Assembly: GCA_025994075.1 (NCBI GenBank)
Contig: JAMQGV010000048.1
Coordinates: 126,001-190,000, forward strand
DNA: 64,000 bases
Direction of reading: 5' to 3'
Source of the DNA: Vicinamibacteria bacterium
Lineage (GTDB): Bacteria > Acidobacteriota > Vicinamibacteria > Fen-336
The notes below the pieces were generated by a model. It was not told the DNA's origin. It made no database searches and saw nothing but the letters and a program-made list of their open reading frames with translations. A program made the translations under genes and the position numbers. Of this stretch, positions 1 through 64,000 are shown piece by piece (position 1 is the stretch's first letter; every line of letters starts with the position of its first letter).

Positions 1-201
1 GCGCCGCTCGAACCAGCTCGGCACGTCGGGCGCCGGCGTCTCGGGGATCTCGCCCTGGACGTCGAGGACGAGGTAGTTCTGGCCGCTGGCGATGCGCGGA
101 GCGCCGCCCCGCAGCAGCAGCGCGACCGCCCCGACCATCGCCGCGCCCAGGGCGAGCGCCACCACGCCGGCGACGAGGAACCAGGCGGTGCGGCGCTTCA
201 C
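1..201 (-). CDS. sppA: Signal peptide peptidase SppA (N-terminal part)
   Basis: Only the first 67 codons lie in the window. The GTG start at 199-201 opens a short basic N-terminus (VKRRT) and one hydrophobic helix, followed by the stretch NYLVLDVQGEIPE, which resembles the first beta-strand of protease IV/SppA proteins. SppA is a membrane-anchored serine-lysine protease that degrades cleaved signal peptides at the inner membrane. The start lies 3 bases after the stop of the upstream TPR gene, so the two are probably co-transcribed. The catalytic part is outside the window, so family assignment rests on the N-terminus alone. Confidence 0.7.
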   Translation of the reverse strand, partial: MKRRTAWFLVAGVVALALGAAMVGAVALLLRGGAPRIASGQNYLVLDVQGEIPETPAPDVPSWFERR

Positions 202-204
202 CGA

Positions 205-933
205 TCAGCCCGCGACGACTTCGAGCTGCTGATAGCGGCTGCGGGCTTCGCCCGCGTAGACGCTCGCCGGGAACTCGTCGAGCAGCCGGCGGTACAGCCC
301 ACGGGCGTCACCGAACCGCTTCGCCTCCTCGAGGCAGGCCGCCTGGCGCAGCAGCGCGTGGTCCTTCGGCAGCGCGTACTGGGGGTCCGCCACCAGCCGG
401 CCGAGGGCCTCGGCCGCCGCCGCGGGCTGGCCCGCCTGCCGTTCGACCTCGGCCAGCGCCAGCCCGCCGAGACTGCGCAGCATCGGGTCGCTCATCGCGG
501 CCACGGCCTTCGCCGCGTCGCGGGCCTTGTCGACCTCGCCGAGCTGGAGCCGGCTCAGGCCGCCGTAGTAGCGCGCCCAGTCGGCCGCGGAAGTGCCCGA
601 GTAGTCCTTGACGATCGCGTCGAAGGCGTCCGCGGCCCTGGTGTAGCGCTCGCGGGCGTCGGCCCACGGCGCAGTCGACGTCCCGGCGCCCGCGGGCTGC
701 TCCGCCTTCGAGACGCCCTCGAACGCGCGCAGCCCGTCGGCCAGCGCCGCCGAGCCCCCGGCCTCCCGGGTGCCGCGCCACCAGGACCAGGCGCCCGCCA
801 GCACCGCGACCAGCACCACGGCTCCGACGATCCGGGCCGCCAGGTCGCGGTTGGTCATCACCCACTCCAGGGCGTGCTCGAGACCGCTGCGGATCTCGTC
901 CTGCTTGATCTGACGCTTGAGTTCCTTGTCCAA
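205..933 (-). CDS. TPR-repeat membrane-anchored protein (YfgM-like)
   Basis: 242 residues. A charged N-terminus is followed by one transmembrane helix at about residues 33-52 and an alanine-rich helical periplasmic domain with TPR-like repeats. The C-terminal repeat (ARGLYRRLLDEFPASVYAGEAR) looks like a classical tetratricopeptide unit. The architecture matches YfgM/ancillary SecYEG-associated TPR proteins, which help pass clients to periplasmic chaperones; it is also common in uncharacterised deltaproteobacterial proteins. It sits directly upstream of sppA, with a 3-base gap, consistent with a membrane-protein quality-control operon. Specific function is inferred from architecture only. Confidence 0.75.
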   Translation of the reverse strand: MDKELKRQIKQDEIRSGLEHALEWVMTNRDLAARIVGAVVLVAVLAGAWSWWRGTREAGGSAALADGLRAFEGVSKAEQPAGAGTSTAPWADARERYTRAADAFDAIVKDYSGTSAADWARYYGGLSRLQLGEVDKARDAAKAVAAMSDPMLRSLGGLALAEVERQAGQPAAAAEALGRLVADPQYALPKDHALLRQAACLEEAKRFGDARGLYRRLLDEFPASVYAGEARSRYQQLEVVAG

Positions 934-985
934 CGCGAATCGACTCCGGGAGTTATCTTGGAAATGGAAGAACGCGCTCGTGCGC

Positions 986-1062
986 TGGTGCGCCTGGAGG
1001 GACTCGAACCCCCAACCTTGAGCTTAGGATGCTCCTGCTCTATCCTGTTGAGCTACAGGCGC
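986..1062 (-). tRNA. tRNA-Arg (anticodon CCT)
   Basis: The reverse strand folds as a complete 77-nt tRNA. The acceptor stem GCGCCTG pairs with CAGGCGC, the D-stem is GCTC/GAGC, the anticodon loop is ATCCTAA (anticodon CCT), the T-loop is TTCGAGT, and the 3' CCA is encoded. One mismatch is visible at the base of the anticodon stem. It reads the rare AGG codon. It lies between apt and the TPR gene. Confidence 0.95.
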
Positions 1063-1086
1063 GTACGCTCCGAAGATTACATCATT

Positions 1087-1616
<530 letters not shown>

Positions 1617-1620
<4 letters not shown>

Positions 1621-1889
1621 CGGATGTGGAACCCCGAGATGCCGCGCGCCGCCGCCGGCGTGACCTCGAGGCCCTCGACGCGCGAGAAGGAAGGCCCCTG
1701 CCGCAACTGCTCCTCGAACCGCGCGAGCGCGTCAGGCGCTCCTTCGGCGTTGACCTCGACGCTGCCGTCCGGCAGGTTCCGCACGTGGCCCGAGAGGCCG
1801 CAGGCCTCCGCCTCGCGCAGCGCGAAGTAGCGGTAGCCCACGCCCTGCACCCGTCCCAGGACGCGATACTGGCGGGCCGCGACGCTCAT
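1617..1889 (-). CDS. acyP: Acylphosphatase
   Basis: 90 residues, the normal length for this small enzyme, which hydrolyses acyl-phosphates such as carbamoyl-phosphate or 1,3-bisphosphoglycerate. The family signature GRVQGVGYRYF (catalytic Arg20) and the second motif GHVRNLPDGSVEV (catalytic Asn38) are both present. The start was chosen at 1889 because the ATG overlaps the stop of the upstream lipoprotein gene (ATGA) and gives a normal N-terminus; a longer open frame upstream is antisense noise. It lies between a lipoprotein gene and apt in a tightly overlapping set. Confidence 0.95.
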
Positions 1890-2341
1890 TTCTCGCCCAG
1901 GTCGACTTCGGCTCCGCTCCTGAAGCCGAGCTTCTTCAGCGCGTCGCCGCGGCGCACGTAGAAGTTGCCCTTGACCCGCACCTTCGCCCGGTCGCTCTCC
2001 AGCACTTCCTTGACCGCTCCCGGCAGGCTCAGGAAGTTGAGCGCGAAGCGGGTGTCGACGCGCGCGTCGCGGAAGCCGTCCAGCGGCACCGCGTCGGCGT
2101 GGAAGCCGCGCCCCAGCGTGCGGCCGTTGACCTCGAGCTCGTACTCGAAGCGCTCGATCAGGAGCGCCTCCGGGTTGGGGTTCTGGACCCGGAACCCGAC
2201 GTCGAGGCCGGCGCCGGTCACCCGCAGCTTGTCCATCTTCAGGGACTCGACCTGCAGGCTCGGGGTGCGGAGGGTGGCGCAGCCGACCGCCGCGACCGCG
2301 ACGAGGGCCAGCGTGGCGCGGCGGAGGGTAGGGGCATTCAT
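1886..2341 (-). CDS. LEA14/WHy-domain lipoprotein
   Basis: 151 residues. The N-terminus is a lipoprotein signal peptide with the lipobox ending at Cys21 (AAVGC). The mature part contains the pattern GLDVGFRVQNPNPEALLIERFEYELEVNG, characteristic of the LEA14/water-stress-hypersensitive-response (WHy) beta-sandwich domain. It is expected to be membrane-attached in the periplasm or outer membrane. The function of bacterial members is not established; a role in desiccation or envelope stress is only suggested by the family. A Shine-Dalgarno-like GGGAGG lies about 8 bases upstream of the ATG, and the gene heads the acyP-apt set. Confidence 0.88.
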   Translation of the reverse strand: MNAPTLRRATLALVAVAAVGCATLRTPSLQVESLKMDKLRVTGAGLDVGFRVQNPNPEALLIERFEYELEVNGRTLGRGFHADAVPLDGFRDARVDTRFALNFLSLPGAVKEVLESDRAKVRVKGNFYVRRGDALKKLGFRSGAEVDLGEK

Positions 2342-2514
2342 AGGGGGGACCTCCCGGGCCGCGTCCGCGGCTCTTCAACCGATCGAAAATACCAGATGGG
2401 ACGTGACTTGCGCCACGCCGCAGGGGTTGCGGCGGGCGCGCCCGGCACGCCCCTTGCTCGCCTGGTCGACCTCACGAGAAAGCGCGCGGCGGCGCCGCGC
2501 TGGAGGCCCCCGAG

Positions 2515-4773
2515 ATGACCACTTCCGACCTGGCGTTCCTTGCCCCCGCCCTGGCAGAGGAGCGCAGCCTGCTGCTCGAGCCCGAGGTCTACGCCGTGCT
2601 CGCCGCGGGTCGCCTCGCGGTGCCGCGCCATCGCGAGATCCGCTCGGAGAGCGGGATCGACCGCGGCCTGTGCGACGCGCTCGGCACGGAACAGGCGGTG
2701 CTCAAGGTCGTCTCCCCCGCCATCCTGCACAAGAGCGACGTCGGCGGCGTCGCGATCTGCGAGAACACGCCGCCCGCCCTGCGGGAGGCCCGCTCGCGGA
2801 TGCTGGCCGCCGTGTCGCGGGAGTGTCCCGGTGCCCCCGTGCGCGGCGTGCTGGCGTGCGAGAAGGTGCCGCACCTGGGCGGGCCCGGCCGCGAGTTGCT
2901 GGCGGGTTTCCGCTGCGACCCGGCGTTCGGCCCGGTGGTCGTGCTGGGCGTCGGCGGCCTCGACGCCGAGGCGCTGATCCAGGCCCTGCAGCCCGAGCGG
3001 GCGCGGGCGGTGTTCCACGCCGAGGGGCTGGAAGCCGGGGCCGTGGCCGAGCGCCTGCGACAGACGCTGTTCCACGGCTTCCTGACCGGCCGCATGCGCA
3101 GCGCGCGCGATGGCGAGTTGGTCACGGAGGCGGCACTCGTCGAACTCGTGCTCGGCCTCGCCGACCTCGCGCGGCGCTACGCATCGCTCGCCCCGGCCGG
3201 CGGCGCGGGGCTCGCGGAGCTCGAGGTCAACCCGGTCGTGCTGGCTCGTGACGGCCGGCTGGTCGCGCTGGACGGGCTCGCCCGCATCCACCGGCCGCGG
3301 CCGCTGGCCCCGGCCCGGCCCCGCGACGGCCTGGCCCGCCTGCTGCGGCCGCAGAGCGCGGTCGTGATCGGCGCCTCGGCCGAGGGCTCGAACGTCGGCC
3401 GCATCATCCTGCGCAACCTCCTGGCGGGCGGCGGCGTGCCGAAGGACAAGCTGTGGGCGATCCACCCGCGCGTCCGGGAGATCGACGGCTGCACCGCGTT
3501 CCCCGACGCGGGTGCGCTGCCGGAGCCGCCCGACCTCGCCGTCGTGGCGCTGCCGGCCGACCGCGGCGCCGGCGAAGTCACCCTCGACCTCGTCGCCAAC
3601 GGCCGGGCCCGCTCGGTGACGCTGATCTCGGGCGGCTTCGGCGAGACCGAGGCCGGGCGCGAGACCGAGGCCGCGCTGCGCGTCGCGATCGAGACCTCGC
3701 GCGGCGCCGCCGACGGCGGCGTGGTCGTCAACGGCGGCAACTGCCTGGGCATCATCTCCGAGCCCGGCCGCTACAACACGTTCTTCATCCCCGAGTACAA
3801 GCTCCCCTTCCCCGACGCCCCCGTGCGCCACGTCGCCGCGATCAGCCAGTCCGGCGCCTACCTGGTGACGCTGATCTCCAATCTCGAACGCGCGGTGCGC
3901 CCGCGGTACGCGATCTCCTTCGGCAACCAGGTCGACCTCAGCGTCGCCGACTACCTGGAGCACCTGGCGGACGACCCCGAGGTGCGCGTCTTCGCCGCCT
4001 ACGTCGAGGGCTTCCGCGGCGGCGACGGCCGCCGCTTCCTCGACATCTCGCGCCGCCTGCGCGCCGAAGGCCGGACCGTGTTGCTCTACAAGGCCGGGCG
4101 CAGCGCGGAGGGCAGCGCCGCCGCCGCCTCCCACACGGCGGCAGCGGTCGGCGACTACGCGGTCAGCCGCGAGCTGTGCCGCGCCGCGGGCGTGATCGAC
4201 TGCAACACCCTCAACATGTTCGAGGACTACCTGCTGACCTTCGCGTTCCTCGAGGGCCGGCCGGTTCGCGGCCGCAGGGTGGCCGTGCTGTCCAACGCGG
4301 GCTTCGAGTGCACCGCCGCGGCCGATCGGCTCTACGGGCTGGAGATCGCGAGCCTCGCGTCGGCCACGCTGCAGCGGCTGACGCAGTTGCTGCCGAAGGG
4401 CGTGATCGACGCCCACAACCCCGTCGACGCGACGCCGGTCACCCCCACCGACCGCTACGCAGCCCTGCTCGAGGCGCTGCTCGCCGACGACGCGGTCGAC
4501 GCGGTGGTCGTGGGCGGCGTGCCGGCGACGCCGGCGCTCGACGACCTGCCCGCGGGCCTCGGACACGGCGAGGACATCGAGCGCGAGGCCTCACTGCCGC
4601 AGCGCCTGATCAAGATCTTCCGGGCTTCGACCAAGCCGATGGTGTTCTCCGTCGACGCCGGCCCCCTCTACGACCCGTTCGCGCTGGCGATGCTGCGCGC
4701 GGGGCTGCCGACGTTCCGCAAGATCGACCGCGCGACACGCGCGCTGGCGGCGTTCACCGGCGCGTTCCGCTAG
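2515..4773 (+). CDS. ADP-forming acyl-CoA synthetase (acetate-CoA ligase family), fused subunits
   Basis: 752 residues. Residues 1-260 form an ATP-grasp domain (beta-like), about 280-400 a CoA-binding Rossmann domain (SAVVIGASAEGSNVGRII), and about 410-750 the succinyl-CoA-synthetase-like ligase domains. The phosphorylated histidine of the family is at about residue 540 in the motif ASHTAA. Such enzymes interconvert acyl-CoA + ADP + Pi with free acid + ATP, or act as acyl-CoA synthetases. The beta-part precedes the alpha-part, one of the known fusion orders. The substrate cannot be read from sequence. It is monocistronic, with a 173-base upstream gap. Confidence 0.88.
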   Translation: MTTSDLAFLAPALAEERSLLLEPEVYAVLAAGRLAVPRHREIRSESGIDRGLCDALGTEQAVLKVVSPAILHKSDVGGVAICENTPPALREARSRMLAAVSRECPGAPVRGVLACEKVPHLGGPGRELLAGFRCDPAFGPVVVLGVGGLDAEALIQALQPERARAVFHAEGLEAGAVAERLRQTLFHGFLTGRMRSARDGELVTEAALVELVLGLADLARRYASLAPAGGAGLAELEVNPVVLARDGRLVALDGLARIHRPRPLAPARPRDGLARLLRPQSAVVIGASAEGSNVGRIILRNLLAGGGVPKDKLWAIHPRVREIDGCTAFPDAGALPEPPDLAVVALPADRGAGEVTLDLVANGRARSVTLISGGFGETEAGRETEAALRVAIETSRGAADGGVVVNGGNCLGIISEPGRYNTFFIPEYKLPFPDAPVRHVAAISQSGAYLVTLISNLERAVRPRYAISFGNQVDLSVADYLEHLADDPEVRVFAAYVEGFRGGDGRRFLDISRRLRAEGRTVLLYKAGRSAEGSAAAASHTAAAVGDYAVSRELCRAAGVIDCNTLNMFEDYLLTFAFLEGRPVRGRRVAVLSNAGFECTAAADRLYGLEIASLASATLQRLTQLLPKGVIDAHNPVDATPVTPTDRYAALLEALLADDAVDAVVVGGVPATPALDDLPAGLGHGEDIEREASLPQRLIKIFRASTKPMVFSVDAGPLYDPFALAMLRAGLPTFRKIDRATRALAAFTGAFR

Positions 4774-4845
4774 GGCGGCCTGCGGGCCGGGCCGGGGCTG
4801 GACCCGGCCTCGGGAAAGGTCCACAATCCGCGCGGAACCGAAGCA

Positions 4846-7044
4846 GTGGGTCGCAGCAACCTCTCGGGTGACCTCTGGGGCGGCCTGGCGGCGACGCTCG
4901 TCGCGTTGCCCGCCTCGATTGCGTTCGGCGTGGCGATCTACACGCCGATGGGCGGCGCGGCCACCGCGGAGGGCGCGCTCGCCGGCCTGATCGGCGCCGC
5001 CGTGATCGGCATCGTGGCCCCGCTCCTGGGCGGCACCGCGCGCCTCGTGTCCGCCCCCTGCGCCCCGGCCGCGGCCGTGATGAGCGCGCTGGCGATGGAA
5101 CTCACGGCGCGGGGCCTGGAGCCCGCGCGCGTCGTGATGCTGATGACGCTCGTCGCCCTGCTCTCCGGCGGACTGCAGGTCCTCTACGGGCTGCTCGGCG
5201 GCGGCACCCTGATCAAGTACATCCCCTATCCCGTCGTCACCGGGTACCTGAGCGGCGTCGGCGTCGTCATCTTCCTCAAGCAGCTCCCGGGGCTGCTCGG
5301 CCTCGGGCCGGGCGTCCACCTCGGCGAGGCGCTCCGCGCGCCGGGGACGTGGAGCGCGCCCGCGTTGGTCGTCGGCGTGGCCACGATGCTGTTCATGGTG
5401 CTGGCCCCGCGCTGGACGAAGACGGTGCCGGCCGCGATCGTGGGGCTCGCCGGCGGCTGCGGCGCGTACTTCGCGCTCGCGCTGCGCGACCCGGCGCTGC
5501 TCGCGCTCGAGGGCAACGGGCTGCTGATCGGTCCGCTCGGCGGCGCCGGACTCGCTGCGGCGGGCGAAGCGTTGTCCGCCCGGCTCGCCGGCCTCGGCGG
5601 CTTCGCCGCGGCCGACCTGGGGCTGATCGTCACGCCCGCGCTGACGCTCTCGGCGCTGCTGTCGATCGACACCCTCAAGACCTGCGTGGTCGTCGACGCG
5701 CTGACCCGCAGCCGCCACGATTCCAACCGCGAGATGCGTGGCCAGGGCGTCGCCAACGTCGCCTCGGCGCTGCTCGGCGGGATGCCGGGCGCCGGCACCT
5801 CGGGGGCGACCCTCGTGAACATCGCGAGCGGCGGCCAGACGCAGCTCTCGGGCCTGCTGGCCGGCGCGTTCGCGCTGGTCGCGTACGTCGCGCTGGCCCG
5901 CGTCGTGGCCTGGACGCCGCTGGCGGCCCTCTCCGGCATCCTGATCGTGGTCGCGTACCGGATGTTCGACAAGGGCAGCTTCCGGCTGCTGCGCCAGCGC
6001 TCGACGGTGCTCGACTTCATGGTGGTCGCCAGCGTGATCGGGGTCGCCGTCGGCGTCGGCCTGATCGCGGCCTCGGGCACCGGCGTGGCGCTCGCGATCC
6101 TGCTCTTCATCCGCGACCAGATCCGCGGCACCGTGGTCCACCGCAAGGTGCAGGGCAACCAGCTCTTCTCGCGCCAGCGGCGGCTGCCCGAGCAGCTCGC
6201 CGCGCTCAAGCGGCGCGGCGGGGAGACGGTCGTCTACGAGCTGGAGGGCAACCTGTTCTTCGGCACCACCGACCAGCTCCTGAGCGAGCTCTCGGGCGAA
6301 GTGGCGACGCGGCGGACGATGATCCTCGACCTGCGTCGCGTGCGCTCGCTCGACCTGACGGCGGCCCACCTGCTCGAGCAGATGGCGACGCGGCTCGAGG
6401 AGCGCGGTGGGCGCCTGCTGTTCAGCAACGTCCCCAAGAGCCTGCCCTCCGGCCAGGACCTGCGCGCCTACTTCGACGAGGTGGGCCTGGTGCGCCCGGA
6501 GTCCCACGTGAAGGTGTTCCCGCAGCTCTCGGACGCGCTGGAGTGGGCCGAGGATCGCATCCTCGAGGAGGAAGGTCTCGTCACCGCCGACGAGGAGCCG
6601 CCGCTCGACGTCAACGAGATCGACTTCATGCGCGGCCGCAAGCCGGAGACGGCGCGCCAGCTCGCCGAGGCGCTCGAGGCCCGCAGCTACGCGGTCGGCG
6701 AGCCGATCTTCCGCCAGGGTGACCCGGGCGGCGAGATCTACCTCGTGCGCCGCGGCAGCGTGCGCATCTCGCTGCGGATCGGCGACGCCAAGGAGTTCCA
6801 CATCGCGACCTTCGGGCGCGGCGACTTCTTCGGCGACATCTCCTTCCTCGACGGCGGCATCCGCTCGGCGGACGCGGTGGCCGAGGCCCCGAGCGACCTG
6901 TTCGTCCTCTCGCGGAACCGCTTCGACGCGCTGGCCGACAAGCACCCGCGCCTCGGCCAGCAGGTGCTCGGCGACCTCGCCCTCGCCCTGGCCCGCCGGC
7001 TGCGCCACGCGGACGAGGAGATCCGGGTGCTCGAGGAGGCCTGA
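4846..7044 (+). CDS. SulP-family anion transporter with STAS and cyclic-nucleotide-binding domains
   Basis: 732 residues from a GTG start. Residues 1-430 are a polytopic SulP/SLC26 transporter (N-terminal DLWGGLAATLVALPASIAFG, later TLKTCVVVDALTRSRHDSNRE). Residues 455-570 form a STAS domain with the segment LDLRRVRSLDLTAAHLLE. Residues 605-725 form a cyclic-nucleotide-binding domain (FRQGDPGGEIYLVRRGSVRI, then FGDISFLDGG and IRSADAVAE). The canonical FGE of the phosphate-binding cassette is FGD here, while the Arg-Ser is kept, so ligand affinity is uncertain. Substrate could be sulfate or bicarbonate; gating by cAMP or cGMP is inference. A class III cyclase is encoded at 46899-48677. Confidence 0.9.
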   Translation: MGRSNLSGDLWGGLAATLVALPASIAFGVAIYTPMGGAATAEGALAGLIGAAVIGIVAPLLGGTARLVSAPCAPAAAVMSALAMELTARGLEPARVVMLMTLVALLSGGLQVLYGLLGGGTLIKYIPYPVVTGYLSGVGVVIFLKQLPGLLGLGPGVHLGEALRAPGTWSAPALVVGVATMLFMVLAPRWTKTVPAAIVGLAGGCGAYFALALRDPALLALEGNGLLIGPLGGAGLAAAGEALSARLAGLGGFAAADLGLIVTPALTLSALLSIDTLKTCVVVDALTRSRHDSNREMRGQGVANVASALLGGMPGAGTSGATLVNIASGGQTQLSGLLAGAFALVAYVALARVVAWTPLAALSGILIVVAYRMFDKGSFRLLRQRSTVLDFMVVASVIGVAVGVGLIAASGTGVALAILLFIRDQIRGTVVHRKVQGNQLFSRQRRLPEQLAALKRRGGETVVYELEGNLFFGTTDQLLSELSGEVATRRTMILDLRRVRSLDLTAAHLLEQMATRLEERGGRLLFSNVPKSLPSGQDLRAYFDEVGLVRPESHVKVFPQLSDALEWAEDRILEEEGLVTADEEPPLDVNEIDFMRGRKPETARQLAEALEARSYAVGEPIFRQGDPGGEIYLVRRGSVRISLRIGDAKEFHIATFGRGDFFGDISFLDGGIRSADAVAEAPSDLFVLSRNRFDALADKHPRLGQQVLGDLALALARRLRHADEEIRVLEEA

Positions 7045-7083
7045 TCGCCGTCGTCCCCGGCGGGCTATGCTCCGCGGCGCCCC

Positions 7084-8493
7084 GTGCTCTTCAACTCGTT
7101 CGCGTTCCTGATCTTCCTGCCGCTGGTGGCGGCGACCTACGCGCTGCTGCCGCCGCGGGCCCGTCGCTACCTGCTGCTCGCGGCCAGCTTCCTGTTCTAC
7201 GGCTGGTGGGACTGGCGCTTCCTGGGGCTGATGGTGGCGACCGCGCTGGTCGACTTCGCGATCGCCCGCGCGCTGGAGAGCGAGGGGCACCCGCGGCGAC
7301 GCCTCTGGCTGCTGCGGCTGAGCCTCGCCTCGAACCTCGGCGTGCTCGGCCTCTTCAAGTACTTCGGCTTCTTCGTCGACTCGGGGCTGGCGCTGGCCGC
7401 GGCGTTCGGCGTCGACGCCTCCCGCCCGGTGCTGGAGATCGTGCTGCCGGTCGGCATCTCGTTCTACACGTTCCAGGCCCTGTCCTACACGATCGACGTC
7501 TACCGCCGGCGGCTGCCTGCCTGCCGCAGCGTCAGCCACTTCCTGCTCTTCATCGCCTTCTTCCCGCAGCTCGTCGCGGGGCCGATCGAGCGCGCCTCCC
7601 ACCTGCTGCCCCAGCTCGCCGAACTGCGGGCGCCGACGCGGGCCGACCTGCGCGCGGCGCTCGAGCTGCTGGTCGTCGGTTTCTTCAAGAAGGTCGCGGT
7701 CGCCGACGTCATCGCGCTCCACGTGCAGGTGCCCTTCGCGAACCCGCTGGTCCACGCGCCGGCCGACCTGCTGCTGGCGCTCTACCTGTTCTCGCTGCAG
7801 ATCTACTGCGACTTCTCGGGCTACACCGACATCGCCCGCGGCAGCGCCCGGCTGTTCGGCGTGGAGCTCATGCAGAACTTCGCGCAGCCCTACGGCGCCA
7901 GCGACATCGCCGAGTTCTGGCGCCGCTGGCACGTCTCGCTCTCGGCGTGGCTGCGCGACTACCTCTACGTCCCCCTCGGCGGCAACCGCGGGGGCGAGTG
8001 GCGCACGTACCGCAACCTGATGCTGACCATGCTGCTGGGCGGCCTGTGGCACGGCGCGAGCTGGAACTTCGTGCTCTGGGGCGGGCTGCACGGGTTCTAC
8101 CTCGTGGCCCACCGCTGGTGGCGGTCGCGGCGACCCGCGCCGCCTGCCGGCCCAGTCGCCGGGTGGCTCGGGACCCTCGGCACCTTCCACCTGGTCGCCT
8201 TCGCGTGGATCTTCTTCCGCAGCCCGGACCTGGCTCGAGCTGCGGATTTCTGCGGCGTGCTGTCGGGACTCGTCGTCGGCGGGGGGCAGGGCGTGCCGGT
8301 CGGCCTCCGGGTCGCGCTGCCCGTCGCACTGCTCGCCGCGATCGAATGGCTGGCGCGGCCCGCCGCCTCGCGTCCGCCGCTGCGCGAGCGCGGCTGGGCC
8401 TGGCGCGGCTTCGCCTACGCCACGCTGACCGTGGCCATCCTGCTCTTCGGCGTGCTCGACCGCGAGGTCGCGTTCGTCTACTTCCAGTTCTAG
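7084..8493 (+). CDS. MBOAT-family O-acyltransferase (AlgI-like)
   Basis: 469 residues from a GTG start. It is a polytopic membrane protein with the AlgI/DltB-type start LFNSFAFLIFLPLVAATYALLP and the family motifs YCDFSGYTDIARGSA, FWRRWHVSLSAWLRDYLY and GGLWHGASWNFVLWG. The histidine in WHGASW is the proposed catalytic residue. Members move acetyl (or acyl) groups across the membrane onto extracellular polysaccharides. The next gene encodes an SGNH-fold partner three bases downstream, as in alginate or peptidoglycan acetylation pairs. The acceptor glycan is unknown; the exopolysaccharide locus at 30.8-41.8 kb is a candidate. Confidence 0.93.
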   Translation: MLFNSFAFLIFLPLVAATYALLPPRARRYLLLAASFLFYGWWDWRFLGLMVATALVDFAIARALESEGHPRRRLWLLRLSLASNLGVLGLFKYFGFFVDSGLALAAAFGVDASRPVLEIVLPVGISFYTFQALSYTIDVYRRRLPACRSVSHFLLFIAFFPQLVAGPIERASHLLPQLAELRAPTRADLRAALELLVVGFFKKVAVADVIALHVQVPFANPLVHAPADLLLALYLFSLQIYCDFSGYTDIARGSARLFGVELMQNFAQPYGASDIAEFWRRWHVSLSAWLRDYLYVPLGGNRGGEWRTYRNLMLTMLLGGLWHGASWNFVLWGGLHGFYLVAHRWWRSRRPAPPAGPVAGWLGTLGTFHLVAFAWIFFRSPDLARAADFCGVLSGLVVGGGQGVPVGLRVALPVALLAAIEWLARPAASRPPLRERGWAWRGFAYATLTVAILLFGVLDREVAFVYFQF

Positions 8494-8496
8494 GCG

Positions 8497-9417
8497 ATGC
8501 GCGAGCTCCCCCGCTCCACCGCGCTCTTCGTCGCGCTCGTCGTGGCGGCCGAGCTGGCCGCGCGCGCCGCGGTCGCGCCGGTCGGCAACCTGTGGGCCTA
8601 TTGGGAGGCGGACGCGGCGGTCCGCTTCGAGTCCCTGGCGGCGCGCGGCCCGGCCTACCGCCTCGCGATCGTCGGCGACTCGACGGCCGCCTGGAACGTG
8701 GCCTCCCGCGCGGTGCAGGCGGGCGCCGCCTGGTCCGGGCCGGCGCTCAACCTCGGCCAGGCCGGCAACTTCCCCGCTGCCTTCCGCTGCTCGACGCTAC
8801 CGATCCTCTCCGGCCTCGGCCGCTGGCCCGGAACCGTCGTCGCGTCCTTCGCGCCGGGCCAGTTCGTCGGCCGGAACGCGCGGAGCGCGGGCCTGCAGGA
8901 AGGGGTCCTGGAGTCGCCTCTGTGCCGATCGCGCGGCGGCCAGGCGCTGGTCCACGACTACGTGCACCTCGCCCGCGTGCGCGGAGCCGGCCGTCACCTG
9001 CTGCGGCTGTGGTCGGGCGGGGCGCTGCTGCCCGAACCGCAGGACGACAGGCACTCGCAGCCGCCGAACGGCGGTGCGGCTGCACCCCTCGCGGCCGTGC
9101 CGCTCGCAGCAGCGCCGGAGAGGGCGGTCGATGCCGAAGCGATCGCCGTCCTGCGGGAACTGTCGGCGCTCGCCGCGGCGCGTGAGGCGCGCCTCGTTCT
9201 GCTGCTGCCCCCCACGTGGAACGACTGGGCCCCCTACGCCCGCGTCGCGGACGCGATCCACGCGATGGCGCGCCCGCCTCACGTGCGGGTGGTCGACTGG
9301 CGCGACCGGCGAGGCCTGACCGCGAGCGATTTCGCGGACGGCGTGCACCTGAACCGCGGCGGCGCGGAGCGCTTCTCCCGCCTGCTGGGAGCCGAGCTCG
9401 CGGCGCACGCCCCCTGA
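8497..9417 (+). CDS. SGNH/GDSL-like membrane-anchored protein, MBOAT partner
   Basis: 306 residues. An N-terminal hydrophobic helix is followed by block I-like IVGDSTAAWN (Ser in a GDS motif) and a C-terminal block ASDFADGVHLNRGGAERFSRLL that holds the Asp and His of an SGNH triad. This matches AlgX/AlgJ or PatB-type proteins that complete O-acetylation of polysaccharides on the periplasmic side. It starts three bases after the MBOAT stop, so the pair forms an operon. Whether it acts as transferase or esterase cannot be decided from sequence. Confidence 0.8.
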   Translation: MRELPRSTALFVALVVAAELAARAAVAPVGNLWAYWEADAAVRFESLAARGPAYRLAIVGDSTAAWNVASRAVQAGAAWSGPALNLGQAGNFPAAFRCSTLPILSGLGRWPGTVVASFAPGQFVGRNARSAGLQEGVLESPLCRSRGGQALVHDYVHLARVRGAGRHLLRLWSGGALLPEPQDDRHSQPPNGGAAAPLAAVPLAAAPERAVDAEAIAVLRELSALAAAREARLVLLLPPTWNDWAPYARVADAIHAMARPPHVRVVDWRDRRGLTASDFADGVHLNRGGAERFSRLLGAELAAHAP

Positions 9418-9426
9418 AAATGCGAT

Positions 9427-9454
9427 CGGCCGGCGAGTTCGGGCTCGCCGGCCG
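9427..9454 (-). terminator. Displaced tRNA-Pro terminator hairpin
   Basis: A perfect 11-bp stem (CGGCCGGCGAG / CTCGCCGGCCG) with loop TTCGGG. On the minus strand it is followed by ATCGCATTTTC, a weak U-run. It lies 25 bp beyond the left att repeat, where the original tRNA-Pro(CGG) terminator would now be after integration. It can also end the SGNH transcript on the plus strand. Confidence 0.6.
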
Positions 9455-9479
9455 CGGCACGTCCACGTCAGGATGATGG

Positions 9480-9527
<48 letters not shown>

Positions 9528-9541
9528 GCCCAAAGGCCCCA

Positions 9542-9633
9542 TCAGGACACTTAAGGGCGCTTCACGACACCACGCGAAAAGGCTTGTCCCGCCCTTTATC
9601 TACGGGCTACAATGCGCCTTGATGTTGTCCTGA
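9542..9633 (+). promoter_or_regulatory. Integrase promoter flanked by TCAGGACA inverted repeats
   Basis: A -35-like TTGTCC (9584-9589) and a -10 TACAAT (9608-9613) are 18 bp apart upstream of the integrase. The octamer TCAGGACA (9542-9549) and its exact complement TGTCCTGA (9626-9633) flank this promoter, suggesting a regulator or recombination-directionality factor binds both sides. With the AlpA-like protein in the same element, autoregulated integration/excision is plausible. Confidence 0.5.
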
Positions 9634-9659
9634 CGTGTCTTGGGGTTCCCGCGCGGGTT

Positions 9660-9682
9660 TGCTCCCCCCGCGCTCCCCCTTA
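9660..9682 (+). repeat. Left copy of a 23-bp repeat near the element end
   Basis: A GCTCCCCC-rich 23-mer that matches 18221-18243 at 20 of 23 positions in the same orientation. One copy lies inside each end of the island, as expected for arm-type integrase sites. The role is inferred from position. Confidence 0.5.
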
Positions 9683-9715
9683 GCGCGCCAAGAGTGAAGA
9701 GGTAGGAGGTACACG

Positions 9716-11152
9716 GTGCCCGAGCTGCTCGACGACAAGCTGATCAAGAAGCTCGAGCCGGGGCCGGAGCGGTACGAGGTGACGGACGCCGACGAGCCGG
9801 GCCTTCGGCTGCGGGTCTACCCCAACGGGACGCGCGCGTGGTCCTACTGGTATCGCACGAAGGCCGGCGCCGCTCGCCGCGTGAAGCTCGGCATCTACCC
9901 CGCTTTGACTCTCGCGAAGGCGAGGAAGAAGGCCCGCAGCTACTCCGTGCAGGTCGACGACGGGGCCGACCCGTCCGCGGAGACGAAGGCATCCCGCCAG
10001 GCGTTCAAGGCACGCAAGACCGCGACGACCTTTGCCGACCTGTGCCGCGCCTACGTCGACGAGGAGTTGCCGCAGATGCGGCCGGCGACTCGGCGCGGCT
10101 GGCAGCGCTTCGTCGACGTCGAGATCATTCCGGCGCTCGGCAAGCTCCTACCGGCCGAGGTGACCTCGGAACACGTCGCGGACCTCAAGGACAAGATCGC
10201 CCGCGGCGTGTCGGGGCCGCCCGCGGCGGACGGCTCCCCCACCTGGAAACGCGTACCGGCGCCGACCTCCGCGCGCCGCTGCTACGAGGTCCTGCGCCGC
10301 ATCCTCGAGTGGGCTTCGGCCGTTGACCCGGATGTGCACGCGGCCCGGAGGCGCCACGGTATCGAGCGGCTCGCCCTGAACCCCGCGGCGAGCGCGAAGG
10401 GCTACCGCTCACGGCGAAAGGCGCGGGGCCGCTCGAGGGCCGAGGCCGCGCGCAAGGCGTACACCGACGACCAGCTCAAGGCCGTGTTCGTCGCGGCCGG
10501 CGCCGCCGTCGAGGCCGCTGCGCAGAAGGCCGCGGAACGGAACGCCGAGCTGGCCGCCCGGCGCGGCCGGAAGCTTGGGCCCGACTACCGCGAAGTCGCC
10601 GCGCGCCAATACGCGAACCTCTTCGCCCTGATCGCGCACACCGGCGTGCGAGCGCACGACGCGCAGGCCGCCCGATGGGAGGACGTCGACACGGCCCGGA
10701 AGCTCTGGACCATCCACACGCACAAGGTGTCCGACCTGACCGGCGCCGCTCACCTGGTGCCGCTCTCGTCGGGCGCGCTCGCGGTGCTCGAGGAAATCCA
10801 GCGCGCGAACGAAGCCGCGGAGCGGGCCGGCTCGCCCTGGGTGTTCCCTGCCGATACGACCCGCTGCGATACCTGCGAGCGCGCCGGCCACGCGGACAAG
10901 GACTCCGCGCACGCCGCGAAGATCAAGGCCGCTGCCGGCATCGACGGGCGCGGGCTGCTCCATCGGCTGCGCGACACGATCAAGACCCGCATGTCAGAAC
11001 ACGGCATCGACGGCCGCGTGAGCGAGGCTGTGCTGGGCCACGTTCCGCCCGGCATCGTGGGCGTGTACGACCACGCCGAGCTCTTGCCGCAGCGGCGGGC
11101 CGCGCTCGAGTGGTGGTCTGGCGAGCTGGCGCGCATCAGGGCCGCGCGATGA
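9716..11152 (+). CDS. int: Tyrosine site-specific integrase
   Basis: 478 residues from a GTG start behind the Shine-Dalgarno AGGAGGT. Residues 1-85 resemble the DUF4102 arm-binding domain of P4/prophage-type integrases (GLRLRVYPNGTRAWSYWYRT). A SAM-like core-binding domain follows at about 100-200. The catalytic domain shows Arg312 (TGVRAHDA), His416-x-x-Arg419 (HRLRD), His442 (LGH) and the nucleophile Tyr451 (VYDH). It is adjacent to the left att repeat and should catalyse integration into tRNA-Pro(CGG). The domain carries inserted alanine-rich segments, so it is longer than P4 integrase. Its stop overlaps the next gene (ATGA). Confidence 0.95.
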   Translation: MPELLDDKLIKKLEPGPERYEVTDADEPGLRLRVYPNGTRAWSYWYRTKAGAARRVKLGIYPALTLAKARKKARSYSVQVDDGADPSAETKASRQAFKARKTATTFADLCRAYVDEELPQMRPATRRGWQRFVDVEIIPALGKLLPAEVTSEHVADLKDKIARGVSGPPAADGSPTWKRVPAPTSARRCYEVLRRILEWASAVDPDVHAARRRHGIERLALNPAASAKGYRSRRKARGRSRAEAARKAYTDDQLKAVFVAAGAAVEAAAQKAAERNAELAARRGRKLGPDYREVAARQYANLFALIAHTGVRAHDAQAARWEDVDTARKLWTIHTHKVSDLTGAAHLVPLSSGALAVLEEIQRANEAAERAGSPWVFPADTTRCDTCERAGHADKDSAHAAKIKAAAGIDGRGLLHRLRDTIKTRMSEHGIDGRVSEAVLGHVPPGIVGVYDHAELLPQRRAALEWWSGELARIRAAR

Positions 11153-11748
11153 CGCCGCGGTGGTGGGAGCCGTGGAAGTACGACTCGCTCGAGGAGCAGT
11201 TCGAGGCTTGCAACTCGATTCAGGCGCGCCAGTGGTACCACGCCCGCATGGCGCACGACCTCGGCCAGGCGAACGCGCCTCTGCTCGTTGCGCTCGCCGA
11301 GCGCGGCATCCTCTGGAGTGAGCTGTGGGACCTCTCGCGGCCGTTCCTGTTCTGGCCCCTGTCGCTCCGCGAAGCGCTCGGCCAGAAGCTCTCCGGGCTC
11401 GAGGCGACGATCGAAGCTCGCACGCGCTGGAAGCAGGATGCGACCCGCGACGCCGAGGAGGCCTCGCGCACGCGCCGCGACCTTGAAGCGCTTCCGCGCT
11501 CGGCCTACGTGGGCCAGCCGGAGCGCCTCACCGACCACGCGGCCGCGCTGCTCGCCGTGGTCGCGCCGAAGTGTATGCCCGAGCGGCAGCGCGGCCGGCG
11601 ATGGCCCATCGGCGACGGTGGCCAGCGCTACAACGCCGAGGCGCTGCGGATCGTGGCCGCGGTCCTGGCCAACTGGTACGACCCCGCACCGACGCCGCAG
11701 TCCATCAAAGCGAGGCTGCAGGCGCGCGCTCGCCGGCCGCGTCAATGA
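11149..11748 (+). CDS. Hypothetical protein of the island, coupled to integrase
   Basis: 199 residues. The ATG overlaps the integrase stop (ATGA), so the start is well supported. The protein is rich in Trp, Arg and Ala, starts MTPRWWEPWKYDSLEEQFEA and has no signal peptide or membrane segment; a mid-region of about residues 80-130 looks like an amphipathic helix. I do not recognise a family. Translational coupling to integrase suggests a role in recombination control or in early element functions. Confidence 0.75.
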   Translation: MTPRWWEPWKYDSLEEQFEACNSIQARQWYHARMAHDLGQANAPLLVALAERGILWSELWDLSRPFLFWPLSLREALGQKLSGLEATIEARTRWKQDATRDAEEASRTRRDLEALPRSAYVGQPERLTDHAAALLAVVAPKCMPERQRGRRWPIGDGGQRYNAEALRIVAAVLANWYDPAPTPQSIKARLQARARRPRQ

Positions 11749-11864
11749 GTATCTCGGCGGCCCACAGAACCCCCTCAAGATACACATCGCCAGTCGTCGC
11801 GTAGTCGTCGATTCTCCGGTCAGCACGCCGCGTCATGCGGCGCCACGACCCGGAGGACGACGCG

Positions 11865-12107
11865 ATGGACGAGAGACTCATCAGGCGCAAGGAGGCGGCC
11901 GAGATGCTCGGCTGCTCCGTGTCGACGCTCGAGCGTCTGGCCGCGCGGGGCGAGGTGCCGGCGCCGCGGCGCCTGTCGCGCGGTCGCTGCGGCTGGCTGG
12001 CATCGGAACTGGCGGCCCACCTGCGCGCGCTCCCTGTCGGCCTGCTCTCCGAGCGGACGGCCGCGGCTCGGGCCAGCCGTCGCGCCGACACCGAGGCCCG
12101 GGGGTGA
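11865..12107 (+). CDS. AlpA-like helix-turn-helix regulator/excisionase
   Basis: 80 residues from the ATG at 11865, chosen because CGGAGGACG lies 8-15 bases upstream; a longer open frame begins at 11835. The N-terminal segment IRRKEAAEMLGCSVSTLERLAARGEVPAPRRL is the winged helix-turn-helix of the AlpA/MerR-like (HTH_17) family, followed by WLASELAAHLRA. AlpA-type proteins of P4-like satellites act as activators of the integrase or as excisionases. The C-terminus is alanine/arginine-rich. A GTATCT/AGATAC inverted repeat at 11749-11783 lies in its upstream region. Confidence 0.85.
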   Translation: MDERLIRRKEAAEMLGCSVSTLERLAARGEVPAPRRLSRGRCGWLASELAAHLRALPVGLLSERTAAARASRRADTEARG

Positions 12108-12147
12108 CACCCGAGGAGGCCGCGCACGTCGCGGCCGGAGCGCGCCG

Positions 12148-12513
12148 GTGAGCTACCTCCCGTTGGACCGCGACCTGCTCACGTCGTCGACGTGGGCGAC
12201 CGGGACCCCGGCGCAGATCAAGGTCTGGATCTACCTGCTACTGCAGGCCGACCCGCGGTCCGGGATCGTGGAGGACGCCGCGCCAGCGATCGCGCTTCGT
12301 TGCGGCTTGTCGCTGGCGGAGGTCGAGGGCGCGCTCGATTGGCTCGCCGCGCCGGACCCGCACTCGCGCACCAAGGACCACGATGGGCGCCGGATCGCAA
12401 TGGGACCGGACGGCATCCTGATCCTGAACTACCTCGCCCGCGCCAAGAAGGACCACAGCACCGAGCGCGTGCGCCGGTTCCGGGCTCGCCGGGCCGACGG
12501 GCCGAAACGATGA
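12148..12513 (+). CDS. Phage replication-associated winged-helix protein
   Basis: 121 residues from a GTG start. The layout resembles phage replisome-organiser N-domains: an N-terminal LTSSTWATGTPAQIKVWIYL segment, a central helix-turn-helix (IALRCGLSLAEVEGALDWLA), then DPHSRTKDHDGRRI and ILNYLARAKKDHSTERVRRF. In phages such domains precede or accompany replication initiators. The protein is short and has no helicase or primase part, so it may recruit host or helper replication proteins. The assignment is from pattern memory and is moderate. The ATGAAACG cluster lies at its 3' end. Confidence 0.65.
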   Translation: MSYLPLDRDLLTSSTWATGTPAQIKVWIYLLLQADPRSGIVEDAAPAIALRCGLSLAEVEGALDWLAAPDPHSRTKDHDGRRIAMGPDGILILNYLARAKKDHSTERVRRFRARRADGPKR

Positions 12514-12541
12514 AACGCCGTTTCATGCGTTTCATGAAACG
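12510..12541. promoter_or_regulatory. Four-copy ATGAAACG palindromic cluster
   Basis: The octamer ATGAAACG occurs at 12510-12517 and 12534-12541, and its complement CGTTTCAT at 12519-12526 and 12528-12535, within 32 bp. The first pair forms a perfect TGAAACG-C-CGTTTCA palindrome and the last pair overlaps as GTTTCATGAAAC. Such dense symmetrical sites are typical of operators or replication iterons. The AT content is unusual for this genome. Confidence 0.6.
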
Positions 12542-12704
12542 GCCGGAACGACGAACAAGAACAAGAACACGGACACACGGAACGAAATGCGAGAACAGCG
12601 ACGAGAGCAGGAACGATAGATGCGCGGAGCGTGCGCTCCGCAACCCTGACGACGAGCACCGAGCCCGAGCGCTCGCCCCGCACACACCGAGGCTGATCCC
12701 ATGA
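12510..12704 (+). CDS. Small Arg/Thr-rich ORF with overlaps at both ends
   Basis: 64 codons. The ATG overlaps the stop of the preceding gene (ATGA) and its own stop overlaps the next ATG (ATGA), the same coupling used by genuine genes in this island. The predicted protein starts MKRRFMRFMKRPERR, then has RTRTRTRT, and is very basic. It coincides with the ATGAAACG cluster, so the frame may be a by-product of a regulatory repeat. A nucleic-acid-binding peptide is possible; no family is recognised. Confidence 0.4.
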   Translation: MKRRFMRFMKRPERRTRTRTRTHGTKCENSDESRNDRCAERALRNPDDEHRARALAPHTPRLIP

Positions 12705-13372
12705 CCCACGCAGAGACCGAGACGCTCGAGCGCGCCGACGGTAGTTCCTGTGCAAATCGACAGGCAGTAACACTCGAGCGCGACCCCAAGCTCTGGTGGT
12801 TGCTGCTGGCCAGGGGGCGCGACCTGGACCTGCGGGTCCGCGCGCGTACCGGCACCGGGAACTGGCGGTTCACCTGTCCTGTTGATTCCGCGCACGAGGT
12901 GACGCTCGTCAACGGCGTGCTGCCGCTGCCGCATCGCCCGCAAGGGCTCGCCCTCACCTGCCACGGGCCGGCCGGCCACGACTCGCCCGGTCACTCGCTC
13001 TCGACGCACCAGCGCGCCCGCGCTGGCCAGGCGATCGACATGCACCCGGACCTCGGCGAGATCCCCTATCCGTGCCGGTTCTGCGGCTGCGCGGAGAGCA
13101 TGGTGCTCGCCGCGCTCGGCGCTCGGCCGCGGGACAAGTACCGCCAGGACGAACGCCAGCGCGACGGCCGGTGCTCGAGGTGCGGGGCGAGTGGCTACCG
13201 CGTCGGAGGACGAGGCGGCGTGCTGTGTCTCGTCCACCTGGCCGACCGCGAGGCGCTGCGCGCCGTGGTGTTCGGCGACCCCCGGGGGGTGTCCGATCTC
13301 GGGAGAGGGGGGCTGGACCACCGAGGTGGGGCCTGGGCGTTCTCCCGCCGGAAATTGGCGCGCGCCTGGTGA
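12701..13372 (+). CDS. Zinc-finger-like hypothetical protein
   Basis: 223 residues. The ATG overlaps the preceding stop (ATGA). The central and C-terminal parts contain clustered cysteines and histidines (LTCHGPAGH, PCRFCGC, RCSRCGASGYRV, VLCLVH), suggesting one or two zinc ribbons. The middle CRFCGC and CSRCG pairs are the best candidates for a metal site. No catalytic motif is visible. Location between the replication-like gene and the TerS-like gene suggests DNA- or RNA-binding, but this is inference. Confidence 0.7.
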   Translation: MTHAETETLERADGSSCANRQAVTLERDPKLWWLLLARGRDLDLRVRARTGTGNWRFTCPVDSAHEVTLVNGVLPLPHRPQGLALTCHGPAGHDSPGHSLSTHQRARAGQAIDMHPDLGEIPYPCRFCGCAESMVLAALGARPRDKYRQDERQRDGRCSRCGASGYRVGGRGGVLCLVHLADREALRAVVFGDPRGVSDLGRGGLDHRGGAWAFSRRKLARAW

Positions 13373-13379
13373 CCTCCTG

Positions 13380-13733
13380 ATGCGCGGCCGGCCACCGAAG
13401 GACCCGGCCCTGCGGCGCGGCCACGGCGCGGCCAGGACGGCCCCAGCGCTCGAGCTGTCCGGGGCCACGCTGGTGGGCGATCGTCGCCCTGAGCTGCCGC
13501 GGCGCGCCCGGGCGTGGCACCCGCAGACGCTCGCGTGGTGGGACGACCTCTGGTCATCGCCGATGGCGCAGCGCTTCCTGGAAGTCGACGTCCATGCGCT
13601 CTACATCGTCGCCGAGCTGATGGACCTGTTCTGGATCGGGCCGAGCCCGCGCCTGTCGGCCGAGCTGCGCCGCTGGTACGTGCAGTTCGGGCTCGAGGTG
13701 TTCTCGCGGCGCCGGCTGGGGGGTGGGGCGTGA
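13380..13733 (+). CDS. Phage terminase small-subunit-like protein
   Basis: 117 residues from the ATG at 13380. The N-terminus MRGRPPKDPALRRGHG is the basic AT-hook-like start common to small terminase proteins. The central LAWWDDLWSSPMAQRFLEVDVHALYIVAELMD and the end FGLEVFSRRRLGG match the pattern of P27/actinophage-type TerS proteins. TerS recognises the pac/cos site and hands DNA to the large ATPase. No large subunit is present in the island, so packaging would need a helper's motor. Encoding only the small subunit is how many satellites redirect packaging. Confidence 0.72.
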   Translation: MRGRPPKDPALRRGHGAARTAPALELSGATLVGDRRPELPRRARAWHPQTLAWWDDLWSSPMAQRFLEVDVHALYIVAELMDLFWIGPSPRLSAELRRWYVQFGLEVFSRRRLGGGA

Positions 13734-13808
13734 CCATTGGGCGGCGCGAATCGCCATTACTGCAAGTACCCCATTGACCGATTAGCTACTGAGGCGGAGA
13801 GTGTGTCC

Positions 13809-14003
13809 ATGACGGAGCGAGACGCGGTGTCGACTACGATCCTGATCCCCCGGCGGGTCTGGCAGCTCCTGCGGGGCCTGGCCGAGCAGCGGGCGCTCGC
13901 ACGTGGTGGCCGAGCCTCGGCGTCGCGGGTCCTGGTCGAGCTGGTCGAGGCCGAAGCCGCGCGCCGCGAGGCCGCGAGCGCTGAGGCGCCCCCCCGTGAC
14001 TGA
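13809..14003 (+). CDS. Ribbon-helix-helix-like regulator
   Basis: 64 residues from the ATG at 13809; the open frame extends back to 13737 but the upstream part is not protein-like. The segment VSTTILIPRRVWQLLRGLAEQRA followed by SASRVLVELVEAEAARREA fits an Arc/CopG ribbon-helix-helix fold: a short beta-strand, then two helices. Such proteins repress promoters in phages and plasmids. The 75-base upstream gap is locally richer in A and T, so it may hold its own promoter. The gene overlaps the next GTG by 8 bases. Confidence 0.65.
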   Translation: MTERDAVSTTILIPRRVWQLLRGLAEQRALARGGRASASRVLVELVEAEAARREAASAEAPPRD

Positions 14004-14469
14004 CCGCGCCCTGGCCGCGACCGAGGTGCGGGCCCGCCTGCTGGCCGCACTCGACCCGCTCGCCCGCGGCGTCTGCCGGTCGCGCGGTGTGGCGCTCGAG
14101 GACGTGCGGCTGCTGGTCCGCGCGCACCCGCGGGCCGGCGAGCGGCCGGGCTCTGGCGCTCGCGTGGTGGTGCTCGTGGACGAGGGCCCGGGGCGGCCCT
14201 ACGCCGAAGTCGTGACGGAGGGGCTCGTGCGCGACCTGCCCGACGCTCCGGCCGCCGAAGCCGCCATCCGCGATGCGCTCGCGCTCGCCCTGGCTGCGCT
14301 GGGGCCGGAGGCGGCGGAGGACGCTGCGGTGGCGTGCGAGCGCGGAGCGACGCTCGGGCTCGTCGTGCGGCCCGCGGCCGGCGAGGTGGTGGCCGTGCTG
14401 GTGCCGGCGGCTGGCACGTCGCGCCCGCTGGTGCTGGGTGTGCTGCGAGACGCGGCGAGGGCCGCGTAA
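13996..14469 (+). CDS. Hypothetical protein upstream of capsid
   Basis: 157 residues from the GTG at 13996, which overlaps the end of the preceding gene by 8 bases. The sequence is Ala/Val-rich and strongly acidic in places (GARVVVLVDEGPGRPYAEVVTE), with a predicted alternation of beta-strands and helices and no membrane segment. I do not recognise a family. Its position directly before the capsid gene is where a head-assembly or scaffold accessory is often found, but no motif supports a specific role. Confidence 0.7.
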   Translation: MTDRALAATEVRARLLAALDPLARGVCRSRGVALEDVRLLVRAHPRAGERPGSGARVVVLVDEGPGRPYAEVVTEGLVRDLPDAPAAEAAIRDALALALAALGPEAAEDAAVACERGATLGLVVRPAAGEVVAVLVPAAGTSRPLVLGVLRDAARAA

Positions 14470-14704
14470 GGCATGGACCCGCGCGCGATAACCGGAGGCG
14501 CCATCCTGGCTCCCGTCGTCTCCGGCCCGGCCGCGCGAAATGGGTCGACCTGCGGGCCGGGGGTGCTGGGGCGGCACTCCCCGGCTCGCGGGGTGACGTG
14601 CCGTACCCGCGCGCGCCGAGTCGTGCGCGCGGCTCGTCGGTCGGCGGGGCGCATGCCTCGCCCGTCGGCGCTCACGTAGGCAACCGACGCGATCGAGGAG
14701 AAAA
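14470..14704 (+). other. Capsid upstream region with doubtful small ORF
   Basis: 235 bases between the hypothetical gene and the capsid gene. It holds an open frame of 68 codons (14473-14679) starting ATG, but the translation is Arg/Gly-rich and degenerate and I could not support it as protein. The end carries GAGGAG (14694-14699) six bases before the capsid ATG, a strong ribosome-binding site. The rest is GC-rich with short hairpins and may be an untranslated leader. Confidence 0.4.
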
Positions 14705-16192
14705 ATGGACCGAATCAACGAATTCAAGCAGGCGGCGATCGAGGCGCGCGAGTCTGTGCGCGAGGCGGAGCGCGCGCACGCCGCGGCGTGCGACAAGCAC
14801 GAGGACATCCGCTCGCGCTACTCGCTCGCGCTCCAGCGGCAGGCGCGCGGCGCCGCCGTCGACACCGACGAGACCGGCCGGCTCCAGTCCGACATCGACG
14901 CGGCCTCAGTCGCCGTGCAGTCGGCGCGGCGCGCGGTCGAGCGCGCCAAGGAGACGCTCGCCGCGGCCGAGCGCGACCGCGACGCGGAGCAGGCCCGGCT
15001 CGACGCCGAGGACGCCGAGCTGCTGCGCAACCCGTCGGGCCGCGTCCCGGGCACCCGAAGCTCGTCGTCCGTGTCCGTCGGCGCCGCCGGCGTCGGGTCG
15101 GCGCTCGCGGCGCTGCCGATGCCCGCTCGCGCGCGGGCCGCGATCTCCAAGCTCTACGGTGGCGCGACCGCGAGCCCCGAGGCGCGCGAGGAGTCGTGGC
15201 GCGGCGTCGTCGCTGCGGCGCTCGGCGGCTCGCCGATGCACCCCGCGGTCATGGCCGCGACCGCGACCGAGGGGAGCAACCCGCTCGGCGGGTTCAGCGT
15301 CGTGCCCGAGGTGGCGTCCGAGATCTTCATGCGCGCGGCCGAAGAGTCCGTGTTCGTGCGAATCGGCGCGAGCGTCGTGCCGATGATCTCCGACGAGCGC
15401 GTCGTGCCGGCGCTCGACGACGACGACGAGACCGACGACGCCGAGGCGACGCTGCAGGCCGAGTGGAAGCCCGAGGCGAGCGAGGCCGACGCGCAGTTGG
15501 TCAAGCTGCGCCAGGCGCGGCTCAAGGCCGCGAAGCTGCTGGTCCTGGCGGCGGCGTCGAACGAGCTGGGCGAGGACGCGCCGCACTACATCATGGCGCT
15601 CGAGGCCGCGATCTCGCGCGCCATCGGCCGCAAGTTCGACAAGGCCGTTCTGTCGGGCACCGGCGTCGGCATGCCCGCGGGCATCCTGCACTCCGCGGCG
15701 ACCATCACGGTCAGCAAGGAGGGTGGCCAGGGCGCGAGCACCTTCAAGTGGGAAAACGCGGTCGGCATGTGGGCGAAGCTCGCGCCTGGCTCGCATGAGC
15801 GCGCGTGGTGGCTGATGCATCCGACGGTGCTCCCGCAGGCGCTCTCGATGTCGCTCGCCATCGGCAACGCGGGGACGCAGCCGCGCGGCGTCTTCGAGGC
15901 CGGCGGCCCGACGGGCTACCAGCTCCTCGGCCGGCCGGTGCTCATCACCTCGCGCCTGAAGCCGCTCGGGACGAAGGGCGACGTGATCCTGCTCGACCCG
16001 TCGCAGGTCGTGATCGGCATCCGCCGCGGTCTCTCGATCGAGCGCAGCCCGCACGTGTTCTTCAGCTCCGATCGTCTCGCTATCCGCGGCCGGTTCCGCG
16101 GCGACGCGGCGACGTTCTGGGACGCGCCGCGGACCCTGGCCGACAGCGGCGGCACCGTGTCGCCCTTCGTCGTGCTCGAGGCGCGCGCGTAA
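14705..16192 (+). CDS. HK97-fold phage major capsid protein
   Basis: 495 residues with a strong Shine-Dalgarno. Residues 5-105 are a charged coiled coil (scaffold/delta-like domain), about 110-125 a Ser-rich linker, and about 190-490 the HK97-type shell domain, recognisable from NPLGGFSVVPEVASEIF, ISRAIGRKFDKAVLSGTG and the C-terminal IGIRRGLSIERSP. The delta domain normally directs assembly and is cut off by a prohead protease. No protease or portal gene is found in the island, so either helper proteins act on it or the N-domain is retained. It is the largest gene of the element and the clearest phage structural gene. Confidence 0.93.
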   Translation: MDRINEFKQAAIEARESVREAERAHAAACDKHEDIRSRYSLALQRQARGAAVDTDETGRLQSDIDAASVAVQSARRAVERAKETLAAAERDRDAEQARLDAEDAELLRNPSGRVPGTRSSSSVSVGAAGVGSALAALPMPARARAAISKLYGGATASPEAREESWRGVVAAALGGSPMHPAVMAATATEGSNPLGGFSVVPEVASEIFMRAAEESVFVRIGASVVPMISDERVVPALDDDDETDDAEATLQAEWKPEASEADAQLVKLRQARLKAAKLLVLAAASNELGEDAPHYIMALEAAISRAIGRKFDKAVLSGTGVGMPAGILHSAATITVSKEGGQGASTFKWENAVGMWAKLAPGSHERAWWLMHPTVLPQALSMSLAIGNAGTQPRGVFEAGGPTGYQLLGRPVLITSRLKPLGTKGDVILLDPSQVVIGIRRGLSIERSPHVFFSSDRLAIRGRFRGDAATFWDAPRTLADSGGTVSPFVVLEARA

Positions 16193-16206
16193 TTCGGCCC
16201 CGCGGC

Positions 16207-16398
16207 GTGGCGCTGGCGCCCCCCCGGCGCCTCGCCGCTCCCCTTCCGGCCGGCGACGTCGAGGCCTCGGCGTCGCGGCTGCTCGAGAAGGTGTCGCAGC
16301 TCGACGACGCGGCCGAGCTGCGGGCCGCGCTCGTCGAAGTGGGCGCTCGCGTGCTCGTGCATCCGCTGGCCGCGATGCTCGACGGCGTCGCCGAGTAG
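16207..16398 (+). CDS. Small protein following the capsid gene
   Basis: 63 codons from a GTG 14 bases after the capsid stop. The product is amphipathic (ASASRLLEKVSQLDDAAELRAALVEVGARV) and helical. Small genes at this place can encode decoration or head-completion proteins, but I recognise no family. Start choice is uncertain because no clear ribosome-binding site is visible. Confidence 0.5.
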   Translation: MALAPPRRLAAPLPAGDVEASASRLLEKVSQLDDAAELRAALVEVGARVLVHPLAAMLDGVAE

Positions 16399-16429
16399 TC
16401 GCCCTACCGTGGCACCCGAGGATGCGAGA

Positions 16430-16627
16430 ATGCCGGCCGTGACGATCAAGCGGGTACGCGTGACGGCCTGGGCCTGCGAATGCGCCCGCTGCGGCCACGC
16501 GTGGAAGTCGCTCGAGGCCGAGGCCCCGACCCGCTGCCCGCGCTGCAAGACCCGGGGCTTCTCCGCGGCGCCGCGCTGGCGGCGGCCCGATCGCACCTCC
16601 CGCGCCCTCGCCAAGAAGAACAAGTAG
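16430..16627 (+). CDS. Small zinc-ribbon protein
   Basis: 65 residues from ATG 16430, chosen because GAGGA lies eight bases upstream; a GTG at 16409 is possible. Two CxxC pairs (CARCGHAWKS and RCPRCKTRGF) form a zinc ribbon, and the C-terminus is basic (RPDRTSRALAKKNK). Many phages and satellites encode such proteins as transcription regulators or nucleic-acid-binding factors; the precise role here is not known. Confidence 0.7.
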   Translation: MPAVTIKRVRVTAWACECARCGHAWKSLEAEAPTRCPRCKTRGFSAAPRWRRPDRTSRALAKKNK

Positions 16628-16635
16628 CCTCCCGC

Positions 16636-16700
16636 GTGGCTTGACGCGGCATCCCTGCGGGTGTAGCGTCCGACCTCAGTAAGCCACCGTAGTGGCTTGA
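16636..16700 (+). promoter_or_regulatory. Promoter with GTGGCTTGA operator repeats
   Basis: The -35 TTGACG (16641-16646) and -10 TAGCGT (16664-16669) are separated by exactly 17 bp. The nonamer GTGGCTTGA occurs at 16636-16644, overlapping the -35 box, and at 16692-16700. The inverted copy AAGCCAC at 16681-16687 forms a perfect hairpin with GTGGCTT. The layout suggests a repressible promoter for the four-gene module that follows. Confidence 0.65.
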
Positions 16701-16710
16701 GGGAGGGACC

Positions 16711-16944
16711 ATGAAGAAGAGCAGGAGCGACGGGCGGATCATGCTGCCGGTCACGCGGGGCGAACTGCTGGCGTTCGCGGCCCGGTGTCGCGAGCTGGCC
16801 GCAGAGCTAGGCGCCGCGATCAAGGCCTCGAAGGCCAGCGCCCGCACGGAGGCCAGGACGCGGGCGAAGGCGCAGCGCGAAGTCGCGGCGATCAAGGCGA
16901 GCGTCACGCGCGCGCGCAAGGTCGCGAAGGGACTGCCGCGGTGA
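16711..16944 (+). CDS. Small basic coiled-coil protein, first gene of late module
   Basis: 77 residues with the ribosome-binding site GAGGGAGGGACC before the ATG. After MKKSRSDGRIMLPVTRGELLAF the protein is a long basic alpha-helix (ELGAAIKASKASARTEARTR...), predicted coiled coil. It is the first of four genes joined by GTGA/ATGA overlaps and driven by the promoter at 16641-16669. No family recognised; a DNA- or capsid-associated role is only suggested by charge. Confidence 0.65.
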   Translation: MKKSRSDGRIMLPVTRGELLAFAARCRELAAELGAAIKASKASARTEARTRAKAQREVAAIKASVTRARKVAKGLPR

Positions 16945-17204
16945 GCGCCCTCCCGGCGTACCACCTGGCCGACGAGCCGGACTGCGATTGCCTGCTCCTC
17001 GAGGAGCACCTCGAGCGCTGCCCGGGCGTGCCGGCGCCGCCCCTGCCGAACGAGGTGCCCGTCGTCACCTACGGCGCGGTGTACCGCGCCCGCCAGCACC
17101 GGCCGCGCATCGACCCGCCGGCCGAGCGCAAGCCGGGGCCGGTCCTGCGCGCGCACGACTACCCGCGGGCCAAGGCCCGCGCCGAAGGGAGGACGACGCG
17201 ATGA
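16941..17204 (+). CDS. Hypothetical protein of late module
   Basis: 87 residues from a GTG that overlaps the preceding stop (GTGA). The N-terminal part has two cysteine-rich spots (DEPDCDCLLLEEHLERCPG) that may bind metal, followed by a proline-rich middle and a basic C-terminus. The overlap on both sides supports real translation. Function unknown. Confidence 0.6.
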   Translation: MSALPAYHLADEPDCDCLLLEEHLERCPGVPAPPLPNEVPVVTYGAVYRARQHRPRIDPPAERKPGPVLRAHDYPRAKARAEGRTTR

Positions 17205-17839
17205 AGGCCGAGAACCCGGTTATCGCGCTGTTCCGCAAAGTGGCGGCGACCTACGACCCGGACAAGGACCCCTTCGACAGCGGCAGCGCGCGCACCTTCG
17301 TGTGGCGAGCGCAGGACCTCCTCGGCAGCCGAACCGGGCCCGAGCTGGCGCGACGAGCGCAGCGCCCGCGCGTCGTGCTCCCGGCCGCCTGGCGGCGACG
17401 GCTGCGCCAGGCCCACAGGATGCCCGCCGCGTGGGAAGCCCTGCGGCGCGAGGTGCTCGACCTCCGGCGCGTCGTCGACGCGGCATGGGGGGCCGCCACC
17501 ACAGCGCGGAAGTGGAGCCGGGCCGCCGCTCTCGACGAGCGGCTCGAGGCGCTCGAGGAACAGCTCGAGGCGGCGGCGTGGGACTGGTACAGCGACCGAG
17601 GCGATACGGAGCGTGCGGGCTCGCCCCACCCCTGCGAAGGCGACCTCCGGGCGCGTGACCTTTCGGCGGCCGAGTCCGCCCTGCGCTCGCTCCTGCGGGA
17701 CGTCGACTCGGAACCTCCGCACGATGCGAGCGGGCTCGAGGACGAGGACAACGCCGGCCTGGACCGCTGGGAGGCACACCTCGAAGGCATCGCCGAGGCC
17801 CGAGAGCAGCTCGAGCGCGTGATCGAGGTCCTCCCGTGA
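17201..17839 (+). CDS. Hypothetical helical protein of late module
   Basis: 212 residues from an ATG overlapping the preceding stop (ATGA). The N-terminus is basic; the centre is alpha-helical with a heptad-like segment (AALDERLEALEEQLEAAAWDW), and the C-terminal part is acidic. It has no membrane segment or enzyme motif. It is the largest product of the four-gene module and might be a structural or host-interaction protein; I do not recognise it. Confidence 0.65.
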   Translation: MKAENPVIALFRKVAATYDPDKDPFDSGSARTFVWRAQDLLGSRTGPELARRAQRPRVVLPAAWRRRLRQAHRMPAAWEALRREVLDLRRVVDAAWGAATTARKWSRAAALDERLEALEEQLEAAAWDWYSDRGDTERAGSPHPCEGDLRARDLSAAESALRSLLRDVDSEPPHDASGLEDEDNAGLDRWEAHLEGIAEAREQLERVIEVLP

Positions 17840-18150
17840 CGGCGCCGTCGACGAAGGCCCGGGAGGCCGCGCTCCGCCGCGAGGTGGTCGCGGTCGCCAA
17901 GATGCTCCGCGCCGCGGCTGGCCGCATGGAGCGGCTCGAGGCCCGCGCCCGCGAGGCCTCCGCGCTCGACCCGCTGCCCGAGGGTGACCCGCGGGCCTGG
18001 ACGTTTGCTGAGGAGGTGGTCGGGGCGAGCGAGGGCGGCTGTCTCGCCCACGTGCGCGACGCGGCCCGGGTCTACCTGGCCACGGCGAGGACCACGGATC
18101 GGGACCTCGCGCGAATGAAGGTCGAGCGGGACGCAGTCGAAGGGGTGTAG
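17836..18150 (+). CDS. Hypothetical helical protein, last gene of the island
   Basis: 104 residues from a GTG overlapping the previous stop (GTGA). It is alpha-helical and Ala/Arg/Glu-rich, with a coiled-coil start (EAALRREVVAVAKMLRAAAGRMERLEAR). A terminator-like hairpin follows 18 bases downstream, closing the module. Function unknown. Confidence 0.62.
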   Translation: MTAPSTKAREAALRREVVAVAKMLRAAAGRMERLEARAREASALDPLPEGDPRAWTFAEEVVGASEGGCLAHVRDAARVYLATARTTDRDLARMKVERDAVEGV

Positions 18151-18168
18151 CGGGTCTGCAGTCCTACC

Positions 18169-18195
18169 GGGCCGGGGGCCGCACGCTCCCGGCCC
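18169..18195 (+). terminator. Terminator at the end of the island's late module
   Basis: GGGCCGGG (18169-18176) pairs with CCCGGCCC (18188-18195) over an 11-nt loop and is followed by TTCGTGTTTCT. It stands 18 bases after the last stop codon, in plus orientation. Confidence 0.7.
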
Positions 18196-18220
18196 TTCGT
18201 GTTTCTGGGGGGTGATCCCC

Positions 18221-18243
18221 TGCTCCCCCCTTGCTCCCCCTAA
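18221..18243 (+). repeat. Right copy of the 23-bp repeat near the element end
   Basis: Matches 9660-9682 at 20 of 23 positions, in the same orientation, about 55 bp inside the right att repeat. A candidate arm-type integrase binding site. Confidence 0.5.
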
Positions 18244-18250
18244 TGCGAAA

Positions 18251-18277
18251 CGGCCGGCGATTCGGGATCGCCGGCCG
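18251..18277 (-). terminator. Element-borne copy of the tRNA-Pro terminator
   Basis: Perfect 11-bp stem (CGGCCGGCGAT / ATCGCCGGCCG) with loop TCGGG, followed on the minus strand by TTTCGCATT. It is 22 bp beyond the CCA end of tRNA-Pro(CGG). Stem, loop and the flanking AATGCGA are near-identical to the hairpin at 9427-9454 on the other side of the island. Confidence 0.7.
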
Positions 18278-18298
18278 CCTGTAAGTTACTGATAATAA

Positions 18299-18377
<79 letters not shown>

Positions 18378-18433
18378 GTCGGATGCGACGAGGGAATATA
18401 CCACGGCTCCCGCCGCAGCGTGCAAACGGGGGG

Positions 18434-19183
18434 TCAGCGCGGGCGCGTGGCGACTGATCCTGGCTGGCGCAGTCGCTGCTCCCAGGCCCGCAGCCCCGCG
18501 AACATCGCGTGGTGCGTCTGGTCGGTCTGCAGCGGCGTCAGCGCGATGAAGCCGTTGCGCACGGCCGTGCCGTCGGAGAGGTGGTCGCCTTCGATGCCCT
18601 GCAGGTCGGCCCAGGCCGCGGGCGAGTCCTCGCTCGCGTGGCGCTGACCCTGGCGCGCGAGCACGGTCCCCCGCGGCGCGCCGGGCGGCACGTTGACGTT
18701 GAGCAGCGTGTGGGCGGGCAGGCCGTGCTCGAAGACCAGCCGCGCGAGCTGCTCGGCGAAGAGCGCCGCGTGGCCGAAGTCGGCCGCGCCGGAGCGCACC
18801 GCCAGCGACACGGCGATCGCCGGCAGGCCCAGCAACACCGCCTCGCGCGCGCCGGCGACGGTGCCCGAGTAGAAGACGTCCTCGCCGAGGTTGGCCCCGC
18901 GGTTGATCCCCGAGATCACGAGATCCGGTCGCCGCGGGAGCAGCTTGGAGACGGCCAGGTTCACGCAATCGGCGGGCGTGCCGTCCGCGGCGAAGCGCCG
19001 CGCGCCCTTGCGCTCGCCACGCACGGGCCGCTGGATCGTGAGCGAATGCGAGCAGGCGCTGCGTTCGGCGTCCGGGGCCACCACCCAGACCTCGTGGTCG
19101 TGCTCGAAGACGGCCGCCAGGGCCTCCAGGCCCTCTGCGGCGAAGCCGTCGTCGTTGGTCAGCAGCACGAGTCTCGTCATCAC
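18434..19183 (-). CDS. surE: 5'/3'-nucleotidase SurE
   Basis: About 249 residues. It removes phosphate from nucleoside monophosphates under stress. The metal-binding start LLTNDDGFAAEGL, the segment VAPDAERSACSHSLT and SGINRGANLGEDVFYSGTVAGAREA are hallmark SurE motifs. The start may be GTG at 19183 or the adjacent ATG at 19180. It is preceded by a terminator hairpin after tRNA-Pro(GGG) and followed by tRNA-Pro(CGG), an order seen next to ihfA/merR in deltaproteobacterial genomes. Confidence 0.96.
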   Translation of the reverse strand: MMTRLVLLTNDDGFAAEGLEALAAVFEHDHEVWVVAPDAERSACSHSLTIQRPVRGERKGARRFAADGTPADCVNLAVSKLLPRRPDLVISGINRGANLGEDVFYSGTVAGAREAVLLGLPAIAVSLAVRSGAADFGHAALFAEQLARLVFEHGLPAHTLLNVNVPPGAPRGTVLARQGQRHASEDSPAAWADLQGIEGDHLSDGTAVRNGFIALTPLQTDQTHHAMFAGLRAWEQRLRQPGSVATRPR

Positions 19184-19195
19184 ACCCCGTCAACG

Positions 19196-19225
19196 AAAAA
19201 GCCCCGGGACGCTGCCGTCCGGGGC
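19196..19225 (-). terminator. Rho-independent terminator after tRNA-Pro(GGG)
   Basis: On the minus strand GCCCCGGACG pairs with CGTCCCGGGGC (one bulge) around GCAG, followed immediately by TTTTT. It separates the ihfA-merR-tRNA transcript from surE. Confidence 0.85.
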
Positions 19226-19265
19226 CATCGTGGGTCGTTTCGGTTGCCGCGACGAGGGGAAGGGT

Positions 19266-19342
19266 TGGTCGGGATGGCGGGATTTGAACCCACGACCACC
19301 TGCACCCCAAGCAGGTGCGCTACCAGGCTGCGCTACATCCCG
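19266..19342 (-). tRNA. tRNA-Pro (anticodon GGG)
   Basis: A 77-nt cloverleaf on the minus strand. The acceptor stem CGGGATG pairs with CATCCCG, the anticodon stem is CCTGC/GCAGG around loop TTGGGGT (anticodon GGG), the T-loop is TTCAAAT, and CCA is encoded. It lies 19 bases after merR and is probably on the same transcript. Confidence 0.96.
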
Positions 19343-19361
19343 ACGCGGTCTACCGCACCCG

Positions 19362-19805
19362 TCAGTTCGTGATCTTGCCACCACGGTCGAGCAGGGTCAA
19401 GATCTCCCGCAGTTCGTCGCGCACCTGGAGCAGCGCCGCGCGCGTCCCGTCGTCGCGCGCGGGAGCGGCCTCGACGGCCGCGTCGCCCCCGGCCTCGGCC
19501 TCTGCCACGGCCTGCGCCGCCTCGGACGCGGGGGTCGCCCCCTTCCCTGCGGCCTCGGTCTCGAGCTTCTTCTTGGCGCCCGCGATCGTGAAGCCCTCCT
19601 CGTAGAGGAGCTGCTTGATCCGCAGTACGGTCTCGATGTCGCGGCGCCTGTAGATGCGCTGCCCCGAGGAGTTCTTGGCCGGCGCCAGCGAGGGGAACTC
19701 CGACTCCCAGTACCGCAGCACGTAGGGCTGGGTGTCGGTCAGCTCGCAGACCTCGCCGATCTTGAAGAACAGCTTGTTGGGAATGCGGCGGTCCAGGGTG
19801 CTCAT
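19362..19805 (-). CDS. MerR-family transcriptional regulator
   Basis: 147 residues. The N-terminal winged helix-turn-helix ([29 protein letters not shown] ... [34 protein letters not shown]) is a textbook MerR DNA-binding domain. The C-terminal half is an Ala/Glu-rich linker and a short helix without metal-binding cysteines, so the effector is unknown. It is encoded 19 bases after ihfA, a conserved pair in deltaproteobacteria where its role remains poorly defined. Confidence 0.93.
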
Positions 19806-19824
19806 GCTCGCTTGGCCGCGCGGA

Positions 19825-20097
19825 CTATTCGGCGGCGCCGAAGAGCTTGGACGGCCGGAACACGACGGACCGGCGGGACTTGATCACCATCTCCTCTCCA
19901 GTCTGGGGATTGCGCCCGCGGCGTTCGCGCTTCTGTCGGACCAGAAACGTGCCGAACCCGGTGATCTGGACCTTCTCGCCATCCGAGAGGCGGGATTTGA
20001 GCGTCTCGAAGATCTGCTCGACCAGTCGCGCAGCTTCGCGATTGGAGATGCCTCCGTGGCGCTCGTAGACGATCCTGGCGATGTCGGCTTTCGTCAT
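19825..20097 (-). CDS. ihfA: Integration host factor subunit alpha
   Basis: 90 residues, the normal size of an HU/IHF subunit. It bends DNA in recombination, replication and transcription. The start [13 protein letters not shown] and the arm region [29 protein letters not shown] are diagnostic; the conserved proline of the DNA-intercalating arm lies in RNPQTGE. Phage integration such as that at tRNA-Pro 1.5 kb away often needs IHF. Driven by the near-consensus promoter at 20173-20201. Confidence 0.95.
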
Positions 20098-20172
20098 CGG
20101 CCCCTGGAGCGCGTTTCCCAGCTAGCGGAAAAACTCAGAAAAGACGAACGTTTAGCTTGAAAAGCTCAGGGA

Positions 20173-20201
20173 GTATATGAGTGTGACCAGCGGCTGTCAA
20201 G
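20173..20201 (-). promoter_or_regulatory. Near-consensus sigma70 promoter for ihfA-merR
   Basis: On the minus strand TTGACA (20196-20201) and TATACT (20173-20178) are spaced 17 bp. The leader downstream contains the inverted repeat AGCTT-TTC-AAGCT (20154-20166), a possible operator. Confidence 0.8.
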
Positions 20202-20221
20202 GACGATAAACCGTGCCCCTG

Positions 20222-21535
20222 CTAGTGCTTGCGGGTGCGCACCTTGAGCACGATCGGGCTGCCGGCGAAATCGAAGCTCGCGCGGAGCTGGTTCTCGAGG
20301 TAGCGCTGCCAGGAGAAGTGCAGGTCGACCGGGTGGTTGAGCGAAAGCGCGATGGTCGGCGGCTCGATGCCGATCTGGCTCGCGTACAGGATGCGGACTG
20401 CGTGGCTGCCCTTCTTCGCCTTGGGGGCGTACTTCTCCGAGGCCTTCGCCACCACGCGATTGAGCTCGCCGGTCGTGATGCGGAGCGCGGTCGCCTGGCG
20501 CACCTTCGCGACCGTGTCGAGCAGTGCCGGCACGCCGCGGCCGGTGCGGGCCGAGATGAACACGAGCGGCGCCCAGTGCAGGAACTTGAGGCCGTCGCGG
20601 AAGTCCTGCTCCGTGGCCTTCTGCTTCGCGGAGCGCGCCTGCGCCAGGTCCCACTTGTTGATGGCGAGCACGACCCCCGTGCCGGCCTCCTGGATCAGCC
20701 CGCCGATCGTGGCGTCCATCTCGCGCACGCCTTCTTCGGCGTCCAGCACCAGCACCGCCACGTCCGCGCGGTCGATGGCGCGCCGCGCCTGCACGACGCT
20801 GACGTGATCGACGGTGTCCTTGAGCAGTCGCTGGCGGCGGATGCCCGCGGTGTCGACGAGCTGGAAGCGGCGCTCGCCGCGCGCGATCACCGCGTCGACC
20901 GCATCGCGGGTCGTGCCCGCGATGTCGGACACCAGCGCCCGCTCCTCGCCCACCAGCCGGTTCAGCAGCGACGACTTCCCCACGTTCGGCCGGCCCACGA
21001 TCGCGACCCGGATCGGCCGCTCCTCCTGCGGCGCCTCGACCCGCGGCAGGCCGCGCAGCGCCGCGTCGAGCAGGTCGCCGACGCCCTGGCCGTGGTCGGC
21101 CGAGATCGCGAGCGCCTCGTCGGCGCCCAGCGCGGCGAATTCCTCGATTCCTGCCGCGCGGCCCTCGGTCTTGTTGACGGCGAGCAGGAAGTCCTTCCCC
21201 GCCTGCCGCAGCTTGCGGACGATCGCGGCGTCGTCCGGCAGCAGCCCGGCGCGCGCGTCGACGACGAGGACCACGCGGTCGGCCTCGGCGATCGCGCGGT
21301 CCGCCTGCACCGCCGCGGGCCCCAGCAGCGGGTCGTCGGTGCCCAGCAGCAGTCCGCCGGTGTCGACGATCTCGAAGGCCGCGCCCTGCCAGGAGGCCTG
21401 CGCGTAGTTGCGGTCGCGGGTGGACCCCGGCCGCGAATCGGTGATCGCCTTGCGGCGCCCACAGATCCGGTTGAACAGCGTGGACTTGCCGACGTTGGGG
21501 CGGCCCACCAGGGCGAGCCGGGGAATGGTCTTCAA
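20222..21535 (-). CDS. der: Ribosome-assembly GTPase Der (EngA)
   Basis: 437 residues, the usual length. Two tandem GTPase domains are visible, each with its own P-loop (GRPNVGKSTLFN near residue 11 and GRPNVGKSSLLN near 183), G3 DTGG / DTAG motifs and NKTE / NKWD G4 motifs, then a C-terminal KH-like domain. Der helps mature the 50S subunit. It runs toward ihfA and is divergent from the HU gene. Confidence 0.97.
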   Translation of the reverse strand: MKTIPRLALVGRPNVGKSTLFNRICGRRKAITDSRPGSTRDRNYAQASWQGAAFEIVDTGGLLLGTDDPLLGPAAVQADRAIAEADRVVLVVDARAGLLPDDAAIVRKLRQAGKDFLLAVNKTEGRAAGIEEFAALGADEALAISADHGQGVGDLLDAALRGLPRVEAPQEERPIRVAIVGRPNVGKSSLLNRLVGEERALVSDIAGTTRDAVDAVIARGERRFQLVDTAGIRRQRLLKDTVDHVSVVQARRAIDRADVAVLVLDAEEGVREMDATIGGLIQEAGTGVVLAINKWDLAQARSAKQKATEQDFRDGLKFLHWAPLVFISARTGRGVPALLDTVAKVRQATALRITTGELNRVVAKASEKYAPKAKKGSHAVRILYASQIGIEPPTIALSLNHPVDLHFSWQRYLENQLRASFDFAGSPIVLKVRTRKH

Positions 21536-21549
21536 TGGGCTCCTGCGGT

Positions 21550-21579
21550 TTGACAGCGAATTCGGCCTAATCCTAAACT
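21550..21579 (+). promoter_or_regulatory. Promoter for the HU-family gene
   Basis: TTGACA (21550-21555) and TAAACT (21574-21579), 18 bp apart, lie 33 bases before the ATG; GGGAGG (21595-21600) is the ribosome-binding site. Confidence 0.65.
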
Positions 21580-21611
21580 GAGAAACGACTTAGCGGGAGG
21601 CTTGCGGGCCC

Positions 21612-21884
21612 ATGATCAAGGTGGACATCATCAACGAGGTCTCCAGGGCGGCCGACATCACCAAGGTGAAGGCCGAGGTGGCCGTGGAGGCAGTCCTCGA
21701 GGCGATGAAGGAGTCCATGAAGCGCGGCGAGCGCATCGAGCTGCGCGGGTTCGGCGTGTTCCAGGTCAAGCCCCGCAAGCGCGGCATCGGCCGCAACCCC
21801 CGCACCGGCAAGGAAGTGCGCATCCCGCCGGGGCGCACGATCCGCTTCAAGCCGGGCAAGGACCTGCAGAGCCTGAACGGCTGA
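21612..21884 (+). CDS. HU/IHF-family DNA-binding protein
   Basis: 90 residues. It has the HU fold: MIKVDIINEVSRAADITKVKAEVAVEAVLEAMK and the arm ELRGFGVFQVKPRKRGIGRNPRTGKEV. It is distinct from the IHF-alpha encoded 1.5 kb away and may be a second chromosome-bending protein or an IHF-beta-like partner. A membrane protease gene follows after 7 bases. Confidence 0.93.
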   Translation: MIKVDIINEVSRAADITKVKAEVAVEAVLEAMKESMKRGERIELRGFGVFQVKPRKRGIGRNPRTGKEVRIPPGRTIRFKPGKDLQSLNG

Positions 21885-21891
21885 CGCCCGC

Positions 21892-22746
21892 GTGAGCGGC
21901 GCCCCGGCGCCTTCCGTCTGGAGAGCGCTGCCCCTTCACCTGCTGCTGTTCGCGCTGACCGCCGCCTCCGTGTGGCTGATCGGCGGCCCCGCCATGGCCG
22001 TGGGCGTGCTCTCGATCCTGCTCGCCCACGAGATGGGCCACTACCTCGCCGCGCGCTGGTACGGGATCGACGCGACCCTGCCCTACTTCATCCCGTTCCC
22101 GTTCGCCTTCTTCAGCCTGGTCGGCACGCTGGGCGCCGTGATCCGGATCCGCAGCCCGTTCCCCGACCGCCGCGCGCTGTTCGACGTCGGGATCGCCGGG
22201 CCGCTGGCCGGCTTCGTCGCGCTGCTCCCCGTGCTCGCGCTCGGCGTCCTCGAGGCTCAGGTGGCGCCGCTCGACCCACGTCCCGGCGTCCTCTACCTCG
22301 GCGAGCCGCTGCTCTTCCAGTGGGCGGGGCAACTCGTGCACGGGTCGCTGGGCCCGCACGAGACGCTGGTGATCGGCCCGTGGGGCATGGCGGCGTGGTT
22401 CGGGCTGCTGGTCACCGGCCTCAACCTGATGCCGATCGGCCAGCTCGACGGCGGCCACGTCGTCTACGGCCTGTTCGGCGCTCGCGTCCACCTGAAGATC
22501 TCGCGGGCCGCTTCCTGGGTGTGCCTGGCCCTGCTCTGGTTCGGACCGCAGTGGCTGATGTGGGCGGTCCTGATGCGCCTGCTGGGCCGGGCCCATCCGG
22601 CCACGTGGTACGACGCCGCCCCGGTCGGACGCGGGCGCCAGATCGTGGGCGCGCTGGGCGCGTTGGTCTTCGTCGTCAGTTTCGTGCCCGACCCGATCCA
22701 GTTCTCGTGGTCGGAGTTCGCGACCGAGTTGCTCTCGCTCTTCTAG
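21892..22746 (+). CDS. Site-2 protease (S2P/M50) family membrane metalloprotease
   Basis: 284 residues from a GTG. It is polytopic with the zinc motif HEMGH (ILLAHEMGHYLAARWYGIDA) in an early membrane helix and the second motif NLMPIGQLDGGHV. The Glu of HExxH and the Asp of LDGG are intact. Such proteases cut membrane-spanning substrates, for example anti-sigma factors; no partner is adjacent. No PDZ domain is visible, so it belongs to the PDZ-less group. It is seven bases after the HU gene and convergent with priA. Confidence 0.92.
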   Translation: MSGAPAPSVWRALPLHLLLFALTAASVWLIGGPAMAVGVLSILLAHEMGHYLAARWYGIDATLPYFIPFPFAFFSLVGTLGAVIRIRSPFPDRRALFDVGIAGPLAGFVALLPVLALGVLEAQVAPLDPRPGVLYLGEPLLFQWAGQLVHGSLGPHETLVIGPWGMAAWFGLLVTGLNLMPIGQLDGGHVVYGLFGARVHLKISRAASWVCLALLWFGPQWLMWAVLMRLLGRAHPATWYDAAPVGRGRQIVGALGALVFVVSFVPDPIQFSWSEFATELLSLF

Positions 22747-22762
22747 TCTGGAGTCGCGGAGC

Positions 22763-24976
22763 CTAGAGCACTGACAAGGCGTCGACGTCGACGACGATGC
22801 CGGGCCAGCGCACCGGTCCGTGACGCTTCACCAGGGCCGAGCGGAGCGCGTCCCGCATTGCCTTGCGCGGGCCGCGCAGCACCACCTGGAAGCGGTGCTC
22901 GTCCTTGATGCGCGCCAACGGCGCGGCCCCGGGGCCCAGCACCCGGAAGCGTCTCTGGGCGGCGACCCGCAGCGCCTCCGCCAGGGCACCCGCCTCGCGA
23001 CGGCCCGCTTCGGGATCCCGGCTGCGGACCACGACGTTCACGAGCGACGCGAAGGGCGGCCACCCCATCGTGCGGCGGAACTCGCTCTCCCGCTCCCAGA
23101 ACGCCTCGTAGTCCTGGTCGCAGGCGAGCCGCAGCGCGTAGTGGTCCGGCCGATGGCTCTGCAGGATCACCTCGCCGGCGAGCTCGGCGCGGCCCGCGCG
23201 GCCCGCCACCTGGGTCAGCAGCTCGAACGTGCGCTCGGCCGCGCGGAAGTCGGGCAGGCCGAGGCCGACGTCCGCGTCGACGACGCCGACCAGCGTGACG
23301 CGCGGGAAGTCGTGGCCCTTGGCCAGCATCTGGGTGCCGACCAGGATGTCGAGCGCGCCCTGCTCGAAGTCGTGCAGCAGCTTCGCCACCGCGCCGCGGC
23401 GCTGGGCGGTGTCGCGATCGAGGCGGCCGACGCGGGCCTTCGGCAGTGCGGCCTGCACGGCCTCCGTGACCCGCTCGGTGCCGAAGCCTGTGAGCCGCAG
23501 GTACACACCCTTGCAGGCGGCGCAGGCGTCGGGCGCGCGGACGTCGTGGCCGCAGTAGTGGCAGCGGGCCAGCGCGCCGCGCTCGTGCAGCGTGAGGGCG
23601 ACCGAGCAGCGCGGGCAGCCCAGCGGCTCGCCGCACTCGCGGCACAGCAGGCTGGTCGCCCAGCCGCGGCGGTTGAGCAGCAGCAGCGCCTGCTCGCCCC
23701 GGTCGAGCCGGGCCTGCAGCGCCTCCCGCAGCGGCACCGTCAGGATCGGGTTGTCGCCGCCGCGCATCGCCTCGCGCCGGTCGACGATCTCGACCCGCGG
23801 CAGCCCGAAGCTGCCGATCCGCCGGCGCAGGGAGAGCCGCTCGTACTTGCCCAGGAGCGCGTTGTGCCAGGACTCGAGCGCCGGCGTGGCCGAGCCGAGC
23901 AGCGCCACCGCGCCCTCCAGCCGGGCCCGCATCACCGCCACGTCGCGGCCGTGATAGCGCGGGCTCTCTTCCTGCTTGTAGGCCGCCTCGTGCTCCTCGT
24001 CGACGACGACCAGTCCCAGCTCGCGCACCGGCGCGAACACCGCGGAGCGGGCGCCGACGACGACCCGGGCCGCGCCTTCGCGGATGCGCCACCACTGGTC
24101 GTGGCGTTCGCCCGCCGACAGCTCGCTGTGCTGGACGGCGACGAGGTCGCCGAAGCGGGCCTGCGCCGCGCGCACCAGCAGCGGCGTCAACGCGATCTCG
24201 GGCACCAGCAGCAGCGCCCCGCGGCCGAGCTCGAGGGCGCGCTCGACGCCGCGCAGGTAGACCTCGGTCTTGCCGCTGCCGGTGACGCCGTGGAGCAGGA
24301 ACGGGCGGAACCCGCCGGCGTCCTGCGCCGAGTGCAGCGCGGTGAGCGCCGCGGACTGCTCGTCGGTCAGGGCCGGACGTTCGCGCTCCGGCAGCGCCGG
24401 CAGCGAGGCCGGCGTGCGCACCGCACGCTCGTCCTCGAGCGCCACCGCGCCGCGCGTCGCGAGGGCCTCGAGCGCGCCGCGGATCGCGGGCCGATCGCGC
24501 GCGAGGTCGGCGACTCGTGCCCGTCCCCCCGCGGCCTCGAGCCGGGCCAGGGCCTCGCGCTGCGCTGCGCCGCGCGTCGCGACCGTCGCGTCGAGCAGCC
24601 GCGCCACGCGGTCGACGCGGAAACCCGCGTCGACGTCAGCCAGCGCAGCCCCCCGGCGCCCGCCGGCCGGCGGCGCGATCAGCCGGTAGCACTCCCCCGG
24701 CGGCGCCAGGTAGTGCTCGGCGAGCCAGGCGGCCAGGTCGAGCAGCGGTCGCGCCACGAGCGGCTGCTCGTCGACCACCTCCATCACCGACTTCAGCTTC
24801 GGCAACGCGCCGTCGGTCGCTGCCGGACCCAGGCACATGCCGACGAGGCGCTGGGCGCCGAAGGGCACGAGCACGCGGCAGCCGGCCGCGGGCAGCGGGA
24901 GTTCGACGCCCACCCGGTAGGTGAACGCCGACTGCACCGGCAGCGGCACGGCGACGCTGACCAGGCGCTCGCTCAC
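22763..24976 (-). CDS. priA: Primosomal replication-restart helicase PriA
   Basis: 737 residues. It reloads the replisome at stalled forks. Visible are the N-terminal DNA-binding domain (VSVAVPLPVQSAFTYRV), Walker A (LLHGVTGSGKTEVYL), the DEEH box (VVVDEEHEAAYK), the cysteine-rich zinc-binding insert (CRECGEPLGCPRC ... CHYCG ... CAACKG) and the helicase motif QVAGRAGR. All eight zinc cysteines of the family can be counted. It is convergent with the S2P gene. Downstream of udg on the same strand, it joins a long housekeeping run. Confidence 0.97.
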   Translation of the reverse strand: MSERLVSVAVPLPVQSAFTYRVGVELPLPAAGCRVLVPFGAQRLVGMCLGPAATDGALPKLKSVMEVVDEQPLVARPLLDLAAWLAEHYLAPPGECYRLIAPPAGGRRGAALADVDAGFRVDRVARLLDATVATRGAAQREALARLEAAGGRARVADLARDRPAIRGALEALATRGAVALEDERAVRTPASLPALPERERPALTDEQSAALTALHSAQDAGGFRPFLLHGVTGSGKTEVYLRGVERALELGRGALLLVPEIALTPLLVRAAQARFGDLVAVQHSELSAGERHDQWWRIREGAARVVVGARSAVFAPVRELGLVVVDEEHEAAYKQEESPRYHGRDVAVMRARLEGAVALLGSATPALESWHNALLGKYERLSLRRRIGSFGLPRVEIVDRREAMRGGDNPILTVPLREALQARLDRGEQALLLLNRRGWATSLLCRECGEPLGCPRCSVALTLHERGALARCHYCGHDVRAPDACAACKGVYLRLTGFGTERVTEAVQAALPKARVGRLDRDTAQRRGAVAKLLHDFEQGALDILVGTQMLAKGHDFPRVTLVGVVDADVGLGLPDFRAAERTFELLTQVAGRAGRAELAGEVILQSHRPDHYALRLACDQDYEAFWERESEFRRTMGWPPFASLVNVVVRSRDPEAGRREAGALAEALRVAAQRRFRVLGPGAAPLARIKDEHRFQVVLRGPRKAMRDALRSALVKRHGPVRWPGIVVDVDALSVL

Positions 24977-25028
24977 GCCGTCACCTTAGCGCCGCGTCGC
25001 GAAGCGGCGGGTCCGCGGCACGGGGCGC

Positions 25029-25907
25029 TCAGCGCCCCAGGTGGCGGAGGACCAGCTTCAGGTCCTCCCACACGTCCTTCTTCGCCGACGGGTTGCGCAG
25101 CAGATAGGCCGGGTGGAACGTCGGCATCACGGGGATGCCGCGGTAGTCCCCGAAGCGGCCGCGGATCCGCGAGATCGGCTCGGCGGTCTTCAGCAGCCAC
25201 TGGCCCGCGAACTTCCCGAGCCCGATCAGCACCTTCGGCTTGACGATCTCGATCTGCTGCTCGAGGAACGGCTGGCAGGCCAGGATCTCGGCCGTCTCCG
25301 GGTTGCGGTTGCCGGGCGGACGGCACTTGATCACGTTGGCGATGAAGACCTCGGGGCGCGGGACCTTGAGGCCCTTCTCGATGATGTCGGTCAGCAACTG
25401 GCCCGCGCGGCCGACGAAGGCCAGGCCCTGCTCGTCTTCGTCCGCGCCCGGCGCTTCGCCGACGAACATGATCTCGGCGTGCAGGTTCCCCTGGCCGTAG
25501 ACGATCTTCGTTCGGGTCGGGGCCAGCGCGCAGCGGCGGCAGTCGCCGATCCAGTCGACGAGCGCCGCGAGCCGCGCCTCGGGCTCGCCGGTCGCGGGCA
25601 CGGGACACGGCTCGGCAGCGGCAGCCGGCACCGCCCACTCGGGGGTCGCGCTCCTCGCCGGCGCCCGGCGCGGGGCCGGGGCCGGCGCGGCCGGCTCTGT
25701 GGACGCACGCCCAGGACGCGGCGGAGCCGCGGCGGGCGGCGGGGCTGCGGGGCGCGCGGCGGGTGCGGGGGCCACCGGCTCGGGCGAGGCCATGGGCGGC
25801 GCCGCCCCGGCAACCGGGCGCGGCACACCCACGTCGGTCAGCCCCGAGAGCCAGGCGAGCCGCTCGCGCAGCTCGGCGGCGATCAGCGTGCGCTCTTCGT
25901 CCGACAA
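25029..25907 (-). CDS. Type-4/5-like uracil-DNA glycosylase with Fe-S cluster
   Basis: About 292 residues if it starts at the TTG at 25907. It removes uracil from DNA. The catalytic half shows the four-cysteine cluster ([16 protein letters not shown] near the start of the domain, KCRPPGNRN and ILACQPF), the motif I segment [23 protein letters not shown] and the motif HPAYLLRN. The N-terminal third is an Ala/Pro-rich linker and may not be conserved. The start is uncertain: TTG at 25907 is seven bases after the coaBC stop; an open frame extends further upstream inside coaBC. Confidence 0.88.
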
Positions 25908-25914
25908 GGCGCGC

Positions 25915-27105
25915 TCAGCCCCGGGCGCCGCGCAACTCGCGCACGCGGTCCCAGATTCGCTCGGCCAGCGCGCGCTTGCTGGTGCGTTCGACCACCACCT
26001 CGCCCGCGCGGTCGACGAGGGTCGCGGCGTTGTCGTCGGCGTCGAAGCCGACGCCCGCACCCGAGACGTCGTTGGCGACGATCAGGTCGGCGTTCTTCGC
26101 GACCAGCTTGCCGCGCGCGTAGCCGACGACGTCGTCCGTCTCGGCGGCGAAGCCGACAAGGAACCGCGGCCCCTTCTCGCGGCCGAGGGCGGCCAGGATG
26201 TCCGTCGTGCGCTCGAGCTCGATCGAGCGCGACGCGACCTCCTTCTTCACCTTGTGGTTCGCGCGGATCGCCGGCCGCCAGTCCGCCACGGCGGCGGCCA
26301 TCACCACGACGTCCGCGCCCGCCGCCTCGCGCAGCACGGCCTGCTCCATCTCGGCCGCGGAGCGCACCCGCACGGTGCGCAGCCCGGGCGGGTCCGCGAG
26401 CGCCGTGGGCCCGGACACCAGGGTCACCGCCGCGCCGCGGTCGCGCGCGGCCTCGGCGACCCGGTAGCCCATCTTCCCGGACGAGCGGTTGGAGATGAAC
26501 CGAACCGGGTCGAGGTCCTCGATCGTCGGCCCGGCGCTGACCACCACCTGCAGCCCCGCGAGGTCGCGGCGCCGCTGCAGCGCCGCCATCGCGGCCTCGA
26601 CGATGTCCGGCACCTCGGCCAGCCGGCCCTTGCCCAGCCAGCCGCACGCGAGGTAGCCCGAGCCGGGCTCGATCACGGTCGCGCCGCGGGCGCGCAGGAT
26701 CGCGAGGTTCTCCGCGACCGCGGGGTGCTCGAACATGTTCACGTTCATGGCCGGCGCCAGCAGGAGCGGCGCGCGGGTCGCGAGGTGCAGCGTGGAGAGC
26801 GCGTCGTCGGCGATCCCGCGGGCGAACTTGGCGAGCACGTTGGCCGTGGCCGGCGCCACCAGCAGCAACTCCGCCGCGTCCGCCAGCGAGATGTGGCGGA
26901 TGTCGCCGTTCTCGCCCAGCCGGAACTGGTCGACGAACACCGCGTGGCGCGAGAGCGCCTCGAACGTCATCGGCGACACGAACTCCGTCGCGTGGCGGGT
27001 CATCACCACGTGGACGTCGACGTCGCGCTTCTGCAGCTCACGGAGCACCTCGCAGGCCTTGTAGGCCCCGATGCACCCCGTGACGCCGAGGACGACGGTC
27101 GGCAC
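25915..27105 (-). CDS. coaBC: Bifunctional phosphopantothenoylcysteine decarboxylase/synthetase
   Basis: 396 residues. The N-terminal CoaC flavoprotein (VVLGVTGCIGAYKACEVLR, catalytic His in DIRHISLAD, PAMNVNM and GYLACGWLGKGR) decarboxylates phosphopantothenoylcysteine. The C-terminal CoaB domain (VVSAGPTIEDLDPVRFISNRSSGKMG) condenses cysteine onto phosphopantothenate. Both are steps of coenzyme A synthesis. It sits 16 bases downstream of rpoZ. Confidence 0.97.
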   Translation of the reverse strand: MPTVVLGVTGCIGAYKACEVLRELQKRDVDVHVVMTRHATEFVSPMTFEALSRHAVFVDQFRLGENGDIRHISLADAAELLLVAPATANVLAKFARGIADDALSTLHLATRAPLLLAPAMNVNMFEHPAVAENLAILRARGATVIEPGSGYLACGWLGKGRLAEVPDIVEAAMAALQRRRDLAGLQVVVSAGPTIEDLDPVRFISNRSSGKMGYRVAEAARDRGAAVTLVSGPTALADPPGLRTVRVRSAAEMEQAVLREAAGADVVVMAAAVADWRPAIRANHKVKKEVASRSIELERTTDILAALGREKGPRFLVGFAAETDDVVGYARGKLVAKNADLIVANDVSGAGVGFDADDNAATLVDRAGEVVVERTSKRALAERIWDRVRELRGARG

Positions 27106-27121
27106 CGCTCGCGCCTCCGGG

Positions 27122-27352
27122 TCAGCCCTCCTGGCCGGCCTCTTCGGCGACCGGGGCCGGGGCCTCGGGGTCGACGATCTCCCACGACACGGCGTTCTGC
27201 AGCACTTCCTGCATCGCCACCCGGGTGGGCTTGCGCGTCTTGACGTCGACGCGGGCCTTGGCTCCCTGCTGGATCTGCTTGGAGCGCTGGGCCGCCACGA
27301 CGATGAAGCGGAACTTGCTGTCCACGTCCTTCGGCATCACGATCTGGGTCAT
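27122..27352 (-). CDS. rpoZ: RNA polymerase omega subunit
   Basis: 76 residues, the usual omega length, from the ATG at 27352. The N-terminal segment VDSKFRFIVVAAQRSKQIQQGAKARV fits the omega fold. Omega stabilises beta-prime. The position between gmk and coaBC is the standard neighbourhood, and it is probably in the same operon. Confidence 0.93.
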   Translation of the reverse strand: MTQIVMPKDVDSKFRFIVVAAQRSKQIQQGAKARVDVKTRKPTRVAMQEVLQNAVSWEIVDPEAPAPVAEEAGQEG

Positions 27353-27396
27353 CTCGCCTCGTCCTCTCCTCGTCCGAAAAGTCGAAAACCGGGACT

Positions 27397-28017
27397 CTAC
27401 CCTGCCCGGAAGGTCCTGAGAATCGCCTGCGCCGCCTCGCGGCGCCGGCTGGTCCGGCAGCGGGCTGCCGCGATCACGGCCTTGACGGCCGCAACGGCGG
27501 CCTCGACGTCGTCGTTGACGACCGCGTAGTCGAACTCCGCGAAGCGCTCCATCTCCGTGCGCGCGTTGCGCAGGCGCCGCTCGATCACGGCCGCGTCGTC
27601 CTGGCCGCGGCCGCGCAGCCGGCGCTCCAGCGCCTCGGCGGAGGGTGGCAGCAGGAACAGCGTGACGGCGTCCGCCAGCCGCCCGCGGACCTGGGCCGCG
27701 CCCTGCACGTCGAGGTCGCAGACCAGGTCGCAGCCGGCCTCGCGCGCGCGCTCCAGTTCCGCCATGCTCGTGCCGTACAGGTTGCCGTGGACCTCGGCCC
27801 ACTCGAGGAAGCCGTCGCGGCCGACCAGCGCCTCGAAGGCGGCCCAGTCGACGAAGTGGTACTCGCGCCCGTCCTGCTCGCCCGACCGCGGCGGGCGGGT
27901 CGTGTGGGAGACGGAGAAGCGCAGGCCCGGCACCTCGGCCAGCACCCGGCGCACCACGGTCGACTTGCCGGCGCCCGAGGGCGCGGAGATCACGAACAGC
28001 GAGGCCTGTTCACTCAA
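27397..28017 (-). CDS. gmk: Guanylate kinase
   Basis: 206 residues. It makes GDP from GMP. The P-loop SAPSGAGKSTVVRRV, the GMP-binding SHTTRPPRSGEQDGREYHFV and WAEVHGNLYGT are all intact. It overlaps yicC by 8 bases and precedes rpoZ. Confidence 0.97.
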   Translation of the reverse strand: MSEQASLFVISAPSGAGKSTVVRRVLAEVPGLRFSVSHTTRPPRSGEQDGREYHFVDWAAFEALVGRDGFLEWAEVHGNLYGTSMAELERAREAGCDLVCDLDVQGAAQVRGRLADAVTLFLLPPSAEALERRLRGRGQDDAAVIERRLRNARTEMERFAEFDYAVVNDDVEAAVAAVKAVIAAARCRTSRRREAAQAILRTFRAG

Positions 28018-28888
28018 CGTTCTGCACCTGCTCGCGAAAGCGTTCGATCTCCGCCTTGAGGCCCACGACCTCCGCGGTCATCCCCGCGTCGGCGGCCTTG
28101 CTGCCGATGGTGTTGGCCTCGCGCATCAGCTCCTGCGCCAGGAAGTCCAGCTTGCGGCCCGCGGGCGCCTCGCCCGCGACCAGGCCTCGGGCCTGGGCGA
28201 CGTGGGAGCGCAGCCGCTGGAGCTCCTCGGCGACGTCCAGCCGGTCGGCCTGGCGGGACGCCTCGGCCACCAGCCGCGCGTCCTCGACGCCGAACTCCTG
28301 GACGAGCTCCCGCAGGCGCGCGAGCACCTGTTCGCGTCGCGAGGCGCGCGATGCCGCCGAGGTCGCCTCCAGCCGACCCGCGGCGGCCTCGACCTCCGCC
28401 AGCATTCGCTCGAGCGCCGCCCCGAGGCGCGCTCCTTCGTCGCGGCGCATGGCCGCGACGCCTTCGGCAGCCGCCCGCAGCGCGGGTTCGACCAGGGGCC
28501 AGAAGGGCTCCCCCGCCTCGGGCCCGGGTTCCACGCCGTTGAGCACGCCCGGGTAGCGCAGCACGTCGCTGACCCGCACCCCGCCGTCGACCGAGGGCAG
28601 GTCGGCGATCCGCCGCAGCGACGCGACCACCGAGGCGATCACCTCCTGCGAGGCCAGGCTCGCCTCCTCTCCCGCCGCGCCGGTCGCCTGGATCGTGACG
28701 TCGACCTTGCCGCGCTCGAGCCCGGCCTGTGCCAGGGCCCGCACCCGCGACTCCAGGCTGCGCAGGCGCCGGGGCAGCGAGACGGAGACGTCGAGGTAGC
28801 GGTGGTTGACCGTGCGCACGGTCGCGCTCACCTCGCCGGCCTCGCCGGCCGCGCGGCCGCTGCCGAAACCCGTCATCGAGCGGATCAC
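28010..28888 (-). CDS. yicC: YicC-family endoribonuclease-like protein
   Basis: 292 residues. The start VIRSMTGFG fits the family's MIRSMTGFG, which fixes the GTG at 28888. A C-terminal motif KLDFLAQELMREANTIGSKAAD is characteristic. E. coli YicC is an endoribonuclease acting on RyhB sRNA. Its GTG overlaps the msbA-like gene's stop (GTGA), giving translational coupling. Confidence 0.95.
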   Translation of the reverse strand: MIRSMTGFGSGRAAGEAGEVSATVRTVNHRYLDVSVSLPRRLRSLESRVRALAQAGLERGKVDVTIQATGAAGEEASLASQEVIASVVASLRRIADLPSVDGGVRVSDVLRYPGVLNGVEPGPEAGEPFWPLVEPALRAAAEGVAAMRRDEGARLGAALERMLAEVEAAAGRLEATSAASRASRREQVLARLRELVQEFGVEDARLVAEASRQADRLDVAEELQRLRSHVAQARGLVAGEAPAGRKLDFLAQELMREANTIGSKAADAGMTAEVVGLKAEIERFREQVQNVE

Positions 28889-30651
28889 AGCGCCGGGTCC
28901 TCGGTCGAGAACTGCAGCTCGTGGAGCCGGCTGTAGAGGCCGCGGCGGCGCAGCAGCGACTCGTGGTCGCCCATCTCGCGGATCTCGCCGCCCTCGATCA
29001 CGAGGATCACGTCCGCGTGGCGCACGGTGGAGATGCGGTGGGCGATGACCAGCGTGGTGCGCCCCCGCATCAGGTTGGCCAGCGCCTGCTGCACGAGCCG
29101 CTCCGACTCGGTGTCGAGCGCCGAGGTGGCCTCGTCGAGAATCAGGATCGGCGGGTCCTTGAGGATCGCCCGCGCGATCGCGATGCGCTGGCGCTGACCG
29201 CCCGACAGGCGACTGCCGCGCTCCCCGATCACGGTGTCGTAGCGCCGCGGCAGGTTGAGGATGAAGTCGTGGGCGAAGGCCGCGCGGGCGGCGCCCTCGA
29301 TCCGCGCCTCGTCGACGTCGGAAAGGCCGTAGGCGATGTTGGCCCGCACCGTGTCGTTGAACAGCACGATCTCCTGCGTCACCAGCCCGATCTGCTCGCG
29401 CAGGCTGCGCAGGCCCAGGTCCCGGATGTCGTGGCCGTCGATCCGGATCACGCCCTCGGTCGGGTCGTAGAAGCGCGGCAGCAGGTTGAGCAGCGTCGTC
29501 TTGCCCTGGCCGCTCTTGCCCACGATCGCGATCACCTGGCCCGGCTGGGCCCGGAAGCTGATCCGCCTGAGGATCTGGCCCCCGCCGTCGGCGTAGCGGA
29601 AGCCGACGTTGCCGAACTCGATCTCGCCGCGGGCGCGGCCGATCGCGACCGGCTGCGCGGGCTCGGCCACCTCCTGGTGGGTGTCGAGCACCTCGAAGAT
29701 CCGCGAGGAGGCCGCGAGCGCGCCCTGCAGCGTCGCGTTGACCCGCGACAGCCGCTTGATCGGCGTGTACATCGCGAGCAGCCCGGCGACGAACGAGGTG
29801 AACGAGCCGGGCGTCATGCGGCCGCTGGCGATCGCGTGGCTGCCGTAGAGCAGGGCGGCCACGATCGCCAGGCCGCCCACCGCCTCCATCAGCGGCGGCA
29901 GCGCAGCGGTCGTGCGCGTGATCTTCATGTTGACCGCCAGCAGCCGCGCCGACGCCCGCTTGAAGCGGGCCGTCTCGAAGCCCTCCATGCCGAAGGCCTT
30001 GACCACGCGGAAACCGGAGATCGTCTCCTGCAGGATCTCGGAGATGTCCTTCCAGCGCCGCAGCGAGGTCTCGTTGGAGGCGCGCAGCCGGCGCCCCAGC
30101 TTGACGAGCGGGTACAGCGCGAGCGGCATGCCGAAGATCGCCACCAGCGCCAGCACCCAGTCGAGCCAGAACAGCAGCGCCAGCAGGCCGACGACGGTGA
30201 GCCCCTCCTTCAGCAGGTCGCCGGCGATCTCGGTCACCGCGGCCTGGATGCGCTCCACGTCGTTCGTGATGTGGCTCATCATCTTTCCCGTCGAGTTGCG
30301 CGACAGGAAGGAGAAGGACTGGTTGAGCGTGTGCTCGTACAGGGCGTTGCGCAGGTCGGTCACGGCGCGATGCCCGACCAGCGCGACCAGGGTGGTGCTG
30401 AAGTAGGCCCCGAAGCCCTTGAGGACGTAGAGGCCCAGGATGGTGGCCGCGACCTGCAGCGTGTTGACCCCGCGGATCAGCACCTCGTCGAAGATCGGCT
30501 TGACCGTGTAGGTCAGCAGCGCCCCCGACGCGGCGTAGACGGCCATCGCCGCCCACGACAGCGCCAGCAGACCCGAGTAGGGGCTCGCGTAGGCGAACAG
30601 CCGCCGGGCCTGCGCGAAGTCGCCGCGGGCCCCGTGCACGGCGGTGCGCAC
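28885..30651 (-). CDS. msbA: MsbA-type ABC transporter (lipid A/lipid exporter), fused TM and ATPase
   Basis: 588 residues. Residues 1-330 hold six membrane helices with the ABC-exporter motif SRNSTGKMMSHITNDVERIQ. Residues 340-588 form the nucleotide-binding domain: Walker A GKSGQGKTTLLN, signature LSGGQRQRIAIARA, Walker B ILILDEATSALDTESE. It would flip lipid A-core or another lipid. The GTG at 30651 is used; a second GTG at 30639 lies 11 bases downstream of GGGAGG and is an alternative. Its stop overlaps the yicC start. Confidence 0.92.
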   Translation of the reverse strand: MRTAVHGARGDFAQARRLFAYASPYSGLLALSWAAMAVYAASGALLTYTVKPIFDEVLIRGVNTLQVAATILGLYVLKGFGAYFSTTLVALVGHRAVTDLRNALYEHTLNQSFSFLSRNSTGKMMSHITNDVERIQAAVTEIAGDLLKEGLTVVGLLALLFWLDWVLALVAIFGMPLALYPLVKLGRRLRASNETSLRRWKDISEILQETISGFRVVKAFGMEGFETARFKRASARLLAVNMKITRTTAALPPLMEAVGGLAIVAALLYGSHAIASGRMTPGSFTSFVAGLLAMYTPIKRLSRVNATLQGALAASSRIFEVLDTHQEVAEPAQPVAIGRARGEIEFGNVGFRYADGGGQILRRISFRAQPGQVIAIVGKSGQGKTTLLNLLPRFYDPTEGVIRIDGHDIRDLGLRSLREQIGLVTQEIVLFNDTVRANIAYGLSDVDEARIEGAARAAFAHDFILNLPRRYDTVIGERGSRLSGGQRQRIAIARAILKDPPILILDEATSALDTESERLVQQALANLMRGRTTLVIAHRISTVRHADVILVIEGGEIREMGDHESLLRRRGLYSRLHELQFSTEDPAL

Positions 30652-30814
30652 CTCCCGCAGCCATGGCCGGCGTCGGCGGGCAGGAGGACCTTCCGGGATC
30701 AGGGGGTGGGCCGGCAGCGCGATGGCGCGTTTCCTCGCTCCGGCCGTCCGAGGCCCCGAAGCGGGGTCGCGACCGGAGGCGTAAGTATAGACGAATCCGG
30801 GACTTTCGGCCCCT

Positions 30815-31543
30815 CTAGTCGACGAAACGGTACTTGATCAGGGTCCACAGCGCCGGGAAGCCGTCGCGCCACGTCAGCTTCTTGCCCTCGGAATAGTCGC
30901 GGCCCTCGTAGGTGACCGGCACCTCGTAGACGCGCGCCTTGCGCTTGAACAGCTTGGCGGTGATCTCGGGCTCGATCCCGAAGCGGTTGCTCTGCAGCGG
31001 GATCGGCTTCAGCACGTCGGCGCGGACGGCCTTGAAGCACGTCTCCATGTCCGTCATCGTCGTGTTGTACAGCACGTTGGTGACGAAGTTGAGGAACAGG
31101 TTGGCGAGGTAGTGGGTGAACAGGAAGCAGCGGTGGCGGCCGATGAACCGGCTGCCGAACACCGCGTCCGCCTTGCCGCGCACGATCAGGTCGAGCAGCT
31201 CCGGGTACTCCTCGGGGCTCCACTCGAGGTCGGCGTCCTGGACGACGATGATGTCGCCCGTGGCCTCCTGGATGCCGCGGCGCACGGCCGCACCCTTGCC
31301 CTGGTTCTTCTCCTGGAGCAGCACCTTGAAGCCGTGCTGCCTGCCCAGTTCCTGGAGCCGCTCGCGGGAGCCGTCGCGCGAGCAGTCGTCGATCGCGATC
31401 AGCTCCTTCTTCACCGGCACGGCCAGGACCCGGCCGACGATCTCGTCGAGGGTGGCGATCTCGTTGTAGACCGGCATCACGACCGTCAGCAGCGGGTCGG
31501 TCATCGGCGTGTGGCGGCGGCGGGCGACGGCGGTCTCGCTCAT
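30815..31543 (-). CDS. GT2 glycosyltransferase (dolichol-phosphate mannosyltransferase-like)
   Basis: 242 residues. The catalytic domain has [16 protein letters not shown], the acceptor/UDP-binding [10 protein letters not shown] and [16 protein letters not shown]. The pattern [17 protein letters not shown] is typical of DPM1/GtrB-like enzymes that charge a polyprenyl phosphate with a sugar. No C-terminal membrane helices are seen, unlike GtrB. The start was taken at ATG 31543, which overlaps the galE stop (ATGA). Confidence 0.88.
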
Positions 31544-32529
31544 GGGCGTGTACGGTACCCCTGCGGGTGGTCGCGGCGCCAGCGGGCGGCCGTGTCGACG
31601 ATCGCGCCCAGGTCGGTGAAACGCGGTGCGAAGCCGAACGTCGCGCGCGCCCGCTCCGCCGCGGCGACCAGCCGCGGCGGATCGCCTGCCCGGCGCGGGC
31701 CGACGGAGTGCGGCACGGGCGTCCCGAGCACGCGCCCGACGCAGTCCACCACCTCGCGCACCGAGTGGCCGCGGCCGGTGCCCAGGTTGTAGGCCTGGAA
31801 CGCGTCGCCGCGCTCGAGCGCCTCCAGCGCCTGCACGTGGGCGACCGCCAGGTCCTGGACGTGGATGTAGTCGCGGATGCAGGTGCCGTCCGGCGTGTCG
31901 TAGTCCTCGCCGAAGACGGTGAGCGGCGGGCGCCGCCCGAGCGCCGCGTCGATCGCGAGCGGGATCAGGTGCTCCTCGTGGGCGTGGTCCTCGCCGAGGC
32001 TGCCGTCCTCGTGGGCCCCGGAGGCGTTGAAGTAGCGCAGCGCCACCGCGCGCAGCACGCCCGCCGCGGCCAGGTCGCGCAGCGCGCGTTCCAGCGCCAG
32101 CTTCGAGGCGCCGTACGGGTTGATCGGCGCCTGCGGGTGGTCCTCGTCCATCGGCACCCGCACGGGCACGCCGAAGGTCGCGCAGGTCGAGCTGAACACG
32201 AACCGGCGCACGCCGGCGGCGTCCATCGCGTCGATCAGCGCGATCGCCTTCGCGACGTTGTTGCGCCAGTACGCGAGCGGGTCGCGCACCGAGCCGCCGA
32301 CGCTCAGCAGTGCCGCGAAGTGGAGGACGGCGTCGCACCCCTCGAGCGCCCGCGACACGGCGTCACGATCGGCGATGTCGGCCTCGAACAGCGGGACGCC
32401 GGCGGGCACCGCCGCGCGGTGGCCTGCCGACAGGTCGTCGAGCACGCGGACCTCGTGGCCCGCCTCGAGCAATGCGCGGACCGCGTGGCTGCCGATGTAG
32501 CCCGCGCCGCCGGCGACGAGGGCCCTCAA
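31540..32529 (-). CDS. galE: UDP-glucose 4-epimerase GalE
   Basis: 329 residues. It interconverts UDP-glucose and UDP-galactose. The Rossmann motif [13 protein letters not shown], the catalytic SSTCATFG and YGASK, and the galE-specific [19 protein letters not shown] are present. The start codon is inferred as TTG at 32529 because it overlaps the ugd stop (TTGA) and gives the normal N-terminus [13 protein letters not shown]; no ATG or GTG is better placed. Confidence 0.92.
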
Positions 32530-33824
32530 CGCCGGCCGATGCCCTCGTAGTGGAAGCCCATGTCCGCCAGCAGCTTCGGGTTGTAGATGTTGCGGCCGTC
32601 GAAGATCGCCGGCTGGCGCAGGATCTCCTTCAGCTTCCCGAAGTCGGGCTCGCGGAACTCGGCCCACTCGGTGACCACGACCAGGGCGTCGGCGCCGCGC
32701 GCCGCGTCGTAGCTGCGGGTCGCGTAGGTGACGCGGTCGCCCAGCACGCCGCGCGCGACCTCCATCGCCTTCGGGTCGTAGACCCGGACGCTGGCGCCGC
32801 CCTTCAGGAAACCCTCGATCAGGGTCAGCGCCGGCGCCTCGCGCATGTCGTCGGTGCGCGGCTTGAAGGCGAGGCCCCAGACGCCGATCACCTTGCCCGC
32901 GAAGCCGCCGAGGTACTTCTCGATCCGCGGCAGCATCACGCCCTTCTGCCGCTCGTTGGCCTCGTCGACGGCCTCGACGACCTTGACCGCGCAGCCGTGG
33001 TCGGCGGCGGTGCGGATCAGCGCCTTCACGTCCTTCGGGAAGCAGGAGCCGCCGTAGCCGACGCCGGGGAACAGGAACGAGGGGCCGATGCGGACGTCGG
33101 TGCCGATGCCCATCCGCACCTTGTGCACGTCGGCGCCGACCCGGTCGCACAGGTTCGCGATCTCGTTCATGAACGAGATGCGGGTCGCCAGCATCGCGTT
33201 GGCGGCGTACTTGGTCATCTCCGCCGAAGCGTGGTCCATCACCAGGATCGGCTTGCCGGTGCGCACGAAGGGCTCGTACAGCTCGCGCATCACGGCCTCG
33301 ACCTCGGGGTCGTCGGTGCCGATCACGACCCGGTCGGGCTTCAGGAAGTCGTCGACGGCGACGCCCTCCTTGAGGAACTCGGGGTTGCTGACCACGGCGA
33401 ACGGGTGGGTCGTGAGCGGCGCCATCGCCTCCCGCACCTTGCGGGCGGTGCCCACGGGCACGGTCGACTTGGTGATCACGATCTTCTTCCCGTTCATCGC
33501 CCGCGCGATCTCGCGCGCCACGTCGAGCACGTGGGTGAGGTCGGCCGAGCCGTCCTCGTCCTGCGGCGTGCCGACCGCGATGAACAGGATGTCGCAGTTC
33601 TTGACGGCGGCGTCGAGGTCCGTCGTGAACGCGAGCCGGTCCTCGCGCACGTTGCGCGGCACCATCTCCTCGAGTCCGGGCTCGTAGATGGGAATCTCGC
33701 CCTTCAACAGCAGGTCGATCTTGCCCGCGTCCTTGTCCACGCAGACGACGCTGTTGCCGTTCTCGGCGAGGCAGGCACCCACCACCAGCCCCACGTAACC
33801 CGTGCCGACGACTCCGATCTTCAC
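32526..33824 (-). CDS. ugd: UDP-glucose 6-dehydrogenase
   Basis: 432 residues from a GTG. It oxidises UDP-glucose to UDP-glucuronate using two NAD. The NAD motif VKIGVVGTGYVGLVVGACLA, the catalytic cysteine in FLFPGVGYGGSCFPKDVKAL and the central KYAANAMLATRISFMNEIAN are intact. UDP-glucuronate feeds the UXS-like decarboxylase at 40848. It is the first gene of the leftward galE/GT set, divergent from the GT4 operon. Confidence 0.95.
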   Translation of the reverse strand: MKIGVVGTGYVGLVVGACLAENGNSVVCVDKDAGKIDLLLKGEIPIYEPGLEEMVPRNVREDRLAFTTDLDAAVKNCDILFIAVGTPQDEDGSADLTHVLDVAREIARAMNGKKIVITKSTVPVGTARKVREAMAPLTTHPFAVVSNPEFLKEGVAVDDFLKPDRVVIGTDDPEVEAVMRELYEPFVRTGKPILVMDHASAEMTKYAANAMLATRISFMNEIANLCDRVGADVHKVRMGIGTDVRIGPSFLFPGVGYGGSCFPKDVKALIRTAADHGCAVKVVEAVDEANERQKGVMLPRIEKYLGGFAGKVIGVWGLAFKPRTDDMREAPALTLIEGFLKGGASVRVYDPKAMEVARGVLGDRVTYATRSYDAARGADALVVVTEWAEFREPDFGKLKEILRQPAIFDGRNIYNPKLLADMGFHYEGIGRR

Positions 33825-33906
33825 GGCCTTCTCGCTCCGTTTCCCAAAGGCGCCGGCCGGAGGGCCGCGCCGCGCTGTGGCGACCCCTTTTCGGGGGCGC
33901 GAGAGG

Positions 33907-33935
33907 GTAACACATCGCCACTTTCGGGCTATGAT
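33907..33935 (+). promoter_or_regulatory. Promoter of the rightward exopolysaccharide operon
   Basis: GTAACA (33907-33912) and TATGAT (33930-33935) are 17 bp apart. The inferred transcription start lies only a few bases before the ATG at 33948, so the message is nearly leaderless. Confidence 0.6.
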
Positions 33936-33947
33936 CCGCGCGCTCCC

Positions 33948-35057
33948 ATGCGGGTCGGACTCGACCTCAGGCCTTCCCTCTCCCGACCCACCGGCGTCGG
34001 CGCCTACGTCGGCGCCCTCGCGCGCCGGCTGCCCCTGCTCGCGCCCGGCGACGAGTTCGTCTACTTCTCCGCCTCGCTGCGCGAACGCTACAGGGACCGG
34101 GAATGGCCGAAGAACACCCGGCTCGTCGACCGCCGACTGCCCGTGCGCGGCCTCAACCACGCCTGGAACCGCTGGGGCTGGCCCAGCCTCGACGCCCTGG
34201 TCGGCGCCGAGCTCGACGTCGTGCACTCGCCGCACCCGCTGATCGTGCCCGCCCGCCGCGGGCGCCGGGTGGTGACGCTGCACGACCTGTTCTTCCTCAA
34301 GCACCCGGAGATGACGCGGGCGGAGATCCGGCGCGACTACGCGCCGCTGGTGCGCGATCACGCCCGGCGCGCGGACGGCGTCATCTGCGTCTCCGAGCAC
34401 ACGGCCTCGGAGGCGCGGCTGCTGCTCGACGTCGCGCCCGAGAAGATCGCGGTGATCCCGAACGGCGTCGACCCGGCCTACTGGGTCGAGCCGGGCGAAG
34501 CCGAGGTGAGCGCGCTGCTGGCCCGGCGCCGCCTGCCGCGCGGAGCGCTGCTCTACGTCGGCAGCGACGAGAAGCGCAAGAACCTGGTCAACCTGGCGAT
34601 GGCCTACCTCGGCCTCGTGCGGCGCCGGCCCGAGACGCCCCCGCTGCTGCTGGTGGGCCCCGGGCCACTGTGGGCCCAGGGCACCGATCTCGGCCCCCAG
34701 ATCCGCGCGGTCGGCTACCTGCCGACCCCCGAGATCCGCGCCCTGATGGCGGCCTCGGCGATGCTCGTGCTGCCTTCGCTCGAGGAAGGCTTCGGGCTGC
34801 CGGTGATCGAGGCGATGGCGGCCGGCCTGCCCGTCGTGTGCTCGGGCGGCTCGGCGCTCGCCGAGGTCGCGGGCGATGCCGCGCTGCTGGTCGACCCGCT
34901 CGACACCGGTGCCATCGCCCGCGGCATCGAGCGCATGCTGGACGACGTGGCCCACGCCGAACAGCTCCGCCAGCGCGGCCGCGAGCGGGCGCGGACCTAC
35001 GACTGGGACCGCACCGCGCGCGAGACGCTCGCGTTCTATCGCCGTCTCGTCGGCTGA
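33948..35057 (+). CDS. GT4 glycosyltransferase 1 of exopolysaccharide operon
   Basis: 369 residues. It has the GT-B fold of family 4: MRVGLDLRPSLSRPTGVGAYV at the start, LHDLFFLKHPEMTRAEIR in the acceptor domain and the nucleotide-sugar motif LVLPSLEEGFGLPVIEAMAAG (EX7E) near residue 275. It is the first gene of a rightward operon. Donor and acceptor sugars cannot be read from sequence. Confidence 0.92.
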   Translation: MRVGLDLRPSLSRPTGVGAYVGALARRLPLLAPGDEFVYFSASLRERYRDREWPKNTRLVDRRLPVRGLNHAWNRWGWPSLDALVGAELDVVHSPHPLIVPARRGRRVVTLHDLFFLKHPEMTRAEIRRDYAPLVRDHARRADGVICVSEHTASEARLLLDVAPEKIAVIPNGVDPAYWVEPGEAEVSALLARRRLPRGALLYVGSDEKRKNLVNLAMAYLGLVRRRPETPPLLLVGPGPLWAQGTDLGPQIRAVGYLPTPEIRALMAASAMLVLPSLEEGFGLPVIEAMAAGLPVVCSGGSALAEVAGDAALLVDPLDTGAIARGIERMLDDVAHAEQLRQRGRERARTYDWDRTARETLAFYRRLVG

Positions 35058-35058
35058 G

Positions 35059-36180
35059 GTGCGGCCGCTCTCGATCGGGATCGACGCCCGCGAGCTGCAG
35101 GGCCACGCGACCGGCGTCGGCCGCTACCTGCGCTCGCTGCTCCGCGTGTGGCCCATCCCGGAGGATCGGCTGGTCCTCTACTTCGACGGCCCGGTGCCCG
35201 AGGACCCTCTGCTGCGGCGGCCAGGCGTGCTGGTCCGCGAGGCCGGGCCCGGCGGCAGCAGCGGCGTCGCCTGGCAGCTCGGGCACCTGCCGCGCTGCGC
35301 GCGCCGCGACCCGCTCGACGTCTTCTTCGCGCCCGCCTACACCTGCCCGCTCGGGCTCGCGGTGCCCCGCGTCACCGCGGTCCACGACCTCTCCTATTTC
35401 TCCTGGCCGCGGGACTTCCGCGCCCGCGAGGCGCTCCGGCGCCGGGTCACGGTGCGGGCCAGCGTGCGCGCTTCCGCCGCGATCGTCGCCCTCGCCGAAT
35501 TCGGCCGCCGCGAGCTGGCCGAGCGCTTCCCCGCGCAGGCCCACCGCGTGCGCGTGGTGCCGCCGGGCGCCGATGACGACCTGCCGCCGCCGCCCGCACG
35601 GGAGGCGGCCCGGGCCCGGCTCGGCGCCCGCAGCCCGTTGCTGATCAGCGTCGGTTCGATCTTCAACCGCCGCCGCGTGCCGGAGCTGTTGCAGGCCTTG
35701 TGCCTGCTGCGGAAGCGGGTACCGACGGCGCGCCTCGAACTGATCGGCGAGAACCGCACCTGGCCGCGGCTCGACCTGCCCGCACTCGTCCGCGAGCTGG
35801 GTCTCGACGGCCACGTGCGGCTGCGCGGCTTCGTCTCCGAGGCCGAGCTCGCCGACCTCTACGCCGCGGCAGACGTGGCCGTGTTCCTCTCGGCCTACGA
35901 GGGGTTCGGGCTGCCGGCGCTGGAGGCGATGGCCCGCGGTGTGCCCGTCGTCGCCAGCCGCGCTCCTGCGATGGGCGAAGTGCTGGCCGGGGCCGCCTGC
36001 CTGGTCGACCCGGAGCGGCCCCACGAGGTCGCCGACGCGGTGGCCGAGCTGCTGGGCGACGCCGGGGCGTGCGCCGCCCTGCGGGCCGCGGGCTCCGCCC
36101 GCGCGGCCGAACACTCGTGGACGCGCAGCGCGCGCTCCCTGCGCGAGCTGCTGGCAGAGGTGGCGGAGGTCACGACATGA
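35059..36180 (+). CDS. GT4 glycosyltransferase 2 of exopolysaccharide operon
   Basis: 373 residues from a GTG one base after the upstream stop. The start RPLSIGIDARELQGHATGVGRYL resembles its neighbour, and the EX7E motif is in FLSAYEGFGLPALEAMARGV. The GT-B fold is otherwise complete. Its stop overlaps the next ATG (ATGA), and the genes look like tandem relatives. Confidence 0.92.
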   Translation: MRPLSIGIDARELQGHATGVGRYLRSLLRVWPIPEDRLVLYFDGPVPEDPLLRRPGVLVREAGPGGSSGVAWQLGHLPRCARRDPLDVFFAPAYTCPLGLAVPRVTAVHDLSYFSWPRDFRAREALRRRVTVRASVRASAAIVALAEFGRRELAERFPAQAHRVRVVPPGADDDLPPPPAREAARARLGARSPLLISVGSIFNRRRVPELLQALCLLRKRVPTARLELIGENRTWPRLDLPALVRELGLDGHVRLRGFVSEAELADLYAAADVAVFLSAYEGFGLPALEAMARGVPVVASRAPAMGEVLAGAACLVDPERPHEVADAVAELLGDAGACAALRAAGSARAAEHSWTRSARSLRELLAEVAEVTT

Positions 36181-37058
36181 GTCGGGGTCCCACGATCGCG
36201 GTCGTCGTCGTCACCTGGCAGAGCGGCGCCACGATCGAGCGCTGCCTCGCCTCGCTGCGCGACGGTGGCGCCCAGCCGCTGGAGCTCGTGGTCGTCGACA
36301 ACGCGTCGACGGACGGCACGCCGGGCGCCGTGCGGGCTTCGTTCCCCGAGGCGAAGATCGTCGAGACCGGCGCCAACCTCGGCTTCGCCGCGGCCTGCAA
36401 CCGCGGCGCGGCAGCCACCTCGGCCCCCTGGCTGCTGTTCCTCAACCCCGACACCGAGGTCCGCGCGGGCGCGCTGGGCGCGCTGATCGCGCGCGCCCTG
36501 TCGGAGCCGCGCTGCTCGGCCGCGGGCCCGCTCACCCGCTACCCCGACGGCACGCCGCAGCTCTCGTTCGGGCCCGACCTCACGCCGTTCAGCGAGCCGG
36601 GTCAGCGCCGGCTGGTCCGCGGCCTGCGCCGGCGCGACCCGGACGTGGTGAGCGAGGTGACCCGGCTCGTGCGCGAGAGCGGCGAGCGCGACTGGGTCTC
36701 GGGCGCCTGCCTGCTGGTCCGCCGCTCGGCGTTCGACGCGGTCGGCGGCTTCGACGACGGCTACTTCCTCTACGAGGAGGACGCAGACCTGTGTCGCCGC
36801 CTGCGCGACGCCGGCGGTCGCGTGCTGCACGTGGCCGAGTCCGAGGTCGTGCACGCCGTCGGGGCCTCGATGGCGGCGGCCGCCGCCGCGTCGCGGCTCG
36901 CCTACCACCGCTCGCACCTGCGCTACTACCGGCGCTGGAACGGAGCCGCCGCCGCCCTCGCGCTGCGCGTCCGGATCGCGGCCGAGGCCGCGATCCTCGG
37001 CCTGCGCGGACGCCTCGCACAAGCTCGCGCGACGCTGTCCGTGGCCGTCTCCGGCTGA
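36177..37058 (+). CDS. GT2 glycosyltransferase (rhamnosyltransferase-like)
   Basis: 293 residues. The GT-A fold has VVVVTWQSGATIERCLAS, the nucleotide-binding DNASTDGTPG and the acidic LFLNPDTEVRAGAL. The catalytic region holds GGFDDGYFLYEEDADLCRR. Members often add rhamnose or glucuronate in capsule and O-antigen synthesis. The ATG overlaps the preceding stop. Confidence 0.9.
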   Translation: MSRGPTIAVVVVTWQSGATIERCLASLRDGGAQPLELVVVDNASTDGTPGAVRASFPEAKIVETGANLGFAAACNRGAAATSAPWLLFLNPDTEVRAGALGALIARALSEPRCSAAGPLTRYPDGTPQLSFGPDLTPFSEPGQRRLVRGLRRRDPDVVSEVTRLVRESGERDWVSGACLLVRRSAFDAVGGFDDGYFLYEEDADLCRRLRDAGGRVLHVAESEVVHAVGASMAAAAAASRLAYHRSHLRYYRRWNGAAAALALRVRIAAEAAILGLRGRLAQARATLSVAVSG

Positions 37059-37125
37059 GCCGCGCGCCTTTTGGCGGCGGCCGCGGCCGCGTGCTACCGT
37101 GCCCGCGGGAACGGCCCGCGGAACG

Positions 37126-38277
37126 ATGAGGATCGCGATCGACGCACGCAAGTGGCGCGACTACGGCATCGGCACGTACGTCCGCAACCTGGTGCGCCAC
37201 CTCGCGCGGCTCGACGCCGAGACGACGTACCTCCTCTTTTGCGCCCGCGGCGACGAGGCGACCCTGCGCGACCTGGCGGCCAACTTCGAGCCGGTGGTCG
37301 ACGACTCGTCGGGCTACGGGCTGCGCGAGCACGTCTCGATCCCGTGGAAGCTGGCGCGGGTCCACGCCGACCTGCTGCACTGCCCGCACTACGTGCTGCC
37401 GCTGCTGGCGCGGACCCGCGCCGTGGTCACGATCCACGACTGCATCCACCTGCTGTTCCCGCAGTACCTGCCCAACCGCGCGGCCTTCCGCTACGCCCGC
37501 TACATGCTGGGCAGCGCGATCCGGCGCAGCGCGCTGGTGCTGACCGTGTCCGAGGCCAGCAAGCGCGACATCCTGCGCTTCTACCCGGACACCGATCCCG
37601 ATCACGTCGTCGTGGTGCCCAACGCGATCGACCCGGCCCTGCTCGAGGAGCCCGACCCCGAGGAGACCGAGCGCGTGCGCGAGCGCTACCAGGTCCGCGG
37701 CCGCTTCGTGCTCTACGCGGGCAACGTCAAGCCGCACAAGAACCTCGAGCGGCTGGTCCAGGCCTTCGCGCGGGTCAAGGCGCGGCCGGGCTTCGACGAC
37801 CTCAAGCTGTTCCTGATCGGCGACGACGCCGGCCGCTTCCCGTCGCTGCGGCGCACGGTGGAGGCGCTCGGCGTGCGCCAGGACGTGCGCTTCTTCGGCT
37901 TCGTGCCCGACTCCACGCTGGCCGCGCTGTACCGGATGGCGGCCGTGTTCGCGTTCCCCTCGCTCTACGAGGGCTTCGGGCTGCCGCCGCTGGAGGCCAT
38001 GGCCTGCGGCGCGCCCGTCGTGACCTCCTGCGTCTCCTCGCTGCCCGAGGTGGTCGGCGACGCCGCGCTCCAGGTCGACCCCTACTCGGTCGAGGCGATC
38101 GCCGACGGCATCGCCCGCGTGCTCGACGACGCCGACCTCGCGTCGCGGCTCGTGGCCCGCGGGCGCGAGCGCGCGCTGCAGTTCTCGTGGGTCCGCTCGG
38201 TGGAGGCCACCCACCGCGCGTACGCGCGGGCGCTGGGCGCGCCGCTGCCCTCGCGGCGCCCGGAGCCCGTCCACTGA
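37126..38277 (+). CDS. GT4 glycosyltransferase 3 of exopolysaccharide operon
   Basis: 383 residues. The start [19 protein letters not shown] is typical of GT4 enzymes, and [20 protein letters not shown] holds the EX7E pair. The 67-base gap before it, rather than an overlap, may mark an internal promoter. Its stop overlaps the CTG-started next gene. Confidence 0.93.
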
Positions 38278-39395
38278 AGGTCGCCCTCGTCCACGACTGG
38301 CTGACCGGGATGCGGGGCGGCGAGAAGGTGCTGCTGTCGCTGCTGCGGCTGTTCCCCGACGCGACCCTGCACACGCTGCTCCACGTGCGCGGCTCGGTGG
38401 CCCCGGAGATCGAGGCGCGGCCGATCGAGGAGAGCTTCGTCGGCCGCCTGCCCCGTGCCGCGGAGCGCTATCGCTCGTACCTGCCGCTGTTCCCGCTGGC
38501 GGTCGAGGGGCTCGACGTCTCGGGCGCGGACCTCGTGATCTCCTCGTCGCACTGCGCGGCGAAGAGCGTGCTCGTGCGCCCCGACGCGGTCCACGTCTGC
38601 TACTGCCACACGCCGATGCGCTACGTGTGGGACCGCTTCGACGACTACTTCGGCCCGGGCCGCTTCCCCGCGGCGTTGCGGCCCGCGGCCCACGCGCTGG
38701 CCGCGGCGCTGCGCGGCTGGGACCGCTGGACCGCCGCGGGAGTCGACCACTTCGTCGCCAACTCGGCCTACGTCGCGGGCCGCATCGCGCGCTACTACGG
38801 CCGCGACGCGGACGTGATCCCGCCGCCGGTCGACACGGAGTACTTCAGCCCCGGGCCCGGGGCGCCCGGCGACTACGACCTCGTCGTCTCTGCGCTCGTG
38901 CCGTACAAGCGCCTGGAACTGGTGCTCGAGGCGTATCGGGGCAGCGGCCGCGAGGTGCGGCTGGTCGGCACCGGCCCCGAGGCGGAGCGGCTGCGCGCGC
39001 AGGCCCCGCCCGAGGCGCGCTTCCTCGGCCGTGTCGACGACGCCGAACTGCGCGAGTTGTACCGGGGCTGCCGGGCTGTGCTGTTGCCGGGCGTCGAGGA
39101 CTTCGGAATCGTGCCCGTCGAGGCGATGGCGTGCGGCCGGCCGGCCGTGGTCTACGCCGAAGGTGGCGGCGCCGAATCGGTGATCGCCGGCGAGACCGGA
39201 CTCGTCTTCGAGGACCCGACTCCCCGCGGCCTGCGCGCGGCCGTTGACGCCCTCGCGGGGCTGCGGTTTAATCCGCAGGTTCTGCGCTCGCGAGCGGAAA
39301 GCTTCTCCCGCGACGTCTTCGAGCGCCGCATCCGGGCCTGCGTCGACCGTGCTCTCGAGGCGCGTCGGGTCCAGGGAACGCGTCCTCCATGGTGA
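38274..39395 (+). CDS. GT4 glycosyltransferase 4 (mannosyltransferase-like), CTG start
   Basis: 373 residues if translation starts at CTG 38274, which overlaps the preceding stop (CTGA). No ATG, GTG or TTG gives the conserved N-terminus: family members begin [19 protein letters not shown], and here [19 protein letters not shown] is present. The next ATG (in TGM) would remove the first strand. The EX7E-like motif is VEDFGIVPVEAMACGRPAVV. The family includes WbaZ-like enzymes of O-antigen assembly. Confidence 0.85.
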   Translation: MKVALVHDWLTGMRGGEKVLLSLLRLFPDATLHTLLHVRGSVAPEIEARPIEESFVGRLPRAAERYRSYLPLFPLAVEGLDVSGADLVISSSHCAAKSVLVRPDAVHVCYCHTPMRYVWDRFDDYFGPGRFPAALRPAAHALAAALRGWDRWTAAGVDHFVANSAYVAGRIARYYGRDADVIPPPVDTEYFSPGPGAPGDYDLVVSALVPYKRLELVLEAYRGSGREVRLVGTGPEAERLRAQAPPEARFLGRVDDAELRELYRGCRAVLLPGVEDFGIVPVEAMACGRPAVVYAEGGGAESVIAGETGLVFEDPTPRGLRAAVDALAGLRFNPQVLRSRAESFSRDVFERRIRACVDRALEARRVQGTRPPW

Positions 39396-40828
39396 AGGAT
39401 CAGGCCCGCCTGCTGACGGCGGCGTACGTGGCAGTCGACGTGCTGGCCACGGCCGCCGCGTGGCTGCTCGCCTTCCTGGTCCGCTTCCATTCGCCGCTCG
39501 TCACCGGCTGGCTGCCGGTCACCAAGGGCCTGCCCGAGTTCGAGCCGTACCTCGTGCTGGTGCCGGTGATCGCGGTGCTGTGGCCGGCGGTCCTCTACCT
39601 GCACGGCCTGTACCGCATGCGCCGCGGCAGGTCGCGGATCGACGAGCTCTTCACGCTGGCCTGGAGCGTCGTGGTCGCGACCGCGATACTGCTCGCCTTC
39701 ACGCTGTACCTGCGCGTCTACTGGTTCTACGAACCGGACGTCGCGCCGCGCTGGGAGTTCAGCCAGGGCGTGCTCGGCGTGTTCGTGGTGCTCGACGTGG
39801 CGGCGCTGGCCACCGGTCGCGCCCTGTTCCGCACCTGGCTGGAACGCCGCTGGGCGGCCGGCGAGAACGTCCGCCTGCTGGTCGCCGGCGCCGGCGAGCT
39901 CGGCCGCGCTGTCGCCTCGACGCTGGCCGGGCACCGCGAGCTCGGCTACCGGGTGGTCGGCTTCCTCGACGACCAGGCCCGCGGAGCGGTCGAAGGGCTG
40001 CCGGTGCTCGGCACCCTCGACGACGCCACCCGCGTGCTCGAGGCCGAGCGCATCGACCAGCTCTACGTCGCGCTGCCGCTCGAGGAGCACTCGCGGCTGG
40101 TCGCGCTGATCCGCTGCGTGGCCAACGAGTGCGTCGACATCCGGGTCGTGCCCGACCTCGTCCAGTACGCGACGCTGAAGGCCGGGCTCGAGGACCTCGA
40201 CGGCATCCCGATCATCGCCCTCAACGAGGTTCCGCTCCGTGGCCTGGCCAGCCTGGGCAAGCGCCTGATGGACCTCGTGGTCGGCGGCGCGATGCTGGTC
40301 GCGCTCTCGCCACTGCTGCTGGTGATCGCCGTGCTGATCAAGTGGAAGGGCGGCCGGGGGCCCGTGCTGCTGAGTCAGGAGCGCATGACGCTCGATGGCA
40401 AGACGTTCCCGATCTACAAGTTCCGCACGATGGTCGAGGAGGCCGAGAAGGACACCGGGCCGGTGTTCGCGACGGAGGACGACCCGCGGCGCACCGCGAT
40501 CGGCGTCGTGCTGCGCAAGTACAACCTCGACGAGCTGCCCCAGCTCTTCAACATCCTGAAGGGCGACATGAGCCTGGTCGGGCCGCGCCCCGAGCGGCCG
40601 CCGTTCGTCGAGCAGTTCCGCGAGCGGATCCCGCAGTACATGCTGCGCCACCGCGTCAAGAGCGGCCTCACCGGCTGGGCCCAGGTCAACGGCTGGCGCG
40701 GCAACTCCTCGATCGAGAAGCGCATCGAGTACGACCTCTACTACATCGAGAACTGGTCGCTGCTGCTCGACGTCAAGATCCTGCTGCTCACCCTGCTGCG
40801 CGGCTTCGGACAGAAGCACGCCTACTAG
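39389..40828 (+). CDS. Polyprenyl-phosphate glycosyl-1-phosphate transferase (WcaJ/WbaP-type)
   Basis: 479 residues. The N-terminal half has membrane helices and a CoA-binding-like Rossmann domain ([19 protein letters not shown]). The C-terminal half is the catalytic PglC-like domain: [66 protein letters not shown] and [14 protein letters not shown]. It transfers hexose-1-phosphate to undecaprenyl phosphate, starting repeat-unit synthesis. It overlaps the preceding gene by 7 bases. Confidence 0.95.
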
Positions 40829-40847
40829 GAAGGTCCCGGAGATCCCC

Positions 40848-41783
40848 ATGGCCAGAGTCCTCGTCACCGGCGCCGCCGGCTTCCTCGGCTCCCACCTCTG
40901 CGAGCTGCTGACGGACCGCGGCCACTCCGTGATCGGCATGGACAACCTGCTGACCGGCGACATCCGCAACGTCGAGCGCCTCTCGGGCCGCGACTACGTC
41001 TTCGTCAAGCACGACGTGACCAACTACATCCACGTCGACGGGCCGCTCGACCGCATCTACCACTTCGCGAGCCCGGCCTCGCCGATCGACTACCTGAAGC
41101 TGCCGATCCAGACGCTGAAGGTGGGCAGCCTCGGCACCCACAACGCGCTGGGCCTGGCCAAGGCCAAGGGCGCGCGGATCCTGATCGCCTCCACCTCCGA
41201 GGTCTACGGCGACCCGCTGGTCCACCCCCAGCGCGAGGACTACTGGGGCAACGTCAACTGCGTCGGGCCGCGCGGCGTGTACGACGAGGCCAAGCGCTTC
41301 GCCGAGGCGATGGTGATGGCCTACCACCGCTACCACGGCGTGCAGACGCGGATCGTCCGCATCTTCAACACCTACGGCCCGCGGATGCGGGTCGAGGACG
41401 GCCGCGCGATCCCGGCCTTCCTGTCGCAGGCCCTGAAGAACGAGGACGTCACCGTCTTCGGCGACGGCTCGCAGACCCGGAGCCTGTGCTACGTCTCCGA
41501 CCTGATCGAGGGCATCACCCGCCTGATGGAGTCGGACGAGGTGAACCCGGTCAACGTCGGAAACCCCGTCGAGATGACGATCCGCCAGCTCGCCGAGACG
41601 ATCATCTCGATCACCGGCTCGAGCAGCCGGATCGTGACCCGCCCGCTGCCGATGGACGACCCCAAGGTCCGGCAGCCCGACATCACCCGCGCCCGCGCGA
41701 TCCTCGGCTGGGAGCCGAAGGTCGCGCTGCGCGAGGGCCTCGAGCCGACGATCGCCTACTTCCGCGAGCGGCTCGGAATCTAG
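40848..41783 (+). CDS. UDP-glucuronate decarboxylase (UDP-xylose synthase)
   Basis: 311 residues. The SDR motif [18 protein letters not shown], the [19 protein letters not shown] motif that is typical of UXS, catalytic [14 protein letters not shown] and [14 protein letters not shown] are present. It converts UDP-glucuronate, made by Ugd, to UDP-xylose, so the polymer probably contains xylose. It is last in the rightward operon, and its TAG overlaps the AI-2E gene's stop in CTAG. Confidence 0.92.
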
Positions 41784-42913
41784 CCCGTCGGCGGGGCCCC
41801 GCCGCGCCGGTAGAACTCGCTGGCCAGGTACCAGTCTCGCGCGTCGCGCCAGAAGACCGAAAGCGCGGCCGTCACCGGCACCGCGAGCAGCATGCCGAGG
41901 AACCCGAACAGGCTGCCGCCGGCGAACACAGCGAGCATGATCACCACCGCGTGCAGGCCCAGGCTGTTGCCGACGATGCGCGGCGTGATGAAGTTGCCCT
42001 CGACGAACTGGCCGAAGGTGAAGACTGCGGCGACCGCCAGCAGCCGCTCGGGGCTCTGGTCGTCGACCCACGACAAGGTCAGGGCCAGCGGCAGGCCCAG
42101 CACGTAGGACATGAAGGGGATCAGGTTGAAGAAGCCGATCACCAGCCCCGTCAGCAGCCCCAGCGGCACGCCGCACGCGCTGAGGCCGGCCCCGTAGAAC
42201 GTGCCGAGGATCAGGCACACCGTGATCTGGCCGCGCACGAAGGCCGACAGCAGGCGGTCGACCTCGCCCAGCCGCGAGAACAGGTAGGGCCGCAGCCGGT
42301 GCGGGCACAGCTCGCGCAACCCGTCCTGGATGCGGTTCATGTCGTAGAGCAGGTACACGGCGAAGACCGGCACCACCATCAGGTTCAGCACCGTGAGCAC
42401 GAACGACAGCGCCGACGAGAAGGCCTGCTGGATCGCGTGCGTGATCGGCGTCAGGATCTGCGGGGCGTTGCTGCGCAGCGCCTCCAGCGCGCGCTCGCGG
42501 ACCTGCTGCACCTCTTCCGGGTACCGCAGGTTGAGCTCCGCCAGCAGCGGCTCGGCCTTGGCCCGCACGACCGCCGCCCAGCGCGGTACCGAGGCCGCCG
42601 CGTCCCGGGCCTGCTCCCACGCCTTGGGCACCGCCACCAGCAGCAGCACGGCCAGCACCAGCACCACGAACGCGCACAGCAGCGCGACGGCGACGGCCCG
42701 CGGGTCGAGCCGGGCCCGCAGCCAGGGGCGGCGTCCGAGGTCGCGGTCCGCGAAGCGCTCGAGCGCGTTGGCCAGCGGGTTGAGGAAGTAGGCGATCGCC
42801 AGCGCCGCGCCGAAGGGGGACAGCACGGGCCACAGCAGCCCGAGGGCCCACAGCAGGAGCAGGACCAGGCCGACCGCCGCCAGCCCGCGGAGCCACGCCG
42901 GTCCTCCGCTCAC
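41780..42913 (-). CDS. AI-2E-family membrane exporter (TqsA/YdiK-like)
   Basis: 377 residues from a GTG. It is polytopic, with about eight membrane helices and a central hydrophilic region ([21 protein letters not shown]). The C-terminal half has [32 protein letters not shown] and [17 protein letters not shown], typical of the AI-2E/PerM family. Members export varied small molecules. Its GTG overlaps the CDP-alcohol transferase stop. Confidence 0.92.
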
Positions 42914-43476
42914 GGCTTCTGCCCCGCCGGTACGCGGCTCGCCCGCCAGGCGTAATGGGCGGCCGAGGCGACGGTGAAGACGGCCACCGTCCAGAACACG
43001 AACGGCGTCCACGGCTCGGGGTCGCCGGCCGCGTTGAGCCCGAGCACGAGCCCCGCCGCCACGATCTGGCAGGCCGTCGACAGCTTGCCCAGCAAGCTCG
43101 GCGGGAACACGCGGAACCCTGCGGTCAGCGTGATCGCGGCGGCGCTGATCAGGATGATCGCGTCGCGCGAGAGCACCAGCACCGTCACCCACACCGGGAC
43201 CGGCACCAGCAGGCCCGGGCTCCAGGTCAGCACGATGTAGGTCGTGGTCAGCAGCACCTTGTCGGCGATCGGGTCGAGCACCGCGCCGAGGCTGGTGCGC
43301 TGCCCGCCGCGGCGCGCGATCCAGCCGTCGAGCAGGTCGGTGACGCCGGCGACGACGAACACGACCAGCGCCCAGGCGAACTCCCGCCACACGACGAGCA
43401 CGGCCAGAAACGGCGCGAGCCCCATCCTCAGGATCGTCAGCTGGTTGGCGATCGTGAGGAGGGGCTCGTTGTTCAA
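42910..43476 (-). CDS. pgsA: CDP-alcohol phosphatidyltransferase (PgsA-like)
   Basis: 188 residues with several membrane helices. The CDP-alcohol motif D-G-x2-A-R-x8-G-x3-D-x3-D is fully visible in LLDGWIARRGGQRTSLGAVLDPIADK. It makes phosphatidylglycerolphosphate or a related phospholipid; the specific alcohol is not certain, so the symbol is tentative. It lies 24 bases downstream of the CsgG-like gene. Confidence 0.88.
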   Translation of the reverse strand: MNNEPLLTIANQLTILRMGLAPFLAVLVVWREFAWALVVFVVAGVTDLLDGWIARRGGQRTSLGAVLDPIADKVLLTTTYIVLTWSPGLLVPVPVWVTVLVLSRDAIILISAAAITLTAGFRVFPPSLLGKLSTACQIVAAGLVLGLNAAGDPEPWTPFVFWTVAVFTVASAAHYAWRASRVPAGQKP

Positions 43477-43500
43477 GGCGCTGCGCTTCGGCCGGGAGGC

Positions 43501-44157
43501 CTATTCCTCGAGGCGGTCCTTCTTGGCGACGATCTTGGCGACGAGGTCCGTGCAGGCGGCCGCCTGGGCATCACCGAGCGCGCTGTTGCGGTACTCGGAG
43601 GAGCCCATGCCGACGCCCGTGCCGCCCTTGGAGAAGCTGAAGGAGCCCCCCTTCTTCGACTCGCCCACTCCCTTGGCCGAGAGCAGGATCTCGCCCGTCG
43701 AGACGTCGACCAGGCGGGCCGTCAGGTGCACCTCGGCCTTGCCCTTGCCGCCGCCGAGGCCGATGCCCTTGACGCGCAGGCCGCCCTCCTTGCGCTCGGT
43801 GGTGTACTTGGTGATCGAGCCCGTGATGATGAAGTTGATGCCCTTGATCTTGCCGATCTTGGCCATCGTCGCCGCCGACGGCGCGGCGCGGTTGCTCTGC
43901 GAGAAGTCCTGCTCGGCGAGCACCGTGTCGAGCTTCTTGCGCTCGATCACCGAGAACGTGCCGTCCTCGAGGAGCGCGTCGACGACCTGGTCGGCCATGC
44001 CCTTGCCGATGTCGTACTGCCCCCACCAGTTGTCGAGGGTCCCGTACTCGAAGTCCATGACGGCGACGGCGATCCGCTTCGGCTTCTGCGCTTCGGCGTC
44101 CCCGGCGACGGCCGCCACCGCGAGGGCCACGAGGGCCACGGCCAACCTGCGCTTCAT
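43501..44157 (-). CDS. CsgG/HfaB-like curli assembly protein
   Basis: 218 residues with an N-terminal signal peptide (MKRRLAVALVALAVAAVAGDAEA) and no lipobox cysteine. The segments RIAVAVMDFEYGT, FSVIERKKLDTVLAEQ, IIGSITKY-like ITGSITKYTTERKEG and RLVDVSTGEILLSAKG are the CsgG pattern. Family members form or support outer-membrane secretion pores, but many relatives are of unknown function. The C-terminus is glycine/serine-rich. AGGAGG lies about eight bases before the ATG. Confidence 0.85.
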   Translation of the reverse strand: MKRRLAVALVALAVAAVAGDAEAQKPKRIAVAVMDFEYGTLDNWWGQYDIGKGMADQVVDALLEDGTFSVIERKKLDTVLAEQDFSQSNRAAPSAATMAKIGKIKGINFIITGSITKYTTERKEGGLRVKGIGLGGGKGKAEVHLTARLVDVSTGEILLSAKGVGESKKGGSFSFSKGGTGVGMGSSEYRNSALGDAQAAACTDLVAKIVAKKDRLEE

Positions 44158-44245
44158 TCCTTCCGCCTCCTGTGTCGAGTGCGGGCCGAAGGTAGCACCG
44201 CCGAGCCCGCGCCGCCAACGCGCGGCGCTCGCCCGGTGACCCGGC

Positions 44246-45130
44246 TCACAGCCCCGCGCGCCGCAGCGACTCGAACAACTCGCGCTGGCGCGCGTCGAGG
44301 CTGTCCGGCAGGCGAACCGCCAGGCTGGCCAACAGGTCCCCGCGCCCGCCGCCGGCCTTCGGGAGGCCGTGGCCGCGCAGGCGGAAGGTGCGGCCGGACG
44401 GGGTCAGCTCGGGAATCCGGATCGAGACCTCCGACTCCAGCGTCGCCACCAGGGCCTCTCCGCCCAGCACGGCGGTCGTCAGCGGCACCTCGAAGCTCGT
44501 GACGAGGTCGTCGTCGCGGCGCTCGAAGCGGGGGTCGCGCGCGATCGCGACCTTGAAGAAGACGTCCCCCGCGCGGCCCTGACGGCCGCCGCCGACCCCG
44601 GCGACCCTCACCCGCGCGCCCTCGCGCACCCCCGCCGGGATGCGCACCTCCACCCTGCGGCCGTCGACGTGGAGCTCGCGTGTCGCGCCGTGGAGCACCT
44701 CGTGCAGCGTCAGGTCGACCGGGCGCTCGACCTCGGTGGCCGGCGGCTCGGGCGGGAAGCCCCCGCCCGGGCGCCCGAAGCCCTGGCCGCCGCCGAACGT
44801 GGCGCCGCCGCCGAAGAACGTGCGGAAGAACTCCGAGAAATCGCCGAGGTCCTCGACCCGACCCGTTCGCGGCCCGCCGCCTCCGCGCGGCCGGCCGTGT
44901 CCGAACGGAATGCCCCCCGCGGCGATCTCGTCGTATTGCCGACGCTTCTGCGGGTCGGAGAGCACTTCGTAGGCCTCGCCCACCTCCTTGAATCGGGCCT
45001 CCGCCTGGGCCTGGCCCTTGTTCACGTCCGGGTGGTACCTGCGGGCGAGCCTCCGGTAGGCCGCCTTGATCTCCTTCTCGGAGGCGGAGCGCGGCACGCC
45101 GAGGATCGCGTAGTAGTCCTTGAACTCCAC
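44246..45130 (-). CDS. DnaJ/CbpA-type co-chaperone without zinc domain
   Basis: 294 residues. The J-domain is residues 1-70 ([36 protein letters not shown], intact HPD), followed by a Gly/Phe-rich linker ([11 protein letters not shown]) and two C-terminal substrate-binding beta domains. No CxxCxGxG repeats are present, so it resembles CbpA rather than DnaJ. It stimulates Hsp70 in protein folding. It runs divergently from yihY. Confidence 0.94.
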
Positions 45131-45146
45131 GAGAACGGTTCTCCGG

Positions 45147-45175
45147 TTTTCATATTAATGCGGTCTTCCTATACT
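45147..45175 (+). promoter_or_regulatory. Promoter upstream of yihY
   Basis: TTTTCA (45147-45152) and TATACT (45170-45175) are 17 bp apart in the only AT-rich spot of the dnaJ-yihY divergent gap. Confidence 0.6.
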
Positions 45176-45231
45176 CGGCCGGTGCCGATGCCCCCCTCCC
45201 GCGGCCGCGTTCCCGCGCCCCCGGCGACCGC

Positions 45232-46110
45232 GTGATCCGGCGCCACGCGCGCCTCGTCTGGCGCGCCCTCAACCGCTTCTTCGACCACAACGGTCCCGAT
45301 CGCGCGGCGGCCGTGGCCTTCTACACGCTGCTGTCGCTGCTGCCGCTGCTCACGTTCCTGATCGCGGTGGGCGTCTGGCTGCTGGGTTCGTACGAGGCGG
45401 CCTATCGGGTGACGCTGATGCTCTTCAGCGGCATCGTCGTCCACCTCGACGAGCGGGCGATGGACACCCTGCGCGAGGCCCTGGGCGCCGCGGGACGCTT
45501 CCAGATCCCCGGCCTGCTGCTGCTGGCCTGGACGTCGAAGCGCATCTTCACGTCGCTGTTCGGGGCGATGGAGACCGTCTTCGAGGTCCCCGGCCGCGGC
45601 TTCGCCCGCGGCAACCTGGTCGGCTTCGGGATGGTGCTCGCCACCGGTTTCGCGCTGCTGCTGACGCTGGCCGCGGGCATGATGGCGACCGGCGCGGAGG
45701 CGATGCTCGAGCACGTCGCCGGCTTCGCGGGCTTCGAGCGGCTCCGCGGCGCGACGGACTCGGCGGCAGCCCGGGCGCTGCCGATGCTGATCGCCTTCAC
45801 CTTCTTCTTCCTCGTCTACCGCCTCGGGCCCCGACGCCGGACCGTCTCGCCCCGTCATGCCGCGCTCGGGGCGCTGCTCGCCACGGCGCTGTGGGAGATG
45901 GCCAAGGCGGGCTTCGCGTACTACGTCAAGAACCTCGCCCAGTTCGGCCTGTACGGCGCGCTGGAGGCGATCGTCGTGCTCGCGCTGTGGCTGGAGATCT
46001 CGGTGTCGATCATCCTGCTCTGCGGGGAGTTCGTCGCGGAACTGATCGCGGACGGCCACGAGAACGGCGCGCTGGAGAGCGGCGCGCCGGCCGACCTGGC
46101 GAAAAATTGA
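45232..46110 (+). CDS. YihY/virulence factor BrkB-family membrane protein
   Basis: 292 residues from a GTG. It is polytopic, with the family segments DRAAAVAFYTLLSLLPLLTFLIA, LAWTSKRIFTSLFGAMETVFEV and ALWEMAKAGFAYYVKNLAQFGLYGALEAIVVLALWLE. BrkB/YihY proteins are inner-membrane proteins with no agreed transport substrate. The stop codon overlaps the -35 box of the promoter for the next transcript. Confidence 0.93.
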   Translation: MIRRHARLVWRALNRFFDHNGPDRAAAVAFYTLLSLLPLLTFLIAVGVWLLGSYEAAYRVTLMLFSGIVVHLDERAMDTLREALGAAGRFQIPGLLLLAWTSKRIFTSLFGAMETVFEVPGRGFARGNLVGFGMVLATGFALLLTLAAGMMATGAEAMLEHVAGFAGFERLRGATDSAAARALPMLIAFTFFFLVYRLGPRRRTVSPRHAALGALLATALWEMAKAGFAYYVKNLAQFGLYGALEAIVVLALWLEISVSIILLCGEFVAELIADGHENGALESGAPADLAKN

Positions 46111-46135
46111 CAAAAGCGAAATAAAAGCGAATCAT
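46107..46135 (+). promoter_or_regulatory. Strong promoter before the small membrane protein
   Basis: TTGACA (46107-46112) and AATCAT (46130-46135), spaced 17 bp, lie 56 bases before the GTG at 46191. The spacer holds the repeat AAAAGCGAA twice, 11 bp apart. Confidence 0.7.
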
Positions 46136-46190
46136 CCGGAACCGATACGGCACAGGGGTCGTTTACCTGTATGGCGGGAGGGTTCCAAAG

Positions 46191-46364
46191 GTGCTGCTGC
46201 TTCAGTCGTTCCTGGCTCTGGGGCTGGTCGTCGCGGGTTTCGGCGTGTTCATGCTGCTGCGCTGGGCCGACCGGCTCGAGGCCCCGCCCGTTCGCGCCAC
46301 GGCCTCGGTGCACCCATTCACGCCGCGGTCGCACGCGCCCGGCGGCGGGCGCCGCGCGGCCTGA
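46191..46364 (+). CDS. Small single-pass membrane protein
   Basis: 57 residues from the GTG at 46191, with GGGAGGG eight bases upstream and a consensus -35 further upstream. The product is VLLLQSFLALGLVVAGFGVFML (one membrane helix) followed by a basic, Pro/Arg-rich cytoplasmic tail (RWADRLEAPPVRATASV...). I do not recognise a family. Its position before tRNA-Glu suggests co-transcription. Confidence 0.65.
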   Translation: MLLLQSFLALGLVVAGFGVFMLLRWADRLEAPPVRATASVHPFTPRSHAPGGGRRAA

Positions 46365-46396
46365 CGCCGCGGGGTGCTACACTCCGCCAACGGCTC

Positions 46397-46473
46397 GACC
46401 CTGTGGTGCAGAGGCCCAGCACGTCACCCTTTCAAGGTGAAGATCGAGGGTTCGAATCCCTCCAGGGTCGCCA
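46397..46473 (+). tRNA. tRNA-Glu (anticodon TTC)
   Basis: A 77-nt cloverleaf. The acceptor stem GACCCTG pairs with CAGGGTC, the anticodon stem is TCACC/GGTGA around loop CTTTCAA (anticodon TTC), the T-loop is TTCGAAT, and CCA is encoded. The upstream small membrane gene ends 32 bases before it. Confidence 0.93.
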
Positions 46474-46519
46474 ACTCGCCTCATAACGGGGCCTCGCGCT
46501 CCTAACAGGGACAACGACG

Positions 46520-46867
46520 ATGAAGACCTCGATGGCAGGCCTCGCAGCCGTGGCCCTGGCCTGTCTTGCCTTCCCCGCCCACGCGACCGAGCCGATGCAG
46601 AAGCAGGCCAAGAAGCTCGGGTTTCCCGTCAAGAACTGCCTCTACTGCCACGCCACGCCTCACGCAGAGGAGGTGATGCTCGACCGCGCGCGAAAGGCCC
46701 ACGTTCCTGCCGGCAACTGCCTCGTCTGCCACGGCAACGACATCCCGGGCACGCTCAACGACCGCGGCCACTGGCTGGTCGCCGAGAAGGAGCGGCTGAA
46801 GGCCAAGGAAGCCGACATGGCCTGGCTGAAGGACTACGTGGAGAAGAAGCCCGCAGCCAAGAAGTAG
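46520..46867 (+). CDS. Periplasmic diheme c-type cytochrome
   Basis: 115 residues with a signal peptide (MKTSMAGLAAVALACLAFPAHA). Two CxxCH haem-binding motifs are seen: CLYCHA at residues 40-44 and CLVCHG at 67-71. It would carry electrons in the periplasm; the C-terminus is lysine-rich. It is monocistronic and convergent with the cyclase gene, separated by a hairpin. Partner and pathway are unknown. Confidence 0.9.
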   Translation: MKTSMAGLAAVALACLAFPAHATEPMQKQAKKLGFPVKNCLYCHATPHAEEVMLDRARKAHVPAGNCLVCHGNDIPGTLNDRGHWLVAEKERLKAKEADMAWLKDYVEKKPAAKK

Positions 46868-46885
46868 GGCGCCGCCGAGGCGCCC
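46867..46885. terminator. Bidirectional hairpin between convergent genes
   Basis: GGGCGCC (46867-46873) pairs perfectly with GGCGCCC (46879-46885). There is no U-run. It lies between the stop codons of the cytochrome and cyclase genes and may slow transcription from both sides. Confidence 0.45.
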
Positions 46886-46898
46886 TCGGGCGCTGCGG

Positions 46899-48677
46899 TC
46901 AGTGGCCCGCCGGGCGCAGCGGCTTGAGGAAGGCCTCCGCCTCGGGGCCGATCGCGGTGAAGCGCAGGATCAGCGCACGCCCGTCTTCGCCCCGGACCTC
47001 GAGCACCTTCGCGTACAGGTCCCCGCCGAGGTCCTCCCCGTCGGCCTTCACGAGCGCGATCTTGACGTTCGACAGCGGCGGCAGCGAGGCCTCGGAGGAG
47101 ATCTCGCCCCCGTGCTCCGACAGCTTCACGAGCTGCCCGGCATACGCCTTCTCCCCGACCGACTTGCCCTCGAGCACGTAGTACCGCAGGGCGACCGGGG
47201 GCTGCAGGGCCTGGTAGTGCTCCTCGCGCTCGGCGAGGTACACCGCGTACGGGGCGCCGATGCCCTGCAGGTCGTGGACGCGGATCGGCTCCTTGGCGCC
47301 CTTGGCCTTGACCTCGACCACGTCGCCCAGCTTCAGCTCCGCCTTCACCTCGGCGATGGTCGTCTCCGAGACGAGGATCTGGCCGCCGACCGTGTACGAC
47401 TCGATGCGCCCCGTCAGGTTGACGGGCGGGCCGACGACCGCGTACTTGGTCCGGCGCTGCGACCCGATGTTGCCGACGACCACCTCGCCCGTGTGGATCG
47501 CGAGGCCCATCTCGAGCCGCGGCAGGCCCTGCGACTCGAGGCCGCGGTTGAACTCCTCCATCGCCGCCTGCATCTCGATCGCGCAGGCGCAGGCCCGGGC
47601 CGCGTCGTCCTCGCGCTTCATCGGCGCGCCGAAGATGGTCAGGATCGCGTCGCCGATGATCTCGTCGATGGTGCCGTTGTACTTCATGATGATCTCGGTC
47701 ATCACCCCGAGATACTGGTTGAGCATCGTGACGACCGACTCCGGCCCCAGCCGCTCCGACACCGACGTGAAAGCCCGCAGGTCGGACATCATGATGGTGA
47801 CCGTGCGCTTCTCGCCGCCCAGCTTGAGGCCCTCGGGCGACTCCAGCAGGGCGTTCACGATGTCGTCCGAGAGGTAGCGGCCGAAGGTGTTGCGGATGAA
47901 GCGGTTGCGCACCTCCAGGTGCTCGGCCAGACGCTGGATCTCGTCCTTCTGGCGCTTCAGGGCGAGCTGGGTCTGGACCCGCGCCAGCACCACCGGGAAG
48001 TCGAGCGGCTTGGTCACGTAGTCGTTGGCGCCCAGCTTCAGCGCCTCGACGATGTCCTCGCTCTGGTCCTTGGCCGTCGCCATGATGATCGGCAGGTCGG
48101 CCATCGAGTACTTCTCGCGCAGCGTCTTCAGCACGTCGATGCCGCTGATGCCCGGCATCATCACGTCGAGCAGCACCATGTCGAAGCGCTGCTTCTCGAT
48201 CATCTCGAGCGCCTTGTAGCCGTCTTCCGCCGTCAGCACCTTGTACTTGCGGCCGGTCAGGCGCCGCGACAGCATGTCGCGGTTCATCTCGTTGTCGTCG
48301 ACGACGAGCAGCGGCCCGCCTTCGTCGCCGGCCGGCGTGCCCGAGGGCCTGTCGAGCGGGGTCAGGGAGGCGGACGGGGCGGGCGCTGTGGCCGAAGCGG
48401 CAGGCACGGGCGTCGCCGCGGGGGCCGCGGGCGCAGCCGGCGGCACTGCCGCGGCTCCGGTTGCGGGCGCAGGCAGGCCGCTGCCCGGGTTGAGGAACTT
48501 GTCGATCAGCTCGATCTCGCGGCGGGCCGCCTGCTGGATCTTCTGCAGGTCGGGCACGTAGTCGGCGTGACCTTCGTCTTCGGCCTGCTCCTGGAGCAAC
48601 TCGGCGTAGCCGAGGATCTGGTTGATCGGCGTCCGGAGGTCGTGGCGCGCCTTGGAGAACGGATCGTTCTCGGACAT
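46899..48677 (-). CDS. HisKA-REC-adenylate/guanylate cyclase hybrid, no kinase ATPase
   Basis: 592 residues. Residues 1-65 are a HisKA dimerisation helix with His12 in RHDLRTPINQILGYAEL, then an Ala/Pro linker to about 115. Residues 120-240 form a receiver domain (acidic DD127-128, phosphoacceptor Asp171 in LLDVMMPG, Thr201, Lys223). Residues 290-470 are a class III cyclase domain with metal-binding Asp299 and Asp343. The C-terminal part (490-592) resembles a PilZ-like domain. No HATPase domain is present, so phosphorylation must come from elsewhere; the FHA kinase at 53302 has a similar HisKA sequence. Confidence 0.9.
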   Translation of the reverse strand: MSENDPFSKARHDLRTPINQILGYAELLQEQAEDEGHADYVPDLQKIQQAARREIELIDKFLNPGSGLPAPATGAAAVPPAAPAAPAATPVPAASATAPAPSASLTPLDRPSGTPAGDEGGPLLVVDDNEMNRDMLSRRLTGRKYKVLTAEDGYKALEMIEKQRFDMVLLDVMMPGISGIDVLKTLREKYSMADLPIIMATAKDQSEDIVEALKLGANDYVTKPLDFPVVLARVQTQLALKRQKDEIQRLAEHLEVRNRFIRNTFGRYLSDDIVNALLESPEGLKLGGEKRTVTIMMSDLRAFTSVSERLGPESVVTMLNQYLGVMTEIIMKYNGTIDEIIGDAILTIFGAPMKREDDAARACACAIEMQAAMEEFNRGLESQGLPRLEMGLAIHTGEVVVGNIGSQRRTKYAVVGPPVNLTGRIESYTVGGQILVSETTIAEVKAELKLGDVVEVKAKGAKEPIRVHDLQGIGAPYAVYLAEREEHYQALQPPVALRYYVLEGKSVGEKAYAGQLVKLSEHGGEISSEASLPPLSNVKIALVKADGEDLGGDLYAKVLEVRGEDGRALILRFTAIGPEAEAFLKPLRPAGH

Positions 48678-48686
48678 GCCCGTTCG

Positions 48687-49604
48687 CTAGCCCGCCAGCA
48701 GGCTGAACGCGCCCCGTGCGCGGTCGAACGCGTAGGTGCGGCCCTCGATGGCGAGCTGGAAGTTGGGGGCACCCTTGCCGTGCCGCCGCCAGGTCGCGCG
48801 GATGTCCTGGTCGGACAGCGAGGGCGCGTGGTGCCCGGCCAGCACCAGGACTCCGGGGTGCGCCCGTGCGACGTTCGAGGCGTGCTCCTGGGAGCCGTGG
48901 CCGTGCATCTGCTGCTTGATGTCCGGGAAGTGCGAGTCGTAGACCGCGAGGTGGGCGCCGGTGATCAGCTTGCGCTCGGTCTCGGCGGTGCCGGCGTGCG
49001 GCTCGTGGTCCGACAGGTAGGCGACGGTCGGCCCCTTGCGCACGGCCAGCCGGAAGCCGGCGGTGTCGAGGAAGCGGCGGTTGTCGCCCGAGCCCGAGTA
49101 GTGGTTGAGCGGCGAGGTACGCAGCGAGAACGAGCCGATCGTGCGCTTCTCCTCGGCCGAGATCGTCACGTACTCGAGCCTCGCCACCGTGCCCATCGCC
49201 AGCAGGTCGAGCGGCACGTAGAGCGGGTGGGCGTAGCCGGCGCGAATGCCCCCGATCGCCTCGGCGGTGCCGTAGAGCTTGACCTCGAGGCCGTTGCCCC
49301 GGCGCCAGAACCAGTCGGCGTCCTTCAGCCCCTCCCAGTGGTCCATGTGGGCGTGGGTGATCAGGACGTGCACCCGTCGCACCGTCGAGAACCGCGGCTC
49401 GGTCATCAGCGCGTGGCCGAAGGCGGCGAGCCCGCGGCCGGCGTCGAACACGAACGCGTCGGTGGCGGTCGTGACCGAGTAGCACGAGGTGTGGTTCCCG
49501 ATCGAGGATCGGCGCGGCAGCAGGTTTCGCGAGCCCCTGCAGCCCCAGACGTCGAAGTGGACCTCGTCGTCGCGGAGCGGCCGGGCGGTGAGCTTCTTGG
49601 GCAT
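48687..49604 (-). CDS. Metallo-beta-lactamase-fold hydrolase
   Basis: 305 residues from the ATG at 49604; an upstream GTG at 49685 is possible but the extra residues look non-conserved. The MBL zinc motif is ITHAHMDHWEGL (HxHxDH), with further ligands DHEPHAG, YDSHFP and GHHAP. Relatives include cyclic-nucleotide phosphodiesterases and PhnP-like enzymes. Adjacent, same-direction location directly upstream of a cyclase supports a link to cyclic nucleotides, by inference. Confidence 0.85.
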   Translation of the reverse strand: MPKKLTARPLRDDEVHFDVWGCRGSRNLLPRRSSIGNHTSCYSVTTATDAFVFDAGRGLAAFGHALMTEPRFSTVRRVHVLITHAHMDHWEGLKDADWFWRRGNGLEVKLYGTAEAIGGIRAGYAHPLYVPLDLLAMGTVARLEYVTISAEEKRTIGSFSLRTSPLNHYSGSGDNRRFLDTAGFRLAVRKGPTVAYLSDHEPHAGTAETERKLITGAHLAVYDSHFPDIKQQMHGHGSQEHASNVARAHPGVLVLAGHHAPSLSDQDIRATWRRHGKGAPNFQLAIEGRTYAFDRARGAFSLLAG

Positions 49605-49681
49605 CGGTGGTTCGGGGTTCTCCCGTGAGTCGGGAATGCTACCAGACGACCGCCGCCCCCGGCCGGAAGATGTGCGCTGGC

Positions 49682-51112
49682 TCACTTCTCCGCGGCGGCC
49701 AGCTCATCGGCGCCGGGCTCGAGCTCCTCGACGACCCGCAGCGTGCGCCAGTCGCCGCGCCGGAAGCGGACGAGCATCGCGACCCCGACCAGAAACACGT
49801 AGAAGGTGGCGGCGCCCCAGGCCGCGTACAGGCCGTACCCCAGGTGGAAGCACAGCACCCAGGTCGGCAGCAGCATCCCCAGGCTCGAGGCCACGACGCT
49901 GGCGCGCAGCGGGAAGGCGGTGTCGCCCGCCCCCTTGAGCGCCGCCGCGAAGATCACGTTGGCCATGTCGAAGATCGAGTAGAACGCGACGAAGCGCAGC
50001 AGCACGACCGACAGCTCGCCGATCCTCGCGAACTGGCCGGGCGCGGAACCCGCGGCGTACGGCGCCAGGAGCAGCTCCGGGACCAGCACGTAGAGGGCGC
50101 CGCAGGCGCCCATGTACACGAAGCTCATCTTGAAGCCGGACCAGGTCGCCCGCTCCGCCGCCGCCACGTCGCCGGCGCCCAGTGCCTTGCTGACCAGGGC
50201 CGCCACCCCGAAGCCCAGGCCGAGCATCGGCGTGAAGACGATCATGTTGAGGTTGAACGCGATGCCCGTGGCCGCCAGCTCGGCCGTGCCCAGCCGCCCG
50301 ACCATGAACATGAACAACGCGAAGGCGAAGATCTCGAGGGCGTAGTGGAGGCCCGCCGGCACGCCGAGCCGCACCAGGCGGCGGAACAGCCCGGCCTCCA
50401 GCCGCCAGTCGGCCAGGGTGCGGTACGCCTCCCGGTTCGGGCGCCGGACCATCAGCGCGAAGAAGCAGAGCGCTCCGAACGCCTGCGAGGCGATGGTGGC
50501 CGCGGCGGCCCCCGCCACGCCCGCCCGCTCGAAGCCGCCGTGGCCGAAGATCCAGAGGTAGTCGAGCACGGCGTTGACCGCCGTCACCGCGACGTTGACG
50601 ACGAGCACGACGAGCGTCCGTCCGCGGCCGGCGAAGAACGCCGACAGCGTCGCCATCGCCACCACCGGAAGGGTGCCGAGCAGCAGCACCTGGGCGTAGG
50701 TCACCTCGTACTGCTGCACGATCCTGGAGTGACCCGCGAAGGCGAACACCGGCTCGGCCAGCGGCGTCAGCGCGACGCCGCCGACGCCGGAGGCCAGCGC
50801 GAACCACAGCCCCTGCCACATCGCGGCGCCGACGCGCTCGGGACGTCCTGCGCCCAGGTACTGAGCCACGAAGGAGGTCACGTACTCCCCCGTGCCGATG
50901 CAGACGCCGATGTAGGTCCAGACGACGAACAGCGCCGTCACCGCCCCGGCGACCGCCTCGGCCGAGTACCAGGTCAGGAACAGCCGGTCGACGAACGTCT
51001 GCAGGGTGAACGAGAGCTGGGCGAGGATCAGCGGGTAGCCGATCCGCAGCACCTCGCGGCCGCCACCGGGCCCCTCCCAGAACCCCACCGGGGCCGGCGC
51101 GGTCGCGGTCAT
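49682..51112 (-). CDS. MATE-family efflux transporter
   Basis: 476 residues with twelve predicted membrane helices. MATE signatures include LRIGYPLILAQLSFTLQTFVDRLFLTWYSAEAVAGA and the second half LGVPAGLHYALEIFAFALFMFMVGRLGTAELAATGIAFNL. It exports cationic or drug-like compounds using Na+ or H+. It overlaps divergently with the first codons of the transglutaminase-like gene. Confidence 0.95.
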   Translation of the reverse strand: MTATAPAPVGFWEGPGGGREVLRIGYPLILAQLSFTLQTFVDRLFLTWYSAEAVAGAVTALFVVWTYIGVCIGTGEYVTSFVAQYLGAGRPERVGAAMWQGLWFALASGVGGVALTPLAEPVFAFAGHSRIVQQYEVTYAQVLLLGTLPVVAMATLSAFFAGRGRTLVVLVVNVAVTAVNAVLDYLWIFGHGGFERAGVAGAAAATIASQAFGALCFFALMVRRPNREAYRTLADWRLEAGLFRRLVRLGVPAGLHYALEIFAFALFMFMVGRLGTAELAATGIAFNLNMIVFTPMLGLGFGVAALVSKALGAGDVAAAERATWSGFKMSFVYMGACGALYVLVPELLLAPYAAGSAPGQFARIGELSVVLLRFVAFYSIFDMANVIFAAALKGAGDTAFPLRASVVASSLGMLLPTWVLCFHLGYGLYAAWGAATFYVFLVGVAMLVRFRRGDWRTLRVVEELEPGADELAAAEK

Positions 51113-51134
51113 GGAAATGCGATTATCTCCCGGC

Positions 51135-51763
51135 GTGACCTCCCCCGACTTCGGACTGCGCCCCTCCGAGCTGCGGCGCCTGCGCGCCCTCGATCCGCCG
51201 TGGCGGATCCAGAGGCTGCTCGACGGACTCGACTACGACGTCGCGGGCGCCCACTGCCGCTCCCCGCGCCGCGCCCTGCGCGAGCGCCGGGTGCAGTGCA
51301 TGGACGGCGCGCTGCTGGCGGCCGCGGCGTTGCGCGTGCAGGGCCATCCGCCGCTGCTGCTGGACCTCGAGGCGGAGCACGACGACGACCACGTGCTGGC
51401 GATCTTCCGCGGCCCGACCGGGCGCTGGGGGGCGCTCGGCCGCTCGAACTACTCCGGCCTGCGCTACCGCGAGCCCGTGCACGACACCCTGCGCAGCCTG
51501 GCCCTGTCCTACCTCGAGGTCTACTTCAACCTGCGCGGCGAGAAGTCCCTGCGCCGCTACTCGGTCGCCGTCGACCTCGCGCGCTTCGACGCCCGCAACT
51601 GGATGACCGCCGAGGACGACCTGTGGGACATCCCCGAGCACCTCTGCCACGTGCGCCACCACCGGCTGCTCGCGCCGGCCGAGGAGCGCGCGCTGGCGCG
51701 GGTGGACCGGCGGACGTTCGCGGCCGGCCTCGTCGGCCGGCAGGGCGAGTTCGGAGGCAGGCG

Positions 51764-51767
<4 letters not shown>
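51135..51767 (+). CDS. Transglutaminase-fold protein of unknown role
   Basis: About 210 residues from the GTG at 51135; an ATG at 51111 overlaps the MATE start and is less likely. A Cys-containing VQCMDGALLAAAALR, the His in DDDHVLAIFRGPTGRWGALGRSNY and the later GEKSLRRYSVAVDLARFDARNWMT suggest a papain-like/transglutaminase core with Cys-His-Asp. The family is widespread but uncharacterised. Its stop overlaps the glpK start (ATGA), so the two are translationally coupled. Confidence 0.7.
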
Positions 51768-53251
<1,484 letters not shown>

Positions 53252-53254
53252 GGT

Positions 53255-53283
53255 TTGACGGCGGCAGCGGCCTCGGCAATGAT
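53255..53283 (+). promoter_or_regulatory. Promoter of the FHA histidine kinase
   Basis: TTGACG (53255-53260) and AATGAT (53278-53283) with a 17-bp spacer. The start codon TTG follows about 12 bases after the predicted transcription start. Confidence 0.65.
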
Positions 53284-53301
53284 CCGCCGCGAGTTCACCC
53301 C

Positions 53302-55019
53302 TTGACCTGCCGACACTGCGGCCAACCCGTCGACGCGCAGGCCGACCGCTGCCCCGGCTGCGGGCGGCGGCTGGCGCTGGCGGTGCTGCAGGTCTTCCGC
53401 GGCGAGCAGCCCGGCGAGGTCTACGCGCTGGGCACGGCCGCGCTGCGCATCGGCCGCAGCCTCGACAACGACATCTGCCTCGGCGACGCCTCCGTCTCGC
53501 GCTTCCACGCCCGCATCGAGCCCGACGGAGACGGTGGAGGCTACGCGATCGAGGACCAGGGCAGCACCCGCGGCCTGTTCGTCAACGGCCAGCGCGCCCA
53601 GCGCGTCGCCCTGCACCCCGGGGACGTTGTGACGCTCGGCGACGTCACGCTGCGCTTCTCGCCGCCCGACGAGCCCGGCGGCGGAACCGAAGCCGCGACG
53701 TCGGCCAGCGTGCTGCTTTCCGTGCTCGAGGCGATCAACGCGACGCACGTGCTGAGCGAGGTGATGGACCGCGTGCTGGACGCGGTGATCCAGTTGACCG
53801 GCGCCGAGCGCGGCTTCCTGTTCCTGACCGACGACCCGGCCGAGGTGCCGGCCGGCGCGGAGACCCTCGACGAGGGCGTCGTCGGCCTGCGCCAGCGCGC
53901 GGCCCGCGTCCGCGGGGGGGCGCCCCGCTCGGAGTCCACGGGCCTCGGCATCTCGACCTCCGTGCTGCGGCTGGTGATGGAGCGCGGGCAGACGGTGGCG
54001 ACGGGCAACGCCGCGGCAGAGCCCTCGTTCGCCCCCTTCCAGAGCGTCGCCAACCTGTCGCTGCGCACGATCGTCTGCCTGCCTCTGCGCCCCCCGCGGG
54101 CCGACCACGAGACGCAGCCGCGGCCGCCGATCGGCGCGCTGTACGTCGACAACTCCGTGCTCTCGGCTCCCTTCCGGCCCGACGCGCTGCGCGCGGCCGA
54201 GGCCCTGGCCGTGCACGCCGGGCTCGCGATCGAGAACGCCCGCCTGTTCGAGCGCGAGCAGCGCACGATCGCCGAGTTGGAGAAGGCGCGCGACCGCGCC
54301 CAGGAGGCGAGCCGCGCCAAGAGCGCGTTCCTCGCCAACATGAGTCACGAGCTGCACACGCCGCTCAACGCGATCCTCAACTACGCCGAGATGCTCGTCG
54401 AGCGCGCCGAAGACGAGGGCGCCGACGGCTTCCTGCCCGACGCGCGGCGCATCGTCGGCTCCGGCAGGCACCTGCTGCGGCTGATCGACGACGTGCTGGA
54501 CCTGGCCCGTCTCGAGGAAGGCCGGATGAAGCTGGCCGCCCGCCCGTTCGAGCCGGAGAAGCTCCTGCGTGAGGTGGTCGACGGGCACCGCGCGCTCGCC
54601 GAGGAGAACGAGAACTCGCTCGAGCTCCAGTTGCACGGGGACCTCGGCGAGATGGAGAGCGACCCGCGCCGGCTGCGCCAGATCCTGGCCAGCCTGGTCA
54701 CCAACGCGCTGAAGTTCACGCAGAAGGGGGCGGTCCGGGTGGAGGCCTCCGCCGAGGTCGTCGCGGGCGCTCCCGGCGTGCGGTTCACGATCAGCGACAC
54801 CGGCGCCGGCATCGCCCCGGAGATGGCGGCCCGGCTGTTCGAGGCCTTCTCCCAGTCCGACGACTCGGACACCCGCAAGCACGGCGGGCTCGGCCTCGGC
54901 CTCGCGATCGCGAGCCGGCTGGCGATCGCGCTGGGCGGCCGCATCGAGGTCGAGACCCAGCCCGGCCGCGGCTCGGTCTTCTCGCTGCGCCTGCCGTCCG
55001 TCCTTCCCGGCGCGGCCGA

Positions 55020-55023
<4 letters not shown>
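53302..55023 (+). CDS. FHA-GAF sensor histidine kinase with N-terminal zinc ribbon
   Basis: 573 residues, with the TTG at 53302 as start. Residues 3-20 are a zinc ribbon (CRHC ... CPGC), about 30-115 an FHA phosphopeptide-binding domain (LRIGRSLDNDICLGDASVSRFHARI), about 135-325 a GAF domain, then HisKA with His349 in MSHELHTPLN and a HATPase domain (N box LVTNALKFTQKG, G1 DTGAGIAPE, G2 GGLGLGLAIA). It would sense a ligand plus phosphorylated protein and phosphorylate a receiver. The phosphorylation partner is not adjacent. Confidence 0.92.
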
Positions 55024-57333
<2,310 letters not shown>

Positions 57334-57335
<2 letters not shown>

Positions 57336-58395
57336 GAGCGGGGCGCTCATCTACGGGGCGTACGGGTACACCGGCGAACTGGTCCTGGAGCAGGCCCTGG
57401 CCACCGGCCTGCGACCCGTGCTGGCCGGCCGCAACGCCGCTGCCGTCGAGGCACTCGCCGCCCGCCACGGTCTGGAGGCGAGGGTCTTCGGCCTGGAGGA
57501 CCCCGCGGCCCTCGACCGCGGACTCGCGGGCATCGGCGCCGTGGCGCACTGCGCCGGTCCCTTCTCCCGCACGGCCCTGCCGATGGCCGAGGCGTGCCTG
57601 CGCAACCGCGTCCACTACCTCGACATCACGGGCGAGATCGCGGTCTTCGAGGCCCTGCACGGGCTCGACGCGCGTGCCCGCGCCGCGGGGGTCACGCTGC
57701 TGCCGGGCAGCGGCTTCGACGTCGTGCCCTCCGACTGCCTGGCCGCGCACCTGGCCCGCCGCCTGCCCGGCGCGACCTCGCTCGCGCTCGGCTTCCAGTC
57801 CACCGGGCGCGTCTCGCGCGGCACCGCGACGACGATGGTCGAGAACCTGCACCGCGGCGGCTGGGTGCGCCGTGGCGGCCGGCTGACGCCGGTGCCCGCG
57901 GGCTGGCGCGCGCGCACGATCGACTTCGGCGCCGGGCCCGTCCACGCCATGACGATCCCGTGGGGCGACGTCGCGACCGCCTGGCATTCCACGGGCATCC
58001 CCGATGTCCTTGTCTATCTCGCCGTGCCGCCGTCCGCGCGCGTCGCGGCGCGGCTGTCGAACCTGGTGCGACCGCTGCTCGCGACGCGCGTCGTGCAATC
58101 GCTGCTGCTGCGGCGCGTGCGCGCCGGCGCCCCGGGCCCGAGCGCGGAACGCCGGGCCCGCTCCGCGTGCCTGCTCTGGGGCGAAGCCCGCGCGCCCCGG
58201 GGCCGCGTCGTGGCGCGGCTGCGGGTTCCCGACGGCTACACCCACACGGCGCACGCGGCCGTGGCCGTGCTCGAGCGACTGCTCGCCGGCGGCGTGGCGG
58301 CCGGGTTCCAGACCCCGTCGCGCGCCTTCGGACCCGAGTTCGTGCTGCAACTGCCCGGCGTCAGCCGCACCGACGACCCGACGGAGGAATCATGA
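57334..58395 (+). CDS. Saccharopine dehydrogenase-like/trans-acting enoyl reductase protein
   Basis: 353 residues. The N-terminal Rossmann domain begins ALIYGAYGYTGELVLEQAL, and GPFSRTALPMAEACLRNRVHYLDITGE is the saccharopine-reductase-like pattern. Many annotated relatives are short-chain-like reductases of lipid metabolism. Substrate is unknown. It overlaps the thioesterase-like gene (ATGA), suggesting a shared acyl-CoA-linked task. Confidence 0.85.
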
Positions 58396-58868
58396 ACGAC
58401 ACCCCGCCGCCCGCCCTCCAGGACCGCTACTCGCCCAACGGCATCTGCTTCGGCTGCGGACCGAAGAACGCGAAGGGGCTGCGCATCAAGAGCCACGTGG
58501 TCGGCGCCGACGTCGAGTGCGAGTTCCACCCGGAAGGCCACCACCAGGCCTTCGAGGGCACGGTCAACGGCGGCATCGTCGGCTGCCTGTTCGACTGCCA
58601 CGGCAACTGGGCGGCCTGCCACGCGCTGATGAAGGCGAAGGGGCTCGATCACCCGCCCTCGACGGTCACCGCCGAGTTCCACGTCAAGCTGCGACGGCCG
58701 ACCCCCTCGAACCGACCGGTCCGCATCAAGGCCCGGGCGGTGGAGGTCGTCGGGGACCGGGCGGTGGTCGAGGAGACGATGGAGAGCGACGGCGTCGTCA
58801 CCGCCACCTGCCGCGCGGTGTTCGTGGCGGTCGAGCCGGGGCACCCGGCCTACCACCGCTGGGCGTGA
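58392..58868 (+). CDS. PaaI-like hotdog thioesterase
   Basis: 158 residues. The hotdog-fold pattern ICFGCGPKNAKGLRIKS, FEGTVNGGIVGCLFDCHGNWAA and STVTAEFHVKLRRPTPSNRP is typical of PaaI-type acyl-CoA thioesterases. It is translationally coupled to the reductase upstream. The specific thioester is unknown. It ends one base before the membrane glycan gene on the other strand. Confidence 0.88.
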   Translation: MNDTPPPALQDRYSPNGICFGCGPKNAKGLRIKSHVVGADVECEFHPEGHHQAFEGTVNGGIVGCLFDCHGNWAACHALMKAKGLDHPPSTVTAEFHVKLRRPTPSNRPVRIKARAVEVVGDRAVVEETMESDGVVTATCRAVFVAVEPGHPAYHRWA

Positions 58869-58869
58869 C

Positions 58870-60762
58870 TCAGCGCGGGCGCGGTTCCAGCGCGATCGAC
58901 ACGAACGCGCCCGGGCCGTCGCCCTCGAACGTCAGCACGTAGACGCTCGTGGCGTAGTAGGCGAAGCGCTCCCCCGGCGGCAGCGGCGCCTGCACGGGCT
59001 GGCCGCGCTCGAGCGCGAGGCGGGCCGCGCCCGCGCCGCTGCGCACGTCGAGCGTTCCCGGCGCGTCGCCGACCGCTGTCACCGTCATCGCCGCCACGGG
59101 CTCCAGCGCCCGGAGCAGGATCTCGGCGCGCGCGCCCGGCTTCAGGCGGAAGCCCTGCACGCCGCCTTCGGTGACCACGCCGGTGGTGCCGTCGTCCGGA
59201 AAGTACAGGTAGTACGCCCGAGGGTCTGCAGGCCAGCCCTTGTGCGCGTCCCCCTCCGTGTCGCCGACCGAGCGCTTCTTGCGCCAGGGTTCGACGAAGG
59301 CCGAGAGGTCGTTGAGCATCGCCAGTTCTGCCGGCAGGTAGACGAACGGCACCCGCCCTGCGTGTTGTCCCGGCTTCATCGAGGCCTGCAGCGGCGCCCA
59401 CAACGTCGGCGCGAGGAAGGCGAGACCGAGCAGGGCGCCCGGCACCGCGACCAGCAGCGCGCGCGCCGGCGGCACGACGTAGGGCAGCAGCGGCAGCACG
59501 TTGAGGAAGTACCGGTTGCCGACCGTGCCGCCGCCGCCGTACCAGTTGTCGGGGATCTGGACGATGTAGAAGATCCAGGAGATGGCGATGCCCGACAGCG
59601 CCAGCGCGCCGTCGCGGTCGCGCGGCCCCACGAGCAGGTAGACGAGCACCGCGAGAGCGGCCGCCGGGTAGTACGGCAGCACGCCGCCGAAGCGGCCCCA
59701 CCAGAAGTGGCCGAGGTTCAGCCAGAACGACGCGCGGATCTCGTCCGGGTCGCGCAACGGCCCCGTGCCCTTGGTCTGCTTGTCCTCGTCGCGGCCTTCG
59801 ACCAGGGGGCCGAGGTAGTCCGTGGTCATCCACTGGCCCGAGTTGCCGAAGGTGATCTGTTTGCCGCCGGGGCCCAGGTCCTCGGGGAACTGGCCGTAGA
59901 AGGTCTTGCGCTCCCCGCCCTGGTAGTTCATCTCGCCGGTGAACACGGCGTTGAGCGCGAACAGGCCGACCATCACGCCGATCATCACCGCGCCGCGCCG
60001 GCAACTCTCCAGGAAGCGGCGGCCGAAGCCCGCCGCGAGCAGCGGCAGCAGCGGCGCGAAGCCGAGCGGCGCCGCGACGAAGGCGTTGTACGGCTTCGAG
60101 AAGCAGGCGAATCCGAACAGCGCCGCGGAGAGCAGCGGGCGGTCGCGCGACCAGGCGAACAGCGCCGCCGCCAGCACGCCGACGTTGAGGATCTCGGGCG
60201 TCATCCACAGCAGGTAGATCGGCGTCACCGAGAGGCCGAGCAGCGCCAGCGTGACCGCGAGCGCGGGGCCGGGCTCCGTGCCGCGGCGCCGGAGCTCGAG
60301 GAACGCGCACCACAACGCGATCGAGAGGAAGGCCGCGTTCGCCACCAGGAAGCCGCGGTCGCCCAGCAGCATCACGAACGGGGCCGTCGCCAGCGGGTGC
60401 GCGAACGACTTCGCGTAGTGGATGCGCGGTTCGTCGAGGCGGTGAATCCAGGGGAAGCCGAGGTCGGGCGCCCAGCGCCAGGCGAGCCCCGGGTCGCGCC
60501 CGGGCCGCTGGTCGGGAACCCTCTTCAGGAACAGCCCCTGCGGGTCGGCGCCGAAGTGGCGGCGCACCCGCAGCAGGTCGCGCGCCTCGTAGCGCAGGTC
60601 GCCGTCGGAGACGAGGCTCCAGGTCATCGCGTAGTACGTCGAGGCGTCGCTCCAGAACTGGCGGCCCGAGGCGGCCGGCAGGTCGTAGAGCCCGCAGGCC
60701 AGCGCCAGCGCCAGGCAGGCGGCGGCCAGAGTGCGGCGCGCGCCCTTGTCGGTCACAACCAT
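58870..60762 (-). CDS. Polytopic membrane protein, GT-C glycosyltransferase-like
   Basis: 630 residues. About ten membrane helices occupy residues 5-430. A large extracytoplasmic C-terminal region follows. An acidic DAS at the first loop (WSDASTYYAMT) and the overall architecture match GT39/GT83-type enzymes that use polyprenyl-phosphate sugars. The function is not certain. The first ATG at 60762 overlaps the epimerase stop by 10 bases; a GTG at 60756 that overlaps it as GTGA is a good alternative start. Confidence 0.75.
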   Translation of the reverse strand: MVVTDKGARRTLAAACLALALACGLYDLPAASGRQFWSDASTYYAMTWSLVSDGDLRYEARDLLRVRRHFGADPQGLFLKRVPDQRPGRDPGLAWRWAPDLGFPWIHRLDEPRIHYAKSFAHPLATAPFVMLLGDRGFLVANAAFLSIALWCAFLELRRRGTEPGPALAVTLALLGLSVTPIYLLWMTPEILNVGVLAAALFAWSRDRPLLSAALFGFACFSKPYNAFVAAPLGFAPLLPLLAAGFGRRFLESCRRGAVMIGVMVGLFALNAVFTGEMNYQGGERKTFYGQFPEDLGPGGKQITFGNSGQWMTTDYLGPLVEGRDEDKQTKGTGPLRDPDEIRASFWLNLGHFWWGRFGGVLPYYPAAALAVLVYLLVGPRDRDGALALSGIAISWIFYIVQIPDNWYGGGGTVGNRYFLNVLPLLPYVVPPARALLVAVPGALLGLAFLAPTLWAPLQASMKPGQHAGRVPFVYLPAELAMLNDLSAFVEPWRKKRSVGDTEGDAHKGWPADPRAYYLYFPDDGTTGVVTEGGVQGFRLKPGARAEILLRALEPVAAMTVTAVGDAPGTLDVRSGAGAARLALERGQPVQAPLPPGERFAYYATSVYVLTFEGDGPGAFVSIALEPRPR

Positions 60763-61733
60763 CCAGCCTCCCGGTACGACGCGGCGGTGCGGGCGAGCCC
60801 CTCGTCCACGTCGACGCGCGGAGCGTAACCCAGCAACCGCCGCGCCTTCTCGATCGAGAACGCGCGGCTCTTGGTCCAGAAGTCGACTCTACGGCGGTGG
60901 ATCGGCGGCTCGACCCCGAGCGGCACGCACACCGCCTCGACCAGGTCGCCCAGGCGCTGGATCGGCCACGCCGGGATCCGGAACGGCAGCACCGATCCGC
61001 CCGTCGCCCGCGCCACGCGCGCGGCGAGGTCGGTCTGCGAGAGGTACGTGGGGCCGGCGACGATGAACGCCTCGCCTGCCGCCTCCGGCCGCTCCAGCGC
61101 GAGCAGGAAACCCTGCACCAGGTCGTCGATGTAGACGAGGTGATAGAACGGCGCGCCCGACCCGACGATCGCGTACCGCCCGCGGGCGATCTGCCGGAAG
61201 AGTTTCAGCAGCCTCGTCTCGCGCGGCCCGTAGATCGCGCCCGGGCGGACCACCGCCACCTCCAGCCCGTGCTCGCGCCCGAACGCCAGGGCCAGCGCAT
61301 CGGCCTCGGCCTTCGTCTCCTGGTAGACGTCCGAGGGCGCCGGCGGGAAGCTCTCGTCCGCGGGCGGGTTCGCGACGTGCCCGTAGATGCCGACGGTGGA
61401 GGTGTGGACGACTCGTCTCACGCGCGCGGCGCGTGCAACCCGCAGCAGCCTCTCCGTCCCGTGGACGTTGATCTCCCGATAGTACGCATCCGGATGCCCG
61501 GCGGTCCGGTAGACGGCGGCGACGTGCAGCACCGCGTCCACGCCGTCGACCAGCCGCTCGAGCGCGCCTTCGTCCCGCAGGTCGCCGCTCACCCACCGCG
61601 CCCCGGAGCCCTGGAGCGCGTCGGTCAGCGAACTCTCCCGTGCCAGCGCGGTGACCTGGTCGCCGCGAGCCAGCAGCGCGCGCAGAAGGTGCCCACCGGT
61701 GTAGCCCGTCGCCCCGGTCAGCGCGACCTTCAC
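60753..61733 (-). CDS. NAD-dependent sugar epimerase/dehydratase
   Basis: 326 residues from a GTG. The SDR motif VALTGATGYTGGHLLRALL, the catalytic Ser-Thr in VVHTSTVGIYG and YQETKAEAD (YxxxK) are intact. It resembles hopanoid- or glycan-associated epimerases (HpnA-like). The exact sugar is unknown. Its GTG overlaps the stop of the GT4 gene upstream. Confidence 0.88.
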   Translation of the reverse strand: MKVALTGATGYTGGHLLRALLARGDQVTALARESSLTDALQGSGARWVSGDLRDEGALERLVDGVDAVLHVAAVYRTAGHPDAYYREINVHGTERLLRVARAARVRRVVHTSTVGIYGHVANPPADESFPPAPSDVYQETKAEADALALAFGREHGLEVAVVRPGAIYGPRETRLLKLFRQIARGRYAIVGSGAPFYHLVYIDDLVQGFLLALERPEAAGEAFIVAGPTYLSQTDLAARVARATGGSVLPFRIPAWPIQRLGDLVEAVCVPLGVEPPIHRRRVDFWTKSRAFSIEKARRLLGYAPRVDVDEGLARTAASYREAGWL

Positions 61734-62938
61734 GCCGCCCTCCCGGCGAGCCGCACGAAGAGCTCCTGATAGCGTTCGACGCTGTGGGCGAACGAGAACT
61801 CGAGCACCGCGTGGGCGCGCGCCGCGGCGCCCAGCGCCGCGCGTCGGGCGGGGTCGTCGAGCAGCGCTGCGATCGCCGCAGCGAGCCGGACCGAGTCGCG
61901 CGGCGGCACCAGCAGCCCGGACTCGCCGTCGGCGATGACGTCGGGGATGCCTCCGGTGCGCGCGCCGATGCAGGCGAGGCCGCAGGCCGCGGCTTCGATC
62001 AGCGAGAGGCCGAGCGCCTCGAACTCCGACGGGAAGGCGAACACGTCCGCGGCCCGCAGCCAGTCCTCGACGGCGTCGACCCGGCCCGCGAACGTCACGC
62101 GATTCGCGAGCCCCGCGCCCTGCACCCGCGCCCGCAACGCCTCTTCGATCGACAGCGCCTGCCCGCTGCCCGAGCCGACGATCGCGAGGTGGGCCCCGCG
62201 CGGCGCACCGGCCCGCGCGAACGCCTCGACCAGCGACTCGAGCCCCTTGCCCTTGAGCAGCCGGCCCGTGAAGCAGACGAGCGGGCCCGCGGGCAGCCCC
62301 AGCCGGCCCCGCAGTTCCGCCCGCTCGCTGGCCGACGCGGGCCGGAAGCGCTCGGTGTCGACCCCGTGCGGCAACAGGTGGATGCGCTCGCCGGACACGC
62401 CCGCCTCGTGGATCTCGTCGCGGATCGCGTGCGACATCGCCACGAAGGCGTCGGCCTCCCGCAGCCCGCGCCGCTGCCACCGCTTCGCCGCCGTGACCAG
62501 CTGGCGCAGCGGCGGCGTGGCCAGCGGGGTGCCCCACCAGAAGATCTCGCCCGAGAACTCGCCGTTGACCTCCGGCTGCAGGACGACGGGCTTGCCGAGC
62601 CGGCGGCCCGTCGCGAGGCCCGGCGGGCCGAGCACGCGGGTGCCGCGCACGACCAGGAGGTCGAACGCCGCCCGCTCCGACTCCAGCGCGGCGCAGGCCG
62701 CCGCGACCATCCGGTACTTGCCGGTCCGCCCCGGCCCCGCGGGCGGGACGCGGATCACCCGCATCCCGTCGACCTCGTCGCGGGCGGCCGAAGTCGGGTC
62801 GCTCTGCCGCGTGACGACCAGGGCCTGCCAGCCCGCGCGCACGAGCGCGCCGCCGAGGGCCCGGATGTGGGTCTCGCCGCCGCCGAGCACCGGGTGGAAC
62901 GACTCGGTGAAGAAGGCGACGCGCGGCGGCGCGGTCAC
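61730..62938 (-). CDS. GT4 glycosyltransferase
   Basis: 402 residues from a GTG. The start TAPPRVAFFTESFHPVLGGGETHIRALGGAL and the EX7E region FAFPSEFEALGLSLIEAAACG are typical of family 4. It lies between the GT2 and epimerase genes with four-base overlaps (GTGA) at both ends. Confidence 0.93.
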   Translation of the reverse strand: MTAPPRVAFFTESFHPVLGGGETHIRALGGALVRAGWQALVVTRQSDPTSAARDEVDGMRVIRVPPAGPGRTGKYRMVAAACAALESERAAFDLLVVRGTRVLGPPGLATGRRLGKPVVLQPEVNGEFSGEIFWWGTPLATPPLRQLVTAAKRWQRRGLREADAFVAMSHAIRDEIHEAGVSGERIHLLPHGVDTERFRPASASERAELRGRLGLPAGPLVCFTGRLLKGKGLESLVEAFARAGAPRGAHLAIVGSGSGQALSIEEALRARVQGAGLANRVTFAGRVDAVEDWLRAADVFAFPSEFEALGLSLIEAAACGLACIGARTGGIPDVIADGESGLLVPPRDSVRLAAAIAALLDDPARRAALGAAARAHAVLEFSFAHSVERYQELFVRLAGRAA

Positions 62939-63894
62939 CGCGGAGGGGCGCCGCTCCCCTTCAGCACGTAGATCGGCTTGCCCTGGCTCTCGTGGTAGGT
63001 GCGCGCCAGCAGCTCGGCCAGCAGCCCCACGCAGATCAGGATCACTCCGGTCAGCAGCAGCAGCACGCCCAGCAGCAGCAGCGGCCGGCCGCCGATCGCC
63101 TGGTCCATGAACAGGCGGATGAAGGAGAGGTAGGCGAGGATCGCGAAGCCCGTCCCGAAGCTCGACAGGCCCATGAAGCCGAACAGGTGCGCGGGCCGCG
63201 TGCCGTAGGCGAGCAGGAACTTGACGGTGAACAGGTCGAGCAGCACGCGCAGGGTGCGGTCGATCCCGTACTTGCTGGTGCCGCGCGTGCGCGGCCGGTG
63301 GTTGACCACGACCTCGGCCAGCGAGACGCCCATCCAGCTCGCGACCGCCGGGATGAAGCGGTGCATCTCGCCGTACAGCCGCAGGCTCTTGGCGACCTCG
63401 GCCGTCATCGCCTTCAGCGAGCAGCCGTAGTCGTGGAGCTTGACGCCGGTCGCCGCCGAGATCAGCCGGTTGGCGATCATCGACGGCAGCCGACGCGACA
63501 GCGTGTCCTGCCGCTTCAGCCGCCAGCCGCAGACCAGGTCGTAGCCCTCGCCCAGCTTCCCGACGAGCATCGGGATGTCCGCCGGGTCGTTCTGCAGGTC
63601 GCCGTCGGTGGTGACGATGATCTCGCCGCGGGCGTGGTCGAAACCCGCCGAGAACGCCGCCGTCTGGCCGAAGTTGCGACGCAGTCTCAGCACCCGGACC
63701 CGGGGGTCGCGCTGCGCGATCGCACTCACCCGTTCGAGCGTGCGGTCCTTCGAGCCGTCGTCGACCAGCAGGATCTCGTAGGGCCGCTCGAGCCGGGCGA
63801 GCGCCACGGTCAGCTCGCGGTGCAGGGCAAGGACGTTGTCTTCCTCGTTGTAGAGGGGGACCACGACCGAGACGTAGGGCCGCTCCTCGTTCAT
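62935..63894 (-). CDS. GT2 polyprenyl-phosphate glycosyltransferase (GtrB/ArnC-like)
   Basis: 319 residues from ATG 63894. The GT-A domain VSVVVPLYNEEDNVLALHRE, LLVDDGSKDRTLERV, TTDGDLQNDPADIP is followed by two C-terminal membrane helices (FGFMGLSSFGTGFAILAYL and LLLLGVLLLLTGVILICVGL). It would load a sugar onto undecaprenyl phosphate for use by the GT-C-like protein encoded nearby. The ATG overlaps the stop of the upstream gene. Confidence 0.92.
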   Translation of the reverse strand: MNEERPYVSVVVPLYNEEDNVLALHRELTVALARLERPYEILLVDDGSKDRTLERVSAIAQRDPRVRVLRLRRNFGQTAAFSAGFDHARGEIIVTTDGDLQNDPADIPMLVGKLGEGYDLVCGWRLKRQDTLSRRLPSMIANRLISAATGVKLHDYGCSLKAMTAEVAKSLRLYGEMHRFIPAVASWMGVSLAEVVVNHRPRTRGTSKYGIDRTLRVLLDLFTVKFLLAYGTRPAHLFGFMGLSSFGTGFAILAYLSFIRLFMDQAIGGRPLLLLGVLLLLTGVILICVGLLAELLARTYHESQGKPIYVLKGSGAPPR

Positions 63895-64000
63895 CGCCCG
63901 CTGGCCAGCAGCCAGATCCAGTTCACGATCGTCGCCACGCCCAGCGCCACCCACGCCGCGCGCACGGTCGCGGGCGACGGTTCGAGGCGCAGCACCCGGC
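63891..64000 (-). CDS. Membrane protein, C-terminal end (partial)
   Basis: Only the last 36 codons are in the window. They read as one transmembrane helix (VRAAWVALGVATIVNWIWLL) ending ASGR. The stop overlaps the GT2 start (ATGA), so it belongs to the same operon. Family cannot be assigned from the fragment. Confidence 0.6.
   Translation of the reverse strand, partial: RVLRLEPSPATVRAAWVALGVATIVNWIWLLASGR

Follow-up and report, generated by a model that had tools for sequence, protein, structure and literature searches.

This locus raises the question of what four small genes without a convincing match to a known family contribute to an integrated element, and whether the repeated short sites in front of them govern their expression. 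The original prediction for the 64-kb stretch of DNA analysed here (64,000 nucleotides, hereafter the window) had described them as a repressible, self-contained module at the end of the island, of the kind in which satellites commonly store genes for anti-phage defence or helper interference. The bounds and recognisable genes of the island are as follows.

9480-18346: host island, running from attL (9480-9527) to attR (18299-18346), as defined by a 48-bp exact direct repeat
9716-11152, + strand: tyrosine integrase (Pfam Phage_integrase, Arm-DNA-bind_3)
11835-12107, + strand: AlpA/excisionase-like HTH protein, candidate regulator (Pfam HTH_17, Phage_AlpA; PHROG 66)
13380-13733, + strand: TerS-like protein (Pfam PF25673 Terminase_7, E 1.9e-16)
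14705-16192, + strand: HK97-type major capsid protein, MCP (PF05065, E 4.2e-34; TIGR01554)
16430-16627, + strand: zr, a small zinc-ribbon protein and the last conserved gene upstream of the cassette (nine homologs)

The island is ~8.9 kb long, carries all of its called genes on the + strand and is inserted at the 3' end of a tRNA-Pro(cgg) gene on the minus strand (18300-18377), which is overlapped by the attR repeat; the 48-bp repeat corresponds to the 3' part of this tRNA. In common with satellites it is small, att-bounded and equipped with an integrase, and its recognised virion genes form an incomplete set (TerS-like protein and MCP). Among the scanned island ORFs none was recognisable as a terminase large subunit, a portal or a tail gene (distant versions could escape such a scan), no protease was found in the window's island, and the island proteins gave no match to a primase or pri-rep family. 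With this gene content, including the AlpA-like HTH protein, the island is plausibly satellite-like. The protein at 13380-13733 is labelled terminase small subunit by Pfam (PF25673) and minor tail protein by PHROGs (phrog_226), and since these labels conflict one of them must be wrong. An island ORF of 121 aa is similar to the N-terminal part of a 251-aa protein from another island and is directly followed, at 12510-12543, by a perfect 11-bp inverted repeat (GCCGTTTCATG-CGTTT-CATGAAACGGC), which is overlapped by additional GTTTCAT/ATGAAAC copies and is a candidate replication origin or operator. Two G+C-rich hairpins that are 73% identical, one outside attL (9419-9455) and one just inside attR (18242-18278), are possibly the old and the island-borne terminators of the tRNA-Pro gene. 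In zr, for which an alternative GTG start lies at 16409, the W, C, R and P columns are invariant across the nine homologs; its alignment is too variable for use as a search query, and zr served as the landmark for finding related islands.

The module itself occupies the stretch between zr and the tRNA.

16636-16644, + strand: first GTGGCTTGA site, an exact match overlapping the -35 element and lying in a block kept in the sister islands
16641-16669, + strand: promoter-like TTGACG-17-TAGCGT (-35 at 16641-16646, -10 at 16664-16669), identical in two sister islands
16681-16698, + strand: palindrome AAGCCAC-CGTA-GTGGCTT, made of the inverted AAGCCAC at 16681 and the GTGGCTTGA at 16692-16700; putative operator or mRNA 5' hairpin
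16711-16944, + strand: m1, 77 aa, very basic (pI 11.7), helical
16941-17204, + strand: m2, 87 aa, with a CxC-x5-H-x3-C motif
17201-17839, + strand: m3, 212 aa, helical, the swapped gene
17836-18150, + strand: m4, 104 aa, predicted three-helix protein, the conserved last gene
18169-18195, + strand: Rho-independent-type terminator hairpin (-26.1 kcal/mol, z = -3.5)

The predicted linkage of the four genes was borne out, as m1/m2 overlap by GTGA at 16941, m2/m3 by ATGA at 17201 and m3/m4 by GTGA at 17836, and a codon-usage gene caller trained on other genes of the window selects the identical four starts. The closing terminator that had been proposed is also present, just beyond the 16636-18150 interval, and its hairpin is identical in both sister islands. 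At the level of sequence the four small genes are thus confirmed as real and as a single operon, which has a control region of its own and lies where the island meets tRNA-Pro.

The promoter-like sequence was found where it had been predicted. It matches the sigma-70 consensus at 8/12 positions and was left unflagged by a consensus scan, so its support comes from conservation and not from its match to the consensus. The three sites claimed for the control region are likewise there, as two direct, exact copies of GTGGCTTGA (16636 and 16692) and one inverted AAGCCAC (16681), with no further copies of GTGGCTT/AAGCCAC elsewhere in the 8.9-kb island. Across the 64-kb window, GTGGCTTGA with one mismatch was found 8 times against 9 expected; because the motif is not enriched window-wide, the evidence for the sites lies in their clustering. 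A hairpin with 7-bp arms together with a third copy arose in 0/4000 dinucleotide shuffles of the 85-bp region, and the hairpin by itself has a p of ~0.04 in such shuffles. When at most one mismatch is allowed, the 4.5-Mb genome contains a single copy of the palindrome and G012, a genome of the same genus, contains two, in all cases within these islands. This confinement to one island family suggests that a regulator, if one exists, is probably encoded on the island or specific to this family. The description of the module as self-contained and placed at the island end held up, and its control region is specific to the family. A host-wide regulon for GTGGCTTGA was rejected on the same counts, the palindrome occurring once in the genome and the one-mismatch motif being unenriched in the window. 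The exact 18-mer of the palindrome (AAGCCACCGTAGTGGCTT) also occurs in 13 IMG/VR contigs (L086-L098), nearly all at one conserved place. An operator common to known viruses was rejected as well, since in 12/13 cases the 18-mer is a stem with A/T-rich flanks and T-rich sequence after it, as intrinsic terminators have, in contigs of 43-50% GC. We have taken the viral occurrences as an unrelated coincidence, and the 29-bp promoter core had no match in the viral contigs.

Two sister islands were found in G012, split over contigs: C130 and C131 cover the stretch from capsid to cassette, C28 and C50 that from m4 to attR, and C69 and C74 the attL end with the integrase. The C74/C50 island has 51-bp attL/attR repeats at tRNA-Ala(cgc) and the C69/C28 island has 45-bp repeats at tRNA-Lys(ttt); the assembly breaks in the m4 stretch common to both islands, and C130 and C131 are not assigned to individual ends. 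The sister integrases are 24-31% identical to that of the window and, as expected with differing integrases, the short repeats beside the att sites also differ between the islands (TGCTCCCCC in the window, TTACCCC at tRNA-Lys and GCCACCCC at tRNA-Ala). Between the capsid gene and a 63-70-aa ORF that precedes zr, the sisters hold one to three extra small ORFs (one of 66 aa in each sister and, in C130, another of 156 aa); in the window (16192-16210) this stretch is absent and the 63-aa ORF upstream of zr is shortened at its start.

Comparison of the three islands shows a fixed frame around an exchanged interior. The control block (16625-16701) is identical between the window and C130 at 76/77 bases and between the window and C131 at 77/79, while zr before it has ~70% DNA identity in both sisters and m1 after it 65% DNA identity in C131. 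The m1 and m2 proteins are 97% identical in C130 and, in C131, 57% and 70% identical (m2 over the part that aligns). At the position of m3, both G012 islands have an unrelated gene of 92 and 99 aa, followed by m4, so that the swapped cassettes that the original prediction proposed looking for at this place in relatives do exist. The replacement gene and m3 have in common only their last ~14 residues (EAREQLER.IEV.P); the three-way DNA alignment is gapped over the m3 region, and identity there was not taken from it. Behind the swapped gene, m4 is 97% and 94% identical in C28 and C50, and past the terminator the sister sequences are unrelated up to the tRNA, and at tRNA-Pro, -Lys and -Ala alike m4 and the terminator stop ~100-150 bp short of the tRNA repeat. 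The capsid is 88% identical in C131, where m1-m2 have diverged, and 39% identical in C130, where m1-m2 are near-identical; as these identities run in opposite directions, the cassette recombines independently of the capsid gene. The turnover of m3 in both sisters between a fixed front block and a fixed m4-terminator end therefore describes an accessory cassette that can be exchanged while the frame for its expression is conserved. Judged by this comparison, which covers a close family of three islands, two of which come from the fragmented contigs of a single genome (G012), the operon is accessory cargo whose two ends are constant and whose interior can be exchanged. A paralogous relation among m1, m4 and the replacement gene had been suggested by eye and was rejected, since only weak, composition-driven scores were obtained in shuffled alignments.

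More distant relatives retain parts of this arrangement. The window's own genome has a 16-kb island (G000:C18), att-bounded by a 47-bp repeat at tRNA-Phe, in which the order is zr, TTGACA-18-TATGCT, a 175-aa unassigned gene, an m3 homolog (46% identity over 186 aa), an m2 homolog and an integrase. This C18 island (L003 8173 to L011 4254) also encodes a terminase large subunit, a tape-measure-like protein, an AAA-type protein and an AlpA-like HTH. On G000:C17, near tRNA-Ala, zr is followed by an m4-like, frameshifted gene (L033 2047-2418), which would make this the third island of that genome, lost in part; next to the m4-like gene lies another short gene of zinc-ribbon-like type (2454-2663). 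Outside this genus the genes behind zr are unrelated and in several cases lie near a tRNA, and in the G004 island near tRNA-Pro(cgg) a TTGACA and an ATTTGCC/GGCAAAT palindrome precede HTH genes. G004:C31 (L030 1-14964), from another genus, encodes an integrase, an AlpA-like protein, a prohead protease and a zr upstream of the TTGACA promoter; its palindrome has 8-bp arms (p 0.0025), and besides the HTH genes there is a weak PIN-domain match beside the tRNA. That zr is generally followed by a palindrome was rejected, as in comparison with shuffled sequence the G004 and G016 islands are the only unusual ones. Among 193 genomes of the class, m2 and convincing m3 are confined to this genus; m3 matches in other genomes of the class (E ~1e-3) and DNA matches of 20-80 bp were set aside as chance similarity of helical or GC-rich sequence.

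The original prediction could assign none of the proteins, in agreement with our searches, and they are not recognisable as head or tail components. No convincing family match for m1-m4 was obtained in Pfam, PHROGs, NCBIfam or PADLOC, and the profile searches gave no head or tail (structural) family match. In PADLOC the best E-values for m3 were 0.0045 and 0.049, from partial, coiled-coil-type matches that we treated as chance, with none for m1, m2 and m4, so the module contains no match to a known defence system. The scanned viral and genome contigs gave no confirmed relatives of m2, m3 and m4, the phage collection gave nothing for m3 or the module DNA, and sequence searches of the PDB gave nothing convincing. 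In m2 the CxC-x5-H-x3-C motif is invariant in four homologs and is a possible metal site. The AlphaFold model of m4 is helical (pLDDT 72.6) and had no match below E 0.97 in a viral fold search, and the structure model of m3, also helical, has a pLDDT of 54.6, which is too low for fold search use. The dN/dS of m1 is ~1, whereas the capsid compared in the same pair has 0.36, and values of 0.54 and 0.37 were obtained for m3 (window-C18) and the replacement gene, respectively, all of them rough values in a GC-rich, codon-biased genome. We argue from these that selection acts on the proteins encoded by m3 and the replacement gene, and that m1 is fast-changing. The four appear to represent new protein families, confined to this genus as far as found.

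Taken together, our data suggest that the module is probably the accessory operon next to the attachment site in a family of satellite-like islands integrated at tRNA genes. One promoter, with GTGGCTTGA-type sites over and after it, would drive four translationally coupled genes as far as the terminator, and the control block in front and m4 with the terminator behind form the fixed frame. The interior genes, m3 above all, would be exchanged by recombination between islands with differing integrases and attachment sites. The sites are most likely bound by an island-specific regulator that would set expression when the island is integrated or on phage entry, and the products most likely target competing or helper phages, or the host. 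The operon structure, the fixed frame, the replacement of m3 and the island specificity of the sites are seen directly in the sequences, whereas activity of the promoter and use of the sites by a DNA-binding regulator are inferred. As a best guess from position, turnover and divergence, anti-phage action or helper interference by the m1-m4 products is a tentative proposal, somewhat less probable than not. It would go further still, and we consider it unlikely, to see in the invariant promoter/operator and the m4-terminator a dedicated recombination and expression site that swaps unrelated anti-phage or helper-interference genes, with all four families new. Against the accessory-cargo explanation stand the 8/12 match of the promoter, the small number of islands (three) and the lack of a match to an anti-phage family.

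That m1-m4 lie downstream of the capsid gene in the same orientation, that no terminator was detected between it and them, that read-through from upstream is possible and that m1, m3 and m4 are predicted to be helical would also suit late morphogenesis genes, that is scaffold, size-determination, head-completion or packaging helpers for the upstream capsid. We regard this as improbable, since the four genes have their own conserved promoter-like block and match no head or tail family, m1-m2 are 97% identical in C130 beside a capsid that is 39% identical, and the C18 island has m2 and m3 while all capsid homologs found in that genome sit elsewhere. A decaying prophage remnant, in which the module has no present function, could be read from the small size of the island (8.9 kb), in which a terminase large subunit, a portal and tail genes were not recognised, from the loss or shortening in the window of the sisters' small ORFs between mcp and zr, and from the frameshift in the m4 homolog of G000:C17. 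The reading frames are however intact in three islands, m3 and the replacement gene have dN/dS values of 0.54 and 0.37, the control block is conserved, the integrase frame and att repeats are intact and islands of the family occupy three different tRNAs, all of which makes decay very unlikely.

Two further alternatives concern the control block. The palindrome may act as a 5' hairpin of the mRNA, affecting transcript stability or translation of m1 with no repression by a DNA-binding protein: it lies at ~+5 to +22 of the predicted transcription start, directly before the Shine-Dalgarno sequence, its RNA fold has an energy of -12.6 kcal/mol (z -2.0), the sole change between islands (G to A) sits in the loop, and the identical 18-mer acts as a terminator-like stem in the unrelated viral contigs. 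A transcript hairpin would leave unexplained the third half-site, which overlaps the -35 element outside the transcript, and the conservation of the entire 77-bp block beyond the stem. The half-site at the -35 and the invariance of the whole block favour the reading as a DNA operator, and the mRNA hairpin is in our view a credible but rather unlikely alternative. The near-identity of the block might instead arise because it anchors recombination, or because islands exchanged it recently, and not from regulatory selection, given that breakpoints fall at or near it, with zr near-identical between C130 and C131 up to the block and m1 divergent beyond, and that the window and C130 have m1-m2 in common after it. 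A recent exchange should have brought the flanks along, whereas identity between the window and C131 drops sharply on both sides of ~75 bp, and this explanation too appears improbable. The accessory operon with island-specific control is the preferred reading.

That satellites commonly store such genes in this position agrees with the literature, in which accessory or anti-phage genes are kept near an end of the element, at the 3' ends of PICIs (PMC6092414), between psu and int in P4 (PMC9122126) and between prim and fis in PICMIs (PMC10803314). Because published satellites keep such genes at comparable places, the position, turnover and fast change of the module fit cargo acting on phages, a helper or the host. 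As seen in the P4 psu-int hotspot (PMC9122126), the module is a small, high-turnover locus near the satellite end and between conserved genes (~1-5 kb in P4, 1.5 kb here), in both cases with many proteins of no assigned function. The flanks of the P4 locus are the genes psu and int, whereas here they are the promoter/operator block and the last gene with its terminator; the scanned island proteins gave no match to the Psu family, so no psu was recognised beside the locus, and no known defence protein was matched. The prim-fis region of PICMIs (PMC10803314), proposed as a defence hotspot there, is similarly a short accessory region of high turnover beside the integration site, but PICMIs carry int, alpA and primase at fis and no capsid remodelling genes, whereas the island has a tRNA-Pro site, a capsid gene and no recognised primase family; the site and the missing primase match place it outside the PICMIs. 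With PICIs (PMC6092414) the island shares an integrase at one end, an AlpA-like regulator, a TerS-like protein and accessory genes at the 3' end, and it differs in having no pri-rep match, no recognised interference gene and an MCP gene. With capsid-forming PICIs (cfPICIs, described in PMC11389934) the likeness extends to satellite size, an own capsid gene and no recognised tail genes; of the capsid and packaging genes that mark a cfPICI, only those for the TerS-like protein and MCP were recognised here, and no terminase large subunit, portal or protease was found. By analogy, the architecture of the cassette resembles known satellite cargo loci, of which it would be a variant, and its proteins appear to be new.

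The variable cargo loci of satellites are a productive source of new anti-phage systems, and the orphan middle genes found here are compact, testable candidates for interference with a helper or other phages. As the DNA is conserved on both sides, new genomes can be screened directly for the control block. Near-identical control DNA amid diverged genes raises the question of which regulator or recombination process maintains the block in this island family.
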